Both the position numbers and the translations under genes were made by a program. From positions 1 to 44,795 of the IMG/VR virus record IMGVR_UViG_3300038856_000044: 44,795 nt of DNA. The stretch is one strand, 5' to 3'. The notes under the pieces are model-generated. The model did no database searches and was not told where the DNA came from. It saw only the letters and a program-made list of their open reading frames with translations. The stretch is from a virus. Position 1 is the stretch's first letter. Each line of letters begins with the position of its first letter. Shown here piece by piece: positions 1-44,795 of this stretch.

Positions 1-127
1 ATCTGGTTCGCCGCTGCCGCCTGCTGGGCTGCGATGCCCGCTGCTCCCTGACCCGCACCAACCGCCTGTCCGGCACCCTGTTGCACGAACTCGAGCCCTC
101 CACCGAGCCCTGCCGTCAAGCCCGCCG
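1..127. repeat. Left copy of 127-bp terminal direct repeat (circular junction)
   Basis: These 127 bases are identical to 44669-44795. The length equals a common assembler k-mer and the repeat lies inside a coding frame that continues through it, so it most likely marks overlap closure of a circular or circularly permuted genome, not a physical terminal repeat. The unique genome length is then 44,668 bp. Confidence 0.95.
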
Positions 128-926
128 CCTGCGCAAGAGCCTGCTCAAACGCCGTGAGCGGTGCATCCGTCCGAGCACGCTGGAATGCCTCGACACCTGC
201 GCCTGGCTGGAACCCTCCGAAGTTCGATCGCAGCAGGAACGCCTCCTCCTGATCGTCGATGCCGCGATTGACGCGGTTCAGGATGTCTTCCTGTGCCTGC
301 GACTGCGGCTCACCCGTCTGCGCAAATCCTGCCGCATCGCCGAGAAGCCGATTCGCAGCCGCAGCCGTTCGGGCGCGCTGGAGAATCGTGTTTTCCTGAA
401 TGGGAGCCAGTTGCTCCTGGATTCGCCTATTGCGATCCACAACCGCCTGGTTACTCGCCAGAATTTCTTCGAACTCGCCGTCAGTGAGTCCCAATCGCTT
501 TAGAACATCGCGCAATTCCTTCCCGCGCGGAACATCCTGTGTTTCGATGCGGTTCAAGCTGTCAGGGTCGAACTTGGCGCTTTTCCGCGAGAATGCCGGA
601 TCCGATATTCGGTCGTTGCCCTGCTCTCTAATGATTTGGATCGCCCTGAGAGCACGTCGCTTCACCTTGTTGTTGACAGGCAACGAATTGATGCGATTGA
701 TGAGTTCACCAATCGGTGTGGGCTCGTTCAGGAAGTTCTGACGACCAATGAGAGACAACGCATCATTCTGAGATCCAGCAAACGTCGGGATGTTGTTCGG
801 ATCGAACCCGATCGCAACCTGATCGGCCGAGCTATTCGACGCCTGCCCAGCCTGTCCTGCTGCGAACTGACCGCCCGCACCAATGAGGGAACCAAGAATT
901 TGTCCTGCCGCTGCCCATCCACCCAT
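1..926 (-). CDS. Internal virion (ejection-type) protein, N-terminal part; continues at 44452-44795 across the junction
   Basis: The ATG at 926 opens two bases after the stop of the preceding tail gene, with an AGAAAGG ribosome site. The frame runs off the left edge without a stop. Joined to 44452-44668 on the circle it gives exactly 381 codons, a 380-residue protein. The N-terminus is rich in Gly and Ala (MGGWAAAGQILGSLIGAGG), the middle is charged and probably helical, and the last 130 residues are again Gly, Ala and Gln rich. Such composition is typical of small podovirus ejection proteins that leave the capsid ahead of the DNA and help form a trans-envelope channel. The two larger proteins downstream fit the same set. 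I see no enzymatic motif, so the role rests on position and composition. Confidence 0.8.
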   Translation of the reverse strand, partial: MGGWAAAGQILGSLIGAGGQFAAGQAGQASNSSADQVAIGFDPNNIPTFAGSQNDALSLIGRQNFLNEPTPIGELINRINSLPVNNKVKRRALRAIQIIREQGNDRISDPAFSRKSAKFDPDSLNRIETQDVPRGKELRDVLKRLGLTDGEFEEILASNQAVVDRNRRIQEQLAPIQENTILQRARTAAAANRLLGDAAGFAQTGEPQSQAQEDILNRVNRGIDDQEEAFLLRSNFGGFQPGAGVEAFQRARTDAPLTAFEQALAQAAGLTAGLGGGLEFVQQGAGQAVGAGQGAAGIAAQQAAAANQ

Positions 927-928
927 GA

Positions 929-2341
929 CTAAAGCCTTTCTGTATAGAGACGCGCCGTCGATCGACCTTGCTGCGTATCCACAAGCGGATTAACAATCGC
1001 CCATGCATAGTCAGACGTTGCAGCCGCCACACCCATATCGACCCTGAACGAATACGTCGCACCCGGGGTCGGTCGCTCGACGACATGTTTCAGTGTCACG
1101 ATATGACCATCAGCATGGTTTGCAGAAATCGCCATGCCCGAAGTGAAAATCATGTGGGGACCCTCTACTACCGCCGCGCCGCCGCCGTCATCGACCTGAA
1201 TACGCACTCCATGATGTGCATGTGTAAACTCTGAGTCAGAAGGACCACCCACGCCATTGGCGCGATTCTCATCCCAGTTCCAATTCACAGTGACTTCGTA
1301 CACGAGTCGATAACCGGGATGTGGAATGTATTGCGACAGCGAAAGCGGTGTGATCTCTTCCCAATCAATCACACCCGCCGCCGGAGTCGTCGGTGAAGCA
1401 GGATAGACCGCCTCCGTCGCATCCTCTGCCGTCTGCATCGGAATGTGTGGGAGTTCGAACGGAGCCGCTTCGCTCATTTCGTACATCCACACGTAGAACA
1501 CGTTGAAGTCATCGAGATCGGCCGAGGAGAGGATCCTAACCACCACATCGCTCGGTGTCGCATCGGTCTTCACGATTCCCTGTAGCGTCGTGTATGTCGT
1601 CGGCGCCGAGGCGTCCTGAAGCGCTAGGTTCTGGTAGTCTCCGGACCCAAGGGCACCCGTCGTCACGAGATTCACCGAACCAGTGGTGAGCGTGTATGCC
1701 ATTCCAATCAGATACTTCGTGCTGGGCTTGAGCCCGGACACTGTCGTATCAATTCCGCAACTCGCCTCATCGGCGAGGATTCTCAGCGACTTCTTTTCGA
1801 GCCCTGCTGCGGTGGCCGACGGGACAACGATATCCACCGTCGTCGGCGTGAGAACGAGGCTCCAGCCATCAGGCGCGGAGTTGGCCGCACCCGACTGCAC
1901 TTCGAATCCTGGGTTCGGCAGGAGGTTGCGGCCCACGATCGCAGGCTCGAGCCAGCCGTCCGTCGCAGTCGAAGTGCCGCCTGTATCCGTATACTCCAGT
2001 CCAGTCGTGTAGCTGTTGTTGGCTGCAATGCGGTACCGCAAAGCCTCAATCTCACCTGACAGGTCAGTAGGCTTCGTGGGCGACGCTGTGTCACCCGGGC
2101 TGGTGCCCGTGTCCACAAATTCGGCGTCTGTTGCCGCGAGATCGCTCACCTTCGCAATGGCCACTTCGGCGAGTTTCGACGAGTCGATGGCTGCGCCAGA
2201 CGCGATGTTGTCGTTGTCGAGTGCATTGACCGTATTGAACAGGAGGTTCGTGTCGGTATTGATATCCGCAACGACAGCAACCTGACCCGTGTTGAGGTCT
2301 GTGCCACCACCCGTCTTCGAACTACGTGAAATTGTGGGCAC
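929..2341 (-). CDS. Structural/tail protein with a carbohydrate-binding-like region
   Basis: 470 residues, starting at GTG (MPTISRSSKT) with GGGGAG six bases upstream that overlaps the previous stop. The N-terminal 100 residues are Asp, Asn, Thr and Ala rich (NTDTNLLFNTVNALDNDNIA), resembling phage fibre shaft segments. Around residues 135-280 the pattern GRNLLPNPGFEV followed by SAPDGWSL is what carbohydrate-binding-module-like jelly rolls show. The C-terminal 180 residues hold an aromatic and histidine-rich beta domain (HAHHGVRIQVDDGGG). It lies between the 572-residue tail protein and the ejection proteins, where podoviruses keep tail tip or fibre genes. A role in receptor or glycan contact is inferred, not shown. 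Confidence 0.65.
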   Translation of the reverse strand: MPTISRSSKTGGGTDLNTGQVAVVADINTDTNLLFNTVNALDNDNIASGAAIDSSKLAEVAIAKVSDLAATDAEFVDTGTSPGDTASPTKPTDLSGEIEALRYRIAANNSYTTGLEYTDTGGTSTATDGWLEPAIVGRNLLPNPGFEVQSGAANSAPDGWSLVLTPTTVDIVVPSATAAGLEKKSLRILADEASCGIDTTVSGLKPSTKYLIGMAYTLTTGSVNLVTTGALGSGDYQNLALQDASAPTTYTTLQGIVKTDATPSDVVVRILSSADLDDFNVFYVWMYEMSEAAPFELPHIPMQTAEDATEAVYPASPTTPAAGVIDWEEITPLSLSQYIPHPGYRLVYEVTVNWNWDENRANGVGGPSDSEFTHAHHGVRIQVDDGGGAAVVEGPHMIFTSGMAISANHADGHIVTLKHVVERPTPGATYSFRVDMGVAAATSDYAWAIVNPLVDTQQGRSTARLYTERL

Positions 2342-2343
2342 TT

Positions 2344-4062
2344 CTAACTCCCCACCACATTGGCGTCTGCGTCATCGGTCGGACCCGACACCATGACTTG
2401 CTGATCTATTTGCCCAATCCAAAACGGCTCACTCGCACCTGCATGAGCAAAGCGATGACTGACTGTGACCCCGGACCCGACGCCCGGCACGCGATGTCTC
2501 CGTGTGGACTGAGCATCACCCCACGTCATCGTTCCCCAGACCCCAGTACCCCACACTGATCCACCGCTCGGGACCGGAAGCATCGAAGTCTGGCCTTCGT
2601 TCTCTCCGTCATCGAAGAAGAGCGTGTGATTGACTTCGTAGTCTCCGAGCCCCTGCACGGAAATGAACGCATCTCCAGCGTGCTTCTCACGGCTTGGAAT
2701 TCCGTAGTCTTCGTCACGAGTACGGAACTGGCAGTTGATCTCGTTCGTCACGAGGTCGGCATACACGTCTCGTTCGAACCGGACGACTTCACCTGCCGTG
2801 CCGCCAACATAGGGATACGGCTTGCCGTCCGAGCCACGCAGCGGGACAATCCTATTCGCCGTGATGCCGTTCAACTCCCACTTGTACCACCGCACCGTAT
2901 CTGGAGTCAGGCGCTCGACGCCCTTGATGTCCATGCACAGAATGAGGTCATTCGTCGTATTTGAACCCGTAGCAACTGAGAAGAGAACCATTCCCTCCGT
3001 AGGCCAGAACGCACCGGAAACGTACTTGAATCGCGCACGGTTCAGCGAGTCGAATGTCCTTCGAATGGGCCACGACAGGTACTCCGTCACCCGGTAACCA
3101 GCATCCTGAGACATGGCCAGTGAGTGGATGCCATCCCGACTCATGAACACCGCATCTCCGAAGTCTTCCCCGAGGCTCACGAAGGCGTCCTGATTCACGC
3201 ATCCCATCGGAACCGTATCCGAAATCTCGAAGATATTGGCGTTGCTTTCGATCTGCGACGGGGGACGAGGGCGGAACGACACGATTCGCTTGTTGGTCAG
3301 CGCCAACAGAAAGTCGCCACGGTTGTCCGTATACTCGGCCATGCCAGTGGAGTATTCGCTGCCGTAACTCCCTACACCGAAGTTCTCGCCCAGCAGTTGA
3401 CCGGGGATCACGTTAGATGCCTTGTAGTTGGCTGCGACCGTTGCATCGCTCGCGTAATCGCAGTAGCGCCACACCATCGGATTGTCAGTCTGTGTGCTTC
3501 CGTCCAGACCCGCCACGAAGATCATGTTCCACTTGCTGAACACGTACTTCACGTCGAAGCCGAGGGCGACCTTGTCGATCACGCCAGGTGACGCACCCGT
3601 TCCATCCCAGAACCAGAAGCTATCGCCATCGTCACCACCGGCTGCGAACAACTTGTCCTGGAACATGGCGAAGTTCCAATGGAAGTCTGCTCCGTCCGTG
3701 ATCGTCACCGTATTCGTCGTCTTGTCCAGATTGCCGAGCGTCGTGTCAATGAACACGTCACCGCCTGACACAACGACCAGATCCCGCGTCGCATCGTAGT
3801 CACGAATGTACTCATGGATGCCCTGGATGGCATCACCACCAGACAGCGCATCCGGGTAGTCAGAATCTCCATACCGGACGCCTGGACGAGTGCCGGTCAT
3901 CGAGCCCTTGCGAGCGCAGTTGTACGCCAACCGAAGATCGGTCGGGCGAAGAGCCTGCGGGTTCTCGTCTTCGTTGAGTCCACCCAATTCGATGAGCGGA
4001 CGCGCCGACTGATAGCCTGGGCTATTTCGTGCAAACTGTCGTGCAAAGCCACGAATCGGCAT
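2344..4062 (-). CDS. Tail protein, beta-propeller-like (tail hub/nozzle candidate)
   Basis: 572 residues; the ATG follows the preceding gene's TAG directly (TAGATG). Near the N-terminus, ARPLIELGGLNEDENPQALR followed by NCARKGSMTGTRPGVRYGD matches the opening of many podovirus tail proteins that begin with a 'genes/rules' strand and continue as a beta-propeller. The body has repeated short beta segments (VVVSGGDVFID, MFQDKLFAAGG, MIFVAGLDG, FVSLGEDFGDAVFMSRDGIHSL), as expected for propeller blades. The last 100 residues contain GTGVWGTMTWGD. Position after the head-tail adaptor gene supports a tail tube or nozzle role like P22 gp10 or T7 gp12. No assignment to one family is certain. Confidence 0.7.
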   Translation of the reverse strand: MPIRGFARQFARNSPGYQSARPLIELGGLNEDENPQALRPTDLRLAYNCARKGSMTGTRPGVRYGDSDYPDALSGGDAIQGIHEYIRDYDATRDLVVVSGGDVFIDTTLGNLDKTTNTVTITDGADFHWNFAMFQDKLFAAGGDDGDSFWFWDGTGASPGVIDKVALGFDVKYVFSKWNMIFVAGLDGSTQTDNPMVWRYCDYASDATVAANYKASNVIPGQLLGENFGVGSYGSEYSTGMAEYTDNRGDFLLALTNKRIVSFRPRPPSQIESNANIFEISDTVPMGCVNQDAFVSLGEDFGDAVFMSRDGIHSLAMSQDAGYRVTEYLSWPIRRTFDSLNRARFKYVSGAFWPTEGMVLFSVATGSNTTNDLILCMDIKGVERLTPDTVRWYKWELNGITANRIVPLRGSDGKPYPYVGGTAGEVVRFERDVYADLVTNEINCQFRTRDEDYGIPSREKHAGDAFISVQGLGDYEVNHTLFFDDGENEGQTSMLPVPSGGSVWGTGVWGTMTWGDAQSTRRHRVPGVGSGVTVSHRFAHAGASEPFWIGQIDQQVMVSGPTDDADANVVGS

Positions 4063-5055
4063 CTATCCAAGCACCTTGTCCGGGAACCCGCGCTCTACTT
4101 GCACACGGTTCCCTCCACTCTCAAAGCTGCCAATCGTATGGCGACGCGACTTGCTGCCGCCATAAGCGCGATGCTTCCGGATGACCTGATCTTCAGAGAG
4201 GTCCGTGAAGTGCGCCGCGGCATAGTTCTGATCCCACGCCATCATCATGGTCGAAGCAGCACGCATCACGATATCGTTCGTCACTGCGCTCGGAACTCCA
4301 TCGAGCGTATCGTTCGCAGCTGCGAGTTCCGGGTGTCGATAGTAGTAGCTGTATCGAATAACGTATCGGTCATCGGGTACAGGCCACACAGCAAAGCGAA
4401 GTCCCGGGTCTGGCGCGTCGCTACCAGCGAGATAGGTTGGGATGTCGTACCCACCCACCGCGACTACTTCCGGCGACCCGGTTCGATCGTTGGCGTTGGG
4501 AAAGATTTCGTCGTACCGGACAGTGGGATCGACCTGCATCAACTCAAGATTCTCTTCCTCATACGCCACACGCACCACGTCACGCACCGTGTCTGGCAGG
4601 ATGTACTCTGAGTAGTGAAGCTGTGCATCGGAAGTCTCTGAATCAGGAAGATCGGAGCCGAAGACCAGGATACTACTCACCCCGCCAGTCACTGACGCAG
4701 AATTGACGACGCGAAGAGACGTATTCGGGCTTTCGGACGCCCCGTCTCGCCACACCCGCATCACCAAATCGCCAGACACACTTAGGTCCGTGATGCCAGC
4801 GGCCACCGTGACTTGCCCAGCCGGACTGCCCTCCACAGAAATGAAGGAAGCTCCGTCCACCAGTGGCCGAGTCGTTAGCGCACCATCATGGCGCAGATCG
4901 AACTCCCAACGCTTCGTCGAGAGAACGTCTTCAATCGCCATGTTGATGACATTGAGCGTCATCGTGTCTTCAGGCCCAGAGATCGCAGCGACCGTCGGCT
5001 GACGACGGAACAAACGAACCCGATTGACCAATTCCAACGCGGTGACGCTCGACAT
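4063..5055 (-). CDS. Head-tail adaptor / tail tubular protein A-like
   Basis: 330 residues. The first 60 residues are helical and carry a pattern seen in podovirus connector proteins, where an N-terminal helix pair is followed by a W-x-F/F-D segment (NMAIEDVLSTKRWEFDLRHD). A beta-rich middle (about 60-150) and an alternating helical and aromatic C-terminal half (RYSYYYRHPELAA, then MMMAWDQNYAAAHF) follow. In P22- and T7-like phages a protein of this kind binds under the portal and nucleates the tail. It ends one base before the next tail gene and follows two small genes, consistent with head-completion genes. Start MSSVTALELV is preceded by GCGTAGCGCACG, a weak ribosome site. Confidence 0.7.
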   Translation of the reverse strand: MSSVTALELVNRVRLFRRQPTVAAISGPEDTMTLNVINMAIEDVLSTKRWEFDLRHDGALTTRPLVDGASFISVEGSPAGQVTVAAGITDLSVSGDLVMRVWRDGASESPNTSLRVVNSASVTGGVSSILVFGSDLPDSETSDAQLHYSEYILPDTVRDVVRVAYEEENLELMQVDPTVRYDEIFPNANDRTGSPEVVAVGGYDIPTYLAGSDAPDPGLRFAVWPVPDDRYVIRYSYYYRHPELAAANDTLDGVPSAVTNDIVMRAASTMMMAWDQNYAAAHFTDLSEDQVIRKHRAYGGSKSRRHTIGSFESGGNRVQVERGFPDKVLG

Positions 5056-5061
5056 CGTGCG

Positions 5062-5661
5062 CTACGCCTCTTCCTTCCTGGGACGACCCGGACCACGCTT
5101 TGCAGGCCGTTCCTCCAGTAGCTTCTGGACCGCTTCCATTGCCGTGCCCAACGCCTCGCCCTGACCACGCACCATCTCGACCATCTCATCCTTCACCGGA
5201 TCGTACTTGTGCGTGGCCTCTTCCTCGGGAGGCTTTCGTGCATCCCAGCCCGCCTCGACGAACCCGCCCGACTCGCTGAACTTGTCCGGCACCTGCATCA
5301 CGTACTCGATGCGGTCCGGTATAGGCTCTGCACCGGGGTCGGACCCCTCGACGTAATTGAACCAGTTGAGATAGTTCTTGTACCGCTTCACGAACTCGTG
5401 CTCAGGCAGAATGTTTCCATCCATGTCGAGTGCGAGATCGGTACGCTCCGGCAAGAGTTCTCCCGCCTCGACGGTCTTGCCGTGGCTGGAAAGAAGCGGT
5501 GCTCCGTCCAGTTTGACAACCGTCTCCGGCGGAAGCTCCTTCTTGTAGTCCTTGTGTCGGAACGTGCCTCGCTCGTGGATCACCTCATGGCCTGCGGCCG
5601 TCCACTTGAGAATCAACTTCTGATACTCGTCACTCGAATCGAAATCCGCTGCTGCGCTCAT
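5062..5661 (-). CDS. Hypothetical phage protein with AT-hook-like tail
   Basis: 199 residues, acidic and hydrophilic, with no membrane segment. Its start codon overlaps the stop of the 64-residue gene upstream (TAATG). The C-terminus carries RPAKRGPGRPRKEEA, containing the GRPRK core of an AT-hook, a short minor-groove DNA-binding motif. Residues 150-185 form a likely amphipathic helix. It lies between capsid and tail-adaptor genes, so it could be a packaged or head-completion protein. I do not recognise a family. Confidence 0.6.
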   Translation of the reverse strand: MSAAADFDSSDEYQKLILKWTAAGHEVIHERGTFRHKDYKKELPPETVVKLDGAPLLSSHGKTVEAGELLPERTDLALDMDGNILPEHEFVKRYKNYLNWFNYVEGSDPGAEPIPDRIEYVMQVPDKFSESGGFVEAGWDARKPPEEEATHKYDPVKDEMVEMVRGQGEALGTAMEAVQKLLEERPAKRGPGRPRKEEA

Positions 5662-5855
5662 TACATATCCTCCTTGATTGCCTTCACCAGTTCACGAGCC
5701 TGGGGTACCAGACTCGTCGAAAGTTTGCCCTCTGAATCCATGCAGCCGTACCTGGCTACGACGCCACTCAACACAGCCAGGAACAGCTTCTCTTCCAGCT
5801 CGTCGCCATCGCCCTTTGAGCCAAGGCGCTTCTTGAACCGATCCCACCATCCCAT
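5661..5855 (-). CDS. Small hypothetical structural-region protein
   Basis: 64 residues beginning MGWWDRFKKRLG, an amphipathic basic start, followed by an acidic stretch and a hydrophobic helix (EEKLFLAVLSGVVARYG). The stop overlaps the next start (TAATG), so translation is probably coupled. It sits just after a UUCG-capped hairpin that separates it from the capsid genes. No family recognised; the length and position suit a minor head or connector component. Confidence 0.6.
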   Translation of the reverse strand: MGWWDRFKKRLGSKGDGDELEEKLFLAVLSGVVARYGCMDSEGKLSTSLVPQARELVKAIKEDM

Positions 5856-5885
5856 GGCTGCTACTCCGTTTCGTGCGTACGTGAA

Positions 5886-5909
5886 GGGAGAGGGCCGAAG
5901 CCCCCTCCC
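5886..5909 (-). terminator. UUCG-capped GC hairpin between capsid and tail genes
   Basis: On the minus strand GGGAGGGGGC-TTCG-GCCCTCTCCC forms a 10-bp stem (one G-T pair) closed by a UUCG tetraloop, followed by TTCACG. It begins 11 bases after the stop of the 256-residue head protein. The U-tract is poor, so it may act as a partial terminator or as an mRNA 3' stabiliser that keeps capsid mRNA more abundant than tail mRNA. Confidence 0.6.
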
Positions 5910-5920
5910 AACACTCGGTC

Positions 5921-6691
5921 CTACGCGATGTTGAGATACACCGGGTGGTACTCGCCATCGACCGGCAGAAGTGCCGCAATCGTACCGAGAGAGATTCGAA
6001 CTGCCTCAGCAGTCGTCGCCACAGCGACCTGGAACGAACCAGCGTTCTCTCCGTGGTAGATCGTCTGACCCACAGCGCCCACGGCCGTCCCAAATAGAAC
6101 GCTCGCAAGCCCCGTCTTCTGAGCCCAGAAGTATTGGGGAGTGGTATCGCCAGCACCGATATCGACAAGCGGAACACCCGCCGCCACTTCCACCGGAAGC
6201 GCCGCCGCAACCACGGCTGCCGAAATCTTCACCGCACATGCGCTGAAGACAATGGTGGCATCTGAACTAGTCGTAAGTGCCGTCACCACAGGTCGATCAA
6301 TGGCAAGCGTAAGAGTGCCGGACGTATGGGCCGCATGGCCCGTGATCCGATACAACTCTCCGCCGCCAACATCGTCTGTGCTGATGTATCCACCAGCCAG
6401 TTCGTTCGCAGTCAGAGTCACAGTAACCGTGACGCTAATCTGCGTAGCCCCGGCTGCCGCCGCAGCCTGAACATCCACCTTATCCACAGCAGCAACAATC
6501 GGGTCGTAGGTCGCGAGCTTCCCATGTCCGATCGCAGTCGCGTTGTCACTCCGGACGTATTCGAACGTCCGACCATCATCGAAGCAAGCGCGAGTTCCCG
6601 GCAGATGCCGAGATTCCGTGACCGCTTCGTAGACGGACTGGTTGGCGATGACTCCACCGCCGAAGAGAACAGGATGAGTTTGATACGACAT
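5921..6691 (-). CDS. Head decoration/stabilisation protein candidate
   Basis: 256 residues, beta-rich, very rich in Ala, Val, Thr and Gly, with a strong ribosome site (AAGGAGG) seven bases before ATG. Immediately downstream of the major capsid gene, a place often used for capsid decoration proteins. Features visible: an N-terminal MSYQTHPVLFGGGVIANQSV, a central run of alternating beta residues (TQISVTVTVTLTANELAGG) and a C-terminal segment containing YFWAQKTGLASVLFG followed by GQTIYHGENAGSFQVA. The same Q-x-x-G-x-A pattern (QKTGLASVL) occurs in short capsid-cement-like proteins. Function is inferred from position and composition; a minor coat protein is the main alternative. Confidence 0.6.
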   Translation of the reverse strand: MSYQTHPVLFGGGVIANQSVYEAVTESRHLPGTRACFDDGRTFEYVRSDNATAIGHGKLATYDPIVAAVDKVDVQAAAAAGATQISVTVTVTLTANELAGGYISTDDVGGGELYRITGHAAHTSGTLTLAIDRPVVTALTTSSDATIVFSACAVKISAAVVAAALPVEVAAGVPLVDIGAGDTTPQYFWAQKTGLASVLFGTAVGAVGQTIYHGENAGSFQVAVATTAEAVRISLGTIAALLPVDGEYHPVYLNIA

Positions 6692-6703
6692 GACTGTTCC
6701 TCC

Positions 6704-7747
6704 TTAGGCCGTCTGGCCGGTGACTTTGTTGTTGTACTTTCGTCCAGAGCAGACCATCTGACCCTGGAAAATGATCTTCACGCTGAAGGCATCCTGGAAC
6801 GCCTGGTCAGAGATCGGAGTCATGTCGAACAGAGCCCCTTCCGCATAGTTGAGGAAGAGGGTGTCGGTGTTGATGAAGTAGGTCGTACCGGACGGGCAGT
6901 AGGAGTCGTGGAAGACCGTGGCCTTCCGAAACATCAACTGCTCGAAACCGATCTGACCCATCATCTCGTCCGACTTGTACCGAACCTGCGGCGTCAGACG
7001 CGCTTCGTAGAACCGGAACACGTCATCGTTCGTCAGCATCACGTTCGGGTTGATCGCTCCCTCCGAGCAGTTCATGTGAGCGAACCGCCAGTTGGGAAGA
7101 CCCGTTGTTGCGAACGAACCACCGGCAAACGAGATGCTTGCAGGTGCCGTGCCCTTCGCGGAAACGCCCCGCGAAGCCCACTTGCTGTAAGTGGAGGCCG
7201 AAGCATTCTGGAGCGAACTCGTTCCAGCCGCGATGATGCTGTCCAGGGACGTAACAGCGTTGGCCGGAGAGGCCGTGCTGTAAATGTCCTGTGCGAACAG
7301 ATCAATCAGAGCCGAAGTCGAGTCCGTCTGCTTGTGCATCCAAAGATCCGCAAGCTGAGCGGTGCCCCTGTTGTTGCGGCGCTCCAGACCGGAAATGATG
7401 GCCGTCGAGCCATACAGCTTCCAGTTGGCACGAGTTCCACGAATTGTGTCGCTCGTGTCCGTGCTAAACGCACTATATCCACTCGCCAAACGTCGCGCCG
7501 AGCCATTCGAGTCGAGTTTCACTCGTACCCGGATGGACTCACCGCTCGTCGAACGAGCAGCCGTACCAGAAGGAGATCCGTCTGCGCCGATTTCGCCACC
7601 GAGGACGACACCGAGCTTCCCTGCGAAAATCGAAGCGCCGGGATGGGCATCGAGAGCGTTTTCCCGAATTCCCGGATGAATCGCTTCCGCAGTTGTAGAC
7701 AGAACCTCGTTCTGTGTACGGGTTTCAGTCAAACTGGCAATCGTCAT
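6704..7747 (-). CDS. Major capsid protein
   Basis: 347 residues, preceded by AAAGGGG before ATG. It follows portal and scaffold genes and precedes the decoration gene, the usual head order. N-terminal residues 1-60 are helical then flexible; the central region is Gly, Ser and Ala rich with WKLYGSTAIISGLERRNN, and the C-terminal region contains NVMLTNDDVFRFYEARLTP, GFEQLMFRKATVFHD and GTTYFINTDTLFLNYAEGA. 'Target-and-test' sequences of this sort (a mutable surface segment followed by the Phe-x-Gly/Ala beta-hinge) are seen in HK97-fold coat proteins of podoviruses and siphoviruses. Its length is normal for a coat protein that uses a separate scaffold. No protease gene is seen, fitting a P22-like assembly in which scaffold leaves intact. 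Confidence 0.85.
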   Translation of the reverse strand: MTIASLTETRTQNEVLSTTAEAIHPGIRENALDAHPGASIFAGKLGVVLGGEIGADGSPSGTAARSTSGESIRVRVKLDSNGSARRLASGYSAFSTDTSDTIRGTRANWKLYGSTAIISGLERRNNRGTAQLADLWMHKQTDSTSALIDLFAQDIYSTASPANAVTSLDSIIAAGTSSLQNASASTYSKWASRGVSAKGTAPASISFAGGSFATTGLPNWRFAHMNCSEGAINPNVMLTNDDVFRFYEARLTPQVRYKSDEMMGQIGFEQLMFRKATVFHDSYCPSGTTYFINTDTLFLNYAEGALFDMTPISDQAFQDAFSVKIIFQGQMVCSGRKYNNKVTGQTA

Positions 7748-7772
7748 GACCTAACCCCTTTATGGCGATGAC

Positions 7773-8681
7773 CTACCTGAACAGGGCGTCGGGGTCCTTC
7801 CCCATCTTCCGTGCAATGCGGGCCATCGTCTCTTCTACAAGTTGTGGAGTCACCCGCGCCCCGGATTTGATCGCGATCGGATCTGACGGCGGTGCGGAAC
7901 GAGTCGTACTCTTCGCATCCGTCGCCTTCGACAGCATGATCTCACCATTGGGTTGGCTGTTCTTTGCGGCCAGCTTCTTCTCAACCGACTTCTCATAGAT
8001 ATCGAGCGTCATCATCTTCAGCGTCCGCGATCCCTGAGGACTCGCCAACGTCTGGAGTTGCTGCGCTGCCGACCTATCGCCGTTCTGGGCTGCCGAAGTC
8101 AACTGGCTCACGGCCTTCTTGATCTCGCCTTGAGCCTCTTCCAGAGACTCTGGATCGTCCTTGAACACAGACAGGGCCGTTTCCATGTTCTCCTCGAGCG
8201 ATCCCTTGAGGCTGTTCGTCTCCGTACTGTTCAACCGCGACGCCATGTCGTTGATGGTTGATTGCAGTTCGGATAGCTTGCTGTCGTAGCGTTCACGAAT
8301 GGCCTTGATATCGGGGTCGAAGATTTCCTCTTCGTCCTCCACCTCGGTCTTCGTATCCGCCTTTCCACTCAGAATGTCCTGAAGGGCCTGCTTCAGTCGC
8401 GGGTTGGTTTCCACCTGGTTACCAATGCCCGCGAGCTTCACCAACTCGTCAGCACTTCCGAGTGCATCGACATACTGTTCGAGAGGCTTCAACTTGTTCC
8501 GCGTCTCGTGCAGTTCACCGATGTATCTGTCCTTCTTCCGAATCTCCTCCACCGCAAAATCGGCATCGCTCTTGATACGGTCGTGATAGTTCACGCCGCC
8601 TGCCTGCGATTCCTCTCCCGCTTCCGGCTGAGACTCGACCACTTCCGGGCTCTCTTCTTGAATACCCGTCTCTTCGTTCAC
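7773..8681 (-). CDS. Capsid scaffolding protein
   Basis: 302 residues from GTG at 8681. An ATG seven codons upstream is in frame, but GTG has GGGGG five to six bases before it and overlaps the preceding stop as GTGA, a coupling seen throughout this genome. The protein is highly charged, Glu, Ser and Gln rich, with an acidic N-terminus, a predicted long coiled coil (about residues 40-230; DSKLSELQSTINDMASRL) and a basic C-terminal end (MARIARKMGKDPDALFR) like the coat-binding helix-turn-helix of scaffold proteins. Position between portal and coat genes is diagnostic of scaffold. Confidence 0.85.
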   Translation of the reverse strand: MNEETGIQEESPEVVESQPEAGEESQAGGVNYHDRIKSDADFAVEEIRKKDRYIGELHETRNKLKPLEQYVDALGSADELVKLAGIGNQVETNPRLKQALQDILSGKADTKTEVEDEEEIFDPDIKAIRERYDSKLSELQSTINDMASRLNSTETNSLKGSLEENMETALSVFKDDPESLEEAQGEIKKAVSQLTSAAQNGDRSAAQQLQTLASPQGSRTLKMMTLDIYEKSVEKKLAAKNSQPNGEIMLSKATDAKSTTRSAPPSDPIAIKSGARVTPQLVEETMARIARKMGKDPDALFR

Positions 8682-9031
8682 GTATCCCCCTTTGGCGTCC
8701 ACGCCAATGGATTCGTCTTGCCGCTCGATCCTTTGTACGAATACAGCTTGCCGATTCCGTTGTACATATCGTTCCGCGATCCCCTGACCTTTTCAGAGGA
8801 TTCCCCAAGAGACATCTTGTTCTCCTTCGCCCACGAATTCAGTTCGGATCGCGAGGAGAACGGTTCGTCTCTCAAATGAATGTATGTTCGAGGCCCACCC
8901 CACTCGAACGAGTTCACCCGCGTCAGGAGGAGGCGCATGGAACTCCCACAGCAAGAGGGAATGCTGTCAGACCAGACATCGTATTCTTCTCGTTCGCACT
9001 CGTGGCAAAACACGTCGTGGAGCACGGCCAT
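8678..9031 (-). CDS. Small zinc-ribbon protein in the head gene block
   Basis: 117 residues starting TGATGG on the portal stop and ending GTGA on the scaffold start. It has FCHECEREEYDVW near the N-terminus and SCCGSSM about fifteen residues later, forming a C-x2-C...C-C ribbon like the FmdB/regulatory-type zinc ribbons often found next to phage portal genes. The second half is polar (LHREEP-like acidic and Ser, Lys rich). Likely a zinc-stabilised assembly or DNA-binding accessory; role unknown. Confidence 0.7.
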   Translation of the reverse strand: MAVLHDVFCHECEREEYDVWSDSIPSCCGSSMRLLLTRVNSFEWGGPRTYIHLRDEPFSSRSELNSWAKENKMSLGESSEKVRGSRNDMYNGIGKLYSYKGSSGKTNPLAWTPKGDT

Positions 9032-10848
9032 CAGTTTCCCCCTCCAATGACTTGCGCCAGATTGGGCACGTCCTGTGACTGCGCGGGTGTACTCGTGGCG
9101 TCACTCTCGGGGTTCGCCTCGCCCATCTTCTGCGCCACTTCCTGCGGCACGATGACACGTTCGGCGTCCTCGCCTGCGAGTGTGACCAGACGCTTTTGCA
9201 TGAACACCTGATCGACCAGTTCGGCCTTCGGGCCACCCAGCGTGGTGTATAGGATGTTCGCCTTCGTGAACTCAGCAGCGGGGTCGAGCGGAGTCGTGCT
9301 GTTGAGTTTGATGCCGTAGTCGAACTCGCCTTGCAGATCCTCGAGCGAGGCTTCGACAAATCCCTGGTCAATCTCCGCTTCGTTCAATAAGAGCGTATTC
9401 TGCTCGCCGATGATCGGAATGAAGAACGCACGGGCGTCTTCAGTCTGGAGCAGCGCGCGATGGGCAGCCCGGATCACATCGACCCAGAAGTTCTCGAACT
9501 TCCCCTGCACCCGGCTGCGGGCAAGCGCACCACCCGCGCCAATCTGGTTTGCCTCGGAGGCCGTCTCGACATTCGCGCGCTGCCCACGATCGAAACTGGA
9601 GATGCCCAGCACTTCTCGGATCTGCTCTTTCAGCTGATACAGGAGGCCAATGATCTGGCCGTCCATCTGGCTGAACTGCGTTTCGTTGGCAATCTGATCC
9701 ACCGGGCCATCGGCCACGATGAACTCCGCCAGACTGTCCGGGTTGAGCAGGTTTTCCAGTTGCGCTTCGTTCGTCTGGAACAGCGACCCATTCACAAACG
9801 TCACGCGCCGGATACGGCTAGTCAACGCATTCAGGATGGTCCAGATCCGGTTCACCATCATCTGCTCTTGCCAGATAATCTTCGGGAACGGAATGCCAAA
9901 CGGCGAATCCAGCTGTTCATTGATGGTCAGGATCGACGCGGGCAACTGACCCCAATCGAGCGGCCAGTCACGCTCTTCGCGGACCAGCGATTCGCTACCA
10001 TGGGAGACGCCATAGAACGTACGACGAGAGGCGTCGTAGATGACCCACTCCTCGTACATATCGAATCCGTCACCGGGCTTCTGCTTCGGCGTGCCCGAAC
10101 GAGTGCCATGCACGGCCGTCTTCGGCTTCTTGCGTTCGTGATACGGACGCATGTCGTAATGGAACGTCGGCTTCCAATCATCGCGTGCCGTCAGCGCCGG
10201 ATTGTCACGAATCTCCGACCACGAGCGATAGAGATTCTGGAATGCGATCCACCCCACTTCGCCGTCCATGTCGAAGTTCGCCACCATTGGGTCGATCCGG
10301 ACCTGCCAGGGACGCATGAACTGAATCCACGGAAGGTCGGGTGTCTGGTTCTTGAACCGAGCATGGATAACGCCATTCTTCTCGTATTCCTCCAGATCCG
10401 GGGTGAACCCATGCCGAACCATCCCAAACGGGGACAGCACAGCAGACATGAGTGCGCGGTCCATCTCGCGACGGAATTTCTTCTCACGGAGGAGCGTGTT
10501 CACGACCTTCTGATTCAGCCATGCGCGACGCCACGCATCGTCCTTCGCAGCCGTACCGCCGGAGGGCCTGAGCACGGGTTCCGGGTCACGGGCACTCGTC
10601 TGACTCATCAGCGTGTTGAAGATGCTGAAGAAGAGGTTCCCCACCATCTGGTCGATCGACTCGACTGCACGCGGAATGGCATCGGGAAACTCGCCTCGGT
10701 AGCCATCGAGGAAGCGCATCATCATGTAGTTGGTTTCGGCGTCGCCCTCCTCCATGGCGATCAGGCCGTTGTTCTGCCATTCGCGGTCTGCCATGCGAAG
10801 CATTGCGCGCTTGTCCAGTACGTCGATGGCGTTGCTACGTCTCGGCAT
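9031..10848 (-). CDS. Portal protein
   Basis: 605 residues from ATG at 10848 (MPRRSNAIDVLDKRAML), one base after the terL stop. An in-frame upstream start would add 12 residues inside terL. Large helical protein with a long wing or stem region, TRIRRVTFVNGSLFQTNEAQ in the middle and many helices with QI/QM repeats towards the C-terminus (GQIIGLLYQLKEQIREVLG, then SEANQIGAGGALARSRVQGK). In podovirus portals a DxxR/E-x-x-G...SE-x-x segment of this type precedes the crown region. Size and position between terL and scaffold are as expected. The C-terminal 50 residues are low-complexity and may line the channel exit. Confidence 0.85.
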   Translation of the reverse strand: MPRRSNAIDVLDKRAMLRMADREWQNNGLIAMEEGDAETNYMMMRFLDGYRGEFPDAIPRAVESIDQMVGNLFFSIFNTLMSQTSARDPEPVLRPSGGTAAKDDAWRRAWLNQKVVNTLLREKKFRREMDRALMSAVLSPFGMVRHGFTPDLEEYEKNGVIHARFKNQTPDLPWIQFMRPWQVRIDPMVANFDMDGEVGWIAFQNLYRSWSEIRDNPALTARDDWKPTFHYDMRPYHERKKPKTAVHGTRSGTPKQKPGDGFDMYEEWVIYDASRRTFYGVSHGSESLVREERDWPLDWGQLPASILTINEQLDSPFGIPFPKIIWQEQMMVNRIWTILNALTSRIRRVTFVNGSLFQTNEAQLENLLNPDSLAEFIVADGPVDQIANETQFSQMDGQIIGLLYQLKEQIREVLGISSFDRGQRANVETASEANQIGAGGALARSRVQGKFENFWVDVIRAAHRALLQTEDARAFFIPIIGEQNTLLLNEAEIDQGFVEASLEDLQGEFDYGIKLNSTTPLDPAAEFTKANILYTTLGGPKAELVDQVFMQKRLVTLAGEDAERVIVPQEVAQKMGEANPESDATSTPAQSQDVPNLAQVIGGGN

Positions 10849-10849
10849 C

Positions 10850-12472
10850 CTACAGCCCTGCCTGCGCCATACCGGAAGGCCCAATGCGGCCCACGGTCGG
10901 CTGACGCTTTCGGTTACGCTGCTTCAGCACCATCGCTCGCATCTTCGCGAAGTCTGTGTTGCCGAGTTGAATCATGTCGCTCGACTTGTTGACCGGAGGA
11001 TGGCTCTGGACGAAGTAGCGAGCCATGTCGTAGGCATCGTCACGGCCAATCAGCGCATGGGTCGAGTTCGGGTCACGCACCCGGTCGTTGTACCGGAGCA
11101 CATGCCACTCGTTCAGGATCTCTTTGTTGTCGGCATGGATGAGCATGTTTGGCTCACCCGTCATCGGATTCGTGGCGAGGAAGTTCATCAACTCCAGATG
11201 GCCCGCCTTCCGGTCTGCCTGCGCGTTCTTGTCCATGTCATAGATGGGAAGCCCACGCTTACGGAACACTTCGCACACGTCGGGTTTCTTCGGGTCGCCC
11301 ACGTACCGCTTCACGCGTCCGTCCCAACCGTTCGAGGCAATGATGGCCTGTACGCGGGCGGCGAGATCATCGGGCACGAGTCCCGTTTCGTAGATGGACT
11401 TGCGAAGCACCACCTGACTCGGCCCGATCAGCCAGAATCCAACGACGGCTGGATCGGTGAACCCGTAATCGAAGGCCACATGCACATCGCACCACTTGAA
11501 CCATTCGCGATCTTCGTGGATGACATGCGGCGGTTCGCCTTTGTCGGAGGCGCGTTCACGGATCGGAACCACGCGGCCTCGATGGAAGGTCCACTGCCCG
11601 CCAAACTGCTCGGCGAACCCGGCGTCCTTCATCGCCACGCATTGGGTCATGGGGTCGAAGCAGTCGTGGCCGTTGTCTATGGAGCACGGTGACTCTTCTT
11701 CGCTTGGAATGGTGAGTTCCGCATTCGTGTCTACGCGGAGTTCGGCCTTCTGGTGCTCCACCCAGAACCGCTTCCACTTGTAGGTGGGATTTGCACGAGG
11801 CGTGAACTGGAAATGCTCGACACCGAGTTGCGGGTTCTTCTTGGCCTCTTCAATCTGCTTGTAGATCCAGACGGCCGTGATGTCGGGGGTGGTGGGCCAG
11901 ATGCTTCGTCCGACGCGCGTGGACAGGTACTTGGCCCAGACGATCTCCTCCAGCCGGGCGGCTTCGGAGAGGATCGCGATATCCACCTCTTCGGATTGCA
12001 GGGTCTTGTCGTTGGCTGCCGACCGGACACTGATGATGACATCCACGTCCTGGCCCTTGGCATTCTTGCCCCAGCCGAGGTGAATCAGCATGGACCCCTG
12101 CGCGGGGGCCTTCGATTGCTTCTTCACTTCGTAGTCGAAGCCGAGCCGTTCACGGCGTTCGATGAGCGCTTCCCAGAAGTAGTCGAATTCCTTGGCGAGT
12201 TCGTAGTTGGGGGCAACGATCCAGATGCGGAGCGTTTCTACGTCTGGATCAGTGAGGGCCCGTGCCCCGTGGTAGAACACATCGGGCAACACATCGTAGA
12301 CGGCGGCATAGGACTTCGACGTACGGGCCGGACAAGACACGATCTTCGTCGTGGCATCGGAGGCATGGAAGAGGTTCACAGCCTCCTCATGCGTCTCGTA
12401 GCCGAAGGTCTTGTGGATCAGCTCACGGAAGTAGGCCCTCTCGCGAGCGATCTGTTCGGCCGAATCGGCCAC
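10850..12472 (-). CDS. terL: Terminase large subunit (packaging ATPase-nuclease)
   Basis: 540 residues from GTG at 12472, three bases after the preceding stop. The ATPase half has a P-loop variant CPARTSKS (residues 47-54), the Q/adenine-like segment upstream, and a Walker B region VDIAILSE (163-170) ending in the catalytic Glu. The nuclease half has VAFDYGFTDP with Asp335, YVGDPKK with Asp393, and GRDDAYDMARY with Asp478 or Asp479 and Asp482, the three acidic positions of an RNase H-like terminase nuclease. It pumps and cuts DNA at the portal. The P-loop lacks the usual Gly-Lys-Ser spacing (it reads ARTSKS), common in phage terminases. Confidence 0.95.
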   Translation of the reverse strand: MADSAEQIARERAYFRELIHKTFGYETHEEAVNLFHASDATTKIVSCPARTSKSYAAVYDVLPDVFYHGARALTDPDVETLRIWIVAPNYELAKEFDYFWEALIERRERLGFDYEVKKQSKAPAQGSMLIHLGWGKNAKGQDVDVIISVRSAANDKTLQSEEVDIAILSEAARLEEIVWAKYLSTRVGRSIWPTTPDITAVWIYKQIEEAKKNPQLGVEHFQFTPRANPTYKWKRFWVEHQKAELRVDTNAELTIPSEEESPCSIDNGHDCFDPMTQCVAMKDAGFAEQFGGQWTFHRGRVVPIRERASDKGEPPHVIHEDREWFKWCDVHVAFDYGFTDPAVVGFWLIGPSQVVLRKSIYETGLVPDDLAARVQAIIASNGWDGRVKRYVGDPKKPDVCEVFRKRGLPIYDMDKNAQADRKAGHLELMNFLATNPMTGEPNMLIHADNKEILNEWHVLRYNDRVRDPNSTHALIGRDDAYDMARYFVQSHPPVNKSSDMIQLGNTDFAKMRAMVLKQRNRKRQPTVGRIGPSGMAQAGL

Positions 12473-12475
12473 CGT

Positions 12476-12787
12476 TCAGCCCGTCAGCCAGAGGTGCAGA
12501 AATCCGTTGGCCGAGCTGCCTGCCAGGAAGCCCACAGCTTTGGCGCTGTTGATCTGAATCGAACCCGCACCGGAGCCGGTTTCGATCTCCCATGCAGCCC
12601 GAACGATGGCCACATCATTTTCTGAGTCGAGCGTGAACGTATCGCCAGCATCCACCGTATTCGATCCGGTGAAACCGACGACGACGTGGTGGAGTTCACC
12701 GAGTTCCCCACTCGCGCCTCCGGCGATCGAACCGAGCAACTGCGTGTCGGTGCCGAACGTATCCTGCGTTCCATTGAGTTCAGCCAA
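12476..12787 (-). CDS. Small hypothetical protein, first gene of the terL transcript
   Basis: 103 residues from TTG at 12787, chosen because GGAGG lies eight bases upstream. A longer frame starting at 12874 would run through the predicted promoter. The product (MAELNGTQDTFGTDTQLLGS) is Gly, Ser and Thr rich and beta-strand prone, without cysteines or membrane helices, resembling small virion or fibre-tip domains (GELGELHHVVVGFTGSNT). It ends four bases before terL. No family recognised. Confidence 0.6.
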   Translation of the reverse strand: MAELNGTQDTFGTDTQLLGSIAGGASGELGELHHVVVGFTGSNTVDAGDTFTLDSENDVAIVRAAWEIETGSGAGSIQINSAKAVGFLAGSSANGFLHLWLTG

Positions 12788-12835
12788 TCTTCGATCCTCC
12801 AAGGCCAGGACGGCCCGAGTGCGAAAGTAGCTTCC

Positions 12836-12865
12836 AAAGTACCTTTCGTGGAAGAGAGTTGTCAA
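12836..12865 (-). promoter_or_regulatory. Predicted sigma70-type promoter for the terL operon
   Basis: On the minus strand a perfect -35 TTGACA (12865-12860) is followed after 18 bases by TACTTT (12841-12836), with transcription expected to start near 12829 and the first gene at 12787. The -10 is weak. Confidence 0.5.
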
Positions 12866-12912
12866 CCACCCCACGGGACAAGGTTTACAGGGCTGGACAA
12901 GAAGGTTGGATC

Positions 12913-12942
12913 TTGTGGCGTTCCACGTGGAACGGCTATGAT
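12913..12942 (+). promoter_or_regulatory. Predicted rightward promoter spanning a parS-like palindrome
   Basis: TTGTGG (12913-12918), 18-base spacer, TATGAT (12937-12942; five of six consensus). The 14-bp palindrome 12920-12933 fills the spacer, so a protein bound there would block the promoter. The ATG at 12949 lies six bases after the -10, the position where transcription should start. Confidence 0.4.
12920..12933. promoter_or_regulatory. parS-like palindrome GTTCCACGTGGAAC (copy 1)
   Basis: A perfect 14-bp palindrome, extended to 16 by flanking C and G. It matches the core of the chromosomal ParB-binding site (TGTTTCACGTGAAACA in many bacteria; the CC/GG variant is the form used in Pseudomonas). 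An identical copy is at 14065-14078. It could load host ParB or be an operator for a phage regulator. Confidence 0.6.
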
Positions 12943-12948
12943 GCGAGA

Positions 12949-13152
12949 ATGCGTCGAAAGTGGGTCTCGAGATCGGCAGAGAAGCAGGCCATCGAACGGC
13001 ACATCGCCCTCAACGGCGTGACCCGTCCTGAGTGGACCCCCTACAACAAGATGCCCTGGACGCTTTCGGACCAGATCAACTGGATCGCCAAGAACGATCC
13101 TTCCTACACCCCAACCCTCGCACGGAGGCCCCGAAAGCAGGACAGCCGCTAA
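12949..13152 (+). CDS. Small basic protein, possibly leaderless
   Basis: 67 residues (MRRKWVSRSAEKQAIERHIA), oriented against the flanking terminase genes. It has no ribosome site, but the -10 hexamer TATGAT ends six bases before the ATG, as at the two promoters of the 23.9 kb switch. The sequence is basic at both ends with aromatic central motifs (EWTPYNKMPWTLSDQINWIA) that look like a folded domain. No family recognised. The parS-like palindrome lies just upstream, so expression may be controlled there. Confidence 0.5.
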   Translation: MRRKWVSRSAEKQAIERHIALNGVTRPEWTPYNKMPWTLSDQINWIAKNDPSYTPTLARRPRKQDSR

Positions 13153-13383
13153 GCGACGGCCATGGAGTCCTGTCCATAGCGTTGGGGTGCAATAAACCCC
13201 ACCCCGTACATCGGGGACCTTCCACCTGGACCGGGGACTCCTCGGCAGCCGCGCCCTTCTCCATATCCCAAGGCGGTACGAGGGTGGAAGAGCAACAGCC
13301 AGAACCACCTCCGTTCTGTAGGGCTCTCGCCGAGGAAATGGCTGCGACGCAAACAACCACGCAAGAGACTTGGGATTCCTGTA

Positions 13384-13403
13384 TCCTGAATCCAATATCA
13401 GGA
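13384..13403 (+). promoter_or_regulatory. Hairpin sequestering the ribosome site of the cystine-knot peptide gene
   Basis: TCCTGA (13384-13389) pairs with TCAGGA (13398-13403) around an eight-base loop. The right arm contains the AGGA of the Shine-Dalgarno sequence for the ATG at 13412, so the hairpin would lower translation until melted. Confidence 0.45.
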
Positions 13404-13411
13404 GAAACCCA

Positions 13412-13594
13412 ATGATCCGAATCCTTGCCCTCGTTGCCATCACGGCCATGGCCAGCCTGTACACCTGCTCCGCTCAGTGCACCTGGTGCGGAAATGCCTA
13501 CTGCCTCGATAGCAGCGCATGTTTCCAAGGCTGCGCCTGCATGAAAGACTTCGGCGATGCCTCAGGCGTGTGTGTGCCAGTCAGCCTTGAATAA
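13412..13594 (+). CDS. Secreted cysteine-rich mini-protein, inhibitor-cystine-knot-like
   Basis: 60 residues, ATG at 13412 with AGGAG seven bases upstream; an upstream in-frame ATG at 13370 would bury the signal peptide. Residues 1-21 form a Sec signal peptide (MIRILALVAITAMASLYTCSA, cut predicted after Ala21, with no lipobox). The mature 39 residues hold seven cysteines: C23-x2-C26-x4-C31-x5-C37-x3-C41-x1-C43-x10-C54. The segment C31-LDSSA-C37-FQG-C41-A-C43 has the same spacing as the core of squash-type knottins (C-x5-C-x3-C-x-C). Disulfides would form in the periplasm or outside. The odd cysteine count leaves one free or inter-chain. Target unknown: protease inhibition, membrane action or signalling are all possible. 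Lies in an island between terS and terL. Confidence 0.75.
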   Translation: MIRILALVAITAMASLYTCSAQCTWCGNAYCLDSSACFQGCACMKDFGDASGVCVPVSLE

Positions 13595-14104
13595 GACCTG
13601 ACCCTATCCAAAGTACAGCCACGAGCCTTTAACAAGCGCTGATGCGTGAAGGGATACGTGTGGCCCAAGGGGGAGAAGGATTTTGGGGGTATGTGGAAAT
13701 GGGGGTACAGACACTGCAATCAAGACCCCCAGGACCCCCCAGACGGGGTGCTTCCTCTACAGGGGCAGCGGTATCCTCGGATATAATGCGATGCCTCGGG
13801 GTACACCACCGATAACCCGTATTATGTCAAGTAAATCCCCGCAGGCATGGGGATAGACGCCATCCAGGTACGATAAGCGGCATCCTGTCCACTATGAGGG
13901 ACATGGGAGGCTGTCAACCATACCTCTGGGTACGGTTTACAGTGGCTGAGCAGGACGCGATGGATTCTAACTCGTATCCCCTCCCGTCCCATCTACAGCC
14001 CCTAGAGCACCTCTCGTCTCATCCCCATCCCCACATACAGCAGCATCACCATCGTCGCCGGTATGTTCCACGTGGAACGTTCCACGGCCTACGTCAGCGT
14101 ATGC
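13595..14104. other. 510-bp non-coding stretch with G-runs
   Basis: I find no convincing gene here. Notable: three GGGGG runs start exactly 16 bases apart (13669, 13685, 13701), C-runs at 13726-13730 and 13735-13740 and a GGGG at 13745-13748. A TATAAT at 13782-13787 lacks a -35 partner. TTGACA on the minus strand occurs at 13830-13825 and 13918-13913 without a good -10. A parS-like site lies near the right end. Confidence 0.5.
14065..14078. promoter_or_regulatory. parS-like palindrome GTTCCACGTGGAAC (copy 2)
   Basis: Identical to 12920-12933. The left flank is T, giving 15 of 16 bases of TGTTCCACGTGGAACA, and the palindrome is followed directly by another half-site (GTTCCACG, 14078-14085 overlapping its end). 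It is 26 bases below the stop of the leftward 96-residue gene and not near a recognisable promoter, which favours a binding site over a simple operator. Confidence 0.6.
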
Positions 14105-14395
14105 TCAGTCTTCGGGAAGTAGGGCAGGTTGTGCCGCTGCCTCAGCCTCAAGGGTCTGCACCTGATCGGCTAGCAGTCTTGAGTTCTCAGCGAATCGGTA
14201 GCAGGCGATGCGGATTTGATCCCGTTGGGCTTTGTATTCAGCCGCTTGCATCTCTGCTCGTTCGATCCTCTGGATCAGCTCCAGGACCTGTCCCAGTGGT
14301 GTGGGATTGGCTGGGGTAGTGGGAATGCCTTCCCGATCGCATACGTGGGCGATGGCATTGAGGATCTGTGCAGGGGTGGGTTCGGTGTCACCCAT
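14105..14395 (-). CDS. Small coiled-coil protein downstream of terS
   Basis: 96 residues; ATGGGTGA overlaps the end of the terS candidate by eight bases, indicating coupled translation. The N-terminal part is MGDTEPTPAQILNAIAHVC and the rest is a helical heptad pattern (QVLELIQRIERAEMQAAEYK) ending in an acidic tail. Larger frames starting upstream are shadows within terS. Possibly a terminase partner or regulator; no family recognised. Confidence 0.6.
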   Translation of the reverse strand: MGDTEPTPAQILNAIAHVCDREGIPTTPANPTPLGQVLELIQRIERAEMQAAEYKAQRDQIRIACYRFAENSRLLADQVQTLEAEAAAQPALLPED

Positions 14396-14921
14396 CGTCG
14401 TGGGTTGACTTGTGGGTGACGTCGATAGCCTCGGAGGGCTTATCTGGCTTCGTGATGGATACGCTGCTGCCCTCTCGGAGTGCTTGGAGTGCACCAGCCA
14501 AGGCATTCTGCGTCTTCTCATCCGTGGAGCCATAGCCTCGGGTCCAGCCCAGTTTGATCGCGATCTTATCCGTGGCCACGCCGTAGAACTTGACCAGATC
14601 CTTGTCCTCGACCGGGTTGTCTTCGTCAAAGAGCCGATCGGTGATTCGGGAGGCTGCTACCTGAGCAATGTCGAAGGATGCGTTCAGGAGGGCCGTAGAA
14701 TTCGCGTCAATGCCCCTTTCGCTTTCCAATGCAGTAAGCCCCTTCGCATACCGCCATAGCGTCGTGCATGGCACGTCCACCGCCTTAGCGGCACCATGTA
14801 TTGATTTCCCATCATCCCTGATGAGGGATAGCCCTGCGGCAATGCGTTGCTGGCGTTCGGATAGTTGACCCTTGGGTATGGATTCGAGGGCCTGTTTGAT
14901 ACCAGTCGGATCTTCGGGCAT
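14388..14921 (-). CDS. Terminase small subunit candidate
   Basis: 177 residues (MPEDPTGIKQALESIPKGQL). Residues 20-65 look like a helix-turn-helix (ERQQRIAAGLSLIRDDG, GAAKAVDVPCTTLWRYAKG). The middle has RITDRLFDEDNPVEDKDLVK then FYGVATDKIAIKLGW, a pattern found in phage DNA-packaging small subunits, where the central helices oligomerise. The C-terminus is Ser, Thr and Lys rich and unstructured. It is the promoter-proximal gene of the late operon but is 1.1 kb from terL, which is unusual. No ribosome site is seen before the ATG. A transcription regulator is the alternative. Confidence 0.6.
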   Translation of the reverse strand: MPEDPTGIKQALESIPKGQLSERQQRIAAGLSLIRDDGKSIHGAAKAVDVPCTTLWRYAKGLTALESERGIDANSTALLNASFDIAQVAASRITDRLFDEDNPVEDKDLVKFYGVATDKIAIKLGWTRGYGSTDEKTQNALAGALQALREGSSVSITKPDKPSEAIDVTHKSTHDDG

Positions 14922-14949
14922 GGGGGCGAGTCTAGCGTCTCAAACGGAA

Positions 14950-15009
14950 AGCCCCCACTCTCGGGTATGAGAGCAGGGGCCTTCGGCTGCGGTCCTGTGG
15001 TTGGGGGCT
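14950..15009 (-). terminator. Nested inverted repeat / likely terminator between early and late leftward genes
   Basis: On the minus strand, downstream of the 184-residue gene, AGCCCCCA (15009-15002) and TGGGGGCT (14957-14950) form an outer 8-bp stem. Inside it CCCC-x2-CTCTC/GAGAG-x-GGGG (14979-14953) forms a compact alternative hairpin followed by GGCTTTCCGTTTG. The two are mutually exclusive, as in an attenuator. It sits before the terS candidate. Confidence 0.5.
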
Positions 15010-15562
15010 AGACGGTGTCGAATGCTGCTTGCAGCTCGTCGTCGCTGATTTCATCGGGGACATGCTCTCGCATTCCATTCTCGCGCCAGTCAGACCCATA
15101 GAATCCCCAGCATGAATCGAAGTGCTCCCACTCCCCATGCTCGGGATCACCGCAGTCTGAGGGCTTCCATTCTTCGACGGTATACCCCCACACGTCACCA
15201 CTGGCCCATTGCGAGTAGGTTTCGATTTCAGCGGCGAGGCATTCCCGAATCCGATCCGCTGTCATGCCCTCCGCTTTCGGGTCGCTCAGGTTGGCGTGGA
15301 TGAAACCCACTTGACCCGAATCCCATGCGTCTCCGAATTCAGTCGTGGAGTAGGCCACACCGCCATGCTCGTACATGTAGACGCTCAGGACGATTTCATC
15401 GTCGGGGAGTGCCTTTCGGTACTCGTGCGGCTCTTCTGAGGGTTGCTCGTCGCCGATGCGGTAGTCCCGATGCCAGCCAACAAACGTGCCGAGGTTATCC
15501 CAGTCTCGAGGCCCTTCCGATCCGTCGGTATCCCGGTCCACTGTGATTCTGAATTTTGCCAT
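15008..15562 (-). CDS. Conserved small phage protein (His-Gly-Gly, Trp-Asp-Ser-Gly motifs)
   Basis: 184 residues with a strong AAGGAGG site. Acidic and aromatic; the core YMYEHGGVAYSTTEF then DAWDSGQVGFIHA resembles a family of uncharacterised phage proteins whose hallmark is a Y-x-H-G/S-G-x...WDSGQVGF pattern. Residues 125-165 contain a Cys and Trp rich stretch (DCGDPEHGEWEHFDSCWGFYG) that could bind metal. The 231-residue product at 26075-26770 shares the VYFDAHGGLTYSDST version. Role unknown; its promoter-distal place in the early operon suggests a host-takeover or accessory function. Confidence 0.75.
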   Translation of the reverse strand: MAKFRITVDRDTDGSEGPRDWDNLGTFVGWHRDYRIGDEQPSEEPHEYRKALPDDEIVLSVYMYEHGGVAYSTTEFGDAWDSGQVGFIHANLSDPKAEGMTADRIRECLAAEIETYSQWASGDVWGYTVEEWKPSDCGDPEHGEWEHFDSCWGFYGSDWRENGMREHVPDEISDDELQAAFDTV

Positions 15563-15616
15563 TGCCTTATCCTCCTTCGCTTTCGTTTGGTTCGTGGCGC
15601 TGGATCGCGCCGGTTT

Positions 15617-16312
15617 CTAGGCTGCCCGCACCTTGATTCGCTCGCGCAATCGCTCGGCACTCCGCGTGTGCCATGAAGCCAGCATTTCGCAGGACTCGGC
15701 GCAGATTTCCATGAGCCTCCGGTCCGATGCGCTCTCTCCACGTCCCGCCATGTTCGGAAGATCGCAGAATGCAACAGGAGGCCGATGCCCCAACGCCACG
15801 TAGGCCGCGCAGATTTCCCATCGCATGTCCATCCCGCCACCCTGGAGTGCAAGGAATGTCCCGCCATTGATTTCGACGACACACAGGGGGTCTCCGATGA
15901 GCATGGCCTGCATTTCGCCTGCGTCGATCCCAGGGGCAGGATAGGCGTAGTTCATCATCGGCTCCCAGTCTTCGGGCCGCTCACAAACTACCTCGGCGAA
16001 CTGGTCGCGCACCTCGTCTTCGAAATCCTCGAATTCCGCCGAGCACAGTCCGCAATGATCCTCGAGATCACGCCACGTCGGATCATCGCACTCGCAAGCA
16101 AACTGCCAGACGGGGCTCCCCATCGGTGTCTCGCGAGTGCGCCAACGATCCTCGTCCAATTCCTGGTTATCGTCGAGATAGCTCAGAATCACGTCGATAT
16201 CGGCGTCTCGGCTGGGGTAGACCAGGTCCCATGTTTCGGTAAACCCTTCTCCGAAATTGAAATCCATCGGTTCGGCTGAAATCAAATCGTTCCGCAGGTT
16301 TCGCTCTATCAT
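15617..16312 (-). CDS. Hypothetical early protein with Cys-rich central segment
   Basis: 231 residues, strongly acidic, ATG at 16312 with GGGAGA upstream. Cysteines cluster at about residues 75-95 (FACECDDPTW, DHCGLCSAEF), and later segments contain PLCVVEINGGTFLALQGGGM followed by WEICAAYVALGHRPPVAFCD. The C-terminus is a basic helix (SAERLRERIKVRAA). The beta segment ending FLALQGGGMDM resembles the catalytic-like strands of small uncharacterised phage proteins. No family assigned. It shares the acidic, Trp-rich style of the neighbouring 184-residue protein. Confidence 0.65.
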   Translation of the reverse strand: MIERNLRNDLISAEPMDFNFGEGFTETWDLVYPSRDADIDVILSYLDDNQELDEDRWRTRETPMGSPVWQFACECDDPTWRDLEDHCGLCSAEFEDFEDEVRDQFAEVVCERPEDWEPMMNYAYPAPGIDAGEMQAMLIGDPLCVVEINGGTFLALQGGGMDMRWEICAAYVALGHRPPVAFCDLPNMAGRGESASDRRLMEICAESCEMLASWHTRSAERLRERIKVRAA

Positions 16313-16339
16313 TCCCTCTCCCTTCGCGCCTCGCGGGCG

Positions 16340-16525
16340 CTATTCGATTTCCGTTTCCCGCAGGACTCGGCGCTGGATCATCCGGGCTGGGTAGTCTGAG
16401 TTTTCGTAGTAGAGATTGAGCTGCGCCCTCGCGTCTGCTCGCGTGAACTCAACAGACTCGTCCTCCCATCCCTGCCCATAATGACCCTGGATCACCCACA
16501 CGTAGTCATATTTTCGCGTTCGCAT
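16340..16525 (-). CDS. Small hypothetical protein, first gene after a leftward promoter
   Basis: 61 residues (MRTRKYDYVWVIQGHYGQGW), with GGGGGCC upstream of ATG. Contains an alternating beta-then-helix layout and ends with basic residues (MIQRRVLRETEIE). Similar short proteins with a W-V-I-Q-G-x-Y-G-x-G-W-E-D motif occur in many phage early regions; function unknown. Confidence 0.65.
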   Translation of the reverse strand: MRTRKYDYVWVIQGHYGQGWEDESVEFTRADARAQLNLYYENSDYPARMIQRRVLRETEIE

Positions 16526-16559
16526 CGTTTCGGCCCCCTGTAAATTTCAGTGTGCCCCT

Positions 16560-16587
16560 ATTATCGGTACGCCCGAGAATAAATCAA
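16560..16587 (-). promoter_or_regulatory. Predicted leftward promoter for the 16.5-15.0 kb genes
   Basis: TTGATT (16587-16582), 16-base spacer, GATAAT (16565-16560; five of six consensus) on the minus strand. The expected start near 16553 gives a 28-base leader before the ATG at 16525. It lies in an AT-rich gap opposite the rightward regulator at 16683. Confidence 0.5.
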
Positions 16588-16682
16588 CCACCGAATCCAT
16601 CTTTTTCCATTGCGCCCAAAAATAATTTATGTAGGGTGGGCGATGGCCGATAAGGGCCATTAACAGGGGGAGCTGTATCGAC

Positions 16683-16871
16683 ATGGCAGGAAAGCGGATC
16701 GAGACGCGAGGGCGTCCGCCGCTGCCGAAACATCGCAAACGATCGGAACGGATGGTCTGCAAGGTCACGCCTAGGGAGAGGCGCAAGCTCGAACGAGCTG
16801 CGCGACGCCTCGGCGTGTCTCTTTCGGAGCTGATCCGATCGGCTGCGCTGGCGGTAGCGGCGAAACGATAG
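16683..16871 (+). CDS. Ribbon-helix-helix type DNA-binding protein
   Basis: 62 residues, rightward within a leftward gene set, with GGGGGAG nine bases before ATG. The basic N-terminus (RGRPPLPKHRKRSERMVCKV) contains GRPPLPKH, an AT-hook-like entry. Then MVCKVTPRERRKLERAARRL followed by VSLSELIRSAALAVAA is the strand-helix-helix pattern of CopG/MobC-like proteins, where S-L-S-E-L-I-R starts helix B. Such small proteins repress their own promoters. The repeats 16878-17116 downstream are candidates for its binding, as is the AT-rich divergent region upstream. Confidence 0.75.
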   Translation: MAGKRIETRGRPPLPKHRKRSERMVCKVTPRERRKLERAARRLGVSLSELIRSAALAVAAKR

Positions 16872-16877
16872 GATCGC

Positions 16878-17116
16878 GGGAAAAATCCCAGGCGACCGCC
16901 TGAAAGGGAGGAAAAACCCTCGGTGACCGCCTCGCGGGGCGAATCCCCACGGGCGATTGAGCAAACCTATCTCAGTCGTTTCGTGGGGATCGCCACGGGA
17001 AAATCAAAGAGCCCGTCCAAAATGGGCGATTTGAGATTCGAAATCTCCAAACCAAATCATCCTGGATTCCTGGAAATGCGATTTGGAATTTGAGAAAAAA
17101 CCCTCACGACCGCCTG
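16878..17116. repeat. Structured non-coding region with three imperfect repeats
   Basis: Three copies of a ~24-bp unit: GGGAAAAATCCCAGGCGACC... (16878-16902), GAAAAACCCTCGGTGACC... (16911-16932) and GAAAAAACCCTCACGACC... (17094-17116), each ending GACCGCCT. Between the second and third lie a stem ATCCCCACG (16943-16951)/CGTGGGGAT (16982-16990) extended by GGCG/CGCC, a GAGATT/AATCTC hairpin near 17033-17047 and CCAAATC (17052-17058)/GATTTGG (17080-17086). No gene fits. Could be operators, an RNA or an origin element. Confidence 0.55.
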
Positions 17117-17136
17117 AGTGGACGCGAGAGGCGTTT

Positions 17137-17643
17137 CTAGGGATTTGGGGTATCGGAAGACCGGCACCACGTCCGATGCCCATACAGCGCAATCAGTAAC
17201 GCGTCAGCACGATCCTGCGTCTTCCGCCTGCCCAGATCCGCCAGCGGGTACAATTCCTGCGCTTTCGCCTTGGCACGATCCTTGGATGTGCCCTTCTCGA
17301 CGTGCCCGAGCATGGCCTTCTGCCATTGCTTCGCTCGCACCACTTCGAAGGGGATCTGCCGCGCTGCCAGGATGCCCTCCAGTCTACCGAAGCCGCGACC
17401 TGTCTTGAAGCCCGACTGCGCCGACTGATTCGGCATCGCCTGCTGCTCTTCCATGACACACCGCATGTCGCCCCACAGCACGCGCCAGTTGCCAAGCAGC
17501 CGCACGATCTCCACCGTATCCAGTTGCTTGCGTGTCTTCGTGATACGCAGCGTAGGCATGTCGAGCAGCGTCAGGATCTTGGCGTCGGCGTCGAGGAGGC
17601 AGAGAGCGCCTGAGAGGCCTGGGTCGATGCCTAGGGTGTTCAT
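17137..17643 (-). CDS. RuvC-like Holliday-junction resolvase
   Basis: 168 residues with the RNase H-fold acidic set of RuvC-type resolvases: TLGIDPGLSGALCL (Asp7), VMEEQQAMP (Glu65-Glu66), and at the C-terminus TQDRADALLIALYGH (two Asp). The central part is YxxRxxG-like (FKTGRGFGRLEGILAARQIPFEVVR). It would cut branched DNA to resolve recombination and packaging intermediates. ATG overlaps the preceding stop (ATGA). Length fits RuvC (about 160-175). Confidence 0.9.
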   Translation of the reverse strand: MNTLGIDPGLSGALCLLDADAKILTLLDMPTLRITKTRKQLDTVEIVRLLGNWRVLWGDMRCVMEEQQAMPNQSAQSGFKTGRGFGRLEGILAARQIPFEVVRAKQWQKAMLGHVEKGTSKDRAKAKAQELYPLADLGRRKTQDRADALLIALYGHRTWCRSSDTPNP

Positions 17644-17939
17644 CTTTCATCCTCATCCAGAACGAATAGACCATGCCTACCTGGTGGATCATTCGCGTAA
17701 TTGTGTTGAAGTGCGAATTCCGTGGTATTAGTTCGCATAACTTCAAGATTGTCCAGAATGCAGGTGCTCCATGACGACTCGGCGAACCAGATTTCACGAA
17801 ATGGAGGCGATGAGTCATCGTGGTACATAGACACGAGAAGCGCACCATCCATGTAACTCACGCGAATATCACCAGCGGAATACTGGTGTTTCAAAGTAAG
17901 CCCATCACGAGTCTGCTCACGAATGCAAACTTTGATCAT
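17640..17939 (-). CDS. Small hypothetical protein upstream of the resolvase
   Basis: 99 residues, beta-rich (MIKVCIREQTRDGLTLKHQY, DIRVSYMDGALLVSMYHDD), with GGGGGAGGT before ATG and an ATGA overlap with the resolvase start. No motif recognised. Confidence 0.6.
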   Translation of the reverse strand: MIKVCIREQTRDGLTLKHQYSAGDIRVSYMDGALLVSMYHDDSSPPFREIWFAESSWSTCILDNLEVMRTNTTEFALQHNYANDPPGRHGLFVLDEDER

Positions 17940-17948
17940 ACCTCCCCC

Positions 17949-18110
17949 TCAATGTAAACCCCCAACGCCGTACCACTGGACGATGAAATTTTCAGCCAAC
18001 AGCTTCGCAGCGTTATTCATCCCCATGCGCTGCCATTTAAACATCGTCTCCCTCGTATCGACCAGAGACTTCAAGAAAGCTGCCTCATCTGCGTAGGGCG
18101 GTATCTTCAC
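17949..18110 (-). CDS. 53-residue protein with GTG start
   Basis: Starts MKIPPYADEAAFLKSLVDTR from GTG at 18110, with GGGGGAG two to eight bases upstream, and ends 10 bases before the next ATG, whose ribosome site follows the TGA. Helical, Ala-rich, with a Trp-rich C-terminus (FKWQRMGMNNAAKLLAENF). It is short, but spacing and coding pattern match the neighbours. Function unknown. Confidence 0.6.
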   Translation of the reverse strand: MKIPPYADEAAFLKSLVDTRETMFKWQRMGMNNAAKLLAENFIVQWYGVGGLH

Positions 18111-18112
18111 AA

Positions 18113-18140
18113 CTCCCCCTCAATCCCGAACCCGTCGCGA
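18113..18140. repeat. 28-bp direct repeat, copy A
   Basis: Identical over 28 bases to 18391-18418. On the minus strand it reads TCGCGACGGGTTCGGGATTG then AGGGGGAG and supplies the ribosome site of the GTG gene at 18110. This copy lies in the gap after the zinc-ribbon gene and is not part of a matching coding end. Confidence 0.85.
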
Positions 18141-18155
18141 CCGGGCTCCTGATCT

Positions 18156-18323
18156 TCATTGCGGCCTATCCTCCTCGTCAAATGTCCAACCATCTGGGTG
18201 CTGAAAACCTTCGTTATGCACCGTTACTTTTCCGACGTAGTCGCCATCATCGTCGTAGACCAACTCAATCCGGCATTCCCCGCAGATAAGGCAGTAAAAT
18301 TTCCCAGTATCGCTCAAATCCAT
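18156..18323 (-). CDS. Small zinc-ribbon protein
   Basis: 55 residues from ATG at 18323, whose codon overlaps the end of the 24-residue gene (ATGGATTTGA). FYCLICGECRIELVY supplies C-x2-C-x2-C metal ligands; the rest is acidic with a His-rich turn (NEGFQHPDGWTF). A longer in-frame opening runs into the upstream gene and is not supported by a ribosome site. Likely metal-stabilised, function unknown. Confidence 0.6.
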   Translation of the reverse strand: MDLSDTGKFYCLICGECRIELVYDDDGDYVGKVTVHNEGFQHPDGWTFDEEDRPQ

Positions 18324-18388
18324 TCCATCCAGCCTGCGAAGTAGATAAGCGCAGCAAGAACAAACAGGAGCACGAGTTGCCTTTTCAT
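18314..18388 (-). CDS. 24-residue membrane peptide
   Basis: MKRQLVLLFVLAALIYFAGW plus four residues: two basic residues then one hydrophobic helix, with GGGGGAGGT before ATG. It overlaps both neighbours slightly. Such very short membrane peptides are common in phage early regions, but it is only supported by its ribosome site and composition. Confidence 0.5.
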   Translation of the reverse strand: MKRQLVLLFVLAALIYFAGWMEWI

Positions 18389-18702
18389 ACCTCCCCCTCA
18401 ATCCCGAACCCGTCGCGAAGAGCCTGGGCGATCTGGGGGAAGGTCCAACGGGCTTTGTCGTTAGCATTCTCGAACTCTCCCCTGACATCGAATGATAAAC
18501 CAACAAACGCATACATCATCGGCTTCCCATTCACGTGCTGCCTAACGCCAAGGCAACAAAACGCATTGCCGTCTGGATTCACTAAAGCATCGGTGTCCTG
18601 CCGATACTCCCCCGACTCCAGCGCCTTGACCCACTTGCGCACATCGTCCAGTTCCATCTCGATCTCGAACGGATCGCCTGCAAGTTGCATGGTGGTTTTC
18701 AT
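18385..18702 (-). CDS. Hypothetical early protein
   Basis: 105 residues from ATG at 18702 (MKTTMQLAGDPFEIEMELDD), with GGGAGCGAGGG upstream and an ATGA overlap with the preceding gene. An in-frame upstream start is within the previous gene. The segment NPDGNAFCCLGVRQHVNG in the middle and RWTFPQIAQALRD near the end resemble a family of uncharacterised phage proteins in which a W-x-x-A-L-E-S/G-Y pattern is followed by F-C-C-L-G. The tail GFGIEGEV is encoded by the 28-bp repeat. Confidence 0.7.
   Translation of the reverse strand: MKTTMQLAGDPFEIEMELDDVRKWVKALESGEYRQDTDALVNPDGNAFCCLGVRQHVNGKPMMYAFVGLSFDVRGEFENANDKARWTFPQIAQALRDGFGIEGEV
18391..18418. repeat. 28-bp direct repeat, copy B
   Basis: Identical to 18113-18140. 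Here it encodes the last residues of the 105-residue protein and the ribosome site of the 24-residue gene. Together the copies bracket the 24- and 55-residue genes. Confidence 0.85.
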
Positions 18703-19028
18703 CCCTCGCTCCCTTCCGATTCGCGGGCCAGCGGGCTCCATGCCCACGTGAACATCACGTCCGTTTCGAATTCCGCCCGTATCTCTTCGCTCGCGGGAAC
18801 CTCGACGATCAATCCGCGACGCTCAGCCTCGTCCTGAAAGCCGCCTCCGTCAATGTCGGAACCCTGCCACACATCCAACAGGGCGTGTTCGATGAGCCCA
18901 CGCAGATTCTCCCGATCCTTCTCCAGCTCGGCGAGGCGGGAGCGAATGACCTTTGCAATGCGATCTCCCGCAACTGGCACTGGGTAGTGCGACTGGAGCC
19001 AACTCAGACCATCATTGATATCGTCCAT
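18699..19028 (-). CDS. Hypothetical early protein
   Basis: 109 residues from ATG at 19028 (MDDINDGLSWLQSHYPVPVA), with GGGGAGGGG upstream and TGATG overlap. Helical first half (RIAKVIRSRLAELEKDREN) and an acidic, Trp-containing C-terminus (FTWAWSPLARESEG). No family recognised. Confidence 0.6.
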   Translation of the reverse strand: MDDINDGLSWLQSHYPVPVAGDRIAKVIRSRLAELEKDRENLRGLIEHALLDVWQGSDIDGGGFQDEAERRGLIVEVPASEEIRAEFETDVMFTWAWSPLARESEGSEG

Positions 19029-19297
19029 CACCCCTCCCCTTCCCCATCCGCGCACGGTACGGGATCAACCATCTGGTTCACGACCTCCCAGCAGTCGCCA
19101 AGATCTTCCTCGACCGCACTCAGACGCCCCCCCTGCTCGATCAGCTTGTCCAGGCGTTCGCAGATTTCGGCGGCGGCATACCACAGTTGAGACATCTCCT
19201 TGGCTGATATAATCCGTGGTTTGTCGTCCACCGATTCAGATTTCACACAATCATCATAGAACTCGTGTCCCGCTTCTCGCATCTCATTCGGCGTCAT
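19028..19297 (-). CDS. Hypothetical early helical protein
   Basis: 89 residues from ATG at 19297 (MTPNEMREAGHEFYDDCVKS), with GGGGAGGACGAGGG upstream and ATGA overlap. Helical and acidic, with a likely leucine-rich segment (MSQLWYAAAEICERLDKLIE). No family recognised. Confidence 0.6.
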   Translation of the reverse strand: MTPNEMREAGHEFYDDCVKSESVDDKPRIISAKEMSQLWYAAAEICERLDKLIEQGGRLSAVEEDLGDCWEVVNQMVDPVPCADGEGEG

Positions 19298-19545
19298 CCC
19301 TCGTCCTCCCCTTTCCATCGCCGCACACGCGGCCCGGCTACATAGTGCCACTTGCCGTCACTTCCGTAAACAGTTTTCTCGCCTAGCACACCCATTTGCG
19401 ACAGCACCTTGCAGTAGCGGAGCAGCGTACGGCGGGTGAGGCCGGTTGCCTCCATGCCCGCATGGGTGGTGAAGCCATCGGGGCAGGAGGCTGCCATGTC
19501 GATCAGCGTCACGATCTTGAAGGCGACTTCGCCACGGCCGGTCAT
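19294..19545 (-). CDS. Winged-helix DNA-binding protein
   Basis: 83 residues, coupled by ATGA to the gene on each side. Residues 10-60 (VTLIDMAASCPDGFTTHAGM, ATGLTRRTLLRYCKVLSQMG) form an IclR/MarR-like helix-turn-helix with the recognition helix LTRRTLLRYCKVL, and the wing follows (VYGSDGKWHYVAG). Basic C-terminus. Probably a transcription regulator of phage or host promoters. Confidence 0.7.
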   Translation of the reverse strand: MTGRGEVAFKIVTLIDMAASCPDGFTTHAGMEATGLTRRTLLRYCKVLSQMGVLGEKTVYGSDGKWHYVAGPRVRRWKGEDEG

Positions 19546-19859
19546 GGGGTGGGCTTCATTGCAGCATCAATGGCTTCCCTGTGACTTGGAAACGTTCCCA
19601 CAACCCCTTCAAAATCATCATAGATTGTGAATGTGACAGAATCAGTCGATGGATCGTATTGTCCCTCAACGCTTCGAGTCCTGGAATCATCCTCCATCCA
19701 ATCCAGCCGCTTCTTGTCCTCCGACAACTCCGCCACCATGTAACGCAGCTCGTCATTCTCACGGCGCAAGCGGTCACGCTCTTGACACAAAGGCACAAAT
19801 CGCACCCGCTCGCGATGGCAGGTGGGGCAGTTAGTCTCGGACACTTTGGTTTCACTCAT
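19542..19859 (-). CDS. Coiled-coil protein with CxxC knuckle
   Basis: 105 residues from the second of two close ATGs (MSETKVSETN), which gives AGGAG an eight-base spacing. CPTCHRERVRFVPLC may bind zinc; residues 30-55 are a charged coiled coil (ERDRLRRENDELRYMVAELS); the C-terminal half is beta-alpha (SVTFTIYDDFEGVVGTF, then SHREAIDAAM). Role unknown. Confidence 0.65.
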   Translation of the reverse strand: MSETKVSETNCPTCHRERVRFVPLCQERDRLRRENDELRYMVAELSEDKKRLDWMEDDSRTRSVEGQYDPSTDSVTFTIYDDFEGVVGTFPSHREAIDAAMKPTP

Positions 19860-19905
19860 CTGCATTGCTCCTGTATCTCCCATAACCCTCTCCTCTCTCC
19901 AGCGG

Positions 19906-20187
19906 TTATCTGTAACCAGCCCGCATCAATGCAGATTTGATCTTCTCCACATCGCGGTTCACGTTTCGGAACGCCCAAATACACAGACCGAGAGCTACCG
20001 CACTCACGAAGCCACTCACGCCAGCGCTGATGGCATCCTCATGGATCACCGAAATGATACAAATTGATCCGACGACGAGGCCGCCTACCAGCAGCCATGT
20101 CGCGATACACGACAAGCCACTAATTCTATCGACCATCCACCGACTCATCGCATCATCGCGGCCTGACGTTTTATCGGTGCTCTCCAT
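19906..20187 (-). CDS. Two-helix membrane protein
   Basis: 93 residues from ATG at 20187 with AAGGAGAAGGAGAG upstream. Two hydrophobic segments (CIATWLLVGGLVVGSICIIS and AGVSGFVSAVALGLCIWAF) separated by a short acidic loop, then a basic C-terminal helix (NVNRDVEKIKSALMRAGYR). Holin-like topology, but the early location argues for superinfection exclusion or another membrane role. Confidence 0.65.
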   Translation of the reverse strand: MESTDKTSGRDDAMSRWMVDRISGLSCIATWLLVGGLVVGSICIISVIHEDAISAGVSGFVSAVALGLCIWAFRNVNRDVEKIKSALMRAGYR

Positions 20188-20486
20188 CAATCTCTCCTTC
20201 TCCTTGCTGCTCCGCATCCCCCATGTTGAGGGAGGGAGCCTGATTTGAGATGCAGTGACCCCAGCCCGTGCCTCTCGACACTTCGGGGTCACTCTTCCAT
20301 GCATCGGTCGGTCGCCGTCACATCGAAGCACGCCTATCGGCGCGGCAGGGATTCGTACTCGATCCAGTTCACCCTGCGCGTATTGCTACGCTGACCTCAC
20401 CCGCCGCTGTGGATAGCCCCAGGTAGCGGCTTGCCTCACATCCCCGGCCCGTGGCTCGATCCACCGGGGAGCGTTCTCACATCCCC
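20188..20486. other. 299-bp gap with hairpins
   Basis: No gene found. GTGACCCC (20255-20262) pairs with GGGGTCAC (20285-20292) over a 22-base loop. CCCCGG (20442-20447) pairs with CCGGGG (20464-20469), with an inner GTGG/CCAC. An 11-base CTCACATCCCC occurs twice (20435-20445 and 20476-20486). No U-tract follows either hairpin, so I do not call terminators. Confidence 0.5.
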
Positions 20487-20951
20487 CTACACAGCCCTGA
20501 GCGGCTGCCGTTCTACGAAGTCACAGTGCGACTTCTGGTAATCGGACAGATAGCCGTCACAGGAGCTACAGGTGCCCGTGTGGCGGTCTTGAATGGGTCG
20601 GGTGCCGTGGGTGCAGTGGCAGCGCCGGGACGATCTGGGGGCGTGCCAGCGGCCTTGTAGGCCGAGTTCTACGCGAAGCTCGAAGCGGGACTCTTTGAAG
20701 ATGGTGTCTGGGCGGAAGTAGTCGCCGGACTTGGTCCCGTCGGGGAATTGCTTGTCGAATCCGTGGTGGTCGTGAAGGTAGCCGTGTATGGCGTGGATGA
20801 AGTCCTGGGGCTCGTAGCCCTCGGCGAGCCGCGCCTGCATCTGCTTGCGTCTCGAGCCGCGTGGGAATCGGGCGATGACGGTCTTGCCGTAGGAGGCGAA
20901 GGTCTTGACGATCTCAGGCCAGATGGCGTCTATGGGATCGACGACGCTCAA
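20487..20951 (-). CDS. Possible replication protein (helicase-loader-like C-terminal domain)
   Basis: 154 residues from TTG at 20951, with CAGGAG eight bases before it and the stop of the preceding gene overlapping (TTGA). Residues 15-75 (TVIARFPRGSRRKQMQARLA) are basic and helical. Then FIHAIHGYLHDHHGFDKQF is followed by YFRPDTIFKESRFELRVELG. A Y-L/F-R-P-x-T-I/L-F-x-x-x-x-F-E pattern is the hallmark of the C-terminal domain of several phage replication-initiation and loader proteins. A Cys and His rich tail (CHCTHG, CSSCDG) looks like a small zinc site. It is the only replication-gene candidate in the genome; an accessory factor cannot be excluded. Confidence 0.5.
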   Translation of the reverse strand: MSVVDPIDAIWPEIVKTFASYGKTVIARFPRGSRRKQMQARLAEGYEPQDFIHAIHGYLHDHHGFDKQFPDGTKSGDYFRPDTIFKESRFELRVELGLQGRWHAPRSSRRCHCTHGTRPIQDRHTGTCSSCDGYLSDYQKSHCDFVERQPLRAV

Positions 20952-21247
20952 TTCATGTTCTCCTGATCCACCCACACCTTCAGATCGGCTGGGTCGATCC
21001 CGAAAACTTCACGCACAAACGGGAACGCATCGACATGGATCGTGACGCTTACAGAGTCGTCGGCATGATGCTCCTGAAACGAAACAATGACGCACCGCTG
21101 ACCAGTCGTGGACAGCTCGTAGTGCTGCCAGGGCGGCAATTTTTCAGCCACCTGACGGACGTGATCCGGCGTCGTGGCAAGCCATTCGTGCCATACGCGC
21201 TCGCGCTTTGCGTTACTTCCAGGACGCTCATTCTCAATTTCTGTCAC
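20948..21247 (-). CDS. Hypothetical early protein
   Basis: 99 residues from GTG at 21247 (MTEIENERPGSNAKRERVWH), with AAGGAGGG 11 bases upstream. Beta-strand prone second half (RCVIVSFQEHHADDSVSVTI, then DAFPFVREVFGI). Coupled to the replication-like gene by overlap. No family recognised. Confidence 0.6.
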   Translation of the reverse strand: MTEIENERPGSNAKRERVWHEWLATTPDHVRQVAEKLPPWQHYELSTTGQRCVIVSFQEHHADDSVSVTIHVDAFPFVREVFGIDPADLKVWVDQENMN

Positions 21248-21284
21248 TGGATCATCCCTCCTTGCAGAGTAGGGGTATGAAAGT

Positions 21285-21312
21285 GCCGCCCTTTCGGTCG
21301 CCTCGGGGCGGC
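21285..21312 (-). terminator. GC hairpin in the 21.25-21.39 kb gap
   Basis: GCCGCCC (21285-21291) pairs with GGGCGGC (21306-21312) around a 14-base loop. It lies between the 75-residue gene and the next gene leftward. Minus-strand bases after it are CACTTTCATACC, a poor U-tract, so termination is uncertain. Confidence 0.35.
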
Positions 21313-21388
21313 AGCGAGGGCTGCAAACGCACCCGCAGGTACGCTCGACCTCACTCGCATTCTAACACGTCGCCCGCCGTTTGGCGCA

Positions 21389-21616
21389 TCATTCCTTCGC
21401 TTCCCTAAGAGCCTTGTCGAGCACGCGCTGGATGTCGCGGGCGAGGGCTTCCAAATCGTCCGGGTCGCGCGTTAAGTGCCGCAAGTCCCCATCCGAAAAC
21501 ATGACTGTCAACTCCGGCATGTCAGTTAGGTCGTCACTATCTACTAAAATCGACACGAGGCCGCGCCTTAACCACTTCCTGAGCGGATTCGGCATGCGGC
21601 GCGGGGCTTTAGGCAT
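21389..21616 (-). CDS. Small hypothetical protein
   Basis: 75 residues from ATG at 21616 (MPKAPRRMPNPLRKWLRRGL), overlapping the end of the methyltransferase-like gene, with GGAGGG upstream; an ATG four codons earlier is the alternative. Basic N-terminus, acidic middle (VDSDDLTDMPELTVMFSDGD) and a helical C-terminus (LEALARDIQRVLDKALREAK). No family recognised. Confidence 0.6.
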   Translation of the reverse strand: MPKAPRRMPNPLRKWLRRGLVSILVDSDDLTDMPELTVMFSDGDLRHLTRDPDDLEALARDIQRVLDKALREAKE

Positions 21617-22241
21617 CCATCCCTCCATTCGAATATCTCAATGCAGGCGCGTGTGCCTGGTTGCTACCGTCGCTGCGCCAGTAGTGCGACCAGCACTCAG
21701 CCATTGCGTCAGCGATGCCCTCATAGGTCCGGCTACGGTCCCTCGAGCGGTTGGGGCCCGGGGCCATGCGCCACACCCTATTCTCACGACCCTCGACAAC
21801 CTCAGTAGGATCAAGCGGGTCGAGGTTGTGTAGCCAGAGGCACGTCTTCTTCGTCTCGCCATGGCCGAACTGCCACGGCTGGATGTACTGGTCAGGCTTG
21901 CGCCATGCACTTGAAAGCACTCCGACTGGATTCTCGATGGCCCAGCGGTCCGAATGCTGCGTCATCAGATCCGCCAAATTCTTGACGTACTCGATAGCAT
22001 CGGAACGCTCTTGAGTGCCCGAATACCAGCGGTTGCCGCTCACAGCGAGGGCTGTGCAAGGAGGATGGGCAATCACCAGATCCCATCTCTGTGAGGAAAT
22101 AACCCTCAAGGCGTCACCCTGAAAGTGCTTGGCTCGCGTGGACTCACACGGCAAAAAGTCGCATGACCATGCGTCCAGGTGGCGGGCAAGGAAGGCATCG
22201 CGCACAACCCCACTGCTCTCGTACGCCACCAGGACCCTCAT
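21609..22241 (-). CDS. C5-cytosine methyltransferase-like protein
   Basis: 210 residues from ATG at 22241 (MRVLVAYESSGVVRDAFLAR), coupled by ATGA to the preceding gene. Motif I is AYESSGVVRDAF, where a SAM-binding loop is expected; DLVIAHPPCTALAV holds the Pro-Cys of motif IV (Cys is the catalytic nucleophile); DRWAIENPVGV carries the ENP of motif VI. Target recognition is shortened compared with full enzymes (300-400 residues), and this size is common for phage members. The C-terminus has a basic segment (GPNRSRDRSRTYEGIADAMA) and a PALRYSNG tag also seen, at protein level, in the neighbouring zinc protein. It could protect phage DNA from restriction. Confidence 0.75.
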   Translation of the reverse strand: MRVLVAYESSGVVRDAFLARHLDAWSCDFLPCESTRAKHFQGDALRVISSQRWDLVIAHPPCTALAVSGNRWYSGTQERSDAIEYVKNLADLMTQHSDRWAIENPVGVLSSAWRKPDQYIQPWQFGHGETKKTCLWLHNLDPLDPTEVVEGRENRVWRMAPGPNRSRDRSRTYEGIADAMAECWSHYWRSDGSNQAHAPALRYSNGGMDA

Positions 22242-22453
22242 TGCTCCGCGTTCCCGTTTGCGTACCTGAGCGCAGGCGCAGGGTCGCCCGTGTGCTGCTC
22301 CTGCATCCACCGATCCCGAGCGCAGCCAGCGCAGTAGCGCCATTTCGGCATAGGGAAGTAGTCGTAGGTGTACGTCAGCCAGGGCCTACGACACGCAGGA
22401 TTTATGCAGGCATGGGGGATAATCTCACCCGTGAAAAGTGATCGTTTGCTCAT
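22238..22453 (-). CDS. Small zinc-finger protein
   Basis: 71 residues (MSKRSLFTGEIIPHACINPA). ACINPACRRPW and RYCAGCARDRW give a C-x4-C...C-x2-C metal site. It ends in PALRYANG followed by N-A-E-Q, nearly the same tail as the methyltransferase downstream. Coupled to both neighbours by ATGA overlaps. DNA- or RNA-binding accessory is likely; not assignable. Confidence 0.65.
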   Translation of the reverse strand: MSKRSLFTGEIIPHACINPACRRPWLTYTYDYFPMPKWRYCAGCARDRWMQEQHTGDPAPALRYANGNAEQ

Positions 22454-22755
22454 GCTTCAAGCCCCCACCTGGGAATGACCCGGTAGACGAACAGCCCATC
22501 CACCAGCCTCAGCCGATCGACCCGATGCTTGCCGAAGCGTTCCTTGCGGTAGTCACGCAGCCGGGCCGCTACGCTGCCCTCAGACGCCCCCACAGCGTCC
22601 GCAATCGTCCTGAGGCTGCGGTAGTTGCCGTCGGACATGAGCGCCCAGACGCGGTACAGCTGCCTCTGAAGGCGTTTCTTGTCGCGGGTGGGATCGTAGG
22701 TCTTGCCGTCGAAGTAGACAGGCTCATCGAACATCATGCGGGCTTGGTCGGTCAT
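22450..22755 (-). CDS. Winged-helix-like DNA-binding protein
   Basis: 101 residues from ATG at 22755 (MTDQARMMFDEPVYFDGKTY) with AAGGGGAC upstream. Residues 35-75 (RLQRQLYRVWALMSDGNYRS, LRTIADAVGASEGSVAARLR) form a helix-turn-helix with a typical A-x-x-x-G-x-S-x-x-S-V-x-A-R-L-R recognition helix; wing-like strands follow (GLFVYRVIPRWG). Such proteins occur in phage early regions as replication or transcription accessories. Confidence 0.7.
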   Translation of the reverse strand: MTDQARMMFDEPVYFDGKTYDPTRDKKRLQRQLYRVWALMSDGNYRSLRTIADAVGASEGSVAARLRDYRKERFGKHRVDRLRLVDGLFVYRVIPRWGLEA

Positions 22756-22797
22756 CGTGTCCCCTTGGGATTTATTGGTTGATGATCTATCCAATCA

Positions 22798-23649
22798 TCA
22801 TTCAATTTTCGGGAACGATTCAGGGCTGCGCTCCTCGCCGCCGCGTTGCCATTTCAGATTCTTCAAAGGCGCATCCCGGCGGTAGGCGTTCCACGCCTTG
22901 ATGGTCAACGCTGCCAACTCGACAGCCGAGAGTTTCTCCCGGGCGTTGCGATTTGAACGCAGGCGTTCGCGAAGCAGATAGATTGGATCTCCATCGCCCT
23001 GATAATCACCGCTGACCAAATCAACAAAAAAGCGGTTCGCCAATGTTTTGTCGCTTTGCGCGAATCGAAAATGAAGGTACGCACAGATCCGAGGCGGCAA
23101 ATAGGTATTGATGATACCAGGGCCTTCTGTGACACTTTTCCGAATATCCGGCGTGGCATCAAGTAAATCGAGGCCCATTGGGCCAGTCAGCGTGATGCCT
23201 CGGCCACCACCCTGTACAAACGGATTCCGCCCTCGCTCGTTCGCGTGGTGCATTCGAATCACCGCAGCCAGCAGGTCGGGTCTAGCCTCGCCACGAATAG
23301 TTAACCAGTGAGCCAGAGAACGCGCTGCTACGTCATCCAGCTTCGCGAAAGTTTCTTCCGAATCGAATCCGTGGAGGATCAGCATCGGCACAGTCACACC
23401 GGACTCCACGATTGCATGACATCGGTGCTGTCCGTCAATCAGAGTTCCGTCACAGTTGAACATGAGCGGTTGCGAAATCACCCATTCACCATTTCGCATT
23501 GCTGTAGCAAGCCGTTCAATCCGACTCGCAACTACACGACGGTTCTTCTTGTTTGTTTTCAGGAATTCCCGTGCGACAGAGGGCGTAATGTGCCGTACCT
23601 CGCCACGCAAGTTCTCAGCACCCTTGATGTTCACAGTCTTTTTGGCCAT
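22798..23649 (-). CDS. ParB/sulfiredoxin-fold protein with DGQHR motif
   Basis: 283 residues (MAKKTVNIKGAENLRGEVRH), starting two bases after the preceding stop. Residues 20-110 have the ParB N-terminal/Srx-like layout: ATAMRNGEWVISQPLMFNCD followed by GTLIDGQHRCHAIVESG, with the invariant DGQHR, a region that binds CTP or ATP in ParB and may act as a nuclease in relatives. The C-terminal 150 residues are helical without a clear helix-turn-helix, so it is not a canonical chromosome-segregation ParB. Many phages encode such proteins without a known role. The two parS-like sites in this genome make its DNA specificity worth testing. Confidence 0.75.
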   Translation of the reverse strand: MAKKTVNIKGAENLRGEVRHITPSVAREFLKTNKKNRRVVASRIERLATAMRNGEWVISQPLMFNCDGTLIDGQHRCHAIVESGVTVPMLILHGFDSEETFAKLDDVAARSLAHWLTIRGEARPDLLAAVIRMHHANERGRNPFVQGGGRGITLTGPMGLDLLDATPDIRKSVTEGPGIINTYLPPRICAYLHFRFAQSDKTLANRFFVDLVSGDYQGDGDPIYLLRERLRSNRNAREKLSAVELAALTIKAWNAYRRDAPLKNLKWQRGGEERSPESFPKIE

Positions 23650-23892
23650 CTACTCAAACCCCCCAAGGTCGATGGACTCTCTTGCCCCCCGCTTGCCGCC
23701 CACGAGCCTGACCCCGAGGGCCACGGCCAGCCGGTGAGACAGTAACGTGCTCGGCACCTGGCCCTTCTTCTCGATTGCACGCAGGTTGCTCTCCGTACAG
23801 CCCACCTCGCGCGCCAACTCCCGCAGGCTCAGCCCGCGAGCCTCACGTAGTTGCTTTAACCGATCTCCGATCGACCCCGTCTGTGTTGCCAT
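23650..23892 (-). CDS. Cro/CI-like helix-turn-helix regulator
   Basis: 80 residues. Residues 8-60 (SIGDRLKQLREARGLSLREL, AREVGCTESNLRAIEKKGQV) are a standard HTH_3/XRE domain with Q-L-R-E-A-R-G-L-S and the recognition helix ESNLRAIEK. No separate dimerisation domain, so it is Cro-like in size. ATG at 23892 lies six bases after a predicted -10 (TACTCA), so its mRNA may be leaderless. It diverges from the HNH gene over a 22-bp inverted repeat, its likely operator. Confidence 0.8.
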   Translation of the reverse strand: MATQTGSIGDRLKQLREARGLSLRELAREVGCTESNLRAIEKKGQVPSTLLSHRLAVALGVRLVGGKRGARESIDLGGFE

Positions 23893-23898
23893 GCTACC

Positions 23899-23927
23899 TG
23901 AGTACCACGCATTATTTTTTGAGTCAA
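23899..23927 (-). promoter_or_regulatory. Predicted promoter of the XRE regulator
   Basis: On the minus strand TTGACT (23927-23922), 17 bases, TACTCA (23904-23899), then six bases to the ATG at 23892. The -10 is weak. The -35 overlaps the left half of the inverted repeat 23924-23945. Confidence 0.5.
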
Positions 23928-23945
23928 GCGCATTTTTGTGCTTGA
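23924..23945. promoter_or_regulatory. 22-bp operator-like inverted repeat
   Basis: TCAAGC (23924-23929), ten bases, GCTTGA (23940-23945): a 6-bp half-site pair overlapping both divergent -35 elements. The half-site centres are about 1.5 DNA turns apart, suiting a helix-turn-helix dimer such as the adjacent regulator. Confidence 0.6.
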
Positions 23946-23970
23946 CGCGCGTTACCGGATAGCCGATAGT
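23942..23970 (+). promoter_or_regulatory. Predicted promoter of the rightward early operon
   Basis: TTGACG (23942-23947), 17 bases, GATAGT (23965-23970), then six bases to the ATG at 23977, so transcription probably starts at or next to the start codon. The -35 overlaps the operator-like repeat, giving mutual repression with the leftward gene. Confidence 0.6.
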
Positions 23971-23976
23971 CGAAGC

Positions 23977-24384
23977 ATGGCGAAGAAGGAAGCCGATAGA
24001 CCGATTGTCTCATGTCGTGCGTGTGATGCAGACTTCCTGGGGGTTTCTGGGCTTGAGAAGTTTTGCGGCGGTTGCCATCCGTATTTGGTTCAGATCAACG
24101 TGATGGAACGAAAATCACCAAACGCTAGATGGAGAGCAAGGGCGGCTGTTACGAAGGCCATCAAGAATGAAATTCTTGTTCGGCCGGATCACTGTTCAAG
24201 GTGTGGGGGCGACAATAACGGCAAGGCTATTCATGCGCATCATGAAAGCTACGAACCAGATCAGAGGCTTAATGTGATATGGCTTTGCGCTTCGTGCCAT
24301 CGGAAACGCCACAACCCAGATCGCGAGAAGTTTCTTGAGAGCATCTGTGAATCTATCCGTAAAATGCGATCAATAAAGGCTTGA
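23977..24384 (+). CDS. HNH-type endonuclease-like zinc protein
   Basis: 135 residues from ATG at 23977; an in-frame opening 13 codons upstream lies across the promoter. N-terminal zinc knuckle VSCRACDADFLG and FCGGCHPYL; then HCSRCGGDNNGKAIHAHHES and WLCASCHRKRHNPDREKFLE give the C-x2-C...H-H...C-x2-C-H pattern of HNH nucleases, where His-His in AIHAHHESY is the catalytic His pair. Typical HNH domains have Asn/His at the last position (here CHRKRHN). First gene of the rightward operon, so expressed early. Could cleave host or phage DNA, or assist packaging. Confidence 0.75.
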   Translation: MAKKEADRPIVSCRACDADFLGVSGLEKFCGGCHPYLVQINVMERKSPNARWRARAAVTKAIKNEILVRPDHCSRCGGDNNGKAIHAHHESYEPDQRLNVIWLCASCHRKRHNPDREKFLESICESIRKMRSIKA

Positions 24385-24502
24385 GTACGCCGAATTCCTG
24401 CCGATAGAGTGGGAAACCAGTGAGGAGATGCTAGCCATGAACATGGATGAGTCCTTGAGGGACGACCTGCCGAAGAATAGGGCCAGCGAAGGAGGTGAAG
24501 GG

Positions 24503-24742
24503 ATGGCAATTGACGGAGCTGCCGAGGCTGAAGAGGCGCGCGTTAGCCGGATCGTTCGGCGAGTAGTCGAACGCCTTGAAGACAAGGGGTACACAAATTC
24601 ACTCCGCGACCAGTTCGCGATGGCGGCGCTGACCGCAGCGTACGATTCAGACGGGCCACTCTCTTTCACGGAAGAAGCCCACCGTGCCTACGAGATCGCC
24701 GACGCCATGCTGTGGGCCCGTGAGCAGCGGAGGGAGGGGTGA
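24503..24742 (+). CDS. Small conserved early protein
   Basis: 79 residues from ATG at 24503, chosen because GGAGG lies seven bases upstream; an in-frame ATG at 24437 with GAGGAG is the alternative and would add 22 residues. Helical with RIVRRVVERLEDKGYTNSLR near the start and HRAYEIADAMLWAREQRREG at the end, a tail shape common among phage proteins. Coupled to the next gene by TGATG. Function unknown. Confidence 0.65.
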   Translation: MAIDGAAEAEEARVSRIVRRVVERLEDKGYTNSLRDQFAMAALTAAYDSDGPLSFTEEAHRAYEIADAMLWAREQRREG

Positions 24743-24930
24743 TGCGGAAGCCGAGGCCGTTTCCGTTCTACGGAATCAAGATTGCAGGTATCGAGCGTCC
24801 GCTAGGCCGTCTGGAAGTCTGGATGTGTTTCGGCACCGATTACCTTTGGCTGAACTTGCCTCAAGCCCGCCGCCTCCGCGCATGGCTCGACAAGGCCATC
24901 GCGTGGATGGAAGAGAAGGAGGCGAAGTGA
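24742..24930 (+). CDS. Small early protein
   Basis: 62 residues (MRKPRPFPFYGIKIAGIERP). TGATG overlaps on both sides. The N-terminal half is beta (RLEVWMCFGTDYLWLNL) and the C-terminal half a basic helix (ARRLRAWLDKAIAWMEEKEA). No family recognised. Confidence 0.6.
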   Translation: MRKPRPFPFYGIKIAGIERPLGRLEVWMCFGTDYLWLNLPQARRLRAWLDKAIAWMEEKEAK

Positions 24931-25193
24931 TGGCAAAATGTGGAGCGATCGTGTCTAGGCTTGGCGGTGCCGGGTTTGGCTCTGAATCATGCGACGTGGA
25001 ACGAGCGCCAGATTCTCCATTCTGTCAAGCACACTCAGAAGTCCACTCCCTCCGCACCGAACTCGCCGCAGCACGGGAGGCGTTGGGTGACGCGGCAGAT
25101 CATCTCGCAGGGGCCGCCGGCCTCACGCCCGGAGATCAAATAAAGATCGCAGTCGCCAGCTCGGTGCTCCGCGCGGCGATGGAGGCGAAGTGA
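24930..25193 (+). CDS. Small protein sharing a C-terminal module with the 29.1 kb gene
   Basis: 87 residues from ATG at 24930 on a TGATG overlap; larger upstream openings are shadows of the previous genes. The N-terminus (MAKCGAIVSRLGGAG) has Cys and His near residues 4-40 (ESCDVERAPDSPFCQAH). A heptad segment (LRTELAAAREALGDAADHLA) leads into GAAGLTPGDQIKIA. The same ADHLAGAxGLTPGDQIKI block occurs in the 127-residue protein at 29067-29450, which has a different N-terminus. Confidence 0.65.
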   Translation: MAKCGAIVSRLGGAGFGSESCDVERAPDSPFCQAHSEVHSLRTELAAAREALGDAADHLAGAAGLTPGDQIKIAVASSVLRAAMEAK

Positions 25194-25570
25194 TGACCCA
25201 TCCCTACCCGACCCGATGCGATCTGGACCATTTGGAACGTCAGGGCGTCCACGAACTGGCCCGCCGCGTATGGGATCTGGAGCGCGCGATCGGTATCTCG
25301 AACATCGCCCGCGAATCGCTCCGCAAGGAACGCGACCGCTACCATGACCTTGCTCTGTATCTCGCACAGGAGGGCGGCAACTACTGCGAGGCGTGCCGTG
25401 GGACGGGGCTGGACATCAGTTTTGTGCTCAATGGCGATCAACTCGGGGGCTGGACCGATGACGAGATCCGCGCACAGGCGCTCGCCGATGAGTTTGACGG
25501 GGCCTGTACCGAGCCATGCGACGCGCCCACCTGCTTCGAGGGGTGGGACGCGGGAAAGGAGTGGAGATGA
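25193..25570 (+). CDS. CxxCxGxG-type zinc protein
   Basis: 125 residues from ATG at 25193 (TGATG overlap). Residues 1-55 are helical (RVWDLERAIGISNIARESLR); YCEACRGTGLDISF carries the DnaJ-like C-x2-C-x-G-x-G knuckle, and a second Cys pair follows (EPCDAPTCFEGW). Similar tandem-zinc early proteins are common in phages. No role assigned. Confidence 0.65.
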   Translation: MTHPYPTRCDLDHLERQGVHELARRVWDLERAIGISNIARESLRKERDRYHDLALYLAQEGGNYCEACRGTGLDISFVLNGDQLGGWTDDEIRAQALADEFDGACTEPCDAPTCFEGWDAGKEWR

Positions 25571-25935
25571 GTACTGATGTTGAACAGAAATTGGTCGAAT
25601 CTTTGGATGTACTCACTCGGTATGCCCAGCAAGGTGCGGATTTCGCTGTTGAACAGTCACCGCTCGTTGCACAGGAAATTGTGTATTTCGGTATCGTCGA
25701 AGGCGCAATGACTGCCATTGGCGGTTTGCTCTGCGTGTGGCTGACGTATCGGATTCACAAGTGGATCATGTACGCAGAGCATGACAGAGAGTCGATGGAG
25801 GAATTTGTTTACATACCGGCTGCGTTACTCGGTCTTCTGGGCGTTGGATTCGTGTATAACGGCCTGCTGTGCGCATTCAAGGCAATTGTAGCGCCACGAC
25901 TCTTCGTCTTAGAGCGACTAGGAGAATTGCTGTGA
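25567..25935 (+). CDS. Two-helix phage membrane protein
   Basis: 122 residues from ATG at 25567 (ATGA overlap). Hydrophobic segments EGAMTAIGGLLCVWLTYRI and FVYIPAALLGLLGVGFVYNG flank an acidic loop; the C-terminus AIVAPRLFVLERLGELL is a known-looking tail of a widespread small phage membrane protein family. Function unknown; holin-like topology, but in an early operon. Confidence 0.65.
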   Translation: MSTDVEQKLVESLDVLTRYAQQGADFAVEQSPLVAQEIVYFGIVEGAMTAIGGLLCVWLTYRIHKWIMYAEHDRESMEEFVYIPAALLGLLGVGFVYNGLLCAFKAIVAPRLFVLERLGELL

Positions 25936-26078
25936 GTAGCCACGCCTGGGCCATCTTCTGGGAGATCGCCGCGCACGTCGCGCTGATCGGGTTCCCTGCG
26001 CTGGGGCTGACGCTGCTCATTTGTCTGTGCAAGAGCGCCGCGATGGATTCGCGGTACGAGGAAAGGAATCGCCGATGA
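25932..26078 (+). CDS. Small single-helix membrane protein
   Basis: 48 residues from GTG at 25932 (MSSHAWAIFWEIAAHVALIG), GTGA overlapping the preceding stop. One long hydrophobic segment, then a basic cytosolic tail (SAAMDSRYEERNRR). Confidence 0.6.
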   Translation: MSSHAWAIFWEIAAHVALIGFPALGLTLLICLCKSAAMDSRYEERNRR

Positions 26079-26770
26079 GCGAGAACAATCGAATGGAGTG
26101 GACCTACCTAGACCGATCCGAATGGCGATTCTCGCCTGACGAGCCAGATGCCATCCAATGGAGCGATGACTACACGGGCTTTCGGTGCCGTATCCAAAGA
26201 AACCATTCTGGAGCGCTGTGCGGCTACGTCGGCTTCCCGGAGCATCACCCACTTTTCGGGCTCGACTACCGGGACTCGCTTCGGATGCCGGACGGATGGG
26301 AGGACTCCAAGCTGATCGGAGATGACCGCGTTGGCATCGTGGATGCCCTACTCCATGCCTGTCGCGAGGACAAGGCGAATGTCAGCGTCGGGGTATATTT
26401 TGACGCGCACGGCGGGCTGACCTACTCCGACTCGACTGGAGACTCCGCCGAAACGATCCTGTCCGATCACCCGGACGTGGATATGGATCGGCTCACGGCC
26501 TACCTGGAAAATCTCAAGCGCGAGCCTTGGAAGGTCGGCGCGTGGGTCCTGCCGGATGGTGGACACGAGCGGTCCTGGTGGCTCGGGTTCGACTGCTCCC
26601 ACTACGGCGACATCTATCCCGGCGATCGGTACGGATTCAATGAGGGCTACTACAAGGACCGTGGCTACGTCGAGGCTCAAGTCACGAGTCTAGCCGCCCA
26701 ATGCAAGCGGCTCGTCGAAATGATCGAAGACGGTACGACTGAGATCGTGAAGCGGGAGGAATCCGAATGA
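26075..26770 (+). CDS. Conserved early protein, relative of the 184-residue gene at 15 kb
   Basis: 231 residues from ATG at 26075 with GAGGAAAGG upstream. Acidic and Trp, Tyr, His rich. The first half carries GYVGFPEHHPLFGLDY and the middle VYFDAHGGLTYSDSTGD, like the core of the 15.0-15.6 kb product. Cys and His residues in the last third (GFDCSHYGDIYPGDRYGFN) could chelate metal. The C-terminus is a helix (SLAAQCKRLVEMIEDGT). Probably a duplicate family member with diverged ends; function unknown. Confidence 0.7.
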   Translation: MSENNRMEWTYLDRSEWRFSPDEPDAIQWSDDYTGFRCRIQRNHSGALCGYVGFPEHHPLFGLDYRDSLRMPDGWEDSKLIGDDRVGIVDALLHACREDKANVSVGVYFDAHGGLTYSDSTGDSAETILSDHPDVDMDRLTAYLENLKREPWKVGAWVLPDGGHERSWWLGFDCSHYGDIYPGDRYGFNEGYYKDRGYVEAQVTSLAAQCKRLVEMIEDGTTEIVKREESE

Positions 26771-27078
26771 TCCGCCGCCTACTCCGTAAGCCGCTGGCCG
26801 AAGCCGAACGCCGACTGGCCGTCGCCCTCGGCCCGCTGATCGCCGAACGCCCCGGCGACGACTACGAGCTGCGCCGCGTCTGCATGTACCCGGATTGCCG
26901 CGCACAGGTCGGTCCGACGAACACCCGTCCCCGCGAATGGGGCGAGCCGCGTGTCGAGGAGTCGCACGGAATTTGCGCGTCGTGCTGGGTCGAGCATCAC
27001 TCGGGGCGTACGACGCTGGAATTGGATATTGACGATTTTGGGCAGGGTGCCCAGAACGTGGCCCGGTTGGTGAAGTGA
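26767..27078 (+). CDS. Small zinc-binding protein
   Basis: 103 residues, ATGA overlap with the preceding gene. Basic N-terminus (MIRRLLRKPLAEAERRLAVA); CMYPDCRAQVG and ICASCWVEHHSG give a C-x4-C...C-x2-C-x3-H-H site. Acidic C-terminus. Last gene before a 180-base gap; nucleic-acid binding is likely, specific role unknown. Confidence 0.65.
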   Translation: MIRRLLRKPLAEAERRLAVALGPLIAERPGDDYELRRVCMYPDCRAQVGPTNTRPREWGEPRVEESHGICASCWVEHHSGRTTLELDIDDFGQGAQNVARLVK

Positions 27079-27116
27079 AAGATGGGGATCTTCCGCATGG
27101 AGCACCGATCGCATCA

Positions 27117-27149
27117 CAGGCAGTGGGTCCGTTTCTAACTGACTGCCTG
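27117..27149 (+). other. Hairpin in the 27.08-27.27 kb gap
   Basis: CAGGCAGT (27117-27124) and ACTGCCTG (27142-27149) pair perfectly over a 17-base loop; a second small palindrome ACAACGGTCGTTGT follows at 27165-27178. No U-tract, so terminator function is doubtful. No other gene or clear promoter in this gap. Confidence 0.45.
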
Positions 27150-27268
27150 AGGTGGCCCGCACTGACAACGGTCGTTGTTGGGGGGACGCGGGTTGGCCTT
27201 TGAATTTCGCGCGTGTGCGCGGAGTATGACCGAAACAGAGATCGAAACCGAAACAGAAAGTGAAACCG

Positions 27269-27772
27269 ATGCCGAAAATGTCAGAGATCAATGTGCAGAA
27301 GAGCCGCTATTTCAAAGTGGCAGACTTGACCGAAGCGACGGGGCAGCCCTGGGCGAAGGCTCAGCTTCCCGTGGTGATCGAAAGCGCCGAGATTGGCGAG
27401 TACCCGTCCGACGATGGGAAGCCCGCCGAGGACGCGTTTTTCATCTACTTCAAGGGCCACGAGAAGCCGCTGGGATGCAACCTCACGAATCGGAAGGTAC
27501 TCGCTGGCATCGTCGGCAATGACGCCGAGTGGGACACGGAAACGCTGGCCGGAACCCATCTCATCGTCTACGCAGAGGCCACGTCGATGGGTACGGGCGT
27601 CCGGCTGCGATACGACGCCGATGCCGACAGCAAGCGGCTCGATGAGGAGCACGAGCAGCGGCAGCGACAGCCGAAGGTGGGGAACGATCCCGTCCATGAC
27701 GACGAGCCGCCGCCGCATACGGATGCGGATGCTGGACCGCCTGCGGAGGATGACGGGGAAATTCCGTTTTGA
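27269..27772 (+). CDS. SSB-like single-stranded DNA-binding protein
   Basis: 167 residues from ATG at 27269 (MPKMSEINVQKSRYFKVADL); a GTG three codons upstream is possible. Layout RYFKVADLTEATGQPWAKAQ, FFIYFKGHEKPLGCNLTNRK and LIVYAEATSMGTGVRLRYDA fits a beta-barrel family of small phage DNA-binding proteins, in which the N-L-T-N-R-K loop contacts DNA. The C-terminus is long, acidic and proline-rich and ends DGEIPF, the signature tail by which SSB proteins recruit partners. It would coat single strands during replication or recombination. No recombinase neighbours it. Confidence 0.7.
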   Translation: MPKMSEINVQKSRYFKVADLTEATGQPWAKAQLPVVIESAEIGEYPSDDGKPAEDAFFIYFKGHEKPLGCNLTNRKVLAGIVGNDAEWDTETLAGTHLIVYAEATSMGTGVRLRYDADADSKRLDEEHEQRQRQPKVGNDPVHDDEPPPHTDADAGPPAEDDGEIPF

Positions 27773-27778
27773 CGGCCG

Positions 27779-27906
27779 GGGGTACTGCGGGAGTTAGCCC
27801 AATGGGCCGCTAGCACGCTTCCGTAGTACCCCACACTTCCATCGGCCCTTTCACGGGGTCGAGGGATGGGGCGCGTGGGGACCCTCCTTCGCGCGCGTCC
27901 CATCCC
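27779..27906 (+). ncRNA. Two strong hairpins between ssb-like gene and next gene (candidate structured RNA)
   Basis: GGGGTACTGCGGGA (27779-27792) pairs with TTCCGTAGTACCCC (27819-27832) as a 14-bp stem with two G-T pairs around a 26-base loop that can itself fold (GCCC-AAT-GGGC). A second stem GGGATGGGGCGCG (27863-27875) pairs with CGCGTCCCATCCC (27894-27906) and abuts the ribosome site GAAGGAG. It is not a tRNA: 54 bases, no T arm. May control the downstream gene or stabilise mRNA. Confidence 0.5.
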
Positions 27907-27919
27907 GAAGGAGATTGGT

Positions 27920-28198
27920 ATGGGTAAGTTTGGAGAACCGATCGAGCGCAGGACATCGGATTCAACCGTGCGCGCCTACGGTGGACATCTTGTGATCGCA
28001 ACAAGCGGTAATGAGCACACCGATCGCATCGTTGAGACGTACAACGCCCTAGAAGGCATCGACGACCCGGGGGCGTTCATGATGGCTGCGCGCGATGTAG
28101 CGAAGCATTCGCCTCCTAGGTCGTTTTTGGCAGATCCGATCATGGGAGAAGCGATTGCCCGCCTCCGCTCCATGCTCCCGGCCGAGGACGACGAATGA
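27920..28198 (+). CDS. Small protein with GIDDP...FM motif (paralogue of 28.7 kb gene)
   Basis: 92 residues from ATG at 27920 (MGKFGEPIERRTSDSTVRAY), GAAGGAG upstream right after the hairpin. ETYNALEGIDDPGAFMMAAR in the middle and a tail ending AIARLRSMLPAEDDE. The 112-residue protein at 28729-29067 has the same MxGKFxEP start, GIDDPEVFM and SMLPEE end. A family of such DUF-type phage proteins exists with no known role. Confidence 0.65.
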   Translation: MGKFGEPIERRTSDSTVRAYGGHLVIATSGNEHTDRIVETYNALEGIDDPGAFMMAARDVAKHSPPRSFLADPIMGEAIARLRSMLPAEDDE

Positions 28199-28392
28199 GC
28201 ACGAATGCACAGGAAACGCTGGCTGATGCCGCATGGGTTCGGAAGCACGTAGCCGAGGGGGAGGACCCGGTGGAGCTTCTGACTCGCAAACGGCTCAATG
28301 ACCGGCTCGAGCACTCGCAGCGGCAGAAGGACTATTGGGAGGGCCAGATCCTCGCGTGCGAGAAGGCGCTGGACAAGTTGGACAAGGCATGA
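28195..28392 (+). CDS. Small helical early protein
   Basis: 65 residues, ATGA overlap (MSTNAQETLADAAWVRKHVA). Charged helices with a coiled-coil end (RLEHSQRQKDYWEGQILACE). Coupled to the next gene by ATGAGC overlap. No family recognised. Confidence 0.6.
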   Translation: MSTNAQETLADAAWVRKHVAEGEDPVELLTRKRLNDRLEHSQRQKDYWEGQILACEKALDKLDKA

Positions 28393-28520
28393 GCGAAGAA
28401 TACGAGTTGATCCACTTCGACGGCCCCGACCGATGCCATGAGGGTTGCGGTTCGATCGAGTTCGAGTTGAACGAACACGGGGAAAAGGTCTGCGCCAAGT
28501 GCGGCGCGTGGTGGGAATAG
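28389..28520 (+). CDS. Small zinc-ribbon protein (43 residues)
   Basis: Starts at ATG 28389 on an ATGA overlap. DRCHEGCGSIEFEL and KVCAKCGAWWE form a C-x3-C...C-x2-C ribbon. Minimal size for a zinc ribbon; probably an accessory to a larger complex. Confidence 0.6.
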   Translation: MSEEYELIHFDGPDRCHEGCGSIEFELNEHGEKVCAKCGAWWE

Positions 28521-28542
28521 CGCATAGCGCGGGGAGAAGGTT

Positions 28543-28719
28543 ATGGACCCGGAATACAGCAAGTGTAGATGGTGCGGACGACAGAAAAAGGGCAACGCGG
28601 GCGACTACTACCACGAGAAGGCGTGTCATCGGAGAGATGTGATCCGACGCATGGAGATCGAAGGCAGAACGAAAGAGCTTGAGCGAGAACTTGAGAAGGC
28701 ATCCGACACAGGCGATTAG
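28543..28719 (+). CDS. Small zinc-finger-like protein (58 residues)
   Basis: ATG at 28543 with GGGGAGAAGG upstream (MDPEYSKCRWCGRQKKGNAG). KCRWCGRQ and YYHEKACHRRD give C-x2-C...H-x3-C-H ligands; the second half is a basic-acidic helix (IRRMEIEGRTKELERELEKA). Not overlapping neighbours, with a good ribosome site, so likely real. Confidence 0.6.
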   Translation: MDPEYSKCRWCGRQKKGNAGDYYHEKACHRRDVIRRMEIEGRTKELERELEKASDTGD

Positions 28720-28728
28720 GGAGGATTG

Positions 28729-29067
28729 ATGGCAGGAAAATTCGCAGAGCCGTGGACTTGCTACGTCGGAATGGTGCGCGGTAGGGAAATCCCGTTCTTG
28801 CAGGGTGCGGATGGCGAAGGTGAATTCGATGCAATCATCGCATCCCAAGACGAACGTGGCACCAGCCCGCTAGATCCAGACGAAGTGCAGAGACGACTCC
28901 GCCGCGCCGCAGCCTGCGTCAACGCCCTTGCCGGGATCGACGACCCGGAGGTGTTCATGCGTCTCCTGCGAAATGTCGCGTCCGACCGAGACGTTGTCTT
29001 CAACGGATCAATGGACGCGATCCGCGCATGGTCGGCGCTCTGCTCGATGCTGCCGGAGGAGAGGTGA
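28729..29067 (+). CDS. Small protein with GIDDP...FM motif (paralogue of 27.9 kb gene)
   Basis: 112 residues from ATG at 28729 (MAGKFAEPWTCYVGMVRGRE) with GGGAGG upstream. GIDDPEVFMRLLRNVASDRD and ALCSMLPEE match the product at 27920-28198; the N-terminal half differs. Coupled by TGATG to the next gene. Confidence 0.65.
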   Translation: MAGKFAEPWTCYVGMVRGREIPFLQGADGEGEFDAIIASQDERGTSPLDPDEVQRRLRRAAACVNALAGIDDPEVFMRLLRNVASDRDVVFNGSMDAIRAWSALCSMLPEER

Positions 29068-29450
29068 TGCCGGAACCGATCACAGCAATCTGCGGCTGCC
29101 TGGAATGCTGCGGCGCACACCACGAAGACTGCCCTGTGCGGCTTCAAGTGAGCCAGCTACGCGAGGAGATCGGAGAGGTCCGCACCGACAACGAGCGGCT
29201 GAAGCGGGATTTGGAGGAGGCGAAGGCCAGCGCGGCGGTGGAGAATAGCAACCGTGAGGTGTTCGATACGGGACGTAGGGAATGGAGAGCCCGCGCCGAA
29301 TCCTTCAAGCGCGAACGGGACGAGGCGCGCGAGGCTTTAAGTGACGCCGCAGATCATCTGGCAGGGGCTACTGGCCTGACGCCTGGGGACCAAATCAAGA
29401 TCGACGAAGCTTGCGCGGCGATGGAGGGAACAAAGGATGAAACAGATTAA
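29067..29450 (+). CDS. Cys-rich coiled-coil protein sharing C-terminal module with 24.9 kb gene
   Basis: 127 residues (MPEPITAICGCLECCGAHHE). Five Cys and two His in the first 25 residues suggest a zinc or disulfide cluster; then a long charged coiled coil (RLKRDLEEAKASAAVENSNR) and the ADHLAGATGLTPGDQIKID block. The shared block suggests a common partner for two otherwise different proteins. Confidence 0.65.
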   Translation: MPEPITAICGCLECCGAHHEDCPVRLQVSQLREEIGEVRTDNERLKRDLEEAKASAAVENSNREVFDTGRREWRARAESFKRERDEAREALSDAADHLAGATGLTPGDQIKIDEACAAMEGTKDETD

Positions 29451-29604
29451 TGTAGACACCCTCAGAGCAAAGGCGGATCTGCTCCGATCGGCAGGGGAAT
29501 CACGAGTCACATGTCGAGCACTAGCCATTGTCTATGACGACATAGCACAAGTGCTCGACGCCATGCTCGCCGCGAGAGCGAAGGGGGAACAGGGGGATGG
29601 GTGA
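29437..29604 (+). CDS. Small helical protein (55 residues)
   Basis: ATG at 29437 (MKQINVDTLRAKADLLRSAG), overlapping the previous gene by 14 bases and the next by eight. Contains AGESRVTCRALAIVYDDIAQ. No family recognised; supported by coding pattern and overlap style. Confidence 0.55.
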   Translation: MKQINVDTLRAKADLLRSAGESRVTCRALAIVYDDIAQVLDAMLAARAKGEQGDG

Positions 29605-30313
29605 TCGAACGCGAGGATGGTTTCACAAGTTCAATGTGAGTCGCGTGGATGGGTCGGACGAACCCGGGAAGAAACACCATGGGTGCGAGTATTTCGTGTT
29701 GGACTTGAGGCACGACCGCCATGCGCCGGCTGCGCTATACGCCTACGCCAATTCATGTGAGCAGGACGGGTACAGGCTGTTGGCGAAAGACATCCGATCG
29801 AAGGCGGGTCTCGCCGTGCAGAAGCACTCTGGATTCGTCGGAGGAGTTTCGGAAGGCCGCCCTCCCCCCTCCCCCGAAAGGAGACTGACGATGGCGAGAA
29901 TTGATCGAGTGCGCGAAGCGGTGCAGCGTGCCGTCTGGTCTAAGAAGCCGGTCGGGATCTATCCACGCGACGCGCAAGCGATTGTCGAGTGCGTGGACGA
30001 ATGCAAATCCCTCCGCACCGCCCTCGCCGAGTCGCAGGAGAGGGAACGTCGTCTAGACCTCGAACTCAGGAGTATCGGCGATATGCCAGCCTATCAGGTT
30101 GGGTGGACCGACGGGGTGAGCGCAGTCGAAAAGGCGATAGACGAAATGGAGGAGCGCCACAGGAAGATGCGTCACCTGAACGCAGAAAGCGCGATCGAAC
30201 ATATCCGAAGCGCAATCCAGAGCGTCGCTACGGCTCCCCCCGCCCTCCCCCCGGCGCAGGGTGAGACGCCTACCCCCGAAACCGATTCACAAGCGGACGG
30301 GGAGGGGGAGTAG
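29597..30313 (+). CDS. Two-part early protein with an internal ribosome site
   Basis: 238 residues. Residues 1-70 (MGDRTRGWFHKFNVSRVDGS, EPGKKHHGCEYFVLDLRHDR) match a widespread small phage family with conserved K-F-x-V...D-G-S-x-x-P-G-x-K-H-H-G-C-x-Y-F-V-L-D. After a Pro-rich linker a second unit begins at Met99 (MARIDRVREAVQRAVWSKKP), preceded by AAAGGAG seven to eight bases upstream, with coiled-coil helices (EERHRKMRHLNAESAIEHIR). No stop separates them, so one transcript could yield the fusion and a 140-residue product. The tail TPETDSQADGEGE includes the repeat 30275-30290. Confidence 0.65.
   Translation: MGDRTRGWFHKFNVSRVDGSDEPGKKHHGCEYFVLDLRHDRHAPAALYAYANSCEQDGYRLLAKDIRSKAGLAVQKHSGFVGGVSEGRPPPSPERRLTMARIDRVREAVQRAVWSKKPVGIYPRDAQAIVECVDECKSLRTALAESQERERRLDLELRSIGDMPAYQVGWTDGVSAVEKAIDEMEERHRKMRHLNAESAIEHIRSAIQSVATAPPALPPAQGETPTPETDSQADGEGE
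30275..30290. repeat. 16-bp direct repeat, copy A
   Basis: CCCGAAACCGATTCAC, encoding PETDS in the end of the 238-residue protein. Identical to 30441-30456, which encodes PETDS at the end of the next gene. Extended match 18 of 19 bases. Confidence 0.8.
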
Positions 30314-30314
30314 G

Positions 30315-30476
30315 GTGCGCGGCATCGGATACGGATTGATTGCAACCGGGATCTTCGCTCTAGCTGACACGTTCACGGGTCTATTCCCGGGTGTGGCATG
30401 GTCGCTCCTGATCGTTACAGGGATCGGAGCTAGCCTCACTCCCGAAACCGATTCACGCTCCCGAAATCAGCGTTGA
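30315..30476 (+). CDS. Small membrane protein at the convergent end
   Basis: 53 residues from GTG at 30315 (MRGIGYGLIATGIFALADTF) with GGGGAGGGGGAG upstream. Two short hydrophobic stretches (IATGIFALADTF, GVAWSLLIVTGIGAS) and a polar tail (PETDSRSRNQR). Overlaps the leftward beta-helix gene by 41 bp, so the two operons collide here. Confidence 0.55.
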   Translation: MRGIGYGLIATGIFALADTFTGLFPGVAWSLLIVTGIGASLTPETDSRSRNQR

Positions 30477-31533
30477 TCGTCGCGGGCAACGAAGCGGGCT
30501 TGCCGTAGTCGCGCAGGTCCACGACGCCGTCGGGTCCGTCCCAGCCGACGAAGAGCGCGTCTCTGAAATCGGCCTCGACCCCATCGACCAGTTGAATCCC
30601 CGGCCTCTGCCGCTCCGCTGACCGATGGATGACGCCCCCGATCCAACGGATGTTCTCCGCACGGTAGGACCACTGGATCGGGTTGCGATGCTCCGTCTGG
30701 AGCCATGCGGACTGCGCCGCCCGGACCGTGCAATCCCGGTACGTCACGTCCTTCGCCCAGATCCCATGAGAGTCGTCGAAGCCGTCGAAGGCCACCGGCC
30801 CCTGGTCGTCGTCCCAATTGAGCGACCCCTGTTGCATCATTTCGACGAGATCGCACTTCGTCACGTCCACGCGGACCGGGCAGGTCAGTTTCAGCGCCGC
30901 TTTCACCTCGCCCGAGGTCGTGACGCGAGAGATCGACGAGTCCACGTAGTAGCCGCCCACCGCGTTCGCCCCGATGCCGCGGCGCGGATCGTAGAGCGAG
31001 TTGTAGGCAGGCTCTTTCGGGAAGGCCCACCCGTCCGCGAAGTGCAGCCGGTTCATCGTGATCCAGCGGCAGCGGGGCGTGCCCATCCAGTCGGCCTTCA
31101 CGAGCTGGCGGCAGCGGCGGCCCCACACGTCTTCGAGTGAGATCCCCTGACACGCCTCCATGCGAATCGACGTGTGGGGCAGGTTCTCGAACTGGACGCC
31201 CTCGACCCGGATACCCGTCGAGTAGTACATATCGATCCCGCGAAGGAAACGGGGGTTCCCGGGCGGGATGTGCGGCACGTCGAGAATCGAGTCCCACGGC
31301 CCCACGAACTCACAGTCCGTGATCCGAATGTCTCGGGATCCGGGAGGAAGGGTCAGCATTCCGAAGGCCGTGAGCGGGCTTGTGAGGCCGTAGGGGCGGC
31401 CGAGGGTCGCGGTCGGGAACGTGCGCGGGTAGGGAGTGATCTCGAACCGATAGCCCGCGATCTCGCGCGACCGATTCAGGAGCCATGAGTCCTCGCGGAC
31501 GACCAGTGGCTCGTGGAGTTGAACGGTTTTCAT
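30436..31533 (-). CDS. Right-handed beta-helix protein, cytosolic type (tailspike/depolymerase candidate)
   Basis: 365 residues from ATG at 31533, ATGA overlap with the PEP-CTERM gene. No signal peptide. Pectin-lyase-like coils: IRITDCEFVGPWDSILDVPH, GIRVEGVQFENLPHTSIRME, GISLEDVWGRRCRQLVKADW and ITMNRLHFADGW show the T-x-x-x-C/N-x-F/V rhythm of parallel beta-helices. The C-terminus (FRDALFVGWDGPDGVVDLR) is a capping region. Such folds in phages are tailspikes that bind or cleave surface polysaccharide. It lies after the lysis genes, unlike a classic tailspike, and is noticeably GC-rich. Confidence 0.65.
   Translation of the reverse strand: MKTVQLHEPLVVREDSWLLNRSREIAGYRFEITPYPRTFPTATLGRPYGLTSPLTAFGMLTLPPGSRDIRITDCEFVGPWDSILDVPHIPPGNPRFLRGIDMYYSTGIRVEGVQFENLPHTSIRMEACQGISLEDVWGRRCRQLVKADWMGTPRCRWITMNRLHFADGWAFPKEPAYNSLYDPRRGIGANAVGGYYVDSSISRVTTSGEVKAALKLTCPVRVDVTKCDLVEMMQQGSLNWDDDQGPVAFDGFDDSHGIWAKDVTYRDCTVRAAQSAWLQTEHRNPIQWSYRAENIRWIGGVIHRSAERQRPGIQLVDGVEADFRDALFVGWDGPDGVVDLRDYGKPASLPATINADFGSVNRFRE
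30441..30456. repeat. 16-bp direct repeat, copy B
   Basis: Identical to 30275-30290 and inside the last codons of the 53-residue membrane gene (PETDS). With copy A it encloses most of that gene. Confidence 0.8.
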
Positions 31534-31973
31534 TCGCGGGATCTCCGTTTCCAGAGGGCAATGACCCCCACGGTAATCAAGGCCGTCAACTGCATCTTCC
31601 ACGTCTCCGGCTCAGGCACAGGGATGAGGTTTAAATCCCCCGACCATTCCCCGTCCTCCAGAGGCCGTACAGCCGCTTCTAAGACGAGCGGCACGTCAAG
31701 GGACCACGCGGTACGGATTCCCTGCCCGACGCGCCCAGCGACCTGCACAGGCTCGCTCGTGGGCAGGTCCACGACGATCTGAGTGCAGTCCACCGTGCGG
31801 ACCAGAGCATCGGACAGGTCCACGTCCTCCCATGAGCCGTTACGCTCCTGCCGCATCAGCACCTCGGTATAGGGGGCATGGGGTATGAAGCCCACGAGGT
31901 AGACTTCGGCGCTCGAGGGGCGAGGTGCGGCGAGGGCTGCGAAAAGGGCCAGGAGAGAGAGCCCAACCCTCAC
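31530..31973 (-). CDS. Exported protein with PEP-CTERM sorting signal
   Basis: 147 residues from GTG at 31973 (GTGA overlap). Signal peptide MRVGLSLLALFAALAAPRPS ending SSA before EV (cut near residue 22). Beta-rich middle (EVYLVGFIPHAPYTEVLMRQ, CTQIVVDLPTSEPVQVAGRV). The last 29 residues (119-147) are VPEPETWKM, a hydrophobic helix (LTALITVGVIALW) and KRRSRE: the PEP-CTERM architecture (VPEP, membrane segment, basic tail), processed by a host exosortase. Sits between spanin-side membrane gene and beta-helix gene. May display on the infected cell surface or EPS. Confidence 0.8.
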   Translation of the reverse strand: MRVGLSLLALFAALAAPRPSSAEVYLVGFIPHAPYTEVLMRQERNGSWEDVDLSDALVRTVDCTQIVVDLPTSEPVQVAGRVGQGIRTAWSLDVPLVLEAAVRPLEDGEWSGDLNLIPVPEPETWKMQLTALITVGVIALWKRRSRE

Positions 31974-32263
31974 CGCACCATTCCTACGAAGAGGCCGCCG
32001 AGAGCGCCCCCGGCGACGAACTCAAGCGAATCAAGCGCCGTATCCCCCCACGAGTGGATGGGCCACTGGTCGATCCCTTCGCGGAGGATGACGAGGGGAA
32101 TTGCCGCCAGCGCGCCACCCACCGCCTCGCATCCCGCGAAGTCCCATGCCATGAAACCGGCGAGGATGCCCATGGAGGCCATCATCACGACGGCATGGCC
32201 CAGCGCCTCCCCCGTCTGCTTCCACGGGTCCTCGCGCCATCTATCGCGTAGGCTACGGGGCAT
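31970..32263 (-). CDS. Membrane protein of the lysis block (holin candidate)
   Basis: 97 residues from ATG at 32263 with GGAGGTG upstream. Basic start (MPRSLRDRWREDPWKQTGEA) and three hydrophobic segments (VVMMASMGILAGFMAW, AVGGALAAIPLVILREGIDQ, LEFVAGGALGGLFVGMV). Overlaps the Rz1 gene and follows it. Topology and position fit a holin or antiholin. Confidence 0.6.
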   Translation of the reverse strand: MPRSLRDRWREDPWKQTGEALGHAVVMMASMGILAGFMAWDFAGCEAVGGALAAIPLVILREGIDQWPIHSWGDTALDSLEFVAGGALGGLFVGMVR

Positions 32264-32522
32264 TGCGCACCTCCTCGGCCTCTTCGGGCCAGCAGTAGGC
32301 AACCACCCTCGCCATCCATTCGACGGCGGGGCGATGGCGCCCGGTGCTCACATCGTAGCCCGTCGCGACGATTCGGATGTAATCCCGCGTCTCCACCTCG
32401 TTCGGCTGGGGGCATCGACGTGCGGTAAACACCTCAGTCGCGCAGCCGGTTGAGAACATCCACAGACTGATCGCCAGTGAGAGGAGGACGAGCAGCCTGC
32501 TCCGCCTCTTTGGTCGCTGCAT
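32253..32522 (-). CDS. Outer-membrane lipoprotein spanin (Rz1-like)
   Basis: 89 residues. Basic start and hydrophobic segment (RRSRLLVLLSLAISLWMFST) end in a lipobox-like STGC at Cys27, followed by a small polar domain with Cys, Pro and Arg residues (RRCPQPNEVETRDYIRIVAT). It starts inside the Rz-like gene in another frame (89-bp overlap), the standard nesting of spanin subunits that fuse the inner and outer membranes at lysis. Longer than typical Rz1 (about 60). Confidence 0.75.
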   Translation of the reverse strand: MQRPKRRSRLLVLLSLAISLWMFSTGCATEVFTARRCPQPNEVETRDYIRIVATGYDVSTGRHRPAVEWMARVVAYCWPEEAEEVRNAP

Positions 32523-32652
32523 CCCGCTCCCTCCCTACCTGTTTGCGCTTCTCTAGCTCCCGACCGTGCCTGCGGATCTGGGACCATCCCACCCCGCCTC
32601 CAATCAGGCCCAGCACGAGTAACACGAGTCCGGCTACGATCTCAATGCTCAC
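32434..32652 (-). CDS. Inner-membrane spanin (Rz-like)
   Basis: 72 residues from GTG at 32652, two bases after the preceding stop (MSIEIVAGLVLLVLGLIGGG). Single N-terminal membrane segment, then a basic charged coiled coil (RRHGRELEKRKQVGRERDAA). It overlaps the Rz1-like gene in a different frame. Shorter than classic Rz (about 150), as in many phages with minimal i-spanins. Confidence 0.75.
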   Translation of the reverse strand: MSIEIVAGLVLLVLGLIGGGVGWSQIRRHGRELEKRKQVGRERDAATKEAEQAARPPLTGDQSVDVLNRLRD

Positions 32653-32653
32653 C

Positions 32654-32824
32654 CTAGTCGTCGAGTTTGCGGGTCGAGTCGAAGATCTGCGTCAGATCGA
32701 ACACACGCGATAGCCGCACGTACCACGGATTATCCGGGTTGGTTTCACTCCATCGCGCCACAAGCGTTCCGATGGCCGCGACGATCGCCGCCCCAGCAAC
32801 TCCGATGCTCTGTAGTTCGTCCAT
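32654..32824 (-). CDS. Small membrane protein between endolysin and spanins
   Basis: 56 residues from ATG at 32824 (MDELQSIGVAGAAIVAAIGT), GGAG upstream. One hydrophobic helix, then an aromatic and charged tail (WYVRLSRVFDLTQIFDSTRK). Likely part of the lysis set (pinholin or regulator); uncertain. Confidence 0.6.
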   Translation of the reverse strand: MDELQSIGVAGAAIVAAIGTLVARWSETNPDNPWYVRLSRVFDLTQIFDSTRKLDD

Positions 32825-32828
32825 TGCT

Positions 32829-33164
32829 TCACACTCCGTATTTGGCCAACCACCACTCGGGCGGCGGGCCGGTTGGTAGACCTTGAACGTGAACGTGGTT
32901 TCCCGACCCCACGTCGTGAACGATGACCCAGAGGCCGAGCCCACGCGCCTTGTTGGCACACTGCTCCAGCCCCGCTTGATCCTTCGCCACGTAGTCGCGT
33001 GCCATGCAGGGCAGAATCGCGTGTTTGCTCATCACATGGCCGCCCACGTCGGCATTGTGCTCTGTGCTGCGGTAGCCCGAGGTCTGCCACACCCACGGAC
33101 AGGACCGCTCCAACTCGCGGCAGGCGGCATCGAACTCGGCGGGCGTGAAGGGTTGGCGGGTCAT
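32829..33164 (-). CDS. Endolysin, peptidase M15 type
   Basis: 111 residues from ATG at 33164 (ATGA overlap). SGYRSTEHNADVGGHVMSKH followed by ILPCMARDYV gives the S-x-H-x7-D zinc site of VanY/D-alanyl-D-alanine peptidase-type endolysins, and GNHVHVQG supplies the last His. Cuts peptidoglycan peptide stems. No signal peptide, so it needs a holin. Small size is normal for the single-domain Gram-negative form. Confidence 0.85.
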   Translation of the reverse strand: MTRQPFTPAEFDAACRELERSCPWVWQTSGYRSTEHNADVGGHVMSKHAILPCMARDYVAKDQAGLEQCANKARGLGLWVIVHDVGSGNHVHVQGLPTGPPPEWWLAKYGV

Positions 33165-33436
33165 TCGACCGGCACCCCGAGCTGCCTGAGAAGCACGTCG
33201 TTGCGCGCCTGACACCGCTGGAGTTTCGTTTCCTTCTCCACGATCAATCCCCCCAAATGCGCGATGTGCTGCTCGGTCCTCTGCACACCCAGCAGGTCCA
33301 ACTGGTCGATGCCAAAATAGGTCAATGCGCTGGCGGCTGCCGCCATGAGGGCCAAATACCCCTTCACGTCAGACACACGGACCTTCTTGCCGTTGCCGCC
33401 CAACTCGAACAGGGTCTTATCGCCCTCAGGGCTCAT
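33161..33436 (-). CDS. Membrane protein with coiled-coil tail
   Basis: 91 residues (MSPEGDKTLFELGGNGKKVR). One hydrophobic segment (GYLALMAAAASALTYFG), then a coiled coil with heptads (LIVEKETKLQRCQARNDVLL). First gene of a run of four membrane-plus-coil genes before the endolysin. Candidate antiholin or spanin-like partner. Confidence 0.65.
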   Translation of the reverse strand: MSPEGDKTLFELGGNGKKVRVSDVKGYLALMAAAASALTYFGIDQLDLLGVQRTEQHIAHLGGLIVEKETKLQRCQARNDVLLRQLGVPVE

Positions 33437-33657
33437 TGCTTCAGATCTCCGTTAGAGTCCCTGTTTGTATCCCGCCTAACGTCCCGGTCCATACTCTCGA
33501 CGAAATATGCGATTTCGTCAATCTTGTACCAGAAGCTTCTGATTGCGTATAGCGTCAAGACGTTCACGGTCGTATTGAAGATCGCGACTACCAATGCAAT
33601 ATACGCCACCTCTCTGATGCTGACTGCCAGCATAATGGCTATCTCCTCGAACATCAT
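33433..33657 (-). CDS. Small membrane protein, second of the run
   Basis: 74 residues (MMFEEIAIMLAVSIREVAYI). One long hydrophobic stretch to about residue 40 (ALVVAIFNTTVNVLTLYAIR), then an acidic-basic tail (SMDRDVRRDTNRDSNGDLKQ). ATGA overlap downstream. Confidence 0.6.
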   Translation of the reverse strand: MMFEEIAIMLAVSIREVAYIALVVAIFNTTVNVLTLYAIRSFWYKIDEIAYFVESMDRDVRRDTNRDSNGDLKQ

Positions 33658-33914
33658 TTCCCTCTCAGAATTGAAAGGATGTCCTCCACGTGTCCGTCCG
33701 TTTTCTTCGTCCGCTCATCGACACGCGCAACCAGTTCGACAGTCGTGTCCAGCTTCTTGGCGTGGCTCGTACGATCCTCTTCGAGTTGCTTCACGCGATT
33801 ATCCAATACGCTTGTTTTGGATTGCAGCTTGATAAAGCCCCATCCACCACCACCGCCCAATCCAATCGCCGTAAGTACAGTCGCTACTAAACCAGGTGTT
33901 TCCGCATCGGCCAT
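33654..33914 (-). CDS. Membrane protein with coiled-coil tail, third of the run
   Basis: 86 residues from ATG at 33914 (MADAETPGLVATVLTAIGLG), with AGGTGATG upstream; an ATG at 33938 is the alternative. A Gly-rich hydrophobic helix (IGLGGGGGWGFIKL) and a coiled coil (VLDNRVKQLEEDRTSHAKKL). Resembles the neighbours in layout. Confidence 0.6.
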   Translation of the reverse strand: MADAETPGLVATVLTAIGLGGGGGWGFIKLQSKTSVLDNRVKQLEEDRTSHAKKLDTTVELVARVDERTKKTDGHVEDILSILRGK

Positions 33915-33973
33915 CTCATCACCTATCATTGCGTCCACCGCATGATTTCATTACTCAGGTTAGTGTACCTGAG

Positions 33974-34252
33974 TCAATTCCGACCCTCTGTAAGCCGCTC
34001 CAAGGCGTCTGCAAGGCGTTTGATGTTCCGATTCAGCTCTCGCAACTCTAGCGCGGTCTGGATCGTCACTTTCGTCAGCTCTCGGATGTCCTCCGTTTGT
34101 CCTTCGATCGTCTTTTCGGCTGCGGAGATCCTAACCTCTTGCTGACCATCGTTGCTGTAGCTGACGACCGATCCGATGATCGCTGCGGCGGCCAGGAGCG
34201 ACGCGAGGCCGGAGAGCCAATACATGAATACGTTGCCGTCTCCGTTTGCCAT
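33974..34252 (-). CDS. Membrane protein with coiled-coil tail, fourth of the run
   Basis: 92 residues (MANGDGNVFMYWLSGLASLL), with GGAG seven bases before ATG. One hydrophobic helix (WLSGLASLLAAAAIIGSVVS) and a long coiled coil (VRISAAEKTIEGQTEDIREL). Same design as the three genes downstream. Confidence 0.65.
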   Translation of the reverse strand: MANGDGNVFMYWLSGLASLLAAAAIIGSVVSYSNDGQQEVRISAAEKTIEGQTEDIRELTKVTIQTALELRELNRNIKRLADALERLTEGRN

Positions 34253-34273
34253 CAGTCAACTCCTACCCCAGCG

Positions 34274-37200
34274 TTACGGGCTCACGAAAAACGGAGCGAA
34301 GTACGTCGCCGACGATGCAGCCTCACTAGGCAACGTGCATTCAGGCCACCAGCACTCATTCCCCGCCGTCGATTCCCAATCCACAATCGCTGATTCCTTG
34401 GGCCAAGCGCCCTCATTGGATCCACGATGACCGAACAGATTCCCTCCCGCTCCCTGATACAGCCGTCCAGAGTTGTCGAAGAAGATGAAGTATTCTAGGT
34501 CGTACCCGTCTACGATGTCACGATCGCGCCACGTGTCCAGCGCCGACGTGTAGACCGGAACCAAGCACGAGTCGGCTTCCGTGGTGAGGTCCGCACAGAC
34601 CTGCGTAGACGAATCACTCAGGCTAGAGCCGCCTTCGTAGACGATCATCCCCCAGTCGAGATTGCGATCTGGCGTGCCTCCATCGAGGGCCGTCGCAAGC
34701 TCTGTGATCGAACACCCTGCCCCGTCGCACAGCTTCGGCCCGTTTACGTCAGCCTGTGCAAAATCACATGCGATCTGAGGATCGGGTAGAAACAATGGTT
34801 CAACGCCTGCCTGCGCCGTCGCACAGTCCGCATCCCCACCCAGATACACGTTCACACCAATGAGGTCGATGTCTGCGCCCGTGTAGCAGTTGCCGCTCGG
34901 AGCCGCCGTCCATCGGTCACAGTCAAGTTTGGCCTCCAGTTCCGTGGCTGACGTGGCAACCCGCGTGCCCATCACACAATGAAGGCGGCTTCCTTCACCC
35001 AAGGCATCGAATGCAGCCTGTGCCAGCGCGCACATCTCAAAGGTCCGCTTCGCGTGCCACTGGTTTGCGCAGTCTGCGATAGCCGTACCGCAGTCGGCAC
35101 CGTCCCAGGTCGCCCCCCCGTCATCGGCGGCGAGTGCAGCGGCCGCCGCATGGTCCTGCTGTTCGAACCCTGGATTCCATACCTCATTGGACATTTCCAG
35201 GTAGATCGGGAGCCATGAGTTCACGTTGTCACGGAACGACTCCGCGAATGACGTGATATGCGCGTCCGTAGCTTGCATGGGTATGTTCACGTAACACGCT
35301 GCATTCACGTCATTGCAAAGCCTTGCGATGATTGTGAGCGGCACCGCCCCCAGCGGATCGTGACCGTAGCTCCATGTGTAGTTTGATTCCGGTAGCCATT
35401 CCGAGAAGTCCACCACCTGAGAGTGGTTGATGTGAAGCCAATTCATAAACCGGAGAATGCCGTACTGGCCTAATCGCTGAATCCACAATGGGTGGAATTG
35501 CGGAACGACAGATTGGTTCACTGCGCCTCCGATAGTCTCCAGGTCGTAGCAGAATGGGTCACCGTAGGTGCAAACAGACACGGCATCCGGGCAATCCCCG
35601 TCCGGGCATCTAGCGGTGTCGCAGAAGCTCCCCTCTACAAAGTCGAACGGAGGCGTTCTAGCGCACGCGCCACCGGGAGGATAAAGCCTCATGTTCGACA
35701 CAGAGGTCGGGATAGACGTGATCGCCAGATCGAAGCCGCCCGTTGTCTCGTCCACTGTAAACGTGGCGCGTCCAGCTTCAGTAACCGTGTATTCGCTTGC
35801 GGCTCCGGTCACCGAAAATGTTGCATCTCCATCCCACAACAGAACCCATTGGCCAGTCGGCCACGCGCCATCAGAGTAAGCGCCTGAGAAGAACGACGTA
35901 AACACACAGTTGATACCAGATAGTTCCGTCGGGTAACCGTTTGAGTCGATCGTACCAGCGTAATCTCCGTCCTCATCAAAGCAGGTCGTGTCGCTCTTTT
36001 GCCATCTTCGAGCAGACTTCATGGCATTGACGAACGTCACACGCGGATTCTCCCAACGGTTCCATTCGAGATTCATACCGACCGCGCTAGTCGCGTTGGC
36101 TTCCCAGTCAGGTGTTGACAGCGCGTTCGTCGGCTCTTCGTATGCTCCTGAGTCATACGGCGCACCGCCGCGCGTCACATTACCAAATGCCGTTGGCGCA
36201 CTCAGTGTCGGGTGCCCGGCGTTGACCATCGCGGACGTGCCAGACGCAGCCGATAGGTCTAAATCGTCACGTACCTCGCCGTCTGCATCAGCGAGCCCTG
36301 GGTCAGCGTTAGAACTCTCCTGTCCCCACTGGCTCGAATCGGCGGCCTGGAATGTGGAGAGCGTGTATCCGTCTGACGTAGGCCCCTGCGCCGTACTGAT
36401 CGCCGCGCTCCAGACTTCCGTATGATCCTCATCGAAGCAGAAGTTGTTATCCAGAGCATTGAATGCAGAGAAGTCACCGCTCTCGATGTAGTGCAGGAAG
36501 CAGTTGACCGTTGACGATGTGCTCGCATTGTAGATTACGTTGGATACAACGGTCGCATTCGTACCGACATCGAACGAGTCGTAGCCTGATGGGCTACCCG
36601 CTGGGGTCCCGTTGCAATCCGAGTCGTATGCTTGACCGAGCACGATACCGTTCTTGTTAGACCCAGAGCTACCTTCAGAGAAGTATATTGTGTTGTTTCG
36701 GATGATCGTGTTTGTCTGCGGAGCGTCGTCATCCTTCGTGCAATGGAATTGAGCGTCCATCGGAGCAGCAATCGCATTGACACTGTGGTCCGTCGCGTCA
36801 ATGATGATGTTGTTTTCGATGATGCAGTTCTGGCACGCACCCGTCCCGATTGCCACACGGCCTGCGTTCTCCACCACGTTTCCGCGAATGATGATGTCCG
36901 TAAACACCTCAGACGCGCCATAGCCCTCGTTGACAGTGATGCCGTAGCATTGGCCACCGGAAGCGGCTGGAGTTTCATGGACGTAGTTGTCCTCGATCAA
37001 CACATCCGATGCAGCATTCGTATCTCCAGCATGGAACACAAACGGGGCACCAAGGCATTGACCAATGGTGGAAGATCCGACGCGGTGGTCGATCACTGAA
37101 TTGGTCATCTCGACACGGCGAATCTCGATCCCACTCGTCGGCCTCGAGATATAGATGGAGTGGTCAAATTGCTGATGCGCACCGCCGTTGCCGTCCATGT

Positions 37201-38053
37201 AGAGGTCTTCGAGTAGTCCGTCTCTGAAGCCGCCGAGAATGCCACCGTGCGAATTGTTGAAGAACGAGCTGTTCTTGATCTGGTTGCGCTCGCTCTTGAC
37301 ATTGCAGCCGGGAGGTGGGCTGCCTCCCGTATCGCACACGCCGGACCCCTCGTTGGGGTCGCGGGCGGATACCGCGAAGCGAAAGCCCTCTACGATCATA
37401 TTGTTCAGAATCAGATCGTCCGTGTCCCCCTTGATCTGTATTCCCTCTCCGTTACTGAATTCCGAATCGTCATTCACGTAGTTTCCGTCATGCGGACCTT
37501 CGATGTGGATATTCTCGACGAGGATGTTTCCGCTGCGGCGCGTGTCGTTGAACCATCCAGATTCGTAGAAGGCGAACACACCCAGAACGTTGATCGGGAA
37601 TGCCGTCTGCTTCACATGGGGTCGAGCGTCTGCCGCGATGTTGAATTCTGGATCACTACCAAGCAGGTCTGGAGGGTTCACCGTCAGCGTAAAACGCGGG
37701 TCCAGGTAGTCGCCGATGCGGCATTGCGAACCCGTGACACAGTTCTCATTGTGCCAGATGACGCCCGTGCCTGCGGTCATGTCCTCGGCCCAATAGCCGC
37801 CACGGCAGAACGCCACGCCATCGCCGTCCGATGCGTTAGCCATCCCGTTGAACGTGGTACGTGCCGTCTCCCATTCCCGTTTGGGCGTGGACGGAGTCAA
37901 GCCGTCGTTCGCATCGTCACCGTTTACACAGTTCGGGTCGGATGTCTCTGCCGGATCGGCCGACGTATCGCAGTTGCAGAAGTAGTGTGTCACACCAGCC
38001 GACGCAGACGACGGGACGATCAACAAGAAGATCGCCAGAATCAGCGCGCGCAT
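34274..38053 (-). CDS. Exported beta-helix plus glycosidase fusion (polysaccharide depolymerase candidate)
   Basis: 1259 residues from ATG at 38053 (TGATG overlap); a longer frame passes through the previous gene. Signal peptide MRALILAIFLLIVPSSASA, cut near residue 19. Residues ~20-680 are a right-handed beta-helix: NGDDANDGLTPSTP entry, then coils such as ILVENIHIEG, LILNNMIVEGF, IIENNIIIDATD and IIRNNTIYFS. After a linker, residues ~690-1259 look like a GH-A-type TIM barrel: RFMNWLHINHSQ, MQATDAHITSFAESFRD, then YLEMSNEVWNPGF with Glu957 as acid/base, and MIVYEGGSS with Glu1140 as nucleophile candidate. About thirty cysteines, fitting an oxidising compartment. Probably degrades surface or exopolysaccharide. 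Confidence 0.75.
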   Translation of the reverse strand: MRALILAIFLLIVPSSASAGVTHYFCNCDTSADPAETSDPNCVNGDDANDGLTPSTPKREWETARTTFNGMANASDGDGVAFCRGGYWAEDMTAGTGVIWHNENCVTGSQCRIGDYLDPRFTLTVNPPDLLGSDPEFNIAADARPHVKQTAFPINVLGVFAFYESGWFNDTRRSGNILVENIHIEGPHDGNYVNDDSEFSNGEGIQIKGDTDDLILNNMIVEGFRFAVSARDPNEGSGVCDTGGSPPPGCNVKSERNQIKNSSFFNNSHGGILGGFRDGLLEDLYMDGNGGAHQQFDHSIYISRPTSGIEIRRVEMTNSVIDHRVGSSTIGQCLGAPFVFHAGDTNAASDVLIEDNYVHETPAASGGQCYGITVNEGYGASEVFTDIIIRGNVVENAGRVAIGTGACQNCIIENNIIIDATDHSVNAIAAPMDAQFHCTKDDDAPQTNTIIRNNTIYFSEGSSGSNKNGIVLGQAYDSDCNGTPAGSPSGYDSFDVGTNATVVSNVIYNASTSSTVNCFLHYIESGDFSAFNALDNNFCFDEDHTEVWSAAISTAQGPTSDGYTLSTFQAADSSQWGQESSNADPGLADADGEVRDDLDLSAASGTSAMVNAGHPTLSAPTAFGNVTRGGAPYDSGAYEEPTNALSTPDWEANATSAVGMNLEWNRWENPRVTFVNAMKSARRWQKSDTTCFDEDGDYAGTIDSNGYPTELSGINCVFTSFFSGAYSDGAWPTGQWVLLWDGDATFSVTGAASEYTVTEAGRATFTVDETTGGFDLAITSIPTSVSNMRLYPPGGACARTPPFDFVEGSFCDTARCPDGDCPDAVSVCTYGDPFCYDLETIGGAVNQSVVPQFHPLWIQRLGQYGILRFMNWLHINHSQVVDFSEWLPESNYTWSYGHDPLGAVPLTIIARLCNDVNAACYVNIPMQATDAHITSFAESFRDNVNSWLPIYLEMSNEVWNPGFEQQDHAAAAALAADDGGATWDGADCGTAIADCANQWHAKRTFEMCALAQAAFDALGEGSRLHCVMGTRVATSATELEAKLDCDRWTAAPSGNCYTGADIDLIGVNVYLGGDADCATAQAGVEPLFLPDPQIACDFAQADVNGPKLCDGAGCSITELATALDGGTPDRNLDWGMIVYEGGSSLSDSSTQVCADLTTEADSCLVPVYTSALDTWRDRDIVDGYDLEYFIFFDNSGRLYQGAGGNLFGHRGSNEGAWPKESAIVDWESTAGNECWWPECTLPSEAASSATYFAPFFVSP

Positions 38054-38814
38054 CACGGAGAAGCACTCAACTGGACGCCCCACCATACTTCCGATGCAAC
38101 CGTTCCGTCCTTGCATGTCCATTCGATCCCCGCATCCGATTCGAACCATGTGTCCCCCACCGTGCAGGCATTCCCGGCAGCGGGCGTGGCGGTTGAGACT
38201 GTGCGAGACAGCACTTCCGTCTCCAGCACCACCGCTGTGGGCAGCCTGCCAGTTGCCACCGTTCCCGATGTCAATTCGGTAGCACTCATGTCCGTTATCC
38301 CCACGCCACCACCGCTGAATTCAGTAGCCGATAGCGTCCCGCTCGATGGGTTGTAGGTGAGTTCTCCGTCTGACTCAGGAGCTAGATTTCCACCATCGAG
38401 ATCTCCGCCAGGAGTAAACAGCAAAGCGTTAGTCTCATTCGTTGCTTCGTTATCGGCAATCGTGACCGTAGCGGCCAGAGTGGCAGATGCAGCCGTCGTT
38501 GCAGAGGCGGCGGTGGCAACAGAAAGGCTTGCCTCGTCTGACTCAAGCAGGAAATCTTCATCGGTCGTCACGGCATTGATCTTTGCTGCCGTGTCCCACT
38601 GTGAAGCAATAGTGGCTGTCGTTCCCGCCTCAATGTCGTCAATGTCTGTCGCGTTGTCATCTACAGACGCCTTGATCTCATCTATGTCCGCACCGTAAAA
38701 TGTGTCCACGCCATCATCGTATGTGCCGTCTCCGCCATCGTTCACCCATGTGATGCCGTCTGCGAAGGCTGGAGGCGCAACCATTACCATGAGCATCAGA
38801 ATCCAGAGTCTCAT
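38053..38814 (-). CDS. Exported fibre-like protein
   Basis: 253 residues from ATG at 38814, signal peptide MRLWILMLMVMVAPPAFA before DGITW. Low-complexity Ala, Thr, Ser, Asp and Val rich fibre body (SVATAASATTAASATLAATV, ATEFSGGGVGITDMSATELT), then a small C-terminal domain with paired Cys (NACTVGDTWFESDAG, IEWTCKDGT). Shaft plus tip layout matches phage fibre ends, but the signal peptide implies export before assembly or a role on the host surface. Confidence 0.65.
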   Translation of the reverse strand: MRLWILMLMVMVAPPAFADGITWVNDGGDGTYDDGVDTFYGADIDEIKASVDDNATDIDDIEAGTTATIASQWDTAAKINAVTTDEDFLLESDEASLSVATAASATTAASATLAATVTIADNEATNETNALLFTPGGDLDGGNLAPESDGELTYNPSSGTLSATEFSGGGVGITDMSATELTSGTVATGRLPTAVVLETEVLSRTVSTATPAAGNACTVGDTWFESDAGIEWTCKDGTVASEVWWGVQLSASP

Positions 38815-38815
38815 G

Positions 38816-38977
38816 CTAACCCCCTACCAAGCACGGAATTGCAGCGGGTATGGCACACCCAGTCGATGCAGGAGGAGTTCCTGAGACCTGTTCGCCACCG
38901 CTCACCATCGAGATATTGGCTCCGACGAGCACCGCTGCGGCAAGAGTCAATGCTACGAATAGAAGTATGCGTTTCAC
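38816..38977 (-). CDS. Small exported peptide
   Basis: 53 residues from GTG at 38977 (MKRILLFVALTLAAAVLVGA), GAGGAGAC before it and GTGA overlap. Signal peptide or membrane anchor, then a short polar tail with two cysteines (TGCAIPAAIPCLVGG). Could be a processed peptide of about 30 residues or a membrane-bound chaperone. Confidence 0.55.
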   Translation of the reverse strand: MKRILLFVALTLAAAVLVGANISMVSGGEQVSGTPPASTGCAIPAAIPCLVGG

Positions 38978-41142
38978 GGCGTCTCCTCGACCCACGTTCC
39001 CGATCGGCCGAGCGTGCGCCATGTCGTCGAGTCTGTGACGTAAATGCAAATGTAGTCTCCGATGCCACCGGGCGAGTCGATGTCCTCATCGTTCGCTGCG
39101 GAGACGCCGTCGAGGATGAAGTTGTCCGCGCTGTTGGGAGACAGTGAAATGATGCCCGTCCCAGCCACGTCCATGAAACACTTGGTCGCGCCCACCGGTA
39201 AAGAGGCCGCGAGAGGAAGCGTGATCGTCACCGCGCCCGCGCCGCTATCCGATAGCTCCAGCATCGTGCCGTTGATGTCACGCGGAGTGAGCGTAATCGA
39301 CGTTCCCGAGTCGCGTGTCGGGACGAGGTTGCCCGATGTGAAGACACTCTGCCCCACCGTGGTCTGATACACGTCCGGCGTAGTGCCGCGATATTCGATG
39401 TACCCAAACGGTCCGAAGTTGAGCGTGTAGTGGGACTCGGCATCCTGCATCCCTGTTCCGTCCACCACGTCGTTATCGGCCAAGTCGCCATAGTCGGCGA
39501 TGTCAGCAAAGTTCGAACCGTCGCCGATCTGGAGTTCGTAATAGGCGCTGTCCACCGTGCCGTTCACGTCATCCTGAACAGAGAAGATTGGGAATCGATT
39601 TGCACCGGAGCCCGTGATGTCCGTATCGGTTGCCAGTGAACCGAATAGCGCCACGCCGATATCTGGAATGTGGTCGTAGAACGAGAACGAGTTATAGGAG
39701 CCGGACCGCATGAGGCCGCGCGTGCAGAAGTTTCCAACGCGGCGGATATAGCCCGTTACGCCCTGCGTGGCGTCGAAGCCCGCATCGAGGAACCAGTCTC
39801 GGTCGCTTGAGCTGTAACAATTCGCGTCACCCGTCCGGTACGTCCCGATCGTTTCGAGCGCGAATGCACCGCCAAGTATGTTTCCCAGTGAGCCATAGAT
39901 CAGCTTGATTTCGCCAGTGAGCGTAAGCGGCTGCTCAGACGTGAGAACGTTCGAGTCTACCTGAATATCGTAGAAGCCACCTTCGTCGTCGATGGTCGAT
40001 GTGTTGAAGTACCGAGGGCCGTCTGCATGAATGTGAACCGTCGAAGAATCGTCGCCGTCCACGTCCGGCTCGATGAGGACCGCACCCGCCGCATCGAACT
40101 GGATGCCGTCATCGAGGATCAGGGACGTGGTATCAACGCCAACCTTGATCGCTCGGTCATCGACGAATGAGAAGGGCTGACTCGCTGCGCTACCCCCAGC
40201 CGTTTCCGATTGCGCTCCGAACTTCACGCCGAACACGTATGCCCGGCCCCCATACTTGGCTCCTGATGTACCCGTTCGCAAGCGTTCGTTGTTTACACAC
40301 AGCCCCTTCCTACCGCACGATGACGCTCCGAACGCATCACACGTATCGATGTCGTTGTTGATCGTCCCGTTGGTCACGATCACGTCATAGTCGTGGCTAA
40401 CGCCCTGACATCCCTCCGTTCCTTCGTAATAGCCAGCCGTACCACCACACGTCCCATTCACGTTGCCCAGATTCACTAGAACTGCACAGCCCTCCCAGTC
40501 GCCAGCGACGGTCGGATCGACTCTTCGATTGATGAAGTGGCCGCCGAGGTCGATCACATAACGAGGCTGTTCGGCTCCACCCACGGGCAAATTGAATGTC
40601 AGGGGCGTGGTTGCGGTCGGGTCGTTCACGAATTCATCTGCGAGGACGATGTGGACCTGATGCGGAAGCGTGTCCGAGATCGTTTTGTCCAAACTCCGCA
40701 GCGTGCCTTCGATCTCGGCCTCCGAGGCAATCGAGATCGGCCCGCCTCCGCTCGTTCCAATCTGAGTATTGGAACACCGGATAATCAGTTTGCTTCCGCC
40801 ACTGGCCCCATCGCCTACGACCTTCAGTCCTTCCTGTGCGGGAGTCACCTGAATGGCAGCTTCCGTAGTGGCTGTGAAGGTGTAGACCGCTGTGCCACTT
40901 GCAGCGGCCGTGGTCGCAGTTGGGACCTGGTACACGGTCACGGTATCCGAACCTCCCTGAATGAAGGACATCGCACAACGTCCTGCACCCGGTATGATGT
41001 CCGAATCCGCCGTGTCACCCGCAGCGAATGTGATCGTAACCGTAAACGCATCCGTCGTCGGTGATACGATCGTCGATGGCTTTCCCCATGCTGTGCTTGC
41101 CATCAGGCAGAGCATCAGCACCAGGACCAAATATCTCATCAT
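38974..41142 (-). CDS. Exported beta-structural protein (fibre/spike-like)
   Basis: 722 residues, GAGGAG upstream; a second ATG at 41139 gives the same signal peptide (MRYLVLVLMLCLMASTAWG). Beta-rich with segments typical of beta-helix or fibre proteins (YVIDLGGHFINRRVDP, DVIVTNGTINNDIDTC, GFYDIQVDSNVLTSEQPLTL). The C-terminal 110 residues (TSITLTPRDINGTMLELSDS, AGAVTITLPLAASLPVGATK) resemble a phage fibre tip repeated in environmental phages. At least 14 cysteines spread in pairs. First gene of the exported block after the ejection proteins. Confidence 0.7.
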   Translation of the reverse strand: MMRYLVLVLMLCLMASTAWGKPSTIVSPTTDAFTVTITFAAGDTADSDIIPGAGRCAMSFIQGGSDTVTVYQVPTATTAAASGTAVYTFTATTEAAIQVTPAQEGLKVVGDGASGGSKLIIRCSNTQIGTSGGGPISIASEAEIEGTLRSLDKTISDTLPHQVHIVLADEFVNDPTATTPLTFNLPVGGAEQPRYVIDLGGHFINRRVDPTVAGDWEGCAVLVNLGNVNGTCGGTAGYYEGTEGCQGVSHDYDVIVTNGTINNDIDTCDAFGASSCGRKGLCVNNERLRTGTSGAKYGGRAYVFGVKFGAQSETAGGSAASQPFSFVDDRAIKVGVDTTSLILDDGIQFDAAGAVLIEPDVDGDDSSTVHIHADGPRYFNTSTIDDEGGFYDIQVDSNVLTSEQPLTLTGEIKLIYGSLGNILGGAFALETIGTYRTGDANCYSSSDRDWFLDAGFDATQGVTGYIRRVGNFCTRGLMRSGSYNSFSFYDHIPDIGVALFGSLATDTDITGSGANRFPIFSVQDDVNGTVDSAYYELQIGDGSNFADIADYGDLADNDVVDGTGMQDAESHYTLNFGPFGYIEYRGTTPDVYQTTVGQSVFTSGNLVPTRDSGTSITLTPRDINGTMLELSDSGAGAVTITLPLAASLPVGATKCFMDVAGTGIISLSPNSADNFILDGVSAANDEDIDSPGGIGDYICIYVTDSTTWRTLGRSGTWVEETP

Positions 41143-43157
41143 CGTGCTCCTCTCGGTGCAGGCGCATCCACGGATGTACCTATTGGTAGTGCTCCACCGG
41201 CTGCGACTGGAACGGCAGCACCGGCCCTACCCGCCAAGGCATTTGCAGAGCGGCGCGCAGCCTCAATCGTTGAATTCCATGCAGCCATCCATTTGTTGAT
41301 GTCCTGCGGCCTCGGCAACTCAAGCAAGTCGATCGCTGGGTCTTTCCGAACAACCAACTCTCGGACTAGCGCGTTTTCATTGATGTTGCTTTGAAGGAAG
41401 CGGCCCAGCTTACGCGCCACAACCGCCTTCGCGTTCTGGACAGGCGACACAGCAGCCTCAGTTGACCTGAAGATCGTCTCCTCGACCAAGTTGCTACCTG
41501 TAGTGTGAGCCGCTGCTGGAGTACCTGAATTAGTGGTGATGCCCTGCTTGAACCGCTTCAGCACCTTCTCCATGTGCTTCACTTGGTCTCGCCCGAACAC
41601 TTCAACGTATACGTCTCGTGTATTGCCCTTATTGAGCAGGTTCAATGCACGCTTCGGGTTCAACTCATCGAGATTGTCTCCGAACAAGTGGACATAGAAC
41701 GACGCGCGGAGGTTCGACAACCCTTCCTTATCGTGCTCCAGAATCTCTCTAGCGAGACGTGTCTCCTTGATGTTTCGTCGCGCACCGAGAAGCGTCTTCA
41801 CTTGCTTTTCTGGATCGTCGAACTCCGTCAGAGCCTTGTATGCCTTCGAGTCCTCTTGCAACAGAGCGTGCTTGGCTTTCGTCGTCTTCCGCGCAAGCGA
41901 GTACAGCCCACCGGGCGGATCTGGCATGCTGTCAATCTCTCGCTGCACAGGATCAAGTAGCCTCTTCGCCCTCCGCGCAATCTGAATCGCATCAGGATGC
42001 GCGCCAGGCTTTCGTGCCGAACGAATCGTCTGCTTCAAATCGCTCGCAATCGTCTGCAAGTCACGAGCATTCACCTCATCCGATAGGTCGCGAATCGCAC
42101 GGCCCGCACGAGGGATGAATTGCCGTTCGGCTGGATTCTCTGCCAACGCCCTGTATGCAGCCTTGAGTGGCCTGGATGTCGTGATCGGCAGATCGTCGAA
42201 TGGCACAGCGTTCCATGCCCTCACTTCAGCCGCGTCAGCGAACTCGATCACACGACCGGCGGATTCGGAAATGCCACCGCTACGTCCAGTCGGTGCCATA
42301 CCAGTGATTTCGTCGATCAGGTCCGTCTTGACAGCACCACGAACGCCCTGAATGCGGCTAGAGACTTCAGGAGAACTGCGACTGATGGCCTTGTCGAGTG
42401 CCGTGAAGTTCTGTCCAGCGTCTTCCCCAAGCGCCTGTGTCGTTGTCGTCGTTCGGGAAGGATCAGGGAACTCCGTCTTAGACTTCCTGAGCAAGTCCAG
42501 AGCCTCTTCGATCTTCGGCCTCTTCGTGGTCGGGTCCACCTCAAGGCGCTCAACCACGGCGCGTTCGGCCTGCCTGACTTTACGCACAGACACATCATAC
42601 TTCTTGGCGATTTCCTTCAGGCGAGCGTCGCGGTGTGCTCGCGGCCTTGCTGCGGCAGAAGGCTTGATTCCATCACGCACGATCGTCTTCGGCATCAAGG
42701 CTGCGGCGATGATTTCCACTCCCAACTGCGTCATCGGTCCTGCGCCCAATTCCCGCGCAGTCTCGCCGGCCGTCGAGGACACCACATCACGTCCTATCTC
42801 AAGGGCAAGGCCGGGCAAGCCTCCCACCGCGAATCCGACAGCGCCGCCCGCAGCAAGGAGAGGCGCCCTCTGCCCAACGCCCTCGGCGACGCGCCCAGAG
42901 AACGTGGTCGGCTCAGGAATGCCTGACCGCTGCAAGAGCAAGCCACGCAGCTTCTCTGGCTCCGACAAACCCTCCTCGCCTGGAAGGTCGGGCGAACTCG
43001 CAAACGGCCTCCCGAGCATGAATTCCGCTGTCCCCTGCATATTGGCTGGGGACTGAATGGCTCCACGAGCAAACGACCGCAGGATGCCGGGGGATTCTTC
43101 TTCCTCGGTCGCTGTGTCAGCGTTCGTTAGCGCGCGCACGCCTTCAAGGGTGGCCAT
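41139..43157 (-). CDS. Large ejection-type internal virion protein
   Basis: 672 residues (TAATG overlap). Residues 60-150 are hydrophobic and Gly, Ala rich (LLAAGGAVGFAVGGLPGLAL), compatible with membrane insertion; then long amphipathic helices (DARLKEIAKKYDVSVRKVRQ, SRTTTTTQALGEDAGQNFTA) and a Gly, Ala, Pro rich C-terminus. Large helical protein placed among two others that together match the three-protein injection apparatus of podoviruses. No lytic transglycosylase motif seen, so a separate peptidoglycan activity is not evident. Confidence 0.7.
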   Translation of the reverse strand: MATLEGVRALTNADTATEEEESPGILRSFARGAIQSPANMQGTAEFMLGRPFASSPDLPGEEGLSEPEKLRGLLLQRSGIPEPTTFSGRVAEGVGQRAPLLAAGGAVGFAVGGLPGLALEIGRDVVSSTAGETARELGAGPMTQLGVEIIAAALMPKTIVRDGIKPSAAARPRAHRDARLKEIAKKYDVSVRKVRQAERAVVERLEVDPTTKRPKIEEALDLLRKSKTEFPDPSRTTTTTQALGEDAGQNFTALDKAISRSSPEVSSRIQGVRGAVKTDLIDEITGMAPTGRSGGISESAGRVIEFADAAEVRAWNAVPFDDLPITTSRPLKAAYRALAENPAERQFIPRAGRAIRDLSDEVNARDLQTIASDLKQTIRSARKPGAHPDAIQIARRAKRLLDPVQREIDSMPDPPGGLYSLARKTTKAKHALLQEDSKAYKALTEFDDPEKQVKTLLGARRNIKETRLAREILEHDKEGLSNLRASFYVHLFGDNLDELNPKRALNLLNKGNTRDVYVEVFGRDQVKHMEKVLKRFKQGITTNSGTPAAAHTTGSNLVEETIFRSTEAAVSPVQNAKAVVARKLGRFLQSNINENALVRELVVRKDPAIDLLELPRPQDINKWMAAWNSTIEAARRSANALAGRAGAAVPVAAGGALPIGTSVDAPAPRGAR

Positions 43158-44449
43158 TACTGCGGCGCTCCACCGGCCTGCGCTTCACGCAGTTTGGCAA
43201 TGCCGTCCATGACTTCCTCGTTCGGGATCTCGTCAATCGACCGATTCGTGCCCAGAGACAGATACGTTGCCACAGTGTTGAATTCCTGGTCGGTCACAGG
43301 GGAGTTCACGAAATCTTCTTGTTGCATCTGCTCTTTTATTCGCGCATCCCTCCGTTCGCGCACCTTCTCTATCAGAGACGGGTACGGATTCGAAGCGGCC
43401 ATCTGCCGATCATTCCAGCCCACCGAATCGCCGAATGCACGACGGTTCTCGTCGATCTCAGTGACCAACCTCTCCTCTTCGTCCATAATGCGCTCGAGAT
43501 TGGTCTTGAGCGTTCGGCCGAACTCAGGCGGGAATTTGCCCGTCTTGTCGTATACGCCCTTCGCCTTGGCAAGCAGTTCCTCTGTCACAGAAGATCCAGC
43601 CCAGCGCAGCAACGCCACATCGCCCTCACGCACCGTCGCGTCGTCGATGCGCCGCTGGTATCGGTTCACGAGTTCGATCACATGCGTCGGCTCAGACGGG
43701 TCCAGCTTCTCAATCACGCGGCGGTCCTTGACGAGATTCGGCAGGAACTCCAGATCCTTCTTCGTCTCAGCGCGACGCTTAGCGATCTTCCCAAGATCCC
43801 AACTGCCCTCGTTGGCTGCCGCCTGCTCTGCTTCACGCGCCTCCTTACGAATCTGGAACTCTTCCTCCAGCTCCTTCTTCTGACGCTCTTCACGCTGCTT
43901 GCGGCGACGGAGAAGCCGATCGGTCGCCGCCTGCGTATCTACCTGCTCTGCGATGTTCATCGACGCTTCACGAGGGTCTTCGCCGAATGCTTCAGCCTGC
44001 GTCTGCCCGAGTCGGCCAATGTCACGCTGAATCGGCGCGAACGCCTGACCCACAATCTGCGGTGTCTCGATCTCAGACGCCATCTGCGGCGTAAAGCGCG
44101 GACCTTCCACGTCAGCAGGAAGGTCGAACACGCCCTGCGCTTGCTGCTGTGCAATGCGCGCATCGTTCTCGTCAATGCGTGAACGGGCATCTTCGGACGC
44201 GGCCTCAGTTCGATCCGTCAGGCTCTCAATGGCCGTCTTACGCTTCTCCATGAATTCGGCCGTCTTGAGCGCACGATCAAACGCATCCTTCTTCTCTTCG
44301 CGACGCTGCTTAGCGACCTTCTCAGCCAGCGCAATCTGGTCGAGTTGCTGCTGCCGTTCGTTCTTCTGCCGCTGGTCAATGCGGTTGAACAAGAATTGCA
44401 GGAACGCCGGATCACCTGCGCCTGCTCTGGGATTTCCTTGAAACGGCAT
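43157..44449 (-). CDS. Coiled-coil internal virion (ejection) protein
   Basis: 430 residues (MPFQGNPRAGAGDPAFLQFL). Charged, Glu, Arg and Gln rich helices from residue 25 to about 250 (RQQQLDQIALAEKVAKQRRE, RRKQREERQKKELEEEFQIR). A C-terminal helical region follows. Typical of a podovirus injection protein that forms a helical tube. Sits between the junction gene and the 672-residue protein. Confidence 0.7.
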   Translation of the reverse strand: MPFQGNPRAGAGDPAFLQFLFNRIDQRQKNERQQQLDQIALAEKVAKQRREEKKDAFDRALKTAEFMEKRKTAIESLTDRTEAASEDARSRIDENDARIAQQQAQGVFDLPADVEGPRFTPQMASEIETPQIVGQAFAPIQRDIGRLGQTQAEAFGEDPREASMNIAEQVDTQAATDRLLRRRKQREERQKKELEEEFQIRKEAREAEQAAANEGSWDLGKIAKRRAETKKDLEFLPNLVKDRRVIEKLDPSEPTHVIELVNRYQRRIDDATVREGDVALLRWAGSSVTEELLAKAKGVYDKTGKFPPEFGRTLKTNLERIMDEEERLVTEIDENRRAFGDSVGWNDRQMAASNPYPSLIEKVRERRDARIKEQMQQEDFVNSPVTDQEFNTVATYLSLGTNRSIDEIPNEEVMDGIAKLREAQAGGAPQ

Positions 44450-44451
44450 AT

Positions 44452-44795
44452 CTATGTCTGCCCGCCGTAGCCTGCCACGATTCGGTTGAATTCAGCATTG
44501 GTTGGATTGATGGCATCACCAATGTTCGATTGCTGATACCCATTCGTCGCGCCAGGAGCCCAACTCCCGATCAACCCCGCATTCGCGATACCAGAACCAA
44601 GGGCCGCGCTCCCCGCACCGATCCCGTTCGCAAGCGAGGTTGCGTTATTGATGCCGATGCTCGCCCTGATCTGGTTCGCCGCTGCCGCCTGCTGGGCTGC
44701 GATGCCCGCTGCTCCCTGACCCGCACCAACCGCCTGTCCGGCACCCTGTTGCACGAACTCGAGCCCTCCACCGAGCCCTGCCGTCAAGCCCGCCG
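44452..44795 (-). CDS. C-terminal part of the junction-spanning internal virion protein
   Basis: Continues the frame of 1-926 (the N-terminal part). Bases 44669-44795 repeat the window's start, so the unique part here is 44452-44668. The tail is Ala, Gly and Asn rich (SLANGIGAGSAALGSGIANA), ending SNIGDAINPTNAEFNRIVAG. The next gene starts three bases after its stop. Confidence 0.8.
   Translation of the reverse strand, partial: AGLTAGLGGGLEFVQQGAGQAVGAGQGAAGIAAQQAAAANQIRASIGINNATSLANGIGAGSAALGSGIANAGLIGSWAPGATNGYQQSNIGDAINPTNAEFNRIVAGYGGQT
44669..44795. repeat. Right copy of 127-bp terminal direct repeat
   Basis: Identical to 1-127; see the left copy. Closing the circle at this repeat restores an uninterrupted coding frame. 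Confidence 0.95.

Follow-up and report, generated by a model that had tools for sequence, protein, structure and literature searches.

Can a phage gene encode a protein that is sorted by the exosortase of its host? In bacteria, PEP-CTERM proteins are exported through Sec and held in the inner membrane by a C-terminal tail until the exosortase cuts; these substrates are linked to exopolysaccharide (EPS) and biofilm, and after cleavage they act in contacts between the surface and EPS (PMC12188702, PMC3237569). So far, this kind of sorting is known from hosts, where it serves surface proteins linked to EPS. The window, i.e., the whole stretch of DNA analyzed here, is a source record of 44,795 bp with a G+C content of 58.6% (IMG/VR virus record IMGVR_UViG_3300038856_000044). 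Pfam and PHROGs profile searches found a portal, a major capsid protein, a RuvC-like resolvase, an endolysin and spanins encoded on it; these genes mark it as a genuine contig of a tailed phage. The gene in question and the two genes that adjoin it are as follows:

31530–31973, minus strand: coding sequence of 147 aa, secreted protein with a PEP-CTERM-like tail (overlaps with both neighbors; codon log-odds)
31970–32263, minus strand: two-TM holin-like protein, the upstream coupled gene (ORF; GTGA overlap)
30436–31533, minus strand: 365-aa appendage-like protein, the downstream coupled gene (ATGA overlap)

The original prediction had placed a 147-residue ORF at 31530–31973, and these coordinates are right; the gene lies on the minus strand, starts with GTG (31973–31971), ends with TGA (31532–31530) and is coupled on both sides. 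Its start overlaps the stop codon of the holin-like gene within GTGA (31970–31973), and its stop overlaps the ATG of the 365-aa gene, a product with no database match, within ATGA (31530–31533). In addition, its frame has the best codon log-odds of all six. The overlaps on both sides and the codon log-odds together identify a real gene and not a chance ORF. The product can be divided into the following parts:

31908–31973, minus strand: signal peptide, residues 1–22, MRVGLSLLALFAALAAPRPSSA, without a lipobox cysteine (sequence and heuristic SPI scan)
31620–31907, minus strand: body, residues 23–118, predicted all-beta with low confidence (AlphaFold2 on the single sequence, mean pLDDT 57.8)
31608–31619, minus strand: VPEP motif, residues 119–122 (sequence; aligned in NF038126 and in our own tail HMM)
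31551–31595, minus strand: hydrophobic helix, residues 127–141, MQLTALITVGVIALW (sequence, Kyte-Doolittle scan)
31533–31550, minus strand: basic C-terminus KRRSRE, residues 142–147 (sequence)

As predicted originally, the product begins with a signal peptide. This is SPI-like, both by sequence and by a heuristic scan, and it has no lipobox cysteine; MRVGLSLLALFAALAAPRPSSA is followed by EVYLVG, where the cleavage site between residues 22 and 23 is our own reading and the heuristic SPI scan places cleavage earlier. An N-terminal signal peptide is what a PEP-CTERM substrate is expected to have: by rule, PEP-CTERM proteins always carry one (PMC3237569). The C-terminal end of the product is IPVPEPETWKMQLTALITVGVIALWKRRSRE, and the tail within it, VPEPETWKMQLTALITVGVIALWKRRSRE, consists of VPEPETW, then a helix, then KRRSRE, which is the order Pro-Glu-Pro, helix and terminal basic cluster that characterizes PEP-CTERM tails. 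The predicted tail is thus present by inspection and by the Kyte-Doolittle scan, and the observation of the ORF with its tail is confirmed. The helix is short, with Lys and Gln at its start. For the body, searches returned no relative in Pfam, PHROGs or PDB and no homologue in IMG/VR or among sequenced phages; folds predicted from single sequences were of poor quality (pLDDT 58 and 46), and Foldseek gave no match below E 0.09.

We then compared the tail to curated profiles. PF07589 gave 7.9 bits against a cut-off of 20.7, and TIGR02595 did not report the tail; it is therefore not filed as a formal PEP-CTERM member, and this outcome is one half of what the original prediction had named as its refutation. 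The best curated match was to NF038126 (FxDxF PEP-CTERM family), the C-terminal end of which aligns to residues 107–139 with 24.8 bits and E 2.2e-5; this match covers model positions 130–162 of 165, and the whole-protein cut-off of 50 bits is not reached. Such scores raise the question of whether a small membrane-anchored protein could have VPEP in front of its helix by chance. The missed curated cut-offs point in this direction, and VPEP alone is not very rare near C-termini, being found 18–30 aa from the end in 5 of the 9,732 six-frame ORF C-termini of the window and related contigs. However, the full combination of PEP, hydrophobic stretch and basic end was limited to the window ORF and one related-phage ORF in approximately 0.95 Mb of viral contigs, both related and distant, and the E-value of the NF038126 end match speaks against coincidence as well. 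Our own tail HMM placed the window tail at or near the top of the 9,732 ORF ends (E 1.8e-5 without the relative). It should be noted that this model is partly circular, since its training tails were chosen by VPEPxTW, a motif taken from the window tail itself; with the xTW positions masked, the result is weaker, and the window tail is still first (E 0.016). In the shuffled control, the best scores were at most 12.7 bits, versus 23 for the tail. Given these controls, we regard a chance origin of the motif as very improbable.

A second set of evidence comes from the position of the gene, which is surrounded by lysis and appendage genes:

32253–32522, minus strand: o-spanin-like lipoprotein with an FSTGC lipobox, overlapping the i-spanin gene (sequence)
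32434–32652, minus strand: i-spanin, Rz-like (PHROGs Rz-like spanin, E 0.009; 50% identical to that of the related phage)
32829–33215, minus strand: endolysin, peptidase M15_3 (Pfam PF08291, 28 bits against a cut-off of 23.2)
34274–38056, minus strand: 1260-aa appendage protein with a signal peptide (signal scan; weak beta-helix matches)
38053–38814, minus strand: 253-aa appendage protein with a signal peptide (signal scan; phrog_34255, E 4e-8)
38974–41142, minus strand: 722-aa appendage protein with a signal peptide (N-terminal domain common to both relatives)

The holin-like protein resembles L008:8863–9126 of the related phage, by eye only (REGIDQWPIHSWGD and VREFDQRPVASWGD, respectively). 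By eye, too, the 1260-aa protein has LEMSNEVWN...MIVYEGG motifs like those of clan-A glycoside hydrolases, with no database match. Because the 147-aa gene lies inside the lysis/appendage operon, it is probably expressed late.

This neighborhood suggests the chief rival explanation, namely, an accessory of the lysis cassette: a protein of the periplasm whose C-terminal helix serves as its inner-membrane anchor, functionally similar to a u-spanin or a lysis regulator, with a VPEP motif that is not read by any sortase. The 147-aa gene comes directly after the genes for the spanins and the holin-like protein, with coupling to the last of these, and an export signal, a beta-rich body and a C-terminal TMD (here, hydrophobic residues 127–141) correspond to the general topology of u-spanins (PMC6139136), as exemplified by the unimolecular spanin T1 gp11, which likewise is encoded near lysis genes. 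Unlike these spanins, the window protein lacks the lipobox cysteine that defines them (there is no Cys in its first 60 residues), it has one periplasmic Cys, compared to none in 58 u-spanins (PMC6139136), and it is encoded beside a two-component spanin pair. The u-spanin version fails because of the absent lipobox and the existing pair. The lysis accessory, moreover, explains the neighborhood, but neither the recurrence of the tail in viral contigs nor the PEP-CTERM tail above cut-off in a relative (see below), and we consider it rather unlikely.

Using the capsid protein as a query, we found two larger relatives (79% identical), G003 (29 kb) and G004 (43 kb), which are collinear with the window through the head genes; the terminases of the window and G004 are 56% identical. 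Scans with spanin and spike alignments returned known relatives only. A homologue of the 147-aa protein is absent from both genomes, and the lysis region was not found in G003, which is a fragment. G004, between its spike gene and its lysis cassette, contains a 97-aa ORF with the C-terminal end NAIAVPEPLSVGLLAGALALCALGRRRRAR, which passes the TIGR02595 cut-off (20.1–21.8 bits versus 16) and has no similarity to the body of the window protein. This comparison, with a non-homologous ORF that has a PEP-CTERM tail at the same spike/lysis module, is the strongest support for a sorting function of the window tail. Conversely, the G004 ORF has no signal peptide, contrary to the PEP-CTERM rule, and this counts against such a function. 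In the relative, the 792-aa spike gene ends with a TAG that shares the reading frame of the PEP-CTERM ORF and is separated from the ATG of the latter by three codons (L008 10835–10849). We considered recoding or stop suppression at this TAG and rejected it: no tRNA genes were found, and TAG serves as an ordinary stop (10 of 31 genes). The in-frame TAG is thus only a curiosity, and no conclusion is built on read-through.

We further scanned IMG/VR with a strict DNA pattern for VPEPxTW...RRR, which matched 45 contigs (in the range L103–L146). Approximately 36 of these encode clear PEP-CTERM proteins, mostly with signal peptides; some of these contigs may be host flanks of proviruses. In L114, a P22-like portal is encoded on the same strand approximately 3 kb upstream of the PEP-CTERM gene; L140 is identical to L114 in DNA, and L117 carries a homologue. 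Elsewhere, PEP-CTERM genes lie near a terminase (L111), a lambda-type portal (L115), a head-decoration match (L126) and a RecE-like exonuclease (L109). All representatives scanned with profiles (L114, L109, L111 and L126) passed the NF035944 cut-off. The PEPxxWA-CTERM proteins of L114, L140, L117, L126, L109 and L111 resemble the window protein in being encoded on phage contigs and in having a signal peptide and a VPEPxTW tail; they differ from it in their bodies and phage lineages, in their head/packaging or moron-like positions outside a lysis cassette, and in their tails, which have a standard helix and RRR. Five phage PEP-CTERM proteins, including that of the window, had no relatives among 50,697 phage records, the window protein showing chance-level matches only, and searches of the open PMC literature returned no description of PEP-CTERM proteins encoded by phages. 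Thus, the statement that such tails are hardly ever reported in phages holds for the literature and for the 50,697 phage records, but not for metagenomic phages, given the approximately 36 proteins in 45 viral contigs. Judged by sequence, the PEP-CTERM theme recurs in phages, and it looks like an unreported class of phage cargo.

A further rival explanation is that the window gene is a captured host gene (moron), with a tail that still functions but without a specific part in the phage cycle. The bodies are unrelated between the window and its relative, and several PEP-CTERM genes of other phages have the opposite orientation to their neighbors, as morons do. A moron, however, has a transcription unit of its own, whereas overlaps of 4 nt with each neighbor lock the window gene into an operon, and a captured gene therefore appears to us quite unlikely.

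No exosortase was noticed in the phage contig, so the window protein would depend on that of the host. The terminase alignment matched one genome contig, that of a related phage, 58% identical, in a Thermoanaerobaculia (Acidobacteriota) metagenome-assembled genome (MAG; G007). This 9.1-Mb MAG, which may be mixed or misbinned, has at least four real PEP-CTERM tails, and the only exosortase detected in it is XrtH (TIGR04177, 93.6 versus 86). XrtH pairs with IPTLxxWG-CTERM and not with PEP-CTERM. In the class Thermoanaerobaculia, 69 of 101 genomes score above the cut-off for an exosortase family; real PEP-CTERM tails are rare there, and most TIGR02595 matches are not at C-termini, for which reason this class was not accepted as the host class. 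The same contrast, between a common exosortase-family gene and real PEP-CTERM tails that are few or absent, was observed in Thermoanaerobaculia genomes as a side result (L094 and the class of G007). The claim that the tail narrows the host to a bacterium with exosortase is therefore reasonable but unproved, the sole bacterial lead being a MAG with XrtH.

Taking these comparisons together, we consider it on balance probable that the 147-aa gene encodes a phage-made substrate of the host exosortase, which would work like a PEP-CTERM protein. This reading is supported by a gene that is real, is coupled to its neighbors within a lysis/appendage operon and encodes both the signal peptide and the PEP/helix/basic tail, by the NF038126 end match, by the rank in our own tail HMM, by the G004 tail above the TIGR02595 cut-off, and by recurrence in viral contigs. 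Against it count the failed PF07589 and TIGR02595 cut-offs, the Lys and Gln in a short helix, and the only linked MAG, which has an exosortase of the XrtH type and belongs to a class mostly without real PEP-CTERM tails. The protein shares with the PEP-CTERM/exosortase (EpsH) system (PF07589, TIGR02595, NF038126) the signal peptide, an unrelated body and the succession of PEP, helix and basic cluster; the differences are that this substrate is encoded by a phage, within a lysis operon, and that its tail is below the curated cut-offs.

If an exosortase substrate is indeed made, its translation would occur late and jointly with that of the lysis and appendage genes, by way of the observed stop/start coupling; its signal peptide would route it through Sec and then be removed. 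By analogy with the known PEP-CTERM pathway, the VPEP-helix-basic tail would retain the protein, as a substrate, in the inner membrane, whereupon the host exosortase would cut off the tail and the body would pass to the cell surface or the exopolysaccharide. We infer surface or EPS display on this basis. The beta-rich body, along with other secreted proteins of the appendage region, might then alter the surface or EPS, for example, by helping progeny release or by blocking adsorption to infected cells and debris, although this last step is speculative. The initial interpretation of an exosortase-sorted phage protein is thus partly supported. If it is true, phages exploit exosortase sorting to change the surface of lysogens or of the cells that they infect. 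The phage substrates would then be useful as a natural set to be tried in exosortase assays, and as a marker of host range where phages are uncultured.

A broader version, which we put forward tentatively and consider rather unlikely, is that this phage group runs a secretion program, with Sec signals on appendage-region proteins in three of three sampled genomes and with PEP-CTERM-tailed proteins that coat or remodel the EPS of infected cells by means of the host exosortase; exosortase substrates would then be recurrent, unreported cargo of environmental phages. The PEP-CTERM proteins would be separate or perhaps, in the relative, a read-through extension of the secreted spike. Clear Sec signal peptides were seen on appendage/spike-region proteins of the window (34274–38056, 38053–38814 and 38974–41142, minus strand) and of both relatives (L008 14091–15665 and 15656–18235; L010 1–1270), which is odd because virion parts assemble in the cytoplasm.

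Two further observations concern other parts of the window. In the tail module, the product of 2344–4062 (minus strand) has a match to a PHROG labeled amidase (E 1e-14); its position suggests a tail protein, and the amidase label may be wrong or partial. At 13412–13594, a plus-strand gene amid minus-strand genes encodes a cysteine-rich product of 60 aa that has a signal peptide.
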